Source: an uncultured bacterium
Lineage (GTDB): Bacteria; Verrucomicrobiota; Kiritimatiellia; RFP12; UBA1067
NCBI GenBank assembly: GCA_902776615.1
Contig: CACYQU010000010.1
Coordinates: 1 to 45,969, forward strand
Direction: 5' to 3'
DNA: 45,969 nt
Under the pieces are notes generated by a model, which had not been told where the DNA came from, made no database searches, and worked only from the letters and a program-made list of their open reading frames with translations. Shown one piece after another: positions 1 through 45,969 of the stretch. The translations under genes and the position numbers were made by a program. How positions within the stretch are numbered: position 1 is the stretch's first letter; every line of letters starts with the position of its first letter.

Positions 1-30
1 GCCCGTCTGGGAAGGCCTTCCCGGACGGGC
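1..30. repeat. 15-bp inverted repeat, possible terminator of a gene outside the window
   Basis: Bases 1-15 pair with 16-30 with a single T-G wobble, giving a GC-rich dyad centred on AAGGCCTT. No T-run follows on the plus strand. On the minus strand the bases that would follow lie outside the window. It could be a terminator for a gene to the left or a REP-type palindrome. Confidence 0.5.
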
Positions 31-256
31 CGTTCTGTGCCGACACTATGTCGACTGAACAGTAGGATAGTTTACCAAATTCTGATTAGACAAGGCCCCG
101 CGAAAGGAGCAGGCGGGGACAGGCCCCGTCAGGCCCTTGAAAAACGGGCTTCCGCAGCCCCTGGAGTTTACCCATCTTTTTAGCGTGGAAATGCGTCGCA
201 CCCTAGTAAATAAGAAAAACTAGTGCCTGTCCCCCGTCCCAACCCTTATCTGGGGG

Positions 257-321
257 CGCGGGCGTCCTGCCCGCGACTAAGGAGGGTTTTAATCTTCCAT
301 CTGAGCGGGCGAGACGCCCGC
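257..321. repeat. Two REP-like GC hairpins
   Basis: Two short perfect hairpins lie in non-coding DNA. The first is CGCGGGC (257-263) with GCCCGCG (269-275) around a 5-base loop. The second is GCGGGCG (305-311) with CGCCCGC (315-321) around AGA. Small GC-rich dyads of this kind are typical of dispersed intergenic elements. The rest of 31-256 shows no gene, and its two CTGTCCCC-like strings in opposite orientation are the only other structure seen. Confidence 0.5.
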
Positions 322-382
322 TCTCCCAGTGATGCGCTCTGCCAGTGATGCGCTCTGCCAGTTATGCGCTCTCCCAGTAGGG
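319..382. repeat. Four tandem copies of a 16-bp repeat
   Basis: The unit CGCTCTSCCAGTGATG occurs at 319, 335, 351 and 367, diverging only in the last copy (ending AGGG). The same unit recurs twice at 769-800, just upstream of kbl. The two clusters flank the palindrome array and the transposase remnant, so the unit is a dispersed tandem element rather than a unique site. No coding function is apparent. Confidence 0.75.
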
Positions 383-448
383 CGGTTGCGACTGGCGAGT
401 CGGCCATGGATCCCATGGCGGATTCGTATGGCGGCATGTGTAATTTCC

Positions 449-590
449 CCCTAAGGGCAAGCGACTGAAACCCTAAGGGTAAAGCGACCTCACCCTAAGG
501 GTGAGCGATAAAAACCCTAAGGGTGAAGCGGCCTCACCCTAAGGGTGATTAATAAAAACCCTAAGGGTGAAGTGCTCTCACCCTTAGGGT
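449..590. repeat. Seven-copy CCCTAAGGG palindrome array, exact 22-bp period
   Basis: CCCTAAGGG (CCCTTAGGG in the last copy) starts at 449, 471, 493, 515, 537, 559 and 581, every 22 bp without exception. Most copies extend to the palindrome ACCCTWAGGGT. The spacers alternate between a GC-richer type (for example GAAGCGGCCTC) and an AT-rich type (GAGCGATAAAA, GATTAATAAAA), giving a 44-bp higher-order unit. Neighbouring copies across the GC-rich spacers form larger dyads. Copies six and seven (558-570 with 578-590) form a perfect 13-bp stem with a 7-base loop. The array could be a protein-binding array on one DNA face or a structured repeat. Confidence 0.9.
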
Positions 591-613
591 AATGAATCGA
601 CCCCCTTGGCAGA

Positions 614-768
614 ATGTGCCCCCGATTGGAGCTTTTGTGGCAGAGGCTCTTCGGTATACAGGCCTCGCGCGACACGCTGATGAGCGAGATTGCGCGTTCG
701 CTTCAGGAAGACATTCTCGCCAAGAAGACGCAGGAGCGGCTTGAACGGCATCTGGCAAGGTGGGGATG
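614..768 (+). pseudogene. Transposase remnant (DDE type) upstream of kbl
   Basis: The frame that runs open into kbl encodes, around 655-760, a segment resembling the N-terminal part of IS transposases of the DDE class. It has the pattern SEIARSLxEDxxxKKTxERLxRHLAR, where family members read SxIARALxExxxLKKTxxRLSRNL. Nothing before or after continues the family: the array lies upstream, and the 16-bp repeat follows at 769. I read this as a short relic of an insertion sequence, not as part of kbl. The match is from memory of the family pattern, so confidence is moderate. Confidence 0.4.
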
Positions 769-800
769 CGCTCTCCCAGTGAAGCGCTCTGCCAGTGAAC
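769..800. repeat. Two further copies of the 16-bp repeat
   Basis: CGCTCTCCCAGTGAAG (769-784) and CGCTCTGCCAGTGAAC (785-800) match the unit at 319-382. They end about 35 bp before the kbl -10 box. Confidence 0.75.
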
Positions 801-832
801 GGCCCAACCGCATTGCGTCCACAAGCCGGATT

Positions 833-841
833 TGTTATACT
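833..841 (+). promoter_or_regulatory. Extended -10 promoter for kbl
   Basis: TGTTATACT carries the TGn extension followed by TATACT (836-841). This is the same form as at other genes in the window. The kbl ribosome binding site (AAAGGAGA, 873-880) lies 9 nt before its ATG, so this transcript has a normal leader of about 40 nt. Confidence 0.6.
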
Positions 842-889
842 ATGCATATCCGCCGGGTTAAGCGGCAAAGGCAAAGGAGAATAAAAATC

Positions 890-2065
890 ATGTACGGTAA
901 ATTTCAGGCGCATCTTCAGGAGACAATCGCCGATCTAAAGGCCAAGAGCCTATACAAGAACGAAAAAATCATCGCCACGCCACAGGGTGCGAATGTGGTG
1001 CTTGAGAACGGCACCAAGCTTCTCAACATGTGCGCGAACAACTATCTTGGGCTTGCGAACCATCCAGAGGTGATCGAGGCGTCGCGCGAGGCCACGTCGA
1101 AGTATGGCTATGGCATGGGGTCGGTGCGCTTCATTTGCGGCACCGACTCGCTTCACAAGCAGCTCGAGCGCGTCGTCGCCGACTTCACCAAGACGGATGA
1201 CTGCATTCTCTTCGGCAGCTGCTTCGATGCGAACGGCGGCGTATTCGAGGCTCTGCTCGGGCCTGAGGATGCGATTATATCCGACGCGCTCAACCATGCC
1301 TCCATAATCGACGGCGTGAGGCTTTGCAAGGCGAAGCGCTTCCGCTATGCGAATGGCGACATGGCCGATCTGGAAGTGCAGCTCAAGGCGGCGGACGAGG
1401 CTGGCGCGCGCTTCAAGCTCATTGTGACCGACGGCGTTTTTTCGATGGACGGCATCATCGCGCCGCTAAAGGAGATCTGCGATCTCGCCGACAAATACGG
1501 CGCGCTTGTGATGGTTGACGACTCTCATGCCGTTGGAGTTCTCGGCGCGACAGGCTCGGGATCTGTCGAGGATTGCGGTGTCACTGGCCGCGTAGACATC
1601 ATAACTGGAACGTTTGGCAAGGCTCTAGGCGGCGCATCGGGCGGGTATGTCGCGGCGCGTCAGGAGATTGTCGACATCCTTCGCCAGAAGGCGAGGCCGT
1701 ACCTCTTTTCCAACGCAGTTCCGCCGCCGGTCGCGGCCGCTTCGATAAAGGCAATCGAACTTGTGAAGACCCGTCCCGAACTGCGCGAGCGCCTGAACGC
1801 GAACGCCAAGCAGTTCCGCGAAGGAATGGCGAAGCTCGGCTTCGACCTCGTGCCGGGTCACCACCCGATTGTCCCTGTGATGCTCGGCGACGCGGTTGTC
1901 GCCGTGAAGATGAGCGAGAACCTTTACAAGAACGGCGTGTATGCGACGGCGTTCTTCTATCCGGTAGTGCCGATGGGCAAGGCGAGAATCCGCACCCAGA
2001 TGTCTGCCGCACATACGCCTGAGGATATCGACTTCGCCATCAACGCATTTGCCAAGAGCCGCTGA
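890..2065 (+). CDS. kbl: 2-amino-3-ketobutyrate CoA ligase (glycine C-acetyltransferase)
   Basis: This PLP enzyme of the alpha-oxoamine synthase family splits 2-amino-3-ketobutyrate with CoA into glycine and acetyl-CoA, the second step of threonine breakdown by the threonine dehydrogenase route. The 391-residue product is close to the usual ~398. The PLP lysine is K244 in [10 protein letters not shown], and the ring-stacking and phosphate-contact region VDDSHAVG lies at 209-216. The start at 890 is chosen because of AAAGGAGA 9 nt upstream and because the N-terminus [13 protein letters not shown] matches the family. The frame stays open upstream to 614, but that part is transposase relic and repeat. 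No threonine dehydrogenase gene is adjacent in the window. Related enzymes (KBL, BioF, SPT, ALAS) share the fold, but the sequence reads best as Kbl. Confidence 0.93.
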
Positions 2066-2118
2066 GAAAAGGGCTAAAACCCTGGGGCCCCAAAACCGTT
2101 AAATGGAAGGAGTGGATT

Positions 2119-2196
2119 ATGAATAAACTTGCAATCGCCATCATTGTCGCCGCATGCTCGGCTGTCGCGGGGGTGGCTGACATATATGTAAAGTGA
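2119..2196 (+). CDS. Possible 25-residue lipopeptide
   Basis: A 25-codon frame with ATG at 2119 is preceded at good distance by a strong Shine-Dalgarno, GGAAGGAG (2105-2112). The peptide is a short hydrophobic signal-like helix with VAAC (residues 10-13), which fits a lipobox, and then a 12-residue tail ending DIYVK. If processed at the cysteine it would be a 13-residue lipopeptide, comparable in size class to entericidin-like or other tiny envelope lipoproteins, though no homology is claimed. It lies 53 nt after kbl and 19 nt before the TMEM43-family gene. The ribosome binding site is the strongest argument that it is real. Confidence 0.5.
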   Translation: MNKLAIAIIVAACSAVAGVADIYVK

Positions 2197-2215
2197 AGAC
2201 GAAAGGACGGTAAAG

Positions 2216-3409
2216 ATGGCAACAACCGTTACAACAACCGAATCATGGGGATCTCGCCTCGGGAGTTCCCTGCGCGGAATCGTCGTCGGACTCGCACTGT
2301 TTGTCGCCGGATTTCCGGTTCTCTTCTGGAACGAAGGCAATTCGGTAAAAACCGCCAAAGCGATCGATGAGGGCGAGGGTGCGTGCGTTTCGCTCGACAC
2401 CAACGAGACGGTGGATCCCGACATGAACGGGAGGCTCGTGCACGTTACCGGCAAGGCCGACACGACCGACGTGCTTGCCGATGACGACTTCGGCGTTTCT
2501 GTCACGGCGATCAACCTCAAGCGCAAGGTGGAGATGTACCAGTGGGTCGAAGACTCGCGCACGACCGAGAAGAAGAATCTCGGAGGAAGCGTGACCACGA
2601 CCACCACCTATACCTACAAGAAGGCGTGGGTCGAAGGCGCAATCGATTCGGGTTCCTTTCACGAGGCCGGGCACGACAATCCAGGCGCGCTTGAGTTCGA
2701 GGAAACCGAGGCATACGCCCAGAACGTATCGTTCGGCGCGTTTCGCCTCAACAAGAACCAGATCGAGTCCATCGGCGGCTCTCAGGCATACAGGTTCCCG
2801 GCCGGCTGGACAAGTCGCGTAGACCGCGTGCAGATCCAGGGGCAGACGCTTCTCGTGCCGAACGCCGAGACGCGAAACAACAAGCTCAACAACCGCGATG
2901 TCGCTTCCCAGCCGAGAATCGGCGACATGCGCGTTACGTTCTCGGTCGTACTGCCGCACGATGTATCCATCATAGCCAAGCAGCATGGCGACACCTTCGT
3001 TCCATACACGGCGAAGAACGGCAAGAAGCTGAGCTATGTGCACAGCGGCGTCGCCGACGCGGACGAAATGTTCGCGACTGCGCGCTCCAACAATGCGTTC
3101 ATCACGTGGCTTATCCGTCTGGCCGGATTCCTGCTTATGTTCTTCGGCCTTTCGGCGGTGCTAAAGCCTTTGAGTGTGCTTGCCGACGTTCTGCCCATTC
3201 TCGGGGATATAGTCGGAATCGGAACAGGTATTGTCGCCGGTCTTGTCGCGCTTGTGTGCGCGCTAGTGACAATTGCCGTCGCATGGCTTTTCTACAGACC
3301 TGTTCTCGGCATTGCTCTTCTTGCGGCGGCCGGTTTCTTCGTGTGGAAGTTGATTCAGAAGAAGAAGGCGGCAAAGACCGCGCAAGGCGCTCCCGCCCAG
3401 GCCTCCTGA
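2216..3409 (+). CDS. TMEM43-family membrane protein
   Basis: The 397-residue protein has the layout of the TMEM43/LUMA family. It begins with a short basic N-terminus and a membrane helix at about 19-37 ending in the family-typical WNEG (38-41). A long extracytoplasmic beta-rich region follows (about 45-290), then a cluster of hydrophobic helices at about 295-375 and a lysine-rich C-terminal tail. The molecular role of bacterial members is not established; eukaryotic LUMA sits in the inner nuclear membrane. The gene follows the lipopeptide candidate and is separated by a single base from the lysozyme-like gene, so the two are probably cotranscribed. A ribosome binding site (AAAGG) lies upstream of 2216. 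Confidence 0.8.
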   Translation: MATTVTTTESWGSRLGSSLRGIVVGLALFVAGFPVLFWNEGNSVKTAKAIDEGEGACVSLDTNETVDPDMNGRLVHVTGKADTTDVLADDDFGVSVTAINLKRKVEMYQWVEDSRTTEKKNLGGSVTTTTTYTYKKAWVEGAIDSGSFHEAGHDNPGALEFEETEAYAQNVSFGAFRLNKNQIESIGGSQAYRFPAGWTSRVDRVQIQGQTLLVPNAETRNNKLNNRDVASQPRIGDMRVTFSVVLPHDVSIIAKQHGDTFVPYTAKNGKKLSYVHSGVADADEMFATARSNNAFITWLIRLAGFLLMFFGLSAVLKPLSVLADVLPILGDIVGIGTGIVAGLVALVCALVTIAVAWLFYRPVLGIALLAAAGFFVWKLIQKKKAAKTAQGAPAQAS

Positions 3410-3410
3410 C

Positions 3411-4406
3411 ATGTCTAAAGACTCGCCATACTTTAAAGTCGCAGTCGCAACAGTGGTTGCGGCGATGGCTTTGTCCGCATTGGCCGCCAAACCAGACCTA
3501 AGCCTTATTGTCGATCCATCGGCGCTTGTGGAGATAGCGCCGCTGGCGTTGGACGCGATTCAAATAAAGCGCAAGGCGATGGCGCGCGAAGCCAAGCACA
3601 ACGCCGAGCTTGCAAAGCGAGGCGTGGCAGAGGTTCCGCCGTGCGGCATGCAGCGCTACAAGATCGACACGGGCGGACTTCTCGACGGCCTTGTGTTCGA
3701 CGAATGGGGCGAGTTCTATGTCGACAGGCGCTTTGTGACGGACGAGGAAATGAAGACCGTGATGGCGATAGAGGCTTGGATACGGAAGTGGTTTCCGTCC
3801 AAGGTGAAACGCAGTCGTGTGCCTGTGCTGCCGTCTGGCAAGAAGGGCGTGCCGGTTTTTTGCGGTTTCGAGGACAGCCGCTACCAGAAGCACGACGCCT
3901 TGATACAGAAACTCGTCGATGAATTCAATGCCGACAAAGCCAAGGGATGCGGCGGCAGTGCGGCGCAGGCGGCAAAAATTCCCGACCTCATGGCCGCTCT
4001 TGTCAAGGCGCACATGATTGAGGAGTCGGGCGGAAACGGCCCGTCGTCCAAAGCGGCGTGGCTTGTCGATCCTCTGCAGGTCAACGTTCCAGGCGACTGG
4101 GGGGACGAGAAACGCGATGTAGGTTTGTCGAAACCTTCGAAGCGCAACGAGGGGACTGCCGAGAATAATATCCGTGCGGCGATTCGGTATCTTTCGCGCA
4201 AGGGGTTTGGATCTTCCGGCAAGGCCGCGTCCGTCCGCGAGGACGGCTACTTTGACGGTTGGGAGGCGGCTTTGCGCCGCTACAACGGTCGGCGCGATCG
4301 TACTGCGACCGATCGATACTACAGCGATGAATACGCATCGAAGATTCTAAAGCGCGCGGCCGACCCGAGTTTGTTCGTTCCGATAGAAATCAAGCTGGCA
4401 AAGTAA
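3411..4406 (+). CDS. Secreted lysozyme-like / lytic transglycosylase-like protein
   Basis: The N-terminus has a hydrophobic signal helix (about 8-25) ending LSALAAKP. The C-terminal half (about 190-320) resembles the lysozyme-like transglycosylase fold. A helix carries HMIEESGG (201-208) in the place of the catalytic Glu and ES motif. DPLQVN (220-225) sits where family members have GLMQ(V/I). A helical segment ENNIRAAIRYL follows, then RRYNG (289-293) in the place of AYNxG, and a final Y-x-x-x-I-L helix. Such enzymes cut the glycan strands of peptidoglycan. The N-terminal part (about 30-190) is not recognised. The gene starts one base after the TMEM43-family gene without a clear ribosome binding site, implying coupling. 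The family call rests on motif order only. Confidence 0.55.
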   Translation: MSKDSPYFKVAVATVVAAMALSALAAKPDLSLIVDPSALVEIAPLALDAIQIKRKAMAREAKHNAELAKRGVAEVPPCGMQRYKIDTGGLLDGLVFDEWGEFYVDRRFVTDEEMKTVMAIEAWIRKWFPSKVKRSRVPVLPSGKKGVPVFCGFEDSRYQKHDALIQKLVDEFNADKAKGCGGSAAQAAKIPDLMAALVKAHMIEESGGNGPSSKAAWLVDPLQVNVPGDWGDEKRDVGLSKPSKRNEGTAENNIRAAIRYLSRKGFGSSGKAASVREDGYFDGWEAALRRYNGRRDRTATDRYYSDEYASKILKRAADPSLFVPIEIKLAK

Positions 4407-4413
4407 TCGTCCA

Positions 4414-5733
4414 ATGAAAGAAGTCACAAGGAGAGGTTTCATTGCTTCGGCGGCATTTGCCGCCGCTGGCGGATCCGCTGCGGAAGCAAACGAGGCGACG
4501 GTTCCCCAAGATCCGTTTCTCGGTACGCGGGGGCAGGCGCTTGAGGTTGGCGTTCCGTGCTTGCAGGCTGCAGGCGAGACGACCATGGGCGTTTCATGGG
4601 CGGTTTCGGGGCTTTCCAAGGGCGAGGTTGAATATGCGGACAATCCGGGCATGGTAAATTCCATGCGGCAGCGGTGCGGCGGCTATGGGCTTGTGCCGAT
4701 TGATACGAGCGCTTTGCAGGTGAGGCTGACGGGACTGAGGCCATCTACCCGATATTGGTATCGCACCATCACAACTCCGTTCACGGACTACGCAAACATA
4801 TACGATGCAAAGCTCGGCGAGCCGATTGTTTCGGACATACACTCTTTCACTACGCTGGGTTGCGGCGTCAAGTCTCACTTCTGCATGATATGCGACACAC
4901 ACGCGCAATGGAAAAGCTATCAACTGATATCTGCAAAGCTGAAGGAGCTCTCGCCCGCTGCGGTAGTATGGAACGGCGACGCAACCAATACGACGCAGAA
5001 GAAGTCCACGGCCGTAAAGATATTTCTCAATCCTCCCATAACCGACAGTGACTGGATGTCGGATATTCCAATGATGTTCGAAAGCGGCAACCACGACTTC
5101 CGCGGCAGCTGGATATCAAGGAAGGAAGAGGTTGTCCTTCCGCGCGATCCGGCAGAGCGCAGCAGCGGCCAATGGGACCTCAAGTGGAATTTTGCCGTGC
5201 GTATCGGAGATATCGCGGCGATAGGGATGGATACCGGCGAGGACAAGCCCGACAGTCATCCGAAATGGTTTGGCCTTGCGAACTTCACCCCGTACAGGCA
5301 GGCTCAGGCGAAATGGCTTGAAGACCAGTTGTCCCGCCCAGACATCGCATCGGCAAAGCACAAGATACTTTTTTGCCACATTCCACTCTTTGCCGCGCAA
5401 GACAGCGCAGCATATCCGCATGACGGAGTAGCGGTCGATCCCCATGACTTTGCGCACTGGTCTCGTGAATGCAGCGAACTGTGGGGACCGTTGATCGACA
5501 GGTGCGGAATCAACCTTGTCGTCTGCGGCCATCAACACAGGTTTCGCTACGATCCGCCGTCGCAAGGGCGAAAATGGGCGCAGGTCGTCGGCGGAGGGCC
5601 CAATCTTGCCTCAAAGGACAAAAGTCTCTTCCCCACCGTTGTGGAAGGGTTTGTCGAAGACTCTGGCGGAATGCGTCTGAGGGTGCACAATGTCGAAAGC
5701 GGCATAGTGACGCTGGACACCATCCTTTTATGA
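4414..5733 (+). CDS. Tat-exported calcineurin-like phosphoesterase with N-terminal Fn3-like domain
   Basis: The N-terminus TRRGFIASAAFAAAGG is a twin-arginine signal, so the protein is probably exported folded and metallated. Residues about 40-148 resemble the fibronectin-like domain found in front of purple acid phosphatase-type enzymes (GLRPSTRYWYR). The two-metal phosphoesterase motifs follow in order: DTH (161-163), NGD (187-189), GNHD (225-228), a histidine in FCHIPLF, and GHQH near 365. It probably hydrolyses a phosphomonoester or diester in the periplasm; the substrate is unknown. It lies 7 nt after the lysozyme-like gene. The scpB promoter overlaps its stop codon. Confidence 0.85.
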   Translation: MKEVTRRGFIASAAFAAAGGSAAEANEATVPQDPFLGTRGQALEVGVPCLQAAGETTMGVSWAVSGLSKGEVEYADNPGMVNSMRQRCGGYGLVPIDTSALQVRLTGLRPSTRYWYRTITTPFTDYANIYDAKLGEPIVSDIHSFTTLGCGVKSHFCMICDTHAQWKSYQLISAKLKELSPAAVVWNGDATNTTQKKSTAVKIFLNPPITDSDWMSDIPMMFESGNHDFRGSWISRKEEVVLPRDPAERSSGQWDLKWNFAVRIGDIAAIGMDTGEDKPDSHPKWFGLANFTPYRQAQAKWLEDQLSRPDIASAKHKILFCHIPLFAAQDSAAYPHDGVAVDPHDFAHWSRECSELWGPLIDRCGINLVVCGHQHRFRYDPPSQGRKWAQVVGGGPNLASKDKSLFPTVVEGFVEDSGGMRLRVHNVESGIVTLDTILL

Positions 5734-5739
5734 TATAAT
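5731..5739 (+). promoter_or_regulatory. Extended -10 promoter for scpB
   Basis: TGATATAAT overlaps the TGA stop (5731-5733) of the preceding gene. The scpB ATG is at 5748, only 8 nt after the box, so transcription would be expected to begin at or within about 2 nt of the start codon. Confidence 0.7.
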
Positions 5740-5747
5740 ATACGGCC

Positions 5748-6644
5748 ATGAGCGATGATGTCAAGATTCCTTTGCCGCAGTCTTTGCAGGAGATAGTGGG
5801 TTCGCTTCTTTTTGCCAGCGAAACTCCGCTTACGGCTTCTGAGCTGAGGGATTCCATTCGCGCGGTCGAACCGGAAGACGGCGACAACCGCGAGATTATG
5901 GAGGTATACGGCACCTGCACCGGGCGGGAGATCGACGCTGCGCTTAAAGGGCTCGAAAAAGCGCTGGAAGTCGCAGGTTGCGGATTCAAGCTGGTCTGCA
6001 CCGGAGGAACCTACAGGCTTCAGACGTCACCCGGCTGCGGACGGTATGTGCGAGCAATGCTCAAGCTTGACCGGCCAAGCCGTCTAGGCCGCGCTTCTTT
6101 GGAGACTCTCGCCATAATCGCATACAGGCAGCCGATCACCAAGAGTGAGATCGAGGAGATACGCGGGGTCGACGTGACAGCCAACATAAAGACCCTCATG
6201 GATTTGCAGGTGATACGTCTTGTCGGGCGGTCAGAGCTTCCTGGGCATCCGTTCCTGTACGGCACGACTCCGCTTTTCCTTGAACACTTTGGGCTGTCCA
6301 GTCTTCAGCAGCTGAACGAGCTGGATCCTACGCTTCAGCGCACGAATCCGCGCGAGAAGGCCGCCGCATACAAGAAGCCTGTTTCGCAGATGGAACTTCA
6401 GCAGGCCGCCGACGAGACCGCCTCCGTAAAGGAGGAAAGCGAAGCCTCTTCCGCCGACGGCGGCGAAGTGCCGCCCGACGGGAATGAAGGCGATCCCGAC
6501 AACGCGGAGGAACTTGCCGACAAAGAAGAAGCGCCTGCCGGCGAGGAAGAGGAAGAAGAGTTCGATGACGGGGAAGATGAATTCGACGACGAAGACGATG
6601 ACGACTTCGATGAAGACGAGGAGGATGAGGATGACGACGAATAG
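5748..6644 (+). CDS. scpB: Segregation and condensation protein B
   Basis: ScpB is a winged-helix partner of ScpA and SMC in the bacterial condensin complex. Residues 1 to about 190 match the family: QEIVGSLLFASETPLT at the start, then LDRPSRLGRASLETLAIIAYRQPITKSEIEEIRGV across two winged helices. The family usually ends near 180-200. Here a further ~100 residues form a low-complexity tail that becomes almost pure Asp/Glu (last ~45 residues). No scpA lies in the window. The start has no Shine-Dalgarno but lies 8 nt after a -10 box, so translation is probably leaderless. The 3' end overlaps the next gene by 14 nt. Confidence 0.92.
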   Translation: MSDDVKIPLPQSLQEIVGSLLFASETPLTASELRDSIRAVEPEDGDNREIMEVYGTCTGREIDAALKGLEKALEVAGCGFKLVCTGGTYRLQTSPGCGRYVRAMLKLDRPSRLGRASLETLAIIAYRQPITKSEIEEIRGVDVTANIKTLMDLQVIRLVGRSELPGHPFLYGTTPLFLEHFGLSSLQQLNELDPTLQRTNPREKAAAYKKPVSQMELQQAADETASVKEESEASSADGGEVPPDGNEGDPDNAEELADKEEAPAGEEEEEEFDDGEDEFDDEDDDDFDEDEEDEDDDE

Positions 6645-7575
6645 GTTGTCGAAAGCCGTGTCTTTCATGATTGTGGCGGTCATGCTTGCGGCATGCGGCA
6701 GAATCGCCAGGCAGGAGCTTCGTGAAGACAGGGCGGGCCATTTGTATCAAGCGGCGATGGCCGACTATACTGCGGGGCGAATAGACGCGGCGATAAAAGG
6801 CTTCGAAAAAGTTGTTCGTGCAACGCCTGGCAATGCATCTGCGCGCTTCCAGTTGGCCACGCTTCTCCAGGATCGCCGCCAAGATTATCTTGCGGCCCTG
6901 TGCCAGTACAAGGAGTATCTGATGCAGAGTCCCGCCAGCGACAAGGCGGAGCTTGCGAAAGAACGTGCGGAAGTGTGCGAACGCCAGTATGCCGCATTGC
7001 TCCTGGAGAAGCTGAAAGAAGGGGAAGGGCCCGTCGCCGCCGAGATATCGCGTTTGAAGTCATCGCTGGACAAGGCGCTTGCCGACAACGCCAAGCTTCG
7101 CGAAGATCTGGCCGATGCGCTGCGAGAGACGGCGGCGACGAAACGCGAGAGCGAACGGGTTCGCAGGCTGGTAACATCCCTTGGCGACGAGGAGAGCGTC
7201 GAACGGCCGGATCTTTCAAGCGCAAGGGAGCTGCTGGACGAGGAAGATGACGAAGCGTCAGACCGCGTCGCGCTGGCCGACGATGTCTCGAAGCTTGTGG
7301 CCGAAGAGAAAGAGGAGCGCAGGGAGACGCCATTTGCCGTGGCCGCCAAGAAGAAAAAGACGTCCCAGGATGAAGCGGAAAAGAAGGCGGAGGAGCCGCC
7401 GCACGAAAAGCGTCCTGCAGAATATGTCGTGCAGGAAGGGGATACCCTTTACAAGATTGCGATGCGATTCTACGGGCGGCGCTCTGCGTGGACAAAGATC
7501 CGGGACGCAAACAAGACGGTTATATCAATCGACGGCAGAGTGAATGCCGGCGAAACAATCAAACTTCCGGAATGA
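6631..7575 (+). CDS. TPR and LysM lipoprotein
   Basis: The 314-residue product has a lipoprotein signal with LAAC at about residues 20-23. One or two tetratricopeptide units follow (YQAAMADYTAGRIDAAIKGF onward), then a Glu/Lys/Arg-rich coiled-coil and charged region (about 115-255). A C-terminal LysM domain starts at YVVQEGDTLYKIA and ends INAGET-type (VNAGETIKLPE). LysM binds peptidoglycan, so this is probably an outer-membrane or periplasmic protein tethered to the wall. The start at 6631 is preferred because GAGGAGG (6618-6624), inside the scpB acidic tail, sits 6 nt upstream. An upstream in-frame ATG at 6484 would add 49 lysine- and arginine-rich residues that are only the shadow of the acidic tail. 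Confidence 0.75.
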   Translation: MTTNRLSKAVSFMIVAVMLAACGRIARQELREDRAGHLYQAAMADYTAGRIDAAIKGFEKVVRATPGNASARFQLATLLQDRRQDYLAALCQYKEYLMQSPASDKAELAKERAEVCERQYAALLLEKLKEGEGPVAAEISRLKSSLDKALADNAKLREDLADALRETAATKRESERVRRLVTSLGDEESVERPDLSSARELLDEEDDEASDRVALADDVSKLVAEEKEERRETPFAVAAKKKKTSQDEAEKKAEEPPHEKRPAEYVVQEGDTLYKIAMRFYGRRSAWTKIRDANKTVISIDGRVNAGETIKLPE

Positions 7576-7841
7576 GCGCGATTCACACCAGCACAGTTAC
7601 GGCGGCGCATGCCTATACAAGGTCTCCAATGCCTTGGCTTCTCGAAGAGAATCGAGAGGCGTGCGGCGAGACGACCGATGGAAAGAAGTTCGGATGGCGA
7701 CTGTTTCACTACATATCCAGTGGCGGAATGAATGCGTTCGGGCGTACTGTAAGGCAGGAGGAGATATCCTGCAAGCGAAACCGCTTCCTTTTGGCCGCAG
7801 GTGCCTTGGCGATGATCTGGCTGGCGCTTCTGCTGGCTTGA
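7572..7841 (+). CDS. 89-residue tail-anchored hypothetical protein
   Basis: The ATG at 7572 overlaps the TGA stop of the LysM lipoprotein as ATGA, the coupling used throughout this window. The product has a mostly polar first 70 residues and then a basic stretch (CKRNR). It ends in a hydrophobic helix (about 72-89, LLAAGALAMIWLALLLA) that runs to the last residue, the arrangement of a tail-anchored membrane protein. I recognise no family. A longer frame running through the same bases into the following LysM gene is out of frame with this one and is probably fortuitous. Support is the overlap and the clean terminal helix; there is no independent homology. Confidence 0.5.
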   Translation: MSAIHTSTVTAAHAYTRSPMPWLLEENREACGETTDGKKFGWRLFHYISSGGMNAFGRTVRQEEISCKRNRFLLAAGALAMIWLALLLA

Positions 7842-7888
7842 CGGATGAAGACGAATTCGACAAAATGCAATGGAGGAAAAGACGTAAA

Positions 7889-8437
7889 ATGACAAAGGCA
7901 ATTATTCTTGCGACATGCGCAGTGTGCGCGCTGCCGGCTTTTTGCCAGGCGGTCGCCGGACGCGATGCGTTCATTCAACAACAGGCGTACGCCGAGATGC
8001 AAAGGGTGTCGGGGCTGATTGATGTGCTCCAGAACAACATCGACGATCTCGCGCAGCGAATCTCCAAGTTGGAACGGGCTAATTCGTCGGACGAAACCGC
8101 CGCTTTAAGTTCGCGCATAGCGGCACTCGAAGGTACGGTCGCCTCGCTTCGCCGCGAGCTTCAGCAGCAGCGTGGAGAGATCGTGAAAGACCTTTCCTCT
8201 CGCATAGCGAAGATGCCCCAGCCTAAACCGCAGCCGGCCCAGCAGACCAAAGAGCAGTCGCAGCCCGATGGTCCTTACAAGGAGTATGTGGTGGCCACAG
8301 GCGACAACCTCTGGCTGATCGCGCGCGCTTTCAACACGTCGGTATCAAAGATCCGCGAAATGAACAACCTTAAGAACGACAGCCTGAAGGTCGGCCAGAC
8401 CCTCAAGCTGCCAGTGGAGCAAGGAGGCTCGAAATGA
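7889..8437 (+). CDS. Secreted coiled-coil LysM protein
   Basis: The 182-residue product has a signal peptide (about 1-22, ending ALPAFCQAVAG). A coiled coil with heptad-like leucines follows (about 35-110: LIDVLQNNIDDLAQRISKLE and SRIAALEGTVASLRREL). A proline/glutamine linker leads to a C-terminal LysM domain (YVVATGDNLWLIARAF to LKVGQTLKLPV). It probably binds peptidoglycan in the periplasm. The start at 7889 follows GGAGG at 7872-7876, spaced 12 nt. Its 3' end overlaps purD by ATGA. With the lipoprotein at 6631 it makes a pair of LysM proteins flanking the small tail-anchored protein. Confidence 0.78.
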   Translation: MTKAIILATCAVCALPAFCQAVAGRDAFIQQQAYAEMQRVSGLIDVLQNNIDDLAQRISKLERANSSDETAALSSRIAALEGTVASLRRELQQQRGEIVKDLSSRIAKMPQPKPQPAQQTKEQSQPDGPYKEYVVATGDNLWLIARAFNTSVSKIREMNNLKNDSLKVGQTLKLPVEQGGSK

Positions 8438-9732
8438 AGATACTTGTAGTTGGTGGCGGAGGCCGCGAACATGCAATAGCGTGGCGTCTTTCCAAAGATC
8501 CCGTTCGGCACGAGATTTATTGTGCGCCAGGAAATGCGGGTACTGCTTCCGTTGCGAAAAACGTGCCGCTGCATGCGGAGAACATAGAGGGCATAGTCGC
8601 CTGGTGCGTTGACGAACGGCCGGATCTTGTGGTTGTAGGCCCCGAGGCTCCGCTTGTCGCCGGCCTTGTGGATGCGCTTGAGTCTGAAGGCATAAAAGCT
8701 TTCGGCCCTGTGGCTGCAGGCGCCCAGATGGAGGGATCGAAGAGATTCGCCAAAGAGGTCATGCAGGCCGCAGGGGTGCCAACTGGGCGGGCTGAAGTTT
8801 TCTCGGATCCCGAAAAGGCCAAAGCTGCGCTCGCATCGTTTGGTCTGCCTGTTGTGATAAAGGCCGACGGGCTTGCGGCAGGAAAAGGCGTAGTGGTGGC
8901 GGAAACCCTGGCGCAGGCGGAAGGTGCGATAAACGACATGCTTGTCGCAAACAAGTTCGGCAACGCCGGGGCCGAGGTTTTGATCGAAGAATTCCTTGAC
9001 GGCGAGGAATGTTCGATACTGGCACTTGTGGACGGCGAGAATGCCCTGCTGCTGCCGAGCTCGCAGGATCACAAGCGTATTTTCGACGGCGACAAGGGCC
9101 CTAATACCGGTGGAATGGGTGCGTATTCTCCGGCGCCGGTTGTAACGGACGACATGCTGCCGGAAATTCGCGACAGAATAATTCTGCCCGTTGTGAGGGA
9201 ACTTGCGAACCGAGGTGTGGTATATCGGGGCATTCTGTATGCAGGATTGATGGTCACGCCAGAAGGCGGTCGTTTGGCGAAGAGCGGTTCCAGAATAAAT
9301 GTGGTCGAGTTCAACGCCCGTTTCGGCGACCCGGAGACAGAGGCGGTTCTGCCGAGGCTTGGGGGAGACTTCTCCCGTGCGCTTATGAATGCGGCGACAG
9401 GATGTCTCTCAAGCGGCGACATTGTGGTGCGTCCCGAAATGTCTGCCACGGTGATAGTGGCGTCCGGCGGATACCCTGGCGCCTATGAAAAGGGCAAGCC
9501 GATATCCGGTCTTGATGCCGCGGAGCGCAAGGGTGCGATGGTTTTCCATTGCGGCACGAAACGTGAAGGCGCGCAGGTTCTCACGGCCGGCGGACGGGTT
9601 TTGTCCGTCACTGGCCTTGGCTCGACATTGCGCGAGGCAGTTGATACTGCGTATGCGGGTGTAGGCGAGATATCGTTTCAGCGCGCGTACCATCGTAACG
9701 ACATAGCACATCGGGCTTTTGACAGAAGTTGA
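8434..9732 (+). CDS. purD: Phosphoribosylamine-glycine ligase
   Basis: PurD joins phosphoribosylamine and glycine using ATP in the second step of purine synthesis. The 432-residue length is normal. Recognisable elements are the N-terminal VVGGGGREHAIAWRL, PGNAGT, the VGPEAPLVAGLVD segment, the ATP-grasp VIKADGLAAGKGV, the substrate loop LPSSQDHKRIFDGD-KGPNTGGMGAYSP, and NARFGDPETE near the metal site. The start overlaps the preceding stop as ATGA, and the end overlaps walJ as TTGA. No other purine genes are in the window. Confidence 0.96.
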   Translation: MKILVVGGGGREHAIAWRLSKDPVRHEIYCAPGNAGTASVAKNVPLHAENIEGIVAWCVDERPDLVVVGPEAPLVAGLVDALESEGIKAFGPVAAGAQMEGSKRFAKEVMQAAGVPTGRAEVFSDPEKAKAALASFGLPVVIKADGLAAGKGVVVAETLAQAEGAINDMLVANKFGNAGAEVLIEEFLDGEECSILALVDGENALLLPSSQDHKRIFDGDKGPNTGGMGAYSPAPVVTDDMLPEIRDRIILPVVRELANRGVVYRGILYAGLMVTPEGGRLAKSGSRINVVEFNARFGDPETEAVLPRLGGDFSRALMNAATGCLSSGDIVVRPEMSATVIVASGGYPGAYEKGKPISGLDAAERKGAMVFHCGTKREGAQVLTAGGRVLSVTGLGSTLREAVDTAYAGVGEISFQRAYHRNDIAHRAFDRS

Positions 9733-10499
9733 GAATCGTATCTCTTGCAAGCGGCAGCAAAGGTAATGTCTATTGCCTTGAAAGCCAAGGGCGTACTATG
9801 CTCATAGACTGCGGTCTCAGCTGTCGCGAGCTGATGCGCCGTACGTCCAATGTCGGCATTTCCCTTGATGGACTTGATGGAATCGTCATAACCCACAGCC
9901 ATGACGACCACATTTCCGGACTGGCGACATTCCACAAAAGATTTCCGGGCGTTCCCTTGTTCGCAAATTTCATGACGGCCGAGGCCGTGGCTTGCCGTGC
10001 ACGGATGGAAGATGCGGCGTTTGTGCCGTTCGAGAACGGGCAGTCTTTCGCGGTCGGGCCATTCGACGTGGCGCCATTCTCGATCCCTCACGATACATCC
10101 GATCCTGTCGGGTATGTGGTGAAGGTTGAAGGGATTACATACTTCCATGGAACAGACATTGGAACGCCTCTCGATTCCGTCGGACTCCACATTGCCGAGG
10201 CGAACATAGTCACGCTTGAGTCCAATCATGATCCAGTCATGCTGCGCACGAGCGGACGTCCGCCGAGCCTTGTGCAGCGTATAGCAGGTCCGCGAGGGCA
10301 TCTTTCCAACGACCAGGCGTGCGAACTTGTGCGGCGCTTCGCATCGCCTCGTCTTGAGCGCATAGCGCTTGCCCATCTGTCCGAGGAGTGCAATGTTGCG
10401 CATGTCGCCGAGCGAGCCATGCGCAATACGCTGGATTCGATCGGTCGCCACGATGTGCCGCTGGTGGTCTTAAGCCAGCACACGCCAATTATGGTATAA
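9729..10499 (+). CDS. WalJ/YycJ-like MBL-fold hydrolase
   Basis: The 256-residue metallo-beta-lactamase-fold protein begins SLASGSKGNVYCLE and has LIDCGLS and the metal motif THSHDDHISG (HxHxDH). Downstream metal histidines lie in IPHDTSDPVGY, and HGTDIG follows. This pattern fits the WalJ/YycJ family of cytoplasmic 5'-to-3' exonuclease-like hydrolases. The start is a TTG whose last two bases begin the purD stop (TTGA), so translation is coupled to purD. The argF promoter lies inside the last codons. A more general MBL-fold hydrolase role cannot be excluded. Confidence 0.82.
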   Translation: MRIVSLASGSKGNVYCLESQGRTMLIDCGLSCRELMRRTSNVGISLDGLDGIVITHSHDDHISGLATFHKRFPGVPLFANFMTAEAVACRARMEDAAFVPFENGQSFAVGPFDVAPFSIPHDTSDPVGYVVKVEGITYFHGTDIGTPLDSVGLHIAEANIVTLESNHDPVMLRTSGRPPSLVQRIAGPRGHLSNDQACELVRRFASPRLERIALAHLSEECNVAHVAERAMRNTLDSIGRHDVPLVVLSQHTPIMV

Positions 10500-10500
10500 T
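10492..10500 (+). promoter_or_regulatory. Extended -10 promoter for argF
   Basis: TGGTATAAT ends at the last base of the walJ-like gene. The argF ATG is 27 nt further on, preceded by GAGAGGA, so this message has a normal leader. No convincing -35 was seen. Confidence 0.65.
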
Positions 10501-10527
10501 AATACATAAAAATCGAGAGGAACTGAA

Positions 10528-11532
10528 ATGCTTACATGGATGGACAGCTTGAAGGGACGTTCGCTGATGAGACTGACGTCCTTTACCGACGAGGAGATGC
10601 TGAATCTCGTGGAACTCGCCGCGCAACTCAAGGCGCGGCGCAGGGCTGGAGTGCGCGGCGACCTTCTTCACAAGAAGAACATCGCCCTCATTTTCGAAAA
10701 GAGCTCCACTAGAACGCGCAACTCCTCCATAATTGCGGCGCGCGACGAAGGCGGCGGCGCAGAGTATCTCACGCGCCCCGATATACATTTCGGCAAAAAG
10801 GAAAGCGTCAAGGATACGGCGCGTGTGCTTGGCCGCATATATGACGGCATACTTTTCCGCGGTTTTCTCCAGAAGACATGCGAGGAACTGGCCGAATACT
10901 CCGGAGTGCCGGTCTGGAACGGACTTACCGACGACTACCATCCTACGCAGATACTGGCCGACCTTCTGACAGTGAAGGAAACTTTCGGCGATCTCAAGGA
11001 CTGCACCATCGCCTATGTCGGCGATGGGCGGAACAACGTTGCGAACTCTCTTATGATGGGTTGCGCGAAGGCAGGAATAAGATACGTGTGCTGCACTCCC
11101 AAGGAGCTGTGGCCAGACGAGGCGATCTTGGCGGAATCCGAGGAGGTCGCGAAGCGCAACGGAGTGGATGTGCGAGTGTTCGAGGATCCCGCGAAAGGCG
11201 TGAAGGGCGCGAACGTGCTCTATACCGACGTGTGGGTGTCGATGGGCGAAGAAGCCAAGACGGCGGAGCGTATAAAAATGCTGCGTCCGTACCAGATCAA
11301 TATGGATCTCATGCGTGCCACAGGCAATATCGACGGAAAGCTGATGTTCCTCCACTGTTTGCCTGCGTTTCACGACTTTAACACCGAAGTCACAAAGACC
11401 TCCGGCGCTCTCGAAGTGACGGACGAAGTCTTCGAGTCCAAATACTCCAAGGTCTTCGACGAGAGCGAGAACCGCATGCACACCATAAAGGCGCTGTTCG
11501 TCTCGGCACTGTGCGACAGAAAGGGCGTATGA
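10528..11532 (+). CDS. argF: Ornithine carbamoyltransferase
   Basis: ArgF makes citrulline from ornithine and carbamoyl phosphate in arginine synthesis. The 334-residue length is typical. Diagnostic motifs are EKSSTRTR (carbamoyl phosphate site), DDYHPTQILADLLT, the ornithine-specific SMG loop in DVWVSMGEE, and HCLPAFHD with its catalytic cysteine. The SMG loop argues for an ornithine over an aspartate carbamoyltransferase. The gene has its own promoter and GAGAGGA ribosome site. metX-metW follows after 3 nt, so the two are probably cotranscribed. Confidence 0.94.
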   Translation: MLTWMDSLKGRSLMRLTSFTDEEMLNLVELAAQLKARRRAGVRGDLLHKKNIALIFEKSSTRTRNSSIIAARDEGGGAEYLTRPDIHFGKKESVKDTARVLGRIYDGILFRGFLQKTCEELAEYSGVPVWNGLTDDYHPTQILADLLTVKETFGDLKDCTIAYVGDGRNNVANSLMMGCAKAGIRYVCCTPKELWPDEAILAESEEVAKRNGVDVRVFEDPAKGVKGANVLYTDVWVSMGEEAKTAERIKMLRPYQINMDLMRATGNIDGKLMFLHCLPAFHDFNTEVTKTSGALEVTDEVFESKYSKVFDESENRMHTIKALFVSALCDRKGV

Positions 11533-11535
11533 CGC

Positions 11536-13308
11536 ATGGGAGACGGTGTAGGCATAGTTGAGCCGAAGACGCTTTCGCTGGATCTGCCGGCTGGCGGATA
11601 CAGGCTTGAGACCGGCGGCGTCCTGAAGCGAATCGACGTGCGTTACGAAGAATGCGGCGCGCCGATGCGCGACGACAATGTGATATTCATATGCCACGCG
11701 CTTACCGGTGATGCACATGTGGCTGGCATACGTCCAGGCGAGGAAAGGCCAAGCGGCTGGTGGGAGAACATGGTAGGCCCAGGGCGCGGGATTGACACGA
11801 ACAAGTTTCATGTCATATGCGCGAACGTGCTGGGAGGATGCAGCGGAACCACAGGGCCCAGCTCGATTAATCCAGATACAGGCCGGCCCTACGGATCCAG
11901 TTTCCCCCAATATACGATGAGCGATGCGGTTGACGTCTACCGCATGCTCCTCAGACAGCTCGGCGTGAAGCATCTTGCCGCGCTTATCGGCGGAAGCTAT
12001 GGTGGAATACAGGTGATGGACTGGGTCACGCGCTGTCCGGACGAGATGGATCGAGCGGCGCTTATCGCCACCAGCGCCAGCTTGAACACACAGGCTCTTG
12101 CGTTCGATGTCGTCGGCCGTGCGGGAATAACGGAAGACCCAGAGTGGAACGGCGGCGATTACTACGACAAGGGCGACGGGCTCGGTCCGAAGCACGGTCT
12201 TGCCGAGGCGCGACAGCTTGCGCACATAACCTACCTTTCGCGAGAGCTTCTCGAGGAGAAGTTCCACCGCAAACTTCAGCAGAACTTCGTCGATGCTCCG
12301 CCAGAGGAAAAGGCGAAGCGCGACCGCGAGTTCAGGACATACTTTCAGATCGAGAGCTATCTCGACCACCACGGCCGCAAGTTCCTGCGGCGGTTCGACG
12401 CAAACAGCTATTTGCACATCACACGGTCGATGGACCTCTTCGACGCCGGCGAGCGCTACGGCGGACTGGACTCTGCCTGTGCACGCGTGAAAGCGAAGTG
12501 TCTTGTTGTTTCATATGAACGCGACATACTGTTCGCCGAGTGGCAGTCGCGCGACATAGTCGAGGCGTTGCTCAAGAACAACAAGCGCGTAACATACTGC
12601 CATCTTGAAGCCGGGACCGGGCACGACTCGTTTCTTACGGACATATCGGATTTATCGCCTCTTCTCGGCGGCTTTCTGAACGATCGCGAGACAAAGGTGA
12701 TGAAGTGGCAGAGGAGGTTGTACCGAAATGTCGTGGACATGGTGCGACGCAACGCGCGCGTCATCGACATAGGATGCGGCGACGGAACGCTTCTCAATGT
12801 GCTGAGGGAGATGAAGAACGTACAGGGCGACGGCGTCGACATCGACATAGACCGCTTCAGCGAGGCCGTCGCCGATGGACACGACTGCTTCTGGGAGGAT
12901 GCGGACGAGGGACTTTCCTTGATTCCCGACCGCCATTATGATGTGGCGGTGTGTTCCGATACGCTCCAGGAGGTGAGGAATCCGCGAGGTCTTTTGCATG
13001 AAGCGCTGAGAATCGCCGACGAGGCGATAGTGTCGTTTCCGAACTTCGCCGCGTACAGGATACGCCTCACGCTCGGTTTTGCAGGAAGGCTGCCGGTTTC
13101 AAAGGCTCTGCCGTTCAAGTGGTACGATACTCCGAACATCCACTGTGTCACCCTAAAGGATTTTCACGAGTTGTGCCGCGCCGAGGGAATTGAGGTTCGC
13201 GAGGTGCGCGCCGAGTCGCGACACCTGTTCGGCAGACTTTTGTTGGCGCTTGGGCTCAAAAATCTGGGTGCAAGCCGTATAGTCGCGCGTATAGCAAAGG
13301 CACAGTAG
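11536..13308 (+). CDS. metX: Fused homoserine O-acetyltransferase-MetW protein
   Basis: The 590-residue product joins two methionine-synthesis proteins. Residues 1 to about 385 are an alpha/beta-hydrolase of the MetX family. They carry the oxyanion region CHALTGDAH, the nucleophile S154 in GGSYGG (the usual family form is GGSMGG), D330 and H363 (GTGHDSFL) completing the triad. Residues about 393-590 are MetW, a SAM-methyltransferase-like protein with VIDIGCGDGTLL (409-420), followed by the DTLQEVRNP and NFAAYRIRL regions. MetX acylates homoserine; MetW is thought to support or activate MetX in organisms that encode both. The joint lies near LLGGFLNDRETKVMKWQRRLY with no stop or frame disturbance. 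Homoserine acetyl versus succinyl specificity cannot be fixed by eye. Confidence 0.92.
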   Translation: MGDGVGIVEPKTLSLDLPAGGYRLETGGVLKRIDVRYEECGAPMRDDNVIFICHALTGDAHVAGIRPGEERPSGWWENMVGPGRGIDTNKFHVICANVLGGCSGTTGPSSINPDTGRPYGSSFPQYTMSDAVDVYRMLLRQLGVKHLAALIGGSYGGIQVMDWVTRCPDEMDRAALIATSASLNTQALAFDVVGRAGITEDPEWNGGDYYDKGDGLGPKHGLAEARQLAHITYLSRELLEEKFHRKLQQNFVDAPPEEKAKRDREFRTYFQIESYLDHHGRKFLRRFDANSYLHITRSMDLFDAGERYGGLDSACARVKAKCLVVSYERDILFAEWQSRDIVEALLKNNKRVTYCHLEAGTGHDSFLTDISDLSPLLGGFLNDRETKVMKWQRRLYRNVVDMVRRNARVIDIGCGDGTLLNVLREMKNVQGDGVDIDIDRFSEAVADGHDCFWEDADEGLSLIPDRHYDVAVCSDTLQEVRNPRGLLHEALRIADEAIVSFPNFAAYRIRLTLGFAGRLPVSKALPFKWYDTPNIHCVTLKDFHELCRAEGIEVREVRAESRHLFGRLLLALGLKNLGASRIVARIAKAQ

Positions 13309-13331
13309 CAAAGAGAATCCAGACAAGAGAG

Positions 13332-15551
13332 ATGGCAAAAGACAAGAGCAAGAAAGATTCCGAACCGCCAAGCCTTTTCGACGACCTGGGCTTGTTCGGA
13401 TTGAATGAGGCCAAAGAGACGCCGGAGATTGAAAAGGGGACCGCGCCCGCGAAAGCAAAAAAGACGGCTGAGACGCCGAAGCCTTTGGCGCCCAAGCCCG
13501 GCTTGACAGGCACGGGGCCCATGCGAGAACTCTACGATTACAACTTCAGGCAGTATTCGGCCTATGTCATATGCTCCCGCGCCATTCCTGCGGTGGAGGA
13601 CGGCTTGAAGCCCGTGCAGCGCCGCATAATGCATTCGTTGTGGGAGAAGGACGACGGACGCTACACCAAGGTTGCGAATATCGTCGGCCATGCAATGCAG
13701 TATCATCCGCATGGCGACGCGTCGATAGGCGATGCGATAGTCGTGCTGGCCAACAAGCTCTGGGGCGAAGGCAAGGGATATCTTATTGACGGCCAGGGCA
13801 ACTACGGTTCGCTATACACGGGAATGCCTCATGCGGCGACGAGGTACATCGAGTGTCGTCTTACGGAGCTTGCGCGCAAGGAGGTCTTCAACAAAAAGAC
13901 CACCGTCTTCGTGCCGAATTACGACGGGCGCAAGGAAGAACCGGTGTATCTGCCTGCGAAGATACCGCTTCTGCTGATGATGGGCGCGGACGGGATCGCC
14001 GTGGGGCTTTCCACTGCAATCCTGCCGCACAACTTCATTGAACTTCTAGAGGCCGAGATATGCCTGCTGCAAAAGAAGCCGTTTGAGCTGTATCCAGATT
14101 TCCAGCTCGGAGGCATCATGGATGTTTCGGAGTATCAGGACGGCCTCGGCAAGGTCAAGGTTCGCGCGAAGATAGAGCCCGAGGACAAATCGAAGCTTGT
14201 AATAACCGAACTTCCCTGGGGCGAGACCACCGACAGTCTTTCGGCGTCGATTGAAGACGCAATCAAGAAGAAGAAGGTGCAGGTGAGGAAGATACACGAC
14301 CTTACCAGCGAATCGGTTCGCATAGAGCTTGAACTCCAAGCCGGCGCGAGCCAGGAAAAGACGATGACTGCGCTCTACGCTTTCACGAACTGCGAGAAAT
14401 CGATAGCGTCGCGACCTATAGTGCTGGACGACGGCAGGCCACGGCTGATGTCCGTCACAGACATCCTGCGCAAGAATCTCGACCGCTTGATGGCGCTCAC
14501 GAAGCGCGAGTTGGAGATTCGCCTTGGCGAGCTTGACGACCTCTTTCACGCGAGGACGCTTGACCGCATCTTCATCGAAGAGCGCATCTACAAGCGCATC
14601 GAGAAGGAAAAGACCTACGAAGGTGTGCAGAAGACGGTTCTGGAGGGTTTCAAGCCATTCCGGACCGAGCTGCGGCGCGACGTCACGTCAGAGGACGTTG
14701 AGCGTCTGCTCAAGCTTCAGATACGGCGCATATCGCAATTCGACATCGACAAGAACCGCCAGGAGATCGAGGATGTCAAAAAGGAAGAAAAGCTTGTCGC
14801 CGACAATCTCGTGCACATCAAGGCGTTCGTGGTAAAGTATCTCAAAGGGCTTATCAAGGAGTACCAGAAGAAGTATCCCCGCTGCACCAAGATCGCCAAG
14901 GCCGCTTTCAAGCAGGTTGATGTGAAAGCCATCACGGCGAGCGAGCTGACGATCAAGTGGGACAAGGAGAACCATTACATCGGTTCTGGCCTTAGGGGCG
15001 GCGACGAGTTGTTCAAGTGTTCGTCGCTTGACGAGCTGATACTCGTCTGGAAGGATGGCCGCTTCAAGAAGGTTTTGCCCGAGGACAAGATATTCGTCGA
15101 CAAGGACCTCTATCAGATTCTCCGCTACGACCAAGAGAAGGATCGCGATTCGCGCGACTTCACCTGCGTGTACGAGGAGGGCAGTTACGGCTTCAGCTAT
15201 ATAAAGCGCTTCAGGTTTGGCGGGCTTATCCGCAACAAGGAATACCGTTTGGCGCCCGAGAAGCCGAAGTCGAAGCTCCTTTTCTTTCAAGAAGGATGCC
15301 CTGACACGATCTATGTCAAGTTCAAGCCTGCGAAGAGCCAGCGCATAAACCAGCAGTACTTCTTGCCGAAGGAGCAGGTCAAGCGCATCAGCACCGAGAC
15401 AGGCAAGCCCGAAGACCAGGATGTTGTCGCAATACGCGGCGCAGGCGCGAAGGGCAAGCAGCTTACCACCAAGCCAATTGCCAAGATATCTTCTGCGAAA
15501 GGATCGTGGTGGGACGAAACCGAGACGCCATCCAAGGGTGTGCTCGACTGA
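13332..15551 (+). CDS. parC: Type IIA topoisomerase subunit A (ParC/GyrA-like)
   Basis: The 739-residue protein is a DNA cleavage subunit of a type IIA topoisomerase. The core starts near residue 64 ([13 protein letters not shown]), with [16 protein letters not shown], the [12 protein letters not shown] segment, and the active-site tyrosine Y172 in [10 protein letters not shown] short C-terminal part replaces the long beta-pinwheel of typical GyrA. The divergence and the [24 protein letters not shown] form are closer to ParC-type proteins of Bacteroidetes-like bacteria. Residues 1-63 are an added Lys/Pro/Ala-rich extension containing [10 protein letters not shown]. No parE is adjacent; gyrB lies about 5.7 kb downstream. 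ParC versus a second GyrA is not settled. Confidence 0.8.
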
Positions 15552-15564
15552 TTTCAGCATTTTT

Positions 15565-15573
15565 TGGTATAAT
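15565..15573 (+). promoter_or_regulatory. Extended -10 promoter for secA
   Basis: TGGTATAAT begins 14 nt after the parC-like stop. A weak -35 (TCGACT, 15544-15549) lies 18 bp upstream of TATAAT. Only 10 nt separate the box from the secA ATG, so the transcript is expected to start at or next to the start codon. Confidence 0.72.
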
Positions 15574-15583
15574 ATACGCACGT

Positions 15584-18500
15584 ATGAATCTGCTTAAAGC
15601 AATATTTGGAACGAAAAACGACCGAGAGCTGAAGAAGCTCTGGCCGATTGTACGCGAAATCAATCGGATAGAGGCGGAATATCAGGCTAAAAACTTTGCC
15701 GATGAAGACTATCCGAAGATGACGGAAGCGTTCAAGACCCGTGTAAGGAACGGCGAATCCCTCGACGCTATTCTGCCAGAGGCATATGCGCTTGTCAAAA
15801 ACGCCTGCCGTCATCTTGTTGGCACGACCGAGGAAGTCTGCGGTCACGTGCTTACCTGGAACATGATTCCGTTCGATGTGCAGCTGATCGGCGGCATTGT
15901 TCTGCATCAGGGCAAGATCAGTGAAATGCAGACGGGTGAAGGCAAGACGCTTGTAGCTACGCTTCCGATGTACCTCAACGCGCTTGCCGGGAAGAATGTT
16001 CACCTCGTCACCGTCAACGACTATCTGGCCAGGCGAGACGCTTCGTGGATGGGCCACCTTTACAAGTTCCTTGGCCTTACCGTAGGATGCATCCAGAATT
16101 CGATGGATTCCGAGGAACGCCGCGCCCAATATGCGTGCGACATAACCTATGGAACCAACAGCGAGTTCGGTTTTGACTACCTGCGCGACAACGGCATGGC
16201 CCAACAGCCTGAGCAGGTTGTGCAGAACGGCCACAACTTTGCCATCGTAGACGAGGTCGACTCTATCCTCATTGACGAAGCAAGGACGCCCCTCATCATA
16301 TCCGGTCCTGCCACATTGTCGACATCGCACATCTACCAGCAGGTGAATCCAATGGTGTCCTCGATAGTTCGCGTGCAGACCGCAATGTGCAACGATCTCA
16401 TACGCGACGCGAAGAAGGCGATTGACGGCGGCGACGTGCTCACATTCAAGGAGAAGATATATCAGGTCTATCACTCGATGCCGAAGCACAAGCAGCTGAT
16501 GCATCTGCTTGAAGACGCCGAGATGCGCAAGCACCACGAGACGGTTGAGATGCAGATGCTCTCCGAGATGTACAAGGCCCGCGCGCTGGAACTGAAGGAC
16601 GAGCTGTATTTTACTATTGACGAGCGTACGCGAGAGGTGTCGCTAACGGACAAGGGCTGCGAGAAGATATGCCCGGAGGATCCGAAACTTTTCGTCCTGC
16701 CGGACCTTGCTGCGGAGATGAGCGCGATCGATGGCGACACTTCGCTTACCGACGCCGAGAGGATGGAGCGCCGCCGTGATGCGCAAAGCGCGTTCATGGA
16801 GAAAAGCGACAGGGTTCATGTCGTGGATCAGCTGCTCAGGGCGTACTGTCTGTACGAGCGCGATGTCGATTATGTCGTTCAAGACAACCACGTCTACATC
16901 GTCGATGAGTTCACGGGCCGCGTTCTGCCGGGTCGCAGATGGTCGGACGGCCTCCATCAGGCCGTAGAAGCCAAGGAGGGCGTCGAAATCGAAAAGGAGT
17001 CGCAGACGCTCGCGACCATTACGATTCAAAACTACTTCCGCCTGTACAAGAAGCTTTCCGGCATGACAGGTACGGCCGAGACCGAGGCGCGCGAGTTCAG
17101 GGACATCTACAAGCTTGATGTCGTTTCGGTCCCGACGAACAAGCCCGTCAACCGCGTCGACGGAAACGATCAGATATACCGTACACAGCGCGAGAAATAC
17201 AAGGCTATCGTGGCCGATGTCGCAAGACGACACGAGAAGGGCCAGCCGGTGCTGCTTGGCACGGTTACGGTAGACACCTCGGAGATTCTTTCGAGAATGC
17301 TCAAGATCGCTCGCGTCCCCCATGAGGTGCTGAATGCGAAGAACCATGCGCGCGAAGCCGAGATCGTTGCGCTTGCCGGCATGAAGGGCGCAGTGACAAT
17401 TGCGACGAACATGGCTGGTCGTGGCACTGACATCAAACTTGGCGAAGGCGTGACCGAACTTGGGGGGCTGCATGTCATAGGGTCCGAGAGGCATGAATCG
17501 AGACGAATCGACCGCCAGCTGCGCGGCCGTTGCTCGCGTCAGGGCGACCCTGGAAGTTCGCAGTTCTTCATTTCGCTAGAGGATCAGCTGATGCGCCTCT
17601 TTGGTTCGCAGAGGCTTTCGAGCATAATGCAAAAGCTCGGCATTCAGGAAGGCGAGGTGATGGAGCACCGGTGGCTGAACAAGTCGGTCGAGACGGCGCA
17701 GCGCCGTGTCGAGCAGCAGCATTTCGCCATTCGAAAGCGCACTCTCGAGTATGATGATGTGATGAACAAGCAGCGCTCCGTCGTTTATGAGTTGAGAGGA
17801 CGGGTTCTCAGGGGTTCGCAGGAGGATGTTCACAATCTCATACTGGATGTGATGAATGACGTCATCCAGACTCAGGCCGAGCGCTATCTCTTCAGCGAAA
17901 AGGACGGCTCGGTGGATGACTTCATGAACTGGCTTGGGGTGACATTCCCCGTAACAGTGACAGAGGCCGAGATCCGTCCGCTTCTTGGCATGCCCGCCAA
18001 AGCCGGCGATTTGGTGATGAAGCGTGTTGAGGAGGCTTACGAGTCGAAGTGCGCGAGCGAAGACCCTCAGACGCTTCCGTACATGGAAAGAGGCGTATTC
18101 CTCAATGTGATAGACCGTGAATGGCAGGACTATCTCAGAGCCATGGACGATCTCCGCCAAGGCGTGAATCTGCGTGCGTACGGACAGCGCGATCCACTTG
18201 TGGAATACAAGAAAGAGGCGTTTGGAATGTTCGAGACTTTGATGACCACGGTGAAGACCAAAGTCATCTCTAGCGAGTTCCGCAGCGCCACCGCCTCTCG
18301 GATGCAGCGCATGTTTGCGGCAATGGAGCGCCGGCAGGCTGTCACGAACGCAGACGCCATAACCGTCACTGAGGCCGAAGCTCGCGATTCGCGCAATATG
18401 GCGTCGTCGCCTTTGGCTTCGTCTCCGTCGCAAAGCCGCACGGAGACGGTGTCTGATGTGTTCGCCGCGATGATGTCCAAGACTGGCCGTCAGGCTGCCG

Positions 18501-18622
18501 AGGTGCGTCAGCCCGCGCCCGCGCCTGTACAGCGCACAGCCCCTTCGGTAGGTCGCAACGATCCGTGCCCTTGCGGATCCGGAAAGAAGTATAAAAAATG
18601 CTGTGGGAGGAACATTACATGA
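15584..18622 (+). CDS. secA: Preprotein translocase ATPase SecA
   Basis: SecA drives preproteins through SecYEG. The 1012-residue product is longer than the E. coli protein (901) because of an expanded region of about 130 residues after [11 protein letters not shown], as is common in some phyla outside Proteobacteria. Visible elements are Walker A GEGKT (118-122), the [20 protein letters not shown] box, [18 protein letters not shown], the [12 protein letters not shown] and [22 protein letters not shown] helicase motifs, and a zinc-binding tail [16 protein letters not shown]. The start at 15584 is chosen because the family N-terminus ([17 protein letters not shown]) begins there, 10 nt after a -10 box; upstream in-frame codons would lie before the promoter. 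ispD follows with an ATGA overlap. Confidence 0.97.
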
Positions 18623-19287
18623 CTACTGCGATAATAGTTGCTGCGGGCAAGTCGACCCGCATGGGGTCTGCAACCGACAAGGCGTTTCTGTCTTTGGGCA
18701 GCAAGCCGGTTGTGGCTTGGTCGTTATTGGCTTTTGAAAGATGCCGCGACATAGATCGCATTGTGCTTGTCGTAAGAAAAGACCAGCAGGTCGCAGCCAA
18801 GGCCGTCGTCAAAATGTTCGGGATTTCCAAGCTGCAGGCCATAGTTGCCGGCGGAAACCGCCGTCAGGATTCGGTACAGGCGGGCCTTGACGCCTGCGAC
18901 CTTGACACACGGTATGTTCTTGTGCACGACGGGGCCAGGCCTTGTGTTACATCCGATCTCATATCCGAGGTTGTGAAGCTGGTCAAGCGCGTGCCGGCCG
19001 TCGCCGTCGGTCGCAGGCTGACCGATACGGTGAAACGCATAGACAAGGGCATAACCGTAACTGGCACTGAAGATCGCGACAAGCTTTGGGCCGTGCAAAC
19101 CCCGCAGGCGTTTCAGGCGAGAGTGCTGCGTGATGCATACAAGGCGCTCGGCAAGAGAGAGGTCTATGACGACTGTCAGGCGGTCGAGCTGTCAGGCGGT
19201 ACGGTGAAGATACTTGAGAGCAATGCACTGAACTTCAAGATAACGACTGTTGAAGATCTGCAGCTAGCATCACTTCTCTTAAAGTAA
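18619..19287 (+). CDS. ispD: 2-C-methyl-D-erythritol 4-phosphate cytidylyltransferase
   Basis: IspD transfers CMP from CTP to methylerythritol phosphate in the non-mevalonate isoprenoid pathway. The 222-residue protein has the nucleotide-binding [37 protein letters not shown] and the C-terminal FKITTVEDL signature. The start at 18619 overlaps the secA stop as ATGA and follows GGGAGG (18605-18610). An alternative ATG seven codons upstream lies inside the SecA zinc finger and would extend past the family start. ispF is not next to it. Confidence 0.95.
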
Positions 19288-19295
19288 AGGAGCCA

Positions 19296-20027
19296 ATGGC
19301 CAAGATTTTCGCTATACTCGGAGATATTCACGCCAACATTGACGCGCTTAACGTCGTTTTGGACGACTGTCGTGCCCAGGGCGTGACGGATTTTCTGTGC
19401 ACAGGCGATGTCGTTGGCTACAATGCCGCGCCGGCTGAATGCATGAAGATTGTGAGAGAACTTGGATGCCCCGTGGTAAAGGGCAATCATGACGACTATG
19501 TCTCTTCGGACAGAGATCTTTCAGACTTCCATCCAAACGCCGCCGCAGTCGTGACATGGACGCGTGAACAACTGACGGACGAGGAAATCCAGTGGCTGAG
19601 GGATCTCCCATTTACCGAAAAGAAGATGGGCATGTCGATCGTCCATGCAACATGGGACAACCCGGAAACTTTTGGCTATGTATTCGATCATCTTCAGGCC
19701 GAGGCCAATTTCATCAAGCAACCTACACCACTGTGCTTCCATGGCCATACTCACTGTCCGATGATTTACGAAAAGCAGATTAGCGGAATCTATCGCATTG
19801 ATGCGCAGGATTTCACACTTCCGCTGGGACGCAAGTTTTTCATAAACGTAGGAAGTGTTGGGCAGCCGCGTGACGGCGACCCTCGTGCATCCTACGCAAT
19901 TTACGAACCGATGACACGCACGGTTCGGTTCCGCAGGCTGGAATACGATGTTGCGGCGGCGCAGCAACGCATACGAATGGCTGGTCTTCCCGTGCGTCTT
20001 GCCGAGCGTTTGGAGTTTGGACAATGA
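19296..20027 (+). CDS. Cytoplasmic metallophosphoesterase
   Basis: The 243-residue protein of the calcineurin-like (Metallophos_2) class has GDIHAN (9-14), CTGDVVGYN, KGNHDDYV and FHGHTHCP, giving the metal ligands in standard order. There is no signal peptide. The INVGSVGQPRDGDPRASYAIYE segment is typical of YfcE/diadenosine tetraphosphatase-like relatives. The substrate cannot be deduced. The gene starts 8 nt after ispD with AAAGGAG just upstream and overlaps the serpin gene by ATGA. Confidence 0.85.
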   Translation: MAKIFAILGDIHANIDALNVVLDDCRAQGVTDFLCTGDVVGYNAAPAECMKIVRELGCPVVKGNHDDYVSSDRDLSDFHPNAAAVVTWTREQLTDEEIQWLRDLPFTEKKMGMSIVHATWDNPETFGYVFDHLQAEANFIKQPTPLCFHGHTHCPMIYEKQISGIYRIDAQDFTLPLGRKFFINVGSVGQPRDGDPRASYAIYEPMTRTVRFRRLEYDVAAAQQRIRMAGLPVRLAERLEFGQ

Positions 20028-21166
20028 GGCGACTGTTTTCTTTGGCCGCAGCTCTTCTGGCGGCGCGTTTGCTTTTTGCGGCCGAGACCGTTCATGCGCG
20101 ATTTGGAGCGGATGCGTTCAACAGGGCGGTTTCGGTGGCTACAAGCGGCAACGCTGTGTTTTCTCCGTATTCATTTGAAATCAACAGCGTCGCGCTCAGC
20201 GATGCGTTTGATCCTATAGTCAAGGCGCATTTTGCCGAAACCATAGGCGTATTGTCTGATCTTGAAGAGATTTACGGGTCAATCTTTGCGAGAATGAAAT
20301 CCGCCGCGACAAACCGCTTCAGTGTTGTCACGGCAAGAGCTTTCTGCTTGCCCGAAACGAAGATGGCGAATGTGCCATACCGCTGTGATATACAGCGCGT
20401 GTACTCCATGGAGGTCTGCCCGGGCATACCTGCCACAGGCGCCGAGCGGTGGCTTAGGGCGGCTGTCGATGGTGACATGGAGGATTTTTCGATCCCTCTT
20501 GGTACGGTGACTCGTGATACTTACGCGCTTTACGATCTTGTAAGCGTTCGCTTTTCGTGGAAGAATCCTTTTCCGAAGTCCAACACCCGCAAGCTATCGT
20601 TCGTGCATGAGGACGGAACGCGTTCGGAGGTCGAGGCGATGTGTGATCTTAGGAATGTTGACGTGTGGCGCAACAGGCGTTTTTCCCTCATGCGGCTGCC
20701 TCTGGCCGATCAGGCCTGGTTCTATGCCATGCTGCCGGCAGAAGGTGTGAGTGTGGGCGACATCCGCGGGGAACTGTCTTCGCAGACAATCGACAACCTC
20801 TTGTCGGTGATGAAGTCGGTGACCATCACAGGCGTAAGCCACGATCCTGTCGCTGTGGCGGTTCCCAAGATGGATGTGACGACCGAACTTGACCTTTCGG
20901 GAGTGTATCAGTATTTCAAGCTGCCTCTCAAAGGGTTCGCTCGAATGGACAGCGCCATGCGTCCTTCGGCCGTTCGCCAGCGTGTGCGGCTGAGAGTTGA
21001 CGAGCAGGGGTTGGATCCTGCGCCTCTTGACGTAAAGCCCGAGTCGGAAGTTGTTCGTGCCGTTGAGAATACACAGCGATTCATTCTCAACAGGCCCTTT
21101 CTTTTCTTCGTGTATCACGAACCGACAGGCATGATCCCGGTGGCGGGTCAGTTTACGGGGATGTGA
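20024..21166 (+). CDS. Secreted serpin-family protein with altered hinge
   Basis: The 380-residue product has a signal peptide (about 1-19) and serpin landmarks. Near the N-terminus NAVFSPYSFEINSVALS corresponds to helix B (N-x-x-x-SPxS). The C-terminal FILNRPFLFFVYHEPTGMIPVAGQFTG (353 onward) is the classic breach/strand 4B-5B ending. The hinge before the reactive loop reads EQG (327-329) then LDPAPL, with prolines at the positions matching P12 and P10, where inhibitory serpins have small residues (TEAAAA). Loop insertion is therefore doubtful and inhibition of proteases unproven. It sits between a phosphoesterase gene and gyrB, coupled to the former by ATGA. No partner protease was seen. 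Confidence 0.8.
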   Translation: MRRLFSLAAALLAARLLFAAETVHARFGADAFNRAVSVATSGNAVFSPYSFEINSVALSDAFDPIVKAHFAETIGVLSDLEEIYGSIFARMKSAATNRFSVVTARAFCLPETKMANVPYRCDIQRVYSMEVCPGIPATGAERWLRAAVDGDMEDFSIPLGTVTRDTYALYDLVSVRFSWKNPFPKSNTRKLSFVHEDGTRSEVEAMCDLRNVDVWRNRRFSLMRLPLADQAWFYAMLPAEGVSVGDIRGELSSQTIDNLLSVMKSVTITGVSHDPVAVAVPKMDVTTELDLSGVYQYFKLPLKGFARMDSAMRPSAVRQRVRLRVDEQGLDPAPLDVKPESEVVRAVENTQRFILNRPFLFFVYHEPTGMIPVAGQFTGM

Positions 21167-23401
<2,235 letters not shown>

Positions 23402-23430
23402 CCATTCGCCGGGCCTTGTCAGCCGGAATA

Positions 23431-23439
23431 TGGTATAAT
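23431..23439 (+). promoter_or_regulatory. Extended -10 promoter for the exbB operon
   Basis: TGGTATAAT lies 30 nt after gyrB. The exbB ATG (23484) is 44 nt downstream of the box with AAGGAG just before it, so the operon has a normal leader. No good -35 was seen. Confidence 0.7.
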
Positions 23440-23483
23440 ATTGCGCAAACGCAAATGATGAATGTTTTTTTCAAGGAGACTAT

Positions 23484-23999
23484 ATGAACGACATTACGTT
23501 CGGACAGGCTTGGGAGTATGGCGGCCCTCTTATGTGGGTCCTCGCCGGATTTTCCGTTTTTGGCCTGGCTGTGATTCTTTATCTTTGGATCGCCCATGCG
23601 CACTGGGTGTTCATGCCTTCCGCGCTTAAACGGCTTCGTGCCGCGAAGGATTGGGTGGCCGAGGGTTCTCGCATCGCAGCGCGCGCGAATTCTGCGGTGG
23701 ACTGGCTTGCCGATGTCGCGGCGATCGCTCCGCTGGTCGGGCTTCTTGGGACCGTTCTCGGCATGTTCAAGGCCTTCGGGGGCATAGCCAGCGATGTCGC
23801 CGCTGGGGCGAAGCCTGTAGTCCTCGCGCAGGGTGTTTCGCAAGCGATAGTGACAACGATCTTTGGCCTTGTCGTCGCCATACCTTCGTTGCTCGCCTAT
23901 GCGTTCTTCCGTCGTCGCGCGGCCAAGCGCATCGCCGAACTGGAGATCGCAGTCGAAGAAATAACGAGCGCAGAGGCCGGAAATGAAGTTTCACGTTGA
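23484..23999 (+). CDS. exbB: MotA/TolQ/ExbB proton channel protein
   Basis: The 171-residue inner-membrane protein has three hydrophobic helices. One is near the N-terminus (about 16-38); two are in the conserved C-terminal part (about 75-100 and 110-136). Family signatures are IAPLVGLLGTVLGMFKAF and the SQAIVTTIFGLVVAIPSLLAY segment, whose small residues and Thr line the channel in TolQ/ExbB. With ExbD-type proteins it forms a proton-driven motor that works a TonB- or TolA-like rod. The gene is shorter than E. coli ExbB (244) but within the range of small homologues. Its 3' end overlaps exbD by 17 nt. The symbol indicates the family; TolQ would serve equally. Confidence 0.88.
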   Translation: MNDITFGQAWEYGGPLMWVLAGFSVFGLAVILYLWIAHAHWVFMPSALKRLRAAKDWVAEGSRIAARANSAVDWLADVAAIAPLVGLLGTVLGMFKAFGGIASDVAAGAKPVVLAQGVSQAIVTTIFGLVVAIPSLLAYAFFRRRAAKRIAELEIAVEEITSAEAGNEVSR

Positions 24000-24402
24000 C
24001 AAGAAGTCCCGTGCGCCAGTGCTCGCCTTGACGTCCATGCTTGACGTCATATTCCTGTTGCTTTGTTTTTTCGTGACGGTTAGCGTCTTTTCTCAGTGGG
24101 AAAGCGAAATATCCATAAAGTTGCCATCATCCAAAACCTCAGAGCAGCCGGAGAGATTGCCAGGTGAAATCATCGTGAACCTTACGAGGGAAGGGGTCGT
24201 AAAGGTAAACGGCATGGCGATGCCTTTGGCGGAACTCAAGACGCGGCTGGCGAAGATAGCCAAGTTCTATCCCGGCCAACCGGTCATAATCCGTGCCGAC
24301 AAAGATACCCGATACGAGTCGCTTGTCGAGGTGATGGATACTTGCCGCGAGGCGGATGTCTGGAACTTTTCGCTTGCGACTGAGGGAGAGGCTTCCAGGT
24401 GA
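23983..24402 (+). CDS. exbD: ExbD/TolR biopolymer transport protein
   Basis: The 139-residue protein has a short cytoplasmic basic N-terminus and one membrane helix (about 15-37) carrying the conserved aspartate D21 (LTSMLDVIFLLLCFF), which takes part in proton passage. A periplasmic alpha/beta domain follows with IIVNLTREGVVKVNG and PGQPVIIRADKDTRYESLVEVMDTC, as in ExbD/TolR. It probably sits in the pore of the pentameric ExbB-type channel. The next gene starts at a GTG overlapping this stop (GTGA). Confidence 0.9.
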   Translation: MKFHVDKKSRAPVLALTSMLDVIFLLLCFFVTVSVFSQWESEISIKLPSSKTSEQPERLPGEIIVNLTREGVVKVNGMAMPLAELKTRLAKIAKFYPGQPVIIRADKDTRYESLVEVMDTCREADVWNFSLATEGEASR

Positions 24403-26315
24403 CGCTTGTTTCGGCAGTGGTTCTGGCCGCTATAACGGTAGCGCCATCTGACAGGATGGCGATGGCCGATCGCCTTTTCAACCGCGGGTCGTACAAAGAC
24501 GCCCGCGCAGAGTATGCTGAACTGATAAAAGCCAAAGTGCTTGCCGAAGACGAACTTCTCTACCGCTTCGCCGAATGCGAAAGAGCCCTTGGGCGCACGG
24601 AATCGGCCTGGCGGACATATGGCGTAATCTTGTCGCGCCATCCTTCATCCCGGCATGCCGATCGTTCACGCCTGATGAGGGCGCTGCTGTCCAAGGATGA
24701 GTCCGAGAAAGTGTCGGACCTGAGGCTTCTAGACACGGACCGAGTAGCGCCCGATGTACGTGCCGCCGCGCTTTACCACCTTGGTGTCGCTACTGGCGAC
24801 GCAGCCGTTTTTTCGCGGTGCGTAGATGTGTTCCCGACAGGAAAGTACGCGCCGTACGCAAAGTTGAGAATGGCCTCCGCGATGGTCGCCTCTGGCGATG
24901 CTCCGGAACGCGCAAAGGGCATTTCGCTGTTTGTCGAGATCGCCGACAAAGAATCGGGCGAATTTGCCGAAGAGGCCTTGTATCTTGCGGCTACATCCTG
25001 CTATGGCGACAAACAGTATGGTGAAGCGGCGTCGCTTTTGAGGCGTTACCGCAAAACATGGCCGGCCGGTCGCCATGCGGCTGATGCTCTGCGCGTGTGC
25101 GCTTGGTGCGACTATCTTGAGGGACGTTATGCTGACGTCATTGCAGAATGTGGAGATGGGCCTACGGACGATACGGCGTTCCTTCTCGCGTCTGCATATC
25201 ATCTTTCCGGCGATGTATCAAGGGCAAGAATCTGCTTCGAAAGGTATCTTGAGAAGTATCCGCAAGGCCGCTATCGCAAGGAGGCCGAGCTGCCTTTGGC
25301 CCGTCTCGGCTTTTCGGTTGCCGAGAAGTCGGGCGATATGCCGGCTGCGCTTGATTTTGCGCGTCGTGCCGCCGCTGCTTCGGGTGCGGCAGGTGACCGT
25401 CTGCGGGTCGCATGGGCGTACGAGCGGTGCGGCAGTGTCGAGGAGGCCGAGCGAGAATATCTTTCCGTGGCGAAGGATTTCCCCGGCAGCTCCGAGGCTG
25501 CGGAGGCTATGTTCAGAAAGGCACTCGCCGATATTCGCGAGGAACGATGGTCTGCGGCCGATCTTGCTCTTGCCGAGGCGCTCGGTGGCGGCCTTGACAA
25601 GTTGCGGCGAGGCGAGGCTCTTTACTGGCGAGGCGTCGCGGCCGTGCGTTTGGACCACGCAGAGGAGGGAGCTGACTTTCTTCGAATGGCTATCGAGGCT
25701 GGCCTTGGCCTCGACCAGTCGCGTGAAGCGCGCATGCTCGTCGCGGACTGCGATTTTAACGCCGGTCGTGTCGATGCGGCTAAGGCCGCCTATGCGACGC
25801 TTGTGCGGGAGGGCGCGGTAGCGCGCATGAGCGCGGCAAAAATCCTCTCGGTAGGCAAACTGCTCTTCCCGGGCGATGAGGCGTCCATATGCGCAAAGAC
25901 CCTTGCCAATGGCGATTCCTCCGAATGGCGGCAGGCTGGATACGCACTCCTTGGTGCGGTCGAGGAGGAGCGGAAATCATATGCTGCCGCGATAGAGGCA
26001 TACAGAAAGTGCCTCGCAGAATCGTGCACAACCGAAGATTTGCCTCGCGCAGCCGTGCGTCTCGGCGCGCTTGAGACCGCGAATGCCGAATGGGATGCCG
26101 CCGAGGCGACCCTGAAGCGTGCCGTTGAGCTAAACGAGAAAAGCGTCGCCGCACGCGCCGAGTCGTATTTCCATCTGGCCGAGGTGTCTGTTGCCAAGGG
26201 AGACGATAAAAATGCCGCGGCATACGCGACAGTTGTCGTGACGCTTTTTGAAGGCACGCCTTGGGCGGAAAAGGCCAATGCTGTTTTGAAGACTTTGCAT
26301 GGAGGCTCCAAATGA
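24399..26315 (+). CDS. Periplasmic TPR-repeat protein
   Basis: The 638-residue product starts at GTG 24399, which overlaps the exbD stop as GTGA and follows GGGAGAGG (24384-24391). A weak signal sequence (about 1-15) is followed by many helical-hairpin repeats of TPR type over nearly the whole length. Clear units are ADRLFNRGSYKDARAEYAEL, LYHLGVATGDAAVFSRCVDVFPTG, AYHLSGDVSRARICFERYLEKYPQGRY, AWAYERCG-type VEEAEREYLSVAKDFPGS, and an Ala/Glu-rich last set. It looks like a much enlarged relative of YbgF/CpoB-type partners of Tol systems. A scaffold role for the motor complex is inferred from its place between exbD and the TonB-like VWA gene. Confidence 0.8.
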   Translation: MTLVSAVVLAAITVAPSDRMAMADRLFNRGSYKDARAEYAELIKAKVLAEDELLYRFAECERALGRTESAWRTYGVILSRHPSSRHADRSRLMRALLSKDESEKVSDLRLLDTDRVAPDVRAAALYHLGVATGDAAVFSRCVDVFPTGKYAPYAKLRMASAMVASGDAPERAKGISLFVEIADKESGEFAEEALYLAATSCYGDKQYGEAASLLRRYRKTWPAGRHAADALRVCAWCDYLEGRYADVIAECGDGPTDDTAFLLASAYHLSGDVSRARICFERYLEKYPQGRYRKEAELPLARLGFSVAEKSGDMPAALDFARRAAAASGAAGDRLRVAWAYERCGSVEEAEREYLSVAKDFPGSSEAAEAMFRKALADIREERWSAADLALAEALGGGLDKLRRGEALYWRGVAAVRLDHAEEGADFLRMAIEAGLGLDQSREARMLVADCDFNAGRVDAAKAAYATLVREGAVARMSAAKILSVGKLLFPGDEASICAKTLANGDSSEWRQAGYALLGAVEEERKSYAAAIEAYRKCLAESCTTEDLPRAAVRLGALETANAEWDAAEATLKRAVELNEKSVAARAESYFHLAEVSVAKGDDKNAAAYATVVVTLFEGTPWAEKANAVLKTLHGGSK

Positions 26316-27964
26316 GAGGCGGCGGCGGAGTAATGACAGATCTTCTCGTTGCCGCTCTTGTGGTGTCTGCGGCAGTTCACATTGGTTTGATGATGTGGGC
26401 CGAGCCTAGGGTAATGACCCGCGTTTCCTCTGGAGTATCTCGCGTCGTTCGCCGTGCACCTATGAACGCAAAGCGCGAAGAGCCTGTTGAAGATGTCGTC
26501 AAGCTTGATGTCGTCCAAGATATTCCCGCTCAGAAGGAAGCGCCTGATGTGGACGATTCAGCTGTTGTGGTGCCAGCCCCGGAAGCCTTTGCGCCGATTC
26601 AAGACGATGCTTTGCCGATTGCCGCCTCCGTTCAGGTCCCGGACATTCTCGATAGGCTTCGCCCGGATGTCGATGCGCCCGTAATGCCAATCGCCGCACT
26701 GGTGGATTCCAGAGATATGATAGACTCGATTGCGTCTATGCCGACGGAGTTTTCGTCGCCTGCCGCCCAATTGGACATTGGCGTGATTCCTGTCGGCGGT
26801 CATGTGCCGGTTGAAGTGTCCGCGCCTGATATAGCGCCTCCGCCCGATGGCCCGGCGAAGATGGAGCCCGTTGTTGAAGAGATCGAGAAGATTGCGGCGT
26901 CCGATGAGTCCAAGGATGGTGATGGATCTGCTTTTACGCCTCTTGAAGAGGTTATGCCGGAAGTTGATGAAAAAGTCGTCGAGCAGGAAAAGGAGGCTGT
27001 GCGCGATCTTCTCGACATGGAGTCTGCCGCCGATATGTCCACGGCGGTAGATGTCTCGGTGACTTGCTTTGCTTCGCCTGACGGCTATACGTATTTCAAT
27101 GCGTCAGTGTCGCCGAAAGCGCGCCTGCCTGTTGTGCCAAAAGATGTCGTCATACTTATCGATGCGTCTGGTTCGATAGGCGACGACCGCTTGAAGAGTT
27201 GCCGCAAGGCGGCGCGCGCGATACTGCGTTCGTGCACCAACACTGGCGACCGGTTCAACCTTGTTGCGTTCCGCGACAAATTCTCTTATGCTTTCAGTTC
27301 GTGGCAGGAGTGCAACGCCGAAAGCTTCGAAAATGGCGACAAGTGGCTTTTGCGGCTGGCGGCCCATGGTCGCACGGATGTGTTTGCTACGATTGCATCA
27401 GTGCTCACTCTTCCTCGCGACCCGGCGCGTCCGTTGATAGCCCTTGTCGTCACCGATGGCGACGCGAACGCCGGCGTAAGCGGGACGTCAGATATATTGT
27501 CGAAATTCTCGGAATTGAACGACGGTCTTGTAAGCGTCTACATGTATGGGGTGAAGGCCAGCGCAAACCGCGAACTTATCGATGTACTTACACGCGGCAA
27601 CCGCGGAGAAAGTTTCGTGTATGACGGATGGCGCTGGAACGCCGGATCAGGCATTGAAACATTGTCTGAGCGCTTCCGCGATCCTGTTGTCACCGATCTG
27701 CGCGTGATATTTCCCTCGGCCCTCGACGCCGAGGCTTATCCTTCGCTTTTGAAGAATGTCTATCGTGGCAATACGGTGGATATAACGGGACGCGTCAAGG
27801 GCCGCCCCGAGGAAATAGCGTTCTCTCTGAGAGGTCTTGCAGGCGCCGTTCCATATGAGGGCTTTTTCAAGCTGCCGCTCAAAGGCGTCGGATCCGATGA
27901 ATCCCTGCCAGACCGCTGGAGACAGGAACGCGAAATAGACTTGAAGTTGCGCAGAACACGATGA
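26312..27964 (+). CDS. TonB/TolA-like anchor fused to a von Willebrand factor A domain
   Basis: The 550-residue product has one N-terminal membrane helix (about 10-29, LLVAALVVSAAVHIGLMMWA). Its S19 and H23 make the SxxxH motif known from the TonB (S16/H20) and TolA (S18/H22) helices that engage ExbBD or TolQR. Residues about 50-240 form an extended Pro/Val/Glu/Asp-rich linker as expected for a periplasm-spanning rod. Residues about 274-450 are a VWA domain with a full metal-ion-dependent adhesion site: DASGS (284-288), T355 and D382. The last ~100 residues are a beta-rich region without a recognised family. The start overlaps the TPR stop as ATGA; M8 is an alternative start. It appears to replace TonB/TolA in this operon. 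Confidence 0.82.
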   Translation: MRGGGGVMTDLLVAALVVSAAVHIGLMMWAEPRVMTRVSSGVSRVVRRAPMNAKREEPVEDVVKLDVVQDIPAQKEAPDVDDSAVVVPAPEAFAPIQDDALPIAASVQVPDILDRLRPDVDAPVMPIAALVDSRDMIDSIASMPTEFSSPAAQLDIGVIPVGGHVPVEVSAPDIAPPPDGPAKMEPVVEEIEKIAASDESKDGDGSAFTPLEEVMPEVDEKVVEQEKEAVRDLLDMESAADMSTAVDVSVTCFASPDGYTYFNASVSPKARLPVVPKDVVILIDASGSIGDDRLKSCRKAARAILRSCTNTGDRFNLVAFRDKFSYAFSSWQECNAESFENGDKWLLRLAAHGRTDVFATIASVLTLPRDPARPLIALVVTDGDANAGVSGTSDILSKFSELNDGLVSVYMYGVKASANRELIDVLTRGNRGESFVYDGWRWNAGSGIETLSERFRDPVVTDLRVIFPSALDAEAYPSLLKNVYRGNTVDITGRVKGRPEEIAFSLRGLAGAVPYEGFFKLPLKGVGSDESLPDRWRQEREIDLKLRRTR

Positions 27965-29355
27965 GACCGATTCCTGACGAGGAGAAATCCTCCGCCTGCA
28001 CTCTCTCCGACATGGAGATATTCATCTTTCCCGGGCTGATGTATTCGCTCGTGTTGGCCAACATGCTCTCTCCGCGCATATGGGCGTGGCGCGATTTGGA
28101 GTGGTTCGCGGGCATACGCGAGATGCGGCCTAAAAAGCGGCTCCAGCGTTTGCGTCAGCACATAATGGACAACTACACGTTCAATCTCGACCTCGATACG
28201 TGGGGGCTCACGCGTCAACATACGGAACTTGAGCGCTTTGCGCCGTTCTTGTCGCCTGACGATATTGCGAAGTCGAACGCTCTGTTTGGCTATCAGGGTG
28301 ATGTGTATTATTACGATATAGACATACGCCGTCACTTCGGCCTTGACAAGTACACGTCTGACACGATTCCGTATTGGAAGACAGAGACCGTCGAGGCGAT
28401 GGACGCTTTCCGCCACAAGGAGGGCCACTCCGTCGGCGCGGGGGAGTGTGTCTCGCTCGCCGGGCTCTACGCCGCTGCGGCATTTGTCGTGTGCGGGCTT
28501 CCGCTAGAGTCTATCTATCTCATGGCCACGCCGCTACACTCGCAGAACTTCCTTGATATCGACACTGGTATTCTTACGAACAACCGCCGCCTTGTCACGA
28601 AGGCGATGTGGGCGAACGGCACGGTCATATCCCAACAGGCTCGTCGCGCGCTCGAACACGAGCGCGTTACGATAGTTTCGCATTCGACCGGATACATCCA
28701 TCTGCTATATCCCGATGCCACGATAAGCCCCGAGGCTTATTCTGCCTTTTCCGACAAGCTTCGCCGATTTCTCGTTCCGCCAAAGGATGCGCCAGATCAA
28801 CGGCTTGTGGAGCCGCGTCTTCCGGATGCCTCGCGCGTGCGTTTCGTCGGTGAGGACGCGCCGCTCGCGCTCTCGCCCGAGATGGAGCGCACCGAGATTG
28901 CGGACCGCCTTGAATCGTTGCGCCGCTCGAACCGCGCCGCCGCGCTCGCGCCGTATGCAGGCCATGAGCTCGGCAAGACCGAAAGCGCGCCTTTTGTCAA
29001 GGCGGCTCTCGAACGCTCTCCAGTTTCGCGCCAGGCTCTGGACGATCTCCCGGAAGTCGAGGTGCTCGCGCGCATAGAAGCGCTGCCAAGCGAATCTATA
29101 TACGATGGAACATCCCGCCTCGCCCAGCCAGATGAAGTATGGAACTTTGCGCGCGGCGACGGGCTGGAGAAGTGTCTGCTTGCGGCGAACGCCGTCGGTG
29201 GTGACGCGATCACGGTTGATGGCGGCGTTGCTCGGCTTTTCAGAAGTGGCAAGCCGATATTCGAGGCTAAAACCACAAAGCGTCCCTTCGAATCGGAATG
29301 GCCTCTGCCCGGAAGTCGACCGCAGGCAAGCGCGTGTCACGCAAATGTGGTATAA
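27961..29355 (+). CDS. Putative transglutaminase-like protein
   Basis: The 464-residue protein has no clear signal peptide, although FIFPGLMYSLVLANML (22-37) is a hydrophobic stretch. The central segment resembles a transglutaminase-like papain fold: C163 in GAGECVSLAGLYAAA, H193 in ATPLHSQNFLDID, and D199 or D201, with spacing that fits a Cys-His-Asp triad. The C-terminal third is charged and unrecognised. It is the last gene of the five-gene set, joined to the VWA gene by ATGA. Its stop codon is embedded in the next promoter (GTGGTATAA). A peptidase, amidase or cross-linking role on envelope proteins is possible but is only inferred. Confidence 0.5.
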   Translation: MRPIPDEEKSSACTLSDMEIFIFPGLMYSLVLANMLSPRIWAWRDLEWFAGIREMRPKKRLQRLRQHIMDNYTFNLDLDTWGLTRQHTELERFAPFLSPDDIAKSNALFGYQGDVYYYDIDIRRHFGLDKYTSDTIPYWKTETVEAMDAFRHKEGHSVGAGECVSLAGLYAAAAFVVCGLPLESIYLMATPLHSQNFLDIDTGILTNNRRLVTKAMWANGTVISQQARRALEHERVTIVSHSTGYIHLLYPDATISPEAYSAFSDKLRRFLVPPKDAPDQRLVEPRLPDASRVRFVGEDAPLALSPEMERTEIADRLESLRRSNRAAALAPYAGHELGKTESAPFVKAALERSPVSRQALDDLPEVEVLARIEALPSESIYDGTSRLAQPDEVWNFARGDGLEKCLLAANAVGGDAITVDGGVARLFRSGKPIFEAKTTKRPFESEWPLPGSRPQASACHANVV

Positions 29356-29356
29356 T
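29348..29356 (+). promoter_or_regulatory. Extended -10 promoter for the Flp/Tad-like prepilin genes
   Basis: TGGTATAAT spans the TAA stop of the preceding gene (29353-29355). The next ATG (29364) begins 7 nt after the box, where transcription itself would start. Confidence 0.7.
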
Positions 29357-29363
29357 AGACTGC

Positions 29364-29519
29364 ATGAGGACATGTGGCAGGAAGGGGCAGACTATGGTCG
29401 AGTACGTTCTGGCCGTGGCGGCGTTACTGGTTGTGGCGACCGTAATGGGCTTCCTCGTAACTGCCGCACAAAAGTCGGCTCATCGGTCTGAAGCACTGGT
29501 GGGCGCCGATTGTCCGTAA
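29364..29519 (+). CDS. Short Flp-type prepilin-like protein
   Basis: The 51-residue protein begins with a basic leader and the prepilin cleavage pattern RKG|QTMVEY (cut after G8). E5 of the mature chain is followed by tyrosine, the EY signature of Flp pilins, and then a hydrophobic helix (YVLAVAALLVVATVMGFLV). The mature protein would be about 43 residues, very short even for Flp. It has no Shine-Dalgarno; the ATG is 7 nt after the -10 box. An internal ATG at residue 11 would destroy the leader, so 29364 is preferred. Processing would need a TadV/CpaA-type prepilin peptidase, which is not in the window. Confidence 0.75.
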   Translation: MRTCGRKGQTMVEYVLAVAALLVVATVMGFLVTAAQKSAHRSEALVGADCP

Positions 29520-29545
29520 AAAGCAGAAAAGAAAGGAATGACGAA

Positions 29546-29764
29546 ATGATGAAAAAGATGCGTAAAGGACAGACGATGGTTGAATATATCATCATCGTGG
29601 GGTTGATAGCTATCGCCCTGATCGGCGTCGTATCCTACTTTAGCCGTGCGGGTGCGAAGAAGTTCGCCGGAGCGACCGAGGCACTGTCTTCGGAAGAAGG
29701 CGGCAAGGCCAAGAGCGCCGCAGACAGTATCAGCTCCAACACCATCAAAGAGCTAGGCGAATGA
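29546..29764 (+). CDS. Flp-type pilin
   Basis: The 72-residue protein has leader MMKKMRKG and cleavage site G|QTMVEY with E5 and Y6. A hydrophobic helix (IIIVGLIAIALIGVVSYF) and a Ser/Ala/Lys-rich tail follow. This matches Flp/Fap pilins, the major subunits of Tad pili. AAAGGAA (29532-29537) lies 8 nt upstream of the ATG. It is the best candidate for the main subunit in this cluster. It shares the exact QTMVEY stretch with its upstream neighbour, suggesting duplication. Its stop overlaps the next ATG (ATGA). Confidence 0.85.
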   Translation: MMKKMRKGQTMVEYIIIVGLIAIALIGVVSYFSRAGAKKFAGATEALSSEEGGKAKSAADSISSNTIKELGE

Positions 29765-30240
29765 TGCATTCCGTCCGCTTGCATAGCGGACAGGCGATTG
29801 TCGAGACGCTGATCGCCGCAGTCGTTGTAGTTTTCGGCTTCTTGGCGCTTTTTCGCCTCTCGCACATGCTGACAGGCAAGATTCTTCTTGAACACGCCGC
29901 AATGCGCACGGCGCGCGCGAGAACTGTCGGCTTCAACGGTTTCATGTGCTGCAAATCCGCGCGCGTGGCGGCGATTCCTGTCTGCGGGCGGCGCCTTTGG
30001 CCAGAGGGCGACGAGTTCGACTATGGAATGGAACGCGCACGCATTCCCATTTACATGGCCACTCCAACACCAGCCGTAGCGCGCGGCGCTCTGGACTACG
30101 AGGGATGGGGGCGGCTTGCGATTGACGAAGGTGATGGTGGCGGTGCGAACGTGAGGCTTGTGAACGACTGGTTCGATCTCACTGGGAGCGCCGAGGTTGA
30201 AGACAATTGTTCTCTTTATCTGAACAACTACGGACTGTGA
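29761..30240 (+). CDS. TadE-like pseudopilin
   Basis: The 159-residue protein has a leader ending HSG and the pattern G|QAIVETLIAAVVVVFGFLALF, with E5 of the mature chain but no following tyrosine, as in TadE-like proteins. The segment LEHAAMRTARARTVG after the helix is also TadE-like (usual form: Q-x-A-x-x-A-A-R). The remaining ~100 residues are a soluble domain with several cysteines (CCKSARVAAIPVCGRR and NCSLYLN). It is coupled to the pilin by ATGA and to the following gene by GTGA. Confidence 0.7.
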   Translation: MMHSVRLHSGQAIVETLIAAVVVVFGFLALFRLSHMLTGKILLEHAAMRTARARTVGFNGFMCCKSARVAAIPVCGRRLWPEGDEFDYGMERARIPIYMATPTPAVARGALDYEGWGRLAIDEGDGGGANVRLVNDWFDLTGSAEVEDNCSLYLNNYGL

Positions 30241-31625
30241 AAGCGAGGCGCGGACAGATTGCCATTCTCCTCGCCGCCGCTCTGCTGGCGGTGATCGTGC
30301 TCGCTGTCATGAATGTGAGCGTGTTCCTCGCCGTCCGCTCGAAGAACCGCGTGATGAACGCAGGCGACGCGGCCGCGCTAGCCGTCGCCAAATATCAGGG
30401 CGAGCTGATAAATACAATCGGCCGGCTCAACATCGATCATCTCAAGGCGGCGCTGGCGGACGACAAAGAGGAGTGTGCGCGCATAATGTCCGAGCAGCGC
30501 CGCATATGCTTTCTCGGCCCGATTCAGGGAATAGCAATAGGCAACAAAGCCGCGCGCGACAACGGCGTCGAGCGCGATGCTTCTGGCGGCATGCTGCGCA
30601 TTCTGCGCGAGCATGTCATCGACGTGCGTCGTTCGTTTGCGGTAGATGCCGAACTCTATCCAGAGCCGTGGAAGGGGGCTTGGCTGGAATACGCCGATAT
30701 CCTTGAAACGGAAATCGGGGCTCTTGGCGAAGGACTTGTGGCCGGGCCGGACAACATCGAGTTCGCCAATGCATGGGAATGCTTCCCTCTTCTCAAAAAG
30801 CAGTTCTACAATGCAATCGCCGGACGCAGCTGGTGCTGGTTTCACTTCAACGGCGAATGGCTCCTCGACCGTGATTCTCACAATATGCCGCGTCCCGATT
30901 TTTCTTCGCCGCGCCGGCACGACAACTGCGAGATATATTCGCTGCACCTGGAGTTTCGCCCGATTCCGGCGATTGACGACGACTGGCGTGCGCTTGTGAT
31001 GCGTCTCACAAATTGCGATCCGGCGGATCTCGACAAGGCTGAAGGACTGATTGCGTCCGCCGAACAGGAGTGGGCGTTCTTCGACGGAATGTGGCGCACG
31101 TGGTGGGAGATGGATCCCAATGGCGAGTGGCGCTTCCCCGTGATCGGAACCGTAAAGCCGGAATACGATGTTAGAGGATGCGCGGCAATCTGCCGTGTAA
31201 ACGACAGCTTTGAAGATCTTGTAGATGGAGCGTCTGGCGAATCCTCGTGGATGGCTGCCGCCAAGCCGTTTGGAACGGTGACAGACTTGAACGACGCGCT
31301 AGCACCGGTTACGGGTCTCAAGGACTTTGTTACGCCAGCGTTCACCGACGTGCGGCTTGTGCCGGTCGATTCCGTCGGCGGCGCCGATCTTTCGACGGCG
31401 GATGCGGGCTGGGTCGATCACATAAAGGAGCATCTGCCAAGATATTACACTCACGGTGCTTATGCTTTGCCGTCGAGTTGCTGGTGGTGTCAGCAGTTGC
31501 GCACGTGGGAAAGCCCCGTCTTCCGCGCAAGCGGCAAGCACTGGCTCAAGCAAAACTCGTCCAGTTGCGTGCGGCCTGCAAACGGCCCATACGACGGAGT
31601 GGGAGGTACTCCACATGGCCACTAG
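30237..31625 (+). CDS. TadG-like pilus-assembly protein
   Basis: The 462-residue protein starts at GTG 30237 overlapping the preceding stop (GTGA). It has leader KARRG|QIAILLAAALLAVIVLAVMNVSVFL, without glutamate at mature position 5. The stretch SKNRVMNAGDAAALAVAKYQ after the helix is typical of TadG/TadE-G-like proteins (family form D-A-A-A-L-A-A-A). The large C-terminal part is rich in Trp and Cys and has no recognised domain; the VWA domain of longer TadG proteins is absent. An upstream in-frame ATG at 30207 would push the helix away from the N-terminus and is disfavoured. Confidence 0.68.
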   Translation: MKARRGQIAILLAAALLAVIVLAVMNVSVFLAVRSKNRVMNAGDAAALAVAKYQGELINTIGRLNIDHLKAALADDKEECARIMSEQRRICFLGPIQGIAIGNKAARDNGVERDASGGMLRILREHVIDVRRSFAVDAELYPEPWKGAWLEYADILETEIGALGEGLVAGPDNIEFANAWECFPLLKKQFYNAIAGRSWCWFHFNGEWLLDRDSHNMPRPDFSSPRRHDNCEIYSLHLEFRPIPAIDDDWRALVMRLTNCDPADLDKAEGLIASAEQEWAFFDGMWRTWWEMDPNGEWRFPVIGTVKPEYDVRGCAAICRVNDSFEDLVDGASGESSWMAAAKPFGTVTDLNDALAPVTGLKDFVTPAFTDVRLVPVDSVGGADLSTADAGWVDHIKEHLPRYYTHGAYALPSSCWWCQQLRTWESPVFRASGKHWLKQNSSSCVRPANGPYDGVGGTPHGH

Positions 31626-31872
31626 GCGCGGACAGGCCATGGTTGAGCTCGCCGTCGGGATGTTCGCGGTCGCGCTTGTCATAAGCGCGGTGACGCTTTT
31701 CACCGTTTATATCGTCCGTAGCCTGCGCGTGCAGAATTCGGCGCGAGGCTCTTCGCCGGAACCTGCCGAGCCAGTCGAATTAGATGAGTTCTCCGAAAAG
31801 TTTTTCACAGGAACCAAAACACTTAGCACAAAGGAGCGCGTCGCCATACCACCGACTGCGATACTGCAATGA
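31615..31872 (+). CDS. Small TadE-like pseudopilin
   Basis: The 85-residue product starts at ATG 31615 with GGGAGG (31601-31606) upstream and overlaps the preceding gene by 11 nt. The leader MATRRG is followed by QAMVEL, with E5, and a helix AVGMFAVALVISAVTLFTVYIV. A short acidic soluble tail ends the chain. It is the fifth prepilin-like gene in a row with a G|Q cleavage site. The Xaa-Pro peptidase gene follows with an ATGA overlap. Confidence 0.7.
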   Translation: MATRRGQAMVELAVGMFAVALVISAVTLFTVYIVRSLRVQNSARGSSPEPAEPVELDEFSEKFFTGTKTLSTKERVAIPPTAILQ

Positions 31873-32924
31873 AAAGAAAAACATCAGCAAACCTCTACCA
31901 GAACCGCCTTGACGCATTTGTAAAGCGCGTGCAGGCGATGAAGCTTGATACGGCTGTCGTGTACAATCAGGCGAATGTCCGCTCGCTGACGGGAGTGGAC
32001 TGCGATAATGCGGCGCTTGTCGTCGAAACGCGCGGCGACAGACCCGACATAAGGTTTTACACAGACTTCCGGTACGTGCCGATGGTCCATCGCGTCGCGC
32101 CGCAGCTGAAGGTCGCCGACTTGAAGCGTCTCAAGCTGAAAGGAGCGAATATCGGCTACGAGCCGACAATGTCGCATGCGCGCTTCCTCAAGATGCAGAA
32201 GGCGTCGCCCAAGGCGAAATTCGTCGATGTGGATGTCGAGGTGAAAAAACTGCGTTCGGTCAAAACTGCGGAGGAGGTCGAGAAACTTCGTGCTGCGGAA
32301 CTTCTCAACAGCGAGATATGGGCCGATGCGCAGAAGGAGTTCAAGCCGGGCATGACCGAGCTCCAGATGGCGCGCATCATCCGCCACATGATGATCGAGT
32401 GCGGCGAAGGCGAAGCGTTCGAGACGATTGTATGCGTCGGCAAGAACGCTGCGGAATGCCATCACGTGCCCGACGATACGGTTTGGAACGGGCGTGACGC
32501 GGTTTTGGTGGACATGGGCGTGAAACTCGACGGCTACTGCTCCGACATGACGCGCAACATCGTGCCCTCGCGTCCCTCGGCGCTCTACAGAAAGATATAC
32601 TCGCTCGTTCTCAAGGCGAACATGTGCGCTATTGCAGCCGCGCGTCCCGGCCTGACATGCGGAAAACTCGACCGCGTTGCGCGCAAGATAATCGAGGATG
32701 CTGGCTTCGGAAAGTGTTTTGGCCATTCGCTCGGCCATGGCGTTGGACTTGAGATTCACGAAACGCCCATGGCGCGCAAGGGCGACAAGACTGTTCTCGA
32801 GCCGGGAATGCTTGTCACAATAGAGCCTGGCGTATATCTGGAAGGGAATCTCGGCGTGCGAATTGAAGACCTCGTCCTCATCACAGAAGACGGTTGTGAG
32901 GTGCTTTCGCCAAGCCCGAAATGA
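31869..32924 (+). CDS. M24 family Xaa-Pro peptidase
   Basis: The 351-residue cytoplasmic metallopeptidase is of the PepP/PepQ type. A creatinase-like N-terminal domain (about 1-125) precedes the pita-bread catalytic domain with the five metal ligands D215, D226, H290, E319 and E333 (in [41 protein letters not shown] and RIED). It removes residues before proline or cleaves Xaa-Pro dipeptides; the two cannot be separated by eye. ATGA coupling to the prepilin genes suggests shared transcription rather than shared function. Confidence 0.9.
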
Positions 32925-32985
32925 TTTTTCGCCAACGTAACGGTGTGCATAAAACAGAGATTGTGCAGGATATGAGGTTAGTGCA

Positions 32986-33930
32986 ATGACGAGAATGCAG
33001 TTCATAAAAGGGGCTTCCGCGCTTGGAACGGTTGCTGCCATGCGCTGTGGGGCCGATGCAGACGAATCGATTGACGGTGCGATCGACTTCAGAACGGCCT
33101 TTCAGCGTGAGATAGACGAGATAGATCCATCCGTGTGGGCTTCATACTACAAGGCTGGCTCTCGGCTGGATGCCGAAATGGGGGCTCAGTTGCGCACGCG
33201 GCTGCCTGCGCTTCAGCGATACGAAGACGCATTCGATCGTGTTGTCGCGGAAATCAAGTCTACGGAAGTCGCTGACAAACCAGCCGTATGGCTTGTCTAC
33301 AACATGGGCATAATAGTGAAAACCCGCAGTTCGCTGTTTGCGGTCGATCTTCACCACCGCCGCGCGGAGGAGCTTGCCTCGCTTCTCGACTTCGCGCTCA
33401 TAACACACAATCATGGCGACCATTACACGGATCTTTTCTATCAAGCGATGGACGGTGCGCAGAAGAAGACAGTAATATCCAACTTCAAGGACAACTACGG
33501 TGCGCACTTTGGGAAGAAGCATCCGGGCGGCTACACTCGTGCGGTGAAAACGTTTGAACTTGGCGACGTGACCGTACGGACGACTTATACGGATCACAAC
33601 GCCTATCTGGAAGACTTCACCACCGTATTCGAGATAACCTGCGGCGACTTTACCATATATCATTCAGGCGACTGCTCGAACGCGGCGAAGCTCAAACCCG
33701 TATCGCCAAACCCCGATCTCTGGATTGTTCACCCGCTTTGCGGAATGAAACCTGTCGACGGAGCGCATGCAGTGAATCCGAAACTTACGGTCGTGGCACA
33801 CCTGAACGAACTTGGCCATGCGAAAGGCCGATGGCGCTGGACATGGGCGAACGGCGAGTCTGTGAAGGCTAAGCTTGAAGAGGCTGGCTTTGCGGCGGTG
33901 GTTCCGCTATGGGGCGACCGTGTGTGCTGA
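32986..33930 (+). CDS. Exported MBL-fold hydrolase with degenerate Tat motif
   Basis: The 314-residue protein has an N-terminal TRMQFIKGASALGTVAA, which matches a twin-arginine signal except that the second arginine is methionine. The metallo-beta-lactamase fold is shown by THNHGDHYTD (HxHxDH), a second histidine in TYTDHNAYLED, and HSGDCSN with the bridging aspartate. It most resembles the broad L-ascorbate-6-phosphate lactonase/UlaG-like class. Substrate unknown. It lies 61 nt after pepP with no clear promoter, and precedes two other exported hydrolases. Confidence 0.75.
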   Translation: MTRMQFIKGASALGTVAAMRCGADADESIDGAIDFRTAFQREIDEIDPSVWASYYKAGSRLDAEMGAQLRTRLPALQRYEDAFDRVVAEIKSTEVADKPAVWLVYNMGIIVKTRSSLFAVDLHHRRAEELASLLDFALITHNHGDHYTDLFYQAMDGAQKKTVISNFKDNYGAHFGKKHPGGYTRAVKTFELGDVTVRTTYTDHNAYLEDFTTVFEITCGDFTIYHSGDCSNAAKLKPVSPNPDLWIVHPLCGMKPVDGAHAVNPKLTVVAHLNELGHAKGRWRWTWANGESVKAKLEEAGFAAVVPLWGDRVC

Positions 33931-34012
33931 AGTGTCGTCGGCGGATGTAGCGAAAGGAGTCGTACGCATCGCTGTGCCGCAGGGCGGCTGTGCGGTGATT
34001 GCGAAGCCATAA
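33920..34012 (+). other. Short open frame, possible gene remnant
   Basis: In the frame shifted from the MBL gene, a 30-codon stretch starting at GTG 33920 ends in VVRIAVPQGGCAVIAKP. This looks like the last strand of a beta-sandwich domain such as ends many glycoside hydrolases (pattern V-x-V-P-x-G-G-C-x-V-I). It has no recognisable upstream part. It may be the relic of a deleted enzyme or chance. Confidence 0.2.
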
Positions 34013-34024
34013 ACGGAGGATGCA

Positions 34025-34975
34025 ATGTATAATGTGACCAGAAGGGAATTCATCGCCGCGCTCGCGGCCGGCGCGTTTGCTTGGTCCAGGGCTCTTGCGG
34101 AAGATTGCACGGAACTTTCGTGCAAGATGAAGGTGAGGCGGTATTCAGTCCCTGTGGGCGCGAGCGCGCCATTCACAGTTCTTCACATTTCCGATACGCA
34201 CATTTCGTTCGCGGATATCATCGACGGTGTGCCGCATCCGCGAAACGCCGCGGGGCGCGCGAGGTGCTTTCCTCACGCGAACGATGCTCTGAAGGCGGCT
34301 CTTGCATATGCGCGCGAACATGACGAGATGGTGGTGCATACTGGCGATCTCATCGATTATGTGAACGAAAAGAACCTTGCCGCAGCGAGGATGTGGACTA
34401 GTGCCTCCCGCGGTGGAATAATTGTAGCTGGCAACCATGAATACTGTCAGATGGTAGGCGACGGAAAGACTGAGGACGAGTCGTACAAGGCCGAAACGCG
34501 CTTTCGCGTTCAGGCGGCATATCCGGACAATCTTCTCTTCTCGTCGCGCGTCGTGAACGGCATCAACTTCATTTCGCTCGACAATGTCTATTATTATGTT
34601 CCCGCTGGAGTCCCCGAGATGTTTGAGGCGGAGGCGGCGCGAGGGCTTCCAATCGTGGTGTGCTGTCATGTGCCGTTCTACACACCCGAGATATACAAAG
34701 CTGTGACGCAAGGCGACATGACGCGTCCGCCGTATCTTTGCGGCGTGCCGGACGCGATGGTCGATCGCGTGAAAGACCCGAGACGCCGCAAGCAACAGCG
34801 CGCCGACGCTCGCACGCACGAATTCGTGGCGCGGCTCCGTAGCGAGAAACTCGTCAAGGCGGTGCTTTGTGGACATCTCCATTGGCCGCATGTTTCCGAT
34901 TTCGCGCCTGGCGTGCCGCAGTATTGCGTCGGGGCCAATTTCCATTACGAGGCATTTGAACTGGAGTTCTGCTGA
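34025..34975 (+). CDS. Tat-exported calcineurin-like phosphoesterase
   Basis: The 316-residue protein has a twin-arginine signal (TRREFIAALAAGAFAW, cleavage near ALAED). The metallophosphoesterase motifs come in order: HISDTHISF, HTGDLIDY, VAGNHEYC, CCHVPFYT and CGHLHWPH. The start has GGAGG 7 nt upstream. It differs from the Tat phosphoesterase at 4414 in lacking a fibronectin-like domain. Its stop shares one base with the following glycosidase start (TGATG), so the two are cotranslated. The substrate is unknown; a sugar-phosphate or nucleotide is possible given the neighbour. Confidence 0.85.
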   Translation: MYNVTRREFIAALAAGAFAWSRALAEDCTELSCKMKVRRYSVPVGASAPFTVLHISDTHISFADIIDGVPHPRNAAGRARCFPHANDALKAALAYAREHDEMVVHTGDLIDYVNEKNLAAARMWTSASRGGIIVAGNHEYCQMVGDGKTEDESYKAETRFRVQAAYPDNLLFSSRVVNGINFISLDNVYYYVPAGVPEMFEAEAARGLPIVVCCHVPFYTPEIYKAVTQGDMTRPPYLCGVPDAMVDRVKDPRRRKQQRADARTHEFVARLRSEKLVKAVLCGHLHWPHVSDFAPGVPQYCVGANFHYEAFELEFC

Positions 34976-36720
34976 TGAAGACAACTGTGAAATACATTCT
35001 CGCCGCAGCTGCGGCGACGCTTGGCCTAGCGGATGCGTTCGGCCGTTCGCCGGTATCGCTGAATGGAAGCTGGGAGTTCCGCTTCGAGGCCGGAAAACCG
35101 CTGGAGGCGGTGGCCGATGCGACCTTTGTCTCGACGGATATTATAGCGGTGCCGGGCTGCTGGGATGTTCTGCCGAAGTGGTATCTGAAGCGAGGCACCG
35201 GGCTCTATCGGCGAACGTTCCGGCTTGACGAACCGGCTTCGAACGCATGGCTCGTCGTTGATGGGATGGGGTTGCGCGGTGATTTCAGAATCGATGGTCG
35301 CGCTCTAGGGGTGTATCCCTACCCTTATCTGCGCCTTGAAATACCAGTGGGTCCGCTTGCGGCTGGCGATCACGAGATTTTCGCCGCGTTGGACAACCGA
35401 TTTGACTGGGATTCGATGAAGCTCGCACGCCCTTATTACGACTTCTATTTTTACGGTGGCTTCTACCATGGCGTGTCGCTGGTGTTCGATAACCGCAAGC
35501 TCAGGGTGCGCACGCGCGACTATGCGACGGGAGCGGTCGAGATCGAGGTGGTGGGCTTTGCCGAAAGCGACTTTGACGCCACCCTCGTATTCGACGGCCG
35601 CAGCAAGGTTGAGGCTTCGTTCAGGAACTCGCGCGCCAGCGTGAGCGTGCCCGATTTCAAGTTGTGGTCGCCAAATGCGCCGAATCTCCATACTGTTGCG
35701 CTGGACGGCGTATCGGCGCGTTTCGGCATCCGCACCATCGAAGCGCGCGGGCGGAAGCTGTTTCTCAATGGCGAGGAAATTTTTCTGAAGGGCGTCAACC
35801 GCCATGAATCGGACGCCTCCCTCGGCGCGGCGACGGTCGAAAGCCAGATGCTCGTCGACATACAGCACGTCAAAGAGCTTGGCGCGAACTTCATACGCGG
35901 TGCGCATTATCCGCAATCGCAGAGGTTTCTGGGCCTTTGCGACGAATGCGGACTCATGGTCTGGGAGGAGTCTCTTGGATGGGGCAATGGACAGAACTAC
36001 ACCGCAATTGACGGCGTGGACGAGTGCGCCGACGAGGGCTTCATCGCCGCGCAGATATTTCAAACGCGCGAAATGGTGCGCGCAAGCTTCAACCATCCTT
36101 CCGTGGTGATCTTTGGTTTTCTGAACGAGCCTGGCGGATATTCGGAGACCACAAAATCGCTTGTGGATGCTCTCGTGTCCGTCGTGAAAGAGGAGGATTC
36201 GGGGCGGCTCGTCACATTCGCATGCAATCGCTGGAAGAACGACATCTCCAATGAATCCACCGACATAATCGCGTTCAACTCCTATCCCGGCACAATCCCA
36301 TGCTGTCCGGGCGAACCCGACGATCTCAAGGGAAAGGTGGCGGATTCTGCAACCCAGGGCTTTAACACCATAGTGGCTCGCTTCCGCGAAAGATACCCTG
36401 ACAAGACGATAATCGTGTCGGAATCCGGGTGCGGCGGACTGTACGGACTTCACGATCCCGCTGCAGGCTGGATGAGCGAAGAGTTTCAGGATGAATATCT
36501 CGGCGATATACTTGAAACGCTTTTTTCCAACAGCGACGTGGCGGGTTATGCCATCTGGCAACTGAACGATACGCGCACATACCACCGCAACAGCCGCAAT
36601 CAGCCGGCAAAACAGTTGGCAGGCTTTAGCATTGCAGGTCTGTACGATGTGCAGCGTCGCGCGAAAAAAGCCGTCGAGACGGTTCGCCGCTATTTCATGC
36701 GCCAACCGTCGCCGCGATAG
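34975..36720 (+). CDS. Secreted glycoside hydrolase family 2 enzyme
   Basis: The 581-residue protein has a signal peptide (about 1-22). A jelly-roll sugar-binding domain (SLNGSWEFRFEAG to LVFDN, about 28-165) and an immunoglobulin-like domain (about 166-255) precede a TIM barrel. The barrel carries the GH2 landmarks GVNRHE(S)D, ANFIRGAHYPQS, the acid/base Glu in GFLNEPGG, and the nucleophile Glu in IIVSESGCGG. Compact size and the NEP/SE-S-G context favour beta-glucuronidase- or beta-galactosidase-type activity. No polysaccharide-locus transporter is adjacent. Confidence 0.9.
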   Translation: MKTTVKYILAAAAATLGLADAFGRSPVSLNGSWEFRFEAGKPLEAVADATFVSTDIIAVPGCWDVLPKWYLKRGTGLYRRTFRLDEPASNAWLVVDGMGLRGDFRIDGRALGVYPYPYLRLEIPVGPLAAGDHEIFAALDNRFDWDSMKLARPYYDFYFYGGFYHGVSLVFDNRKLRVRTRDYATGAVEIEVVGFAESDFDATLVFDGRSKVEASFRNSRASVSVPDFKLWSPNAPNLHTVALDGVSARFGIRTIEARGRKLFLNGEEIFLKGVNRHESDASLGAATVESQMLVDIQHVKELGANFIRGAHYPQSQRFLGLCDECGLMVWEESLGWGNGQNYTAIDGVDECADEGFIAAQIFQTREMVRASFNHPSVVIFGFLNEPGGYSETTKSLVDALVSVVKEEDSGRLVTFACNRWKNDISNESTDIIAFNSYPGTIPCCPGEPDDLKGKVADSATQGFNTIVARFRERYPDKTIIVSESGCGGLYGLHDPAAGWMSEEFQDEYLGDILETLFSNSDVAGYAIWQLNDTRTYHRNSRNQPAKQLAGFSIAGLYDVQRRAKKAVETVRRYFMRQPSPR

Positions 36721-36757
36721 CGCACGGGCTTTCGCGCACGATGGATCGGAAAGAATT

Positions 36758-36766
36758 TGGTATAAT
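36758..36766 (+). promoter_or_regulatory. Extended -10 promoter for mrp
   Basis: TGGTATAAT lies 29 nt before the mrp ATG, with AAAGG close to the start codon. No good -35 was seen. Confidence 0.7.
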
Positions 36767-36795
36767 ACGCGCCTTGCAAGAAAGGGTAAAGGAAA

Positions 36796-37617
36796 ATGGC
36801 GGAAGATTGCACACACAACTGCTCTACCTGCGGCAAGAACTGCGGCGAGAGAAAGGAAGAATTCGACTTTTCTGCGAAGTTGAACGCGGCGTCAAAAGTA
36901 AACAAGGTGATTGCCGTGGCAAGCGGCAAGGGAGGAGTCGGCAAGAGTTTTGTATCGACAATGCTCGCCGTATCAGCGATGCGTCAAGGGAAACGGGTCG
37001 GCATTCTTGATGCTGACATCACAGGGCCGTCAATTCCCAAGGCGTTCGGACTTTCCGGCGGTACGTATCAGAATCCGGACGGAATAGAGCCGTCCACTTC
37101 AAACGGCGGCATACGCGTAATGTCTCTGAACATGCTTGTCGAAGATCCATCCGATCCTGTAGTATGGCGAGGGCCGGTGATCGCCGGTGCGGTAAAGCAG
37201 TTCTGGACCGATGTGCATTGGGGCGAACTCGATTTGATGATAGTGGATATGCCGCCTGGTACAGGCGATGTGCCGCTTACAGTGTTTCAGTCGCTGCCTG
37301 TGGATGGAATAGTGGTAGTTACCAGTCCGCAGGAACTTGTCGAGATGATCGTTTCGAAGTCGGTTAAGATGGCGGAGATGATGAAGAAGCCGATTCTTGG
37401 GCTGGTCGAGAACATGAGCTATGCGACGTGTCCAGACTGCAACCGCAAGATAGAGCTTTTTGGCGCATCGAAAGCGGATGCAATGGCGCGGCGTTTCAAT
37501 ATTCCTGCTGTTGTGAGACTGCCTGTCAATCCGTCCTATGCGGCATCGGTCGATGCTGGAGCGGCCGAACTGGTGGAAATCCCCGAATTCGACGACTTCG
37601 CAGCCAAAGTGCTCTAA
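36796..37617 (+). CDS. mrp: Mrp/ApbC-type iron-sulfur carrier ATPase
   Basis: The 273-residue P-loop ATPase of the Mrp/NBP35 family delivers Fe-S clusters to target enzymes. The N-terminus has a cysteine cluster (C5, C9, C12, C16 in CTHNCSTCGKNC), as in NBP35-type proteins. The deviant Walker A is GKGGVGKS, followed by DADITGPS, VDMPPGTGD and the cluster-binding CPDC (CxxC) in the C-terminal third. The MIP18-like domain of longer Mrp proteins is missing. The gene has its own promoter and faces the convergent beta-CASP gene. Confidence 0.92.
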   Translation: MAEDCTHNCSTCGKNCGERKEEFDFSAKLNAASKVNKVIAVASGKGGVGKSFVSTMLAVSAMRQGKRVGILDADITGPSIPKAFGLSGGTYQNPDGIEPSTSNGGIRVMSLNMLVEDPSDPVVWRGPVIAGAVKQFWTDVHWGELDLMIVDMPPGTGDVPLTVFQSLPVDGIVVVTSPQELVEMIVSKSVKMAEMMKKPILGLVENMSYATCPDCNRKIELFGASKADAMARRFNIPAVVRLPVNPSYAASVDAGAAELVEIPEFDDFAAKVL

Positions 37618-37722
37618 CGGCCCGTTTCGCCGCCTTCGCCACATTTGATTAAAACCGACCTGTCTCCGCCAAGAGTAGGCTTCCCGCCGGGTGCTCGGTG
37701 TCAGTCGTTGGTTTGGGCTTTG

Positions 37723-39123
37723 CTAGTCGAACTTATATGTTTGGCCGGGAAGGGGGGCAACCGCGCTCTGAACGCCTTGATCCTTGAGAAGCTCGACCAT
37801 CGCCGAGACTTTCTCTGGCTCGCCGTGGACGGCGAACGCGTGGCGAACGTTGTCTTTGATTTCGCGTATCCATTCGGTGAGGCCTTCGCGGTCGGCGTGG
37901 GCCGAGAGGGCGTTGATTACATCCACCTTCGCCCTTAGCGGAACTTCTTCGCCGAGAACTTTGATGGTTTCTCGCTGCTCCACGATTCGCCTACCAAGCG
38001 TGTTTTCGGCCTGGAAACCGACGATGAGGATTATGTTGTCTTCGTCCTGCGCACAGTGCTTCAGGTGGTGCAGTACGCGCCCGCCTTCGCACATTCCGCT
38101 TGCGGCGATTATGATCATCGGCCCCGGCGCGTCGTTCAGAGCCATAGACTCCTGGGGCGTGCCAACGAAGGTCATGTCGGGATAGGACAGCGGATCCTTC
38201 CCCGCCGCAAGCATCGCGCGCGCTTCGTCGTTGTAGACCTCGCGATGGTATGCGTAGATGCGTGTAGCCTTCTGCGAGAGTGGCGAATCTATGTATACCT
38301 TCACCTCGCGCGGAACCTTGCCACGCTCGCGCAGTTTGTTGAGATAGTATATAATCTGCTGCGTTCGCCCGACGGAGAACGCGGGGATCAGGAGCTTGGA
38401 GTTGTGGCGGTCTATGTATTTAAGGTGGCGCTCAAGCCTAAGCTCCACATCGTCCGCCGACGGATGGTAGCGATCGGCATATGTGGACTCCACGAGAAGT
38501 ATGTCCGCTCCCGCCGGGTATTCAAAGTGGCGCAGGATCGGCTGGTTTGGCTGACCGAGGTCGCCCGAGAAGAGGAGACGATGGTTGTGGCCGTGGTCCG
38601 CGCGTATGTCGAGCTGCACGAGGGCGGATCCAAGGATGTGCCCGGCGTTGAAGAATTCGAGCGTGATGCCGCGCGCGATTTCGCGCGGTTCGTGCATGTG
38701 GGTCGGCGTGAAAAGCTGCATGAGCGCATTGACATCCGACTCTTCGTACAGCGGCTCGAACAGCTTTTTGCCAGCCCGCTTGCGTTTCTTGTTTATGTAT
38801 TCCAGATCGCGCTTCTGGAGGAAACACGAATCGCGCAGCATCACGTCGCACAATTCCACAGTGGACTGGCGTGCGAATACACGGCCGCGAAACCCCTGGC
38901 GCACAAGCTGCGGCAGATTGCCCGAGTGGTCGATATGGGCGTGGGAGAGAATGACGTAATCGATCGTCTTCGGATCGAGCGGGAGGTTTCGGTTCTTTTC
39001 GAACGCCTCCTTGCGGTGCCCTTGATAGAGCCCGCAGTCGAGCAGGATTCGTTTGCCGTTCGCTTCGACGAGGTGCATTGAACCCGTCGTGGTCTGTGCC
39101 GCGCCATAGAAAGTGATTTTCAT
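37723..39123 (-). CDS. Beta-CASP metallo-beta-lactamase ribonuclease-like protein
   Basis: The 466-residue protein is the only confident reverse-strand gene. MBL motifs are LDCGLYQG, LSHAHIDHSGNLP (HxHxDH), the GHILGSA histidine and FSGDLGQ. The beta-CASP domain and RNA-specificity end follow (IIAASGMCEGGRVLHHLKH, SAHADREGL, VHGEPE). Such proteins are related to CPSF-73/archaeal CPSF and act as RNA endo- or exonucleases. The start at 39123 is chosen because the family N-terminus (MKITFYGAAQTTTGSMHL) begins there; the frame is open further to 39219. The ATG is 7 nt after a -10 box, so the mRNA is probably leaderless. The 37618-37722 gap to mrp shows no clear terminator. Confidence 0.9.
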   Translation of the reverse strand: MKITFYGAAQTTTGSMHLVEANGKRILLDCGLYQGHRKEAFEKNRNLPLDPKTIDYVILSHAHIDHSGNLPQLVRQGFRGRVFARQSTVELCDVMLRDSCFLQKRDLEYINKKRKRAGKKLFEPLYEESDVNALMQLFTPTHMHEPREIARGITLEFFNAGHILGSALVQLDIRADHGHNHRLLFSGDLGQPNQPILRHFEYPAGADILLVESTYADRYHPSADDVELRLERHLKYIDRHNSKLLIPAFSVGRTQQIIYYLNKLRERGKVPREVKVYIDSPLSQKATRIYAYHREVYNDEARAMLAAGKDPLSYPDMTFVGTPQESMALNDAPGPMIIIAASGMCEGGRVLHHLKHCAQDEDNIILIVGFQAENTLGRRIVEQRETIKVLGEEVPLRAKVDVINALSAHADREGLTEWIREIKDNVRHAFAVHGEPEKVSAMVELLKDQGVQSAVAPLPGQTYKFD

Positions 39124-39130
39124 AACTGGT

Positions 39131-39159
39131 ATTTTACCACCTTTTCCGTTTTGGTTCAA
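39131..39159 (-). promoter_or_regulatory. Promoter of the beta-CASP gene
   Basis: Read on the minus strand: TTGAAC (39159-39154), a 17-bp spacer, and TAAAAT (39136-39131) preceded by TGG. Seven nt separate the -10 from the ATG. Confidence 0.7.
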
Positions 39160-39230
39160 GTGCGCAACCATGCGTAAGCCCGAAGCCTCGGCTGTGCAGT
39201 CGTGCGCATTCCCACACATGGGGGAATTTA

Positions 39231-39239
39231 TGGTATACT
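39231..39239 (+). promoter_or_regulatory. Extended -10 promoter for the MFS gene
   Basis: TGGTATACT, divergent from the beta-CASP promoter about 95 bp away. The first ATG downstream (39248) opens a 13-codon frame; the transporter ATG is at 39286. Confidence 0.68.
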
Positions 39240-39247
39240 ATCGTGTC

Positions 39248-39289
39248 ATGCAACCCCATGTAAAGGAAGGAACGTGCGATAAGCTATGA
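39248..39289 (+). CDS. Possible 13-codon leader peptide
   Basis: A frame of 13 codons (MQPHVKEGTCDKL) opens 8 nt after the -10 box. Its TGA stop overlaps the transporter ATG as ATGA, the coupling seen between real genes in this window. A purine-rich Shine-Dalgarno-like stretch (AAAGGAAGG, 39263-39271) lies inside it, 15 nt before the transporter start. It may be a leader that couples translation of the transporter, or chance. Confidence 0.35.
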   Translation: MQPHVKEGTCDKL

Positions 39290-40530
39290 AAAGATTCACA
39301 CGGGCGGTTCTGCCAGCGTTCATGCTGGCGGTTTCAGTTGGTCAGATTTACGCATTCACGAATTTTTCGACAGAGATTGCGAATTACATAGGCAGTACCC
39401 AAAAACAGGTGCAATTTGCGTTTTCGCTTGGCATCTTTTTCCTTGGCATGGGTGCGGCGTTCTTCGGAAAGATCGTCGAGCGCAACATACGCCTTTCCAC
39501 CATCATAGGTACGACGCTCTTCCTGTCCGGCCTCTGCGTAACGGGGATCGGCATAACGACGAAGTCTCTCGCACTCATATACCTTGGCTACGGCTTTCTC
39601 GTCGGTACTGGAACTGGCGTCATCTACATATCGCCAGTCAAGACGATGATGCTGTGGTTCCCTGAGCACAAGGCCATCGCCGCGGCGCTGCCGATCATAT
39701 CGTTCGGTCTGGGGTCTACACTTTCCACGATAGTGTACAAGGGTTTTGGCTTTGGCTGCGCCGAGTCGCTTTTTTCCTTGAGGTTTCTTGGATTCTACGA
39801 TTATTTCAGCGTTGCGGCCGGTGGCCTTGGGATAGCAAAGGTGTTCTATGCGTTTGCCATGTTCTACGCGATTCCGATGATCGTCGCTTCGATGCTGCTC
39901 AAAAAGCCCCGCGTTGAGGTGCAGAGCTTTGGCCATGGCATACCGGGGTTGGAGTTCAAGTACGCCCAGCTTGCGAAGGACTCGTTCTTTCTCAGGGCGT
40001 GGCTTTTCATGTTCCTCAACATATCGGCCGGCTTGTGCTTGATTCCGCTTGCGAAGCAGATGATGAAATCCCCGGCTGTAGGGTATTCAGAGGGAATCAT
40101 TACTGCTGTAATCGCTCTTTGCGGACTCATGAACGGTGGCGGGCGCTTCCTGTTCGCATGGTGGTCGGACAGGCTCAGCCACAGAATCGACATCCTCCTG
40201 ATAATCCTTTCCATCTCGGCCGGCATAATGACCCTCAGCTTCTGGCCGCCGATGATAGGTCTTGCGCTGCTGGTGATAAACGCTTGCTATGGCGCAGGCT
40301 TCTCGGTGATACCCGCAATTCTTGCCGACCACTATGGCATGACCAACATCTCCAAGATTCACGGTGCGGTTTTGTCGGCGTGGGGTTTTGCCGGGTTGGC
40401 GGGCAACCAGGCCGCCATGTTTGTGAAAGGGCAGTTCGGCGGTGATGCGGCGGTAGTCGCAATGCTTGTCGTCGTGTATCTTGCCAATCTTGCGAACGCA
40501 CTGACGCTGCGCGGCGCAAAGTCGCACTGA
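39286..40530 (+). CDS. OFA-like major facilitator transporter
   Basis: The 414-residue membrane protein has about 12 hydrophobic helices. The first half carries GQIYAFTNF and the loop GYGFLVGTGTGVIYISPVKTMMLWFPEHKAIAAAL, a form typical of the oxalate/formate antiporter (OFA) branch of the MFS (GxGxGxxY, WFPxxxGxAxG). Substrates of the OFA group are small carboxylates such as oxalate, formate or pyruvate; the one used here is unknown. It is divergent from the beta-CASP gene and may be coupled to a short leader frame. Confidence 0.85.
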   Translation: MKRFTRAVLPAFMLAVSVGQIYAFTNFSTEIANYIGSTQKQVQFAFSLGIFFLGMGAAFFGKIVERNIRLSTIIGTTLFLSGLCVTGIGITTKSLALIYLGYGFLVGTGTGVIYISPVKTMMLWFPEHKAIAAALPIISFGLGSTLSTIVYKGFGFGCAESLFSLRFLGFYDYFSVAAGGLGIAKVFYAFAMFYAIPMIVASMLLKKPRVEVQSFGHGIPGLEFKYAQLAKDSFFLRAWLFMFLNISAGLCLIPLAKQMMKSPAVGYSEGIITAVIALCGLMNGGGRFLFAWWSDRLSHRIDILLIILSISAGIMTLSFWPPMIGLALLVINACYGAGFSVIPAILADHYGMTNISKIHGAVLSAWGFAGLAGNQAAMFVKGQFGGDAAVVAMLVVVYLANLANALTLRGAKSH

Positions 40531-40554
40531 CGCAACATTGGAGTTCAACAGGGC

Positions 40555-41046
40555 GTGCTTGTGTACAATTCATTTTTCCTTGCAGCCATAGAACATGCGG
40601 AGTTCTGGGAGATTTTCGCGTCAAAGTGGTTTTGGTGCGGACTTGGCGGCTGGATAGTGGCGTCTCTCATAAAGATGGTGATCGCCGCGTGGCGCACGCA
40701 CGAGTTCGATTTTGTGTATTTGGTGTCCACGGGCGGCATGCCGTCAAGTCATTCCGCCACAGTCGCGGGCATCGCTTTCGGCATTGGCTACACCGAGGGA
40801 TTCGGTACGCCTATCGCCACGCTGGCTGTTGCTTTCGCCGTGATAACCATGCTTGACGCCGCTACCGTCCGACGCGCCGCCGGCGAGCATGCGAAGGTTC
40901 TCAATGCAATAGTGCGTGACATAAAGGAGCTCAAGTTCAAGCCGAAGGAGCGCTTCCGCGAACTTCTCGGACATACTCGCAAGGAAGTTCTCTGGGGGAT
41001 GGTGACAGGAATCGCGTGGGCGACGCTCGTGTGCCATTTATGGTAA
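40555..41046 (+). CDS. DUF212 (YuiD-like) membrane protein
   Basis: The 163-residue membrane protein is related to the PAP2 acid phosphatase/haloperoxidase group. It has a helix around WFWCGLGGWIVASLIKMVIAAW, the motif STGGMPSSHSATVAGIAFGIG (PSSH with the catalytic-type His) and LDAATVRRAAGEHAKVLN, matching DUF212/YuiD proteins. The start is GTG at 40555 with a weak GGAG upstream; GTG 40561 is a possible alternative. The tgt promoter overlaps its last codons. The role of the family is poorly known. Confidence 0.85.
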   Translation: MLVYNSFFLAAIEHAEFWEIFASKWFWCGLGGWIVASLIKMVIAAWRTHEFDFVYLVSTGGMPSSHSATVAGIAFGIGYTEGFGTPIATLAVAFAVITMLDAATVRRAAGEHAKVLNAIVRDIKELKFKPKERFRELLGHTRKEVLWGMVTGIAWATLVCHLW

Positions 41047-41049
41047 AAT
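41041..41049 (+). promoter_or_regulatory. Extended -10 promoter for tgt
   Basis: TGGTAAAAT spans the TAA stop of the DUF212 gene (41044-41046). The tgt ATG at 41059 is 9 nt after the box. No Shine-Dalgarno fits in between. Confidence 0.68.
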
Positions 41050-41058
41050 ATCTCTTCC

Positions 41059-42165
41059 ATGGGTTTTGAAGTCATAAAGACGGATTCGCGCACCAAGGCG
41101 CGGCTTGGACTGCTCACGACGGCGCACGGCGTCGTCGAAACCCCGGTTTTCATGGATGTCGGCACGCAAGGCACGGTGAAGGCCCTTGAGCCGCGCGATC
41201 TGGAGGAGAATGGTGCGCAGGTCGTTTTGGGCAACACCTACCATTTGATGTTAAGGCCGGGGCCGGACGTGATAGCCGCCGCCGGCGGGCTTCATCAATT
41301 CATGCGGTGGAACGGCCCCATACTCACGGACTCCGGCGGCTTCCAGGTGTTTTCCCTCGCGAAGATGCGCAAGATAACAGAGGAGGGGTGCCGCTTCAAC
41401 TCCCATCTCGACGGGCACGAGTTTTTTCTGGGCCCGAAAGAGTCGATGTCGATGCAGCGCGTGCTGGGCAGCGATATAGCGATGGTGTTCGACGAGTGCC
41501 TGCCGTATCCGTGCGACCGGGAGCGCGCGGAAAAGTCCGTCGAGCAGACCCTGCGCTGGGCCAAAGCCTCCAAGGACCAGCCTCATGCCGAAGGGCAGCT
41601 TGTCTTCGGAATAGTGCAGGGCGGGGTTTACGACGACCTGCGCCGCCATTGCGCCGAGGAGTTGGTCAAGATAGGCTTTGACGGCTACGCCATAGGCGGT
41701 GTATCGGTCGGCGAACCCGAAGAGTTCATGTACAAGGCGGTGGACGCCAGCGAGCCATTCCTGCCCAAGGATAGTCCAAGGTATGTCATGGGTCTTGGCG
41801 TCATGCATCAGATGGCCGAATGCGTCGCGCGCGGGGTTGACATGTTCGACTGCGTAATACCTACCCGGGTCGCTCGGCACGGCACGGCAATAACCCGAAA
41901 GGGGAATGTCGCCATAAAGGCGGCCAAGTGGATATTCGACCAGGGGCCGGTGGAGGAAGGGTGCGAATGCTACTGCTGCAGAAACTTCACCCGCAGCTAT
42001 GTGCGCCACTTGCTGAACGCCGGCGAGATACTTGGCCTGAGGCTTTTGACGATACACAATGTTTTTGCTTTAAACCGGTTTATGAAGGATATGCGTTCGG
42101 CTATCGCCGGCGGATCCTTCGCCGAATGGAAAGAACAGATACGAAAGGACACATGCCATGAATGA
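41059..42165 (+). CDS. tgt: Queuine tRNA-ribosyltransferase
   Basis: Tgt swaps guanine 34 of GUN-anticodon tRNAs for preQ1 on the way to queuosine. The 368-residue protein has GTQGTVKAL, NTYHLMLRPG, LTDSGGFQVFSL with the general acid/base Asp, FGIVQGGVY, and MFDCVIPTR with the nucleophile Asp. The zinc site is CECYCC followed by the LLTIHN histidine. Translation appears leaderless, as the ATG lies 9 nt after a -10 box. yajC overlaps the 3' end by 8 nt, the usual tgt-yajC order. Confidence 0.96.
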   Translation: MGFEVIKTDSRTKARLGLLTTAHGVVETPVFMDVGTQGTVKALEPRDLEENGAQVVLGNTYHLMLRPGPDVIAAAGGLHQFMRWNGPILTDSGGFQVFSLAKMRKITEEGCRFNSHLDGHEFFLGPKESMSMQRVLGSDIAMVFDECLPYPCDRERAEKSVEQTLRWAKASKDQPHAEGQLVFGIVQGGVYDDLRRHCAEELVKIGFDGYAIGGVSVGEPEEFMYKAVDASEPFLPKDSPRYVMGLGVMHQMAECVARGVDMFDCVIPTRVARHGTAITRKGNVAIKAAKWIFDQGPVEEGCECYCCRNFTRSYVRHLLNAGEILGLRLLTIHNVFALNRFMKDMRSAIAGGSFAEWKEQIRKDTCHE

Positions 42166-42505
42166 AACCACATCCACGGAAATCCAGCCCGCTACCCCTG
42201 CAGAGGGTGCCGCCGCGCCAGCCCAGCAGCCTGGCGGAATGGGCATGCTGGTGCCGATGCTGCTCATACTCGCGATATTCTACTTCATGATGATCCGTCC
42301 GCAGCAGCGCAAGGAGAAGGAGCGCCGCAAGATGATCGACAACCTCCGCGCCGGCGCGAAGGTCGTCTTCGCCGGTGGACTCATGGGGACGATTACAGAA
42401 GCCGCCGAGAAGACTTTCAAGGTCGAGATTGCGCCGGGCACTGTGATTGAGATCGCGCGCGAGAGCGTTTCTGGCGTTGTGCCGGAGGCTGCGCCTGCAA
42501 AGTAG
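42158..42505 (+). CDS. yajC: Preprotein translocase subunit YajC
   Basis: YajC is the small single-helix partner of SecDF. The 115-residue protein has a Pro/Ala/Gln-rich N-terminus and the helix MLVPMLLILAIFYFMMIRPQQRKEKERRKM. The conserved LRAGAKVVFAGGLMGTITEAAE of the soluble part follows. It overlaps tgt by 8 nt. In many genomes secD-secF follow; here a LysM protein gene lies 3 nt after it. Confidence 0.93.
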   Translation: MNETTSTEIQPATPAEGAAAPAQQPGGMGMLVPMLLILAIFYFMMIRPQQRKEKERRKMIDNLRAGAKVVFAGGLMGTITEAAEKTFKVEIAPGTVIEIARESVSGVVPEAAPAK

Positions 42506-42508
42506 TCG

Positions 42509-43411
42509 ATGGCGTTTGCGCAGGGAAAATTCGGCGTAGAGTACAATATGGACAGACGCGACGATGATTCGCCGAGTCTGTTGCTGAAGTCTCTTGCAGT
42601 CGTATTCCTTGTTGCGCTTGTTTCTTTGGCGGCGACGTTGATCTCCCGCCGGAAATCCACCGCGCCGATCGAGCCGATCGTGGCGCCGCAAGCCGGGCTT
42701 GGGTCTGACTTGTCGTCAGAAAACAAGACGAACGCGGTGCAAGCGCTGGCGGCTAGCGGTGTGTCGGTGAAGGGGGCGGAGATGGAGCTTCCGCCTCCCG
42801 AAAAGATACAGCCTGCCGGCGACGCAAAGCGTCCGCCGAAGGTGCGCAACCTTCTGTTGCGCCTCGAAGAGGCCGAGCGCCGCAAGGATATTGCAATGGC
42901 GATATCCACCATCGAGCAGTTGCGGGCTCTTCCGGGCGATATGGCGGCAGACCTTGACGATTCGCTGGCAAGGCGGCTTGGCGTGCTGAATATGCGCAGT
43001 CTGTTCGGACGTGAAAAGTCGCCGTGGGTTAGAGATGTGGAGATTCGCCGCGGCGACAATGCGTCTCGAATTGCGCATGAGCACGGTTCGACTCTAGCCT
43101 CGCTCAAGAAGCTCAATGAAGGCGATGTCGACAAGCTGATAGCGGGAAAGACGCTTCGCGTCATGGATCATCCGCGATTCAGTCTTGTCGTGTACCGCCG
43201 CACACGCATCGCCGATCTCTCGTTGAACGGCAAGTTCTTCAAGCGCTACTATCTCACCGGCGAAGTCAAAGGCGAGGTCGGCGCATATGAAGTGCCGGAG
43301 CGTACGCGGCACATGTGGTCCGAGAGGGGAATAGCACTCAATCCGGCCGACCGGGCCGAACTTGAGATGCTTCTGCCTCGCGGGGCGGCGGTTTTGATCG
43401 CGGAGCTGTAG
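42509..43411 (+). CDS. LysM protein with degenerate L,D-transpeptidase-like tail
   Basis: The 300-residue protein has a membrane helix (about 27-45), a charged linker, and a LysM domain (about 175-220, VEIRRGDNASRIA to LIAGKTLRVMD). The tail (about 221-300) follows the order of L,D-transpeptidase (YkuD) domains: FSLVVYRRTRIADLSLNGKFFKRYYL, then SERGIALNPADRAELEMLLPRGAAVLI (271 onward). The family has SxGCIRMxxxDxxELxxLxPxGTxVxI there. The catalytic Cys and following Arg are missing (GIAL for GCIR), and the HGT-type region is absent, so it should not be an active transpeptidase. Start 42509 lacks a ribosome site; ATG 42548 (M14) would give a neater N-terminus. Confidence 0.68.
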   Translation: MAFAQGKFGVEYNMDRRDDDSPSLLLKSLAVVFLVALVSLAATLISRRKSTAPIEPIVAPQAGLGSDLSSENKTNAVQALAASGVSVKGAEMELPPPEKIQPAGDAKRPPKVRNLLLRLEEAERRKDIAMAISTIEQLRALPGDMAADLDDSLARRLGVLNMRSLFGREKSPWVRDVEIRRGDNASRIAHEHGSTLASLKKLNEGDVDKLIAGKTLRVMDHPRFSLVVYRRTRIADLSLNGKFFKRYYLTGEVKGEVGAYEVPERTRHMWSERGIALNPADRAELEMLLPRGAAVLIAEL

Positions 43412-43414
43412 CGT

Positions 43415-44839
43415 GTGAAGGTTCTTGCGCTATCCGCAGCGCTGGCGATTGGCGAGGCGTGCGGCTTCGCAGCGTTTGCGCTTGGTCCGGCGTGGCCGAT
43501 TGTCGCGGTGATGGCTGTCGTCACGGCTTTTTTCGGATATGGATGGGGTGTGCGGGGCTGGCGCTTCGCGACGGTTTTCTTTCTTGGACTCGCGCTGGCG
43601 CTCAGGTCTTCCGAAACGAGACAGGAGGTCCTTCGCGAGGCGACCGCTCCTGGCGGGCCGTTCACGCATTCGTTCGTTGTCGAGTCGGAACCTGCCGTGC
43701 GTGACGGCGATGACGTGCGGAAAGTGTCGTTCAACAGCTCTTTCCGGGGAGTGGATGTCAGGGTCGTCTTTTCTTGTGGCCATGATGACGCGCCGCCGGA
43801 GGTTGGCGAAACATGGCGCTGTGCGGGATGGCTCGACCGCAAGCCTGCGGACGATTATTCGAGGCGCATGCTGTGGGTGCGGGGCCGCGGGACGTATGCC
43901 ATGCGCGATGATGCCGCCGGGCGCTCGAAAATCCGCGCCGCGCTGGCGTCGGTACGCCGCGACTTTTCGCGCAGGCTTGGAATCGGGCTCGACGGCTCGC
44001 CTTTTGTGGCCGACCTTAACAGGGCCATACTTCTGGGCGAGCGCCATCGTCTCGGACGTGATGCAAGAGATGTCTTCACTGATGCCGGCACGCTGCACAT
44101 ATTTGCGGTGTCAGGCCTGCATGTGCTTCTGGTGGCGAAGCTGTTTCTGACGATTCTTGTCGTGCTGTTCGTGCCGTACAGAATCGCGGCGGCGGTTGTG
44201 ATTCCGCTCGTCTGGCTGTATGTAGCGATGGTCGGGGCGAGTCCGAGCGCAGTCAGAGCGGCGGCGATGGCGAGCGCCTACTTCCTTGCGCCGGCGATGT
44301 GGAGGCGTCCGGACGGTCTGTCGGCGTGGGCGGTTGCGTTTGTGCTGTTCCATGTTGTCGAGCCCGAGAACATGGTAAAGGTTTCGTCGCTGCTCTCTTT
44401 CGCCGTCATGCTTGGCATTCTGCTGTTCTTGGAATTGTACCGCGGACTTTGCTCCGCGAGGTTTGAGCCGGTTGGGGTTTCTGTTGCGGCATGGGTGGCT
44501 GGCGTTCCGATAGCGGCGCAAGCGTTCGGGAAAATAGCGTTTGGAGGACTTTTCGCCAATATCGTGTTGATTCCTGCGGCGGGAGTTTCCCTGTGTGCCG
44601 GAGCTTTGGGGGTGTTGACCAGCTATGCGTCCACCACTGTTGCCGCACACCTCAATGCACTGGCGGCGCTTTTCACCAGGTTCATGGTCGGCGTCTCGTG
44701 GGCTGTGTCCAGAATTCCTTTTGCGCATTGCGAGACTGGACGATGGACGCTGAGGGATATGGCCGCATGGTACGGAGTGATAGGGCTTTTGACGTGGCTG
44801 GCAAGGTCGGTGGCGCTTCGACGCAGAGGAATGCTGTAG
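43415..44839 (+). CDS. ComEC/Rec2 competence-type membrane protein, short form
   Basis: The 474-residue polytopic membrane protein starts at GTG 43415, 3 nt after the preceding stop. N-terminal helices and an OB-like part (about 85-165) lead to the competence domain with DAGTLHIFAVSGLHVLLVA and GASPSAVRAAAM, the landmarks of ComEC channels. ComEC carries transforming DNA across the inner membrane. The C-terminal MBL nuclease domain of full-length proteins (about 700-800 residues) is missing, as in some other lineages. Other competence genes are not in the window. Confidence 0.85.
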   Translation: MKVLALSAALAIGEACGFAAFALGPAWPIVAVMAVVTAFFGYGWGVRGWRFATVFFLGLALALRSSETRQEVLREATAPGGPFTHSFVVESEPAVRDGDDVRKVSFNSSFRGVDVRVVFSCGHDDAPPEVGETWRCAGWLDRKPADDYSRRMLWVRGRGTYAMRDDAAGRSKIRAALASVRRDFSRRLGIGLDGSPFVADLNRAILLGERHRLGRDARDVFTDAGTLHIFAVSGLHVLLVAKLFLTILVVLFVPYRIAAAVVIPLVWLYVAMVGASPSAVRAAAMASAYFLAPAMWRRPDGLSAWAVAFVLFHVVEPENMVKVSSLLSFAVMLGILLFLELYRGLCSARFEPVGVSVAAWVAGVPIAAQAFGKIAFGGLFANIVLIPAAGVSLCAGALGVLTSYASTTVAAHLNALAALFTRFMVGVSWAVSRIPFAHCETGRWTLRDMAAWYGVIGLLTWLARSVALRRRGML

Positions 44840-44879
44840 ATTGCGGGATGCCAATCGTTTTCGCTTGTCATTTCACCCC

Positions 44880-44908
44880 TTGCGCAATTCGGCGCCATAT
44901 GGTATACT
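44880..44908 (+). promoter_or_regulatory. Promoter of rpsP-rplS
   Basis: TTGCGC (44880-44885), a 17-bp spacer, and TATACT (44903-44908) preceded by TGG. The same TTGCGC hexamer serves as the -35 of the rRNA promoter at 45816. Confidence 0.78.
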
Positions 44909-44951
44909 ACGCACTCGTTTCATCCGACGAAAGAAGGTTTAAGGAGAAAAA

Positions 44952-45251
44952 ATGGTAAAACTCAGAATGCGTCGCACCGGGTGCACGAACCATGCGACCT
45001 ACAGAATCGTGGCGGCCGATGCGCGCAGTCCTCGCGACGGCAAGTTCCTCGAAATCCTCGGCTGGTACGATACCCAGATGAAGGATGCGAACTTCAAGCT
45101 CGACATCCCGCGTGTTGACTACTGGCTCTCGAAGGGCGCCAAGCCCTCGACGACAGTGGCCTCGCTCATCCGTCGCGCGAAGAACCCTGATCTCAAGCCG
45201 CATCATGCGCGCAAGGCCGCTCCCAAGGCCGAAGCCAAGAAGGAGGCCTAA
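44952..45251 (+). CDS. rpsP: 30S ribosomal protein S16
   Basis: The 99-residue S16 has the family start MVKLRMRRTGCTNHATYRIVAADARSPRDGKFLEILGWYD and YWLSKGAKPSTTVASLI, then a Lys/Ala-rich tail. AAGGAG lies just upstream. rplS follows after 2 nt; the rimM and trmD genes that usually lie between them are absent. Confidence 0.97.
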   Translation: MVKLRMRRTGCTNHATYRIVAADARSPRDGKFLEILGWYDTQMKDANFKLDIPRVDYWLSKGAKPSTTVASLIRRAKNPDLKPHHARKAAPKAEAKKEA

Positions 45252-45253
45252 TC

Positions 45254-45622
45254 ATGGGTATCAAGCTTTTGGACAAGATCAATGCGGAGCAGACGGCTGC
45301 TCTCGCCGGAAAGAACTATCCTGAGTTCAAGACCGGCGATATCGTTCGCGTTTCCATAAAGATCAAGGAAGGCGACAAGTACCGCGTGCAGGACTTCGAG
45401 GGCAAGGTGCTTGCTGTCGACAACGGCCGCAAGAATGTCGCTGGCAACTTCACTGTTACCCGCGAAAGCTATGGCGTGCGCGTGGAGAAGCTCTTCCCGT
45501 TCAACAGTCCCTGGATTCAAGGCATCAAGCTCGTCAAGCAGGGTAATGGTTGGCGCTCCAAGCTCTACACCGAGCGTACGTTCTGCTCGCACAAGGCGGT
45601 GCGCAAGCTTGTGAAGAAATAA
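45254..45622 (+). CDS. rplS: 50S ribosomal protein L19
   Basis: The 122-residue L19 carries FKTGDIVRVSIKIKEGDKYRVQDFEG, VTRESYGVRVEKLFPFNSPWIQGIKLVKQG and the C-terminal RSKLYTERTF signature. It sits at the 30S/50S interface. It shares the rpsP promoter and is followed by a strong terminator. Confidence 0.97.
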   Translation: MGIKLLDKINAEQTAALAGKNYPEFKTGDIVRVSIKIKEGDKYRVQDFEGKVLAVDNGRKNVAGNFTVTRESYGVRVEKLFPFNSPWIQGIKLVKQGNGWRSKLYTERTFCSHKAVRKLVKK

Positions 45623-45648
45623 GACCTGTCTGTCGGATGGTCAGCAAC

Positions 45649-45686
45649 GCGGGCGATGGGGTTTCCCCATCGTCCGCTTCGTTTTT
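45649..45686 (+). terminator. Rho-independent terminator after rplS
   Basis: GCGGGCGATGGGG (45649-45661) pairs with CCCCATCGTCCGC (45665-45677) around a TTT loop, with one G-T wobble. TTCGTTTTT follows. This is the clearest intrinsic terminator in the window. Confidence 0.9.
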
Positions 45687-45779
45687 GGAGGGTGGCGCGG
45701 AGTGCTTTCGAGGGTTGCGGCTGATTTTTGCTTGCCCAAATGTGACAATTCTTGGGGCAGATGGTGGGGTGATTGGCGA

Positions 45780-45845
45780 TTATAAAGGAAAAATAAAAAA
45801 AGTTAAAATACCCCCTTGCGCGGCGACGAGGTTTTTTGATATACT
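45780..45845 (+). promoter_or_regulatory. Ribosomal RNA promoter with UP element
   Basis: TTGCGC (45816-45821), an 18-bp spacer and TATACT (45840-45845, with TGA before it) form the core. An A/T-rich block at 45780-45809 lies where an UP element binds the polymerase alpha subunit. Between the rplS terminator and this block (45687-45779) no gene is seen. Confidence 0.82.
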
Positions 45846-45948
45846 ATGCACCCGTTGCCCCGAAAGGGGTGGCTCGCTCTTTGACAACGGACCGTATGGA
45901 AGAAACAAGATGTTTGTGTGAGAGGTCCAGGTCGAAACTCAAGTAATT
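45846..45948 (+). promoter_or_regulatory. 16S rRNA leader with tetraloop hairpin and boxA
   Basis: The leader holds a CCCC-GAAA-GGGG hairpin (45858-45869) with a GNRA loop. GCTCTTTGACAA (45876-45887) is close to the boxA antitermination consensus TGCTCTTTAACA. It shows no protein-coding gene; an open frame crossing this region from rplS is treated as fortuitous. Confidence 0.72.
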
Positions 45949-45969
45949 TTTTCTGAGAGTTTGATTCTG
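45949..45969 (+). rRNA. rrs: 16S ribosomal RNA, 5' end (partial)
   Basis: AGAGTTTGATTCTG at 45956-45969 is the start of bacterial 16S rRNA (E. coli has AGAGTTTGATCATGG at positions 8-22). By that alignment the mature 5' end lies near 45949. The gene runs out of the window. Confidence 0.92.

Follow-up and report, generated by a model that had tools for sequence, protein, structure and literature searches.

Dispersed arrays of CCCTWAGGG palindromes at an exact 22-bp spacing in an uncultured Kiritimatiellia bacterium and some of its relatives: putative protein-binding repeats

The stretch of DNA analyzed here (hereafter, the window) comprises 45,969 nucleotides and is contig C10 of G000, a draft genome of 2.35 Mb in 127 contigs. 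Seven exact CCCTWAGGG palindromes, to which no strand is assigned, occupy positions 449-589 of the window, with cores at 449-457, 471-479, 493-501, 515-523, 537-545, 559-567 (CCCTAAGGG) and 581-589 (CCCTTAGGG). As stated in the initial annotation of this sequence, the start-to-start distance is 22 bp, and this holds in 6/6 steps. The six 13-bp spacers (458-470, 480-492, 502-514, 524-536, 546-558 and 568-580, likewise unstranded) vary in sequence but are invariant in length. The perfect 13-bp dyad that had been described was also recovered; it is formed by ACCCTAAGGGTGA at 558-570 and TCACCCTTAGGGT at 578-590, it spans the sixth spacer, and it is followed on the minus strand by TTTTTATT, which resembles a terminator. 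The minus strand of the array carries two such terminator-like sites. The annotation had further reported GC-rich and AT-rich spacers that alternate with a 44-bp period. Such a period was detected, but the alternation is only partial and holds from the second spacer on, the GC counts of the successive 13-bp spacers being 6, 6, 4, 8, 1 and 6.

The array is preceded, on the plus strand, by the left flank of what we term subfamily A (CGCTCTCCCAGTAGGGCGGTTGCGACTGGCGAGTCGGCCATGG...GTATGGCGGCATGTGTAATTTCC, 367-448), a segment of about 80 bp that has similar copies at 14 places in G000 and no counterpart in 60 congeners. It is also adjoined by a separate dispersed element, a 16-bp tandem repeat (CGCTCTCCCAGTGATG, 319-378, plus strand), which appears again at 768-799, so that this repeat and its variants lie on both sides of the array. 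The next gene, kbl (glycine C-acetyltransferase, 890-2065, plus strand), starts 301 bp past the array and is a housekeeping neighbour that probably does not belong to the element. The remainder of the 46-kb window contains no array comparable to that at 449-589 and only three matches to CCCTWAGGG, each with one mismatch, where 3.97 were expected from shuffling the whole window with one mismatch allowed. A search of the window against Rfam gave no match above the gathering score.

Arrays of the same kind are scattered over G000. There are 24 of them, each of 4-8 units and all intergenic; the 24 places were listed by an AA/AA pair pattern, and the sequence fetched from them gave the 24 arrays. 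Altogether, G000 contains 97 exact 22-bp pairs of neighbouring CCCTWAGGG cores, and the usual extended site in its arrays is ACCCTWAGGGT. In a 782-kb sample, consisting of the window and stretches picked regardless of arrays, 49 of the 51 CCCTWAGGG palindromes were inside arrays, and all 40 neighbouring pairs were 22 bp apart. An order-4 model predicted 0.5 solitary cores in 781 kb of G000, and relative to this expectation no depletion of solitary cores was observed. Only subfamily A has the alternating 44-bp architecture; other subfamilies and species show no alternation. The earlier suggestion of expansion in 44-bp units is therefore not general: the general unit is 22 bp, and the 44-bp unit is a trait of one subfamily in G000. 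It had also been anticipated that a passive mobile repeat would be scattered randomly and with a variable period; the arrays are indeed scattered over the genome, yet their period is constant.

Other repeats in G000 were observed alongside these arrays. Several intergenic families share a period of 22-23 bp, namely, arrays of the palindrome CCTATATAGG at 23 bp, and once at 22 bp (L012:216-340 and L041:2673-2846), a 23-bp tandem array with ACACGTGT palindromes (L016:17696-17876), and dispersed 22-bp tandem repeats of GGTGGCAGGTCTGGCGGCCAGA with the dyads TCTGGCSGCCAGA / TCTAGCGGCTAGA (L016:16756-16984, L044:4245-4429, L020:236-382 and L005:3999-4098). In addition, two paralogous gene pairs that are 92% identical (L179 and L183) are each followed by a CCCTWAGGG array, and the left flanks between gene and array differ.

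Exact pairs were found in five of 162 genomes of the order: G000, G058 (Candidatus Spyradenecus faecavium, DVOR01), G041 (Kiritimatiellaeota BRZ_SL bin71, CALXMV01), G068 (CAMGJH01) and G097. Most relatives have no arrays. When a three-unit pattern was searched in 84,980 species genomes, a set from which records close to G000 were possibly left out, it matched only G058, G041, G068 and CAMOSA01, which is labelled Prevotellaceae. Open reading frames on two CAMOSA01 contigs read as putative rpsL, rpsG, fusA and a C10-type protease that looks like those of Bacteroidota. These identities are tentative, so misbinning is possible. In one of these arrays (L122, from position 3460 onward), the CCCTAAGGG units run on into 22-bp TGTAGCCAAAAGCACCTATGCG repeats, as if the core had drifted. 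The elements of G058 mostly consist of four units and then a tail, TTTCGGAAAnnnATnnGnACTTATnnnGAAT, of which there are 30 copies in G058 and none in 16 congeners. An even palindrome of 10 bp, either CCCTTAAGGG or CCCCTAGGGG, usually marks one array end (13/24 arrays of G000 and 44/53 of G058). The flanks and locations of the arrays are genome-specific. No DNA match pointed to carriage of the arrays on a plasmid or phage, and the viral matches to the 22-bp pair came down to two isolated cases and three satellite prophages that are related to one another. A literature search on such arrays in Kiritimatiellota, limited to one library, yielded no useful match; the listed papers with CCCTAAGGG matches were not about bacterial repeats.

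Of the 299 neighbouring cores that lie 10-40 bp apart in the five genomes searched in full, 298 sit at exactly 22 bp, and the sole exception is at 21 bp. Pairs at any gap of 1-31 bp numbered 97, 175, 18, 7 and 2 in G000, G058, G041, G068 and G097, respectively, and those at exactly 22 bp numbered 97, 175, 17, 7 and 2. Spacer identity between G000 and G058, G041, CAMOSA or G097 was 0.32-0.33, which is the random level (0.32), while spacer length was unchanged, a combination that is hard to explain without a constraint on spacing. Not every array genome is independent, because spacers are alike in G058 and G041 (0.66) and in G000 and G068 (0.48); judging by these values, the members of each pair may share recent ancestry. 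In the 30 copies of G058, which were picked by the tail and not by the cores, divergence was 0.065 in the cores versus 0.138 in the spacers (p=0.001). The central W of the core flips freely. Covariation in the spacer dyads did not exceed that of column-preserving shuffles, and the predicted folds of single array strands are highly stable (z -8.1 and -8.8). The core and the spacing are thus constrained, and the remaining array sequence is not. The initial annotation had suggested selection for cooperative protein binding. Of this proposal, selection on spacing is supported by the near-universal 22-bp distance, the random-like spacers between genomes and the lower divergence of the cores, while a binding protein and its cooperativity are what we infer from them.

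Among 90 arrays (24 in G000, 53 sampled in G058 and 13 in G041), 89 are intergenic and one, in G041, lies inside a predicted gene; gene positions came from an ad hoc gene caller, and the G041 and G058 samples were chosen for arrays. Convergent gaps were enriched (27/63 arrays vs 47/229 in the background, p=0.0005), and divergent gaps were fewer (10/63 vs 66/229, p=0.05), with none among 14 arrays in G000. Within 30 bp of an array in G058 were 16/60 gene 3' ends, as compared to 2/33 gene 5' ends. Furthermore, several predicted genes in G058 and G041 end 5-6 bp inside an array, and their stop codon can fall in the core. The genes next to arrays at 24 loci are unrelated and largely housekeeping, and no gene family, for instance one of autoregulated DNA-binding proteins, recurs among them. 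Only three neighbour genes matched between G058 and G041, which by our estimate is near chance.

Altogether, the arrays look like an undescribed family of scattered, putative protein-binding repeats. The reading that we hold, at somewhat better than even confidence, is that they are a new dispersed, BIME-like family of dyad sites for a predicted DNA-binding protein and that they multiply within genomes. A dimeric protein would most likely bind each palindrome; adjacent dimers, about two helical turns apart, would then be aligned along almost one face of the DNA and would touch each other, and these contacts would keep the core and the spacing while the spacer sequence drifts. The odd-centred dyads, the free central W, the fixed two-turn spacing and the drifting spacers are the reasons that a cooperatively binding dimeric protein is favoured. 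The elements would multiply within a genome and survive chiefly close to gene 3' ends, either because they do the least harm there or because they separate transcription units or supercoils; mobility and any host benefit are, like the protein, postulated. Counted against this reading are that neither a binder nor a mobilising enzyme was found, that AlpA is absent, that not every array genome is independent, and that solitary sites are not depleted. An extension of this idea, which we consider unlikely, is a horizontally spreading system in which a putative DNA-binding protein, either a recombinase or an architectural protein, together with 22-bp-spaced CCCTWAGGG sites, enters single species of Kiritimatiellota or Lentisphaerota, or even Bacteroidota, seeds dozens of gene-end arrays, and thereby shapes the chromosome or sets the borders between transcripts.

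The bias toward 3' ends and convergent gaps, the genes that end within arrays, the strong folds and the two terminator-like sites in the window would also be expected of an RNA or transcription element, i.e., tandem 3'-end hairpins that end transcription bidirectionally or make mRNA more stable, as has been suggested for REP/BIME. We consider this unlikely, though still worth entertaining, as the spacer stems show no compensatory change, hairpins could form without an invariant 22-bp period, a single 9-bp core could form a 3-bp stem at best, and the one gene seen adjoining the window array is encoded on the strand that does not carry the T-rich tails. Because the spacer dyads lack covariation beyond column composition, a DNA site is favoured over a conserved hairpin; an RNA role may nevertheless exist, given the stability of the folds, and it is counted against the protein-binding reading. 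Exact spacing within one genome can also arise from tandem duplication of young arrays, which likewise counts against it. On that basis, the arrays could be a passive tandem repeat whose 22-bp unit expands by slippage, with sharing between species due to descent and chance and with no selection on spacing. Period maintenance by duplication and the other intergenic 22-23 bp tandem families of G000 are consistent with such a repeat, but core and spacing are the same between genera in which the spacers are random-like, and cores are conserved above spacers in copies that were not chosen by core, so that we view it as quite unlikely. It is more improbable still that the arrays serve a single regulator as the operators of a defined regulon. 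The sites are palindromic and operator-like, and ACCCTNAGGGT precedes alpA in E. coli satellite prophages; however, array neighbours are unrelated genes that form no coherent downstream set of the kind a regulator's operators would have, the few matches between G058 and G041 are roughly at chance, and divergent promoter gaps tend to be avoided.

A typical REP/BIME element moved by a Y1 tyrosine transposase (RAYT) is disfavoured and has, in our judgement, a very small chance of being correct. Such an element would be extragenic, palindromic, tandem, 3'-biased and present in dozens of copies, as the arrays are, and genes of the RAYT type are present in G000 (6 matches) and in congeners. However, PF01797 (Y1_Tnp) had no match in G041 or in G058, which are drafts of 94% and 87% completeness, respectively, and G058 is the genome richest in arrays, with 175 pairs. 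Conversely, four congeners have Y1 genes and no arrays, and CCCTWAGGG was found at none of ten Y1 loci checked. The GTAG/CTAC tag occurs in 7/24 arrays of G000, 0/13 of G041 and 1/53 of G058, and the CGTC/GACG tag in 3/24, 0/13 and 10/53, respectively. With no Y1/RAYT gene in two of the array genomes, one of them the richest in arrays, and with most arrays lacking a REP tag, the arrays are not RAYT-driven REPs, and RAYT was rejected as their general mobiliser. A different palindrome, GGGGACWGTCCCC, is present 17 times in 782 kb of G000 and at 4/10 Y1 transposase loci (L086, L087, L089 and L092), and is probably the real REP of the RAYT-like genes.

It is in Proteobacteria that interspersed palindromic repeats have been best characterised, and RAYT transposases are often invoked to explain them. 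The arrays, whose core is conserved and whose spacing is fixed relative to the helix, reach high copy number in genomes where no RAYT was found, and they cast doubt on the idea that such repeats can arise only through RAYTs. Their occurrence is patchy over a poorly studied gut order, and they offer a precise, testable site for fishing out a binding protein.

Several known systems share features with the arrays. The iterons of R6K are 22-bp direct repeats at the plasmid origin. In plasmid iterons, as in the arrays, protein sites (putative ones in the arrays) follow one another at intervals of about two helical turns, but iterons are mostly non-palindromic and belong to one origin, whereas the arrays are palindromic, occupy dozens of chromosomal places among unrelated neighbours, have no plasmid match, and were not found at a replication origin beside a rep gene. 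The sopC centromere of the F plasmid consists of 43-bp repeats with an inverted repeat at one plasmid locus. It resembles the arrays in being tandem, with one dyad site in every unit and a unit length close to four helical turns, and differs from them in that the arrays are dispersed and have 22-bp units. In E. coli satellite prophages, ACCCTNAGGGT is present twice at 22 bp, with a third copy about 44 bp on, in the gap before alpA, and these sites are kept in homologues while the intervening DNA diverges; an operator-like trio lies at L171:732-846, and others are at L168, L169, L268 and L269. The dyad, the 22-bp pair and the third site about 44 bp on are as in the arrays, but the prophage case is a single locus of three sites, and the AlpA family is absent from array genomes. 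AlpA was rejected as the array binder, being absent from all 14 genomes tested, and the sites before alpA are an independent parallel with the same site and the same spacing, which we count in favour of the protein-binding reading. REPINs, each a pair of REPs in inverted orientation that depends on a RAYT for its movement, are similarly non-autonomous, genome-specific, dispersed and intergenic, whereas the arrays consist of 2-8 self-symmetric sites and are present without Y1 transposases.

By behaviour, the arrays are closest to REP/BIME (bacterial interspersed mosaic elements, BIME-2). These are extragenic, high-copy palindromes, several to an element, that are regularly spaced, lie downstream of or between convergent genes, and are species-specific (PMC3733652, PMC2817692), and REP/BIME elements share with the arrays their extragenic position, high copy number, regular spacing, and location at gene ends and in convergent gaps (PMC3733652, PMC2817692, PMC1525189). 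The extragenic, multicopy character of REP/BIME is evident in the pair counts of G000 and G058 and in the 89/90 intergenic arrays, and their placement downstream of genes, in convergent or unidirectional gaps, is likewise seen. In contrast, a REP is an imperfect palindrome of 20-40 bp with a GTAG or CGTC end tag, whereas the arrays have an odd-centred dyad of 9-11 bp at a fixed 22 bp, mostly without either tag, with no RAYT in the richest genome and with units that do not alternate in orientation. Because the arrays depart from REPs in both tag and transposase, we class them as variant interspersed palindromic repeats and not as REPs.
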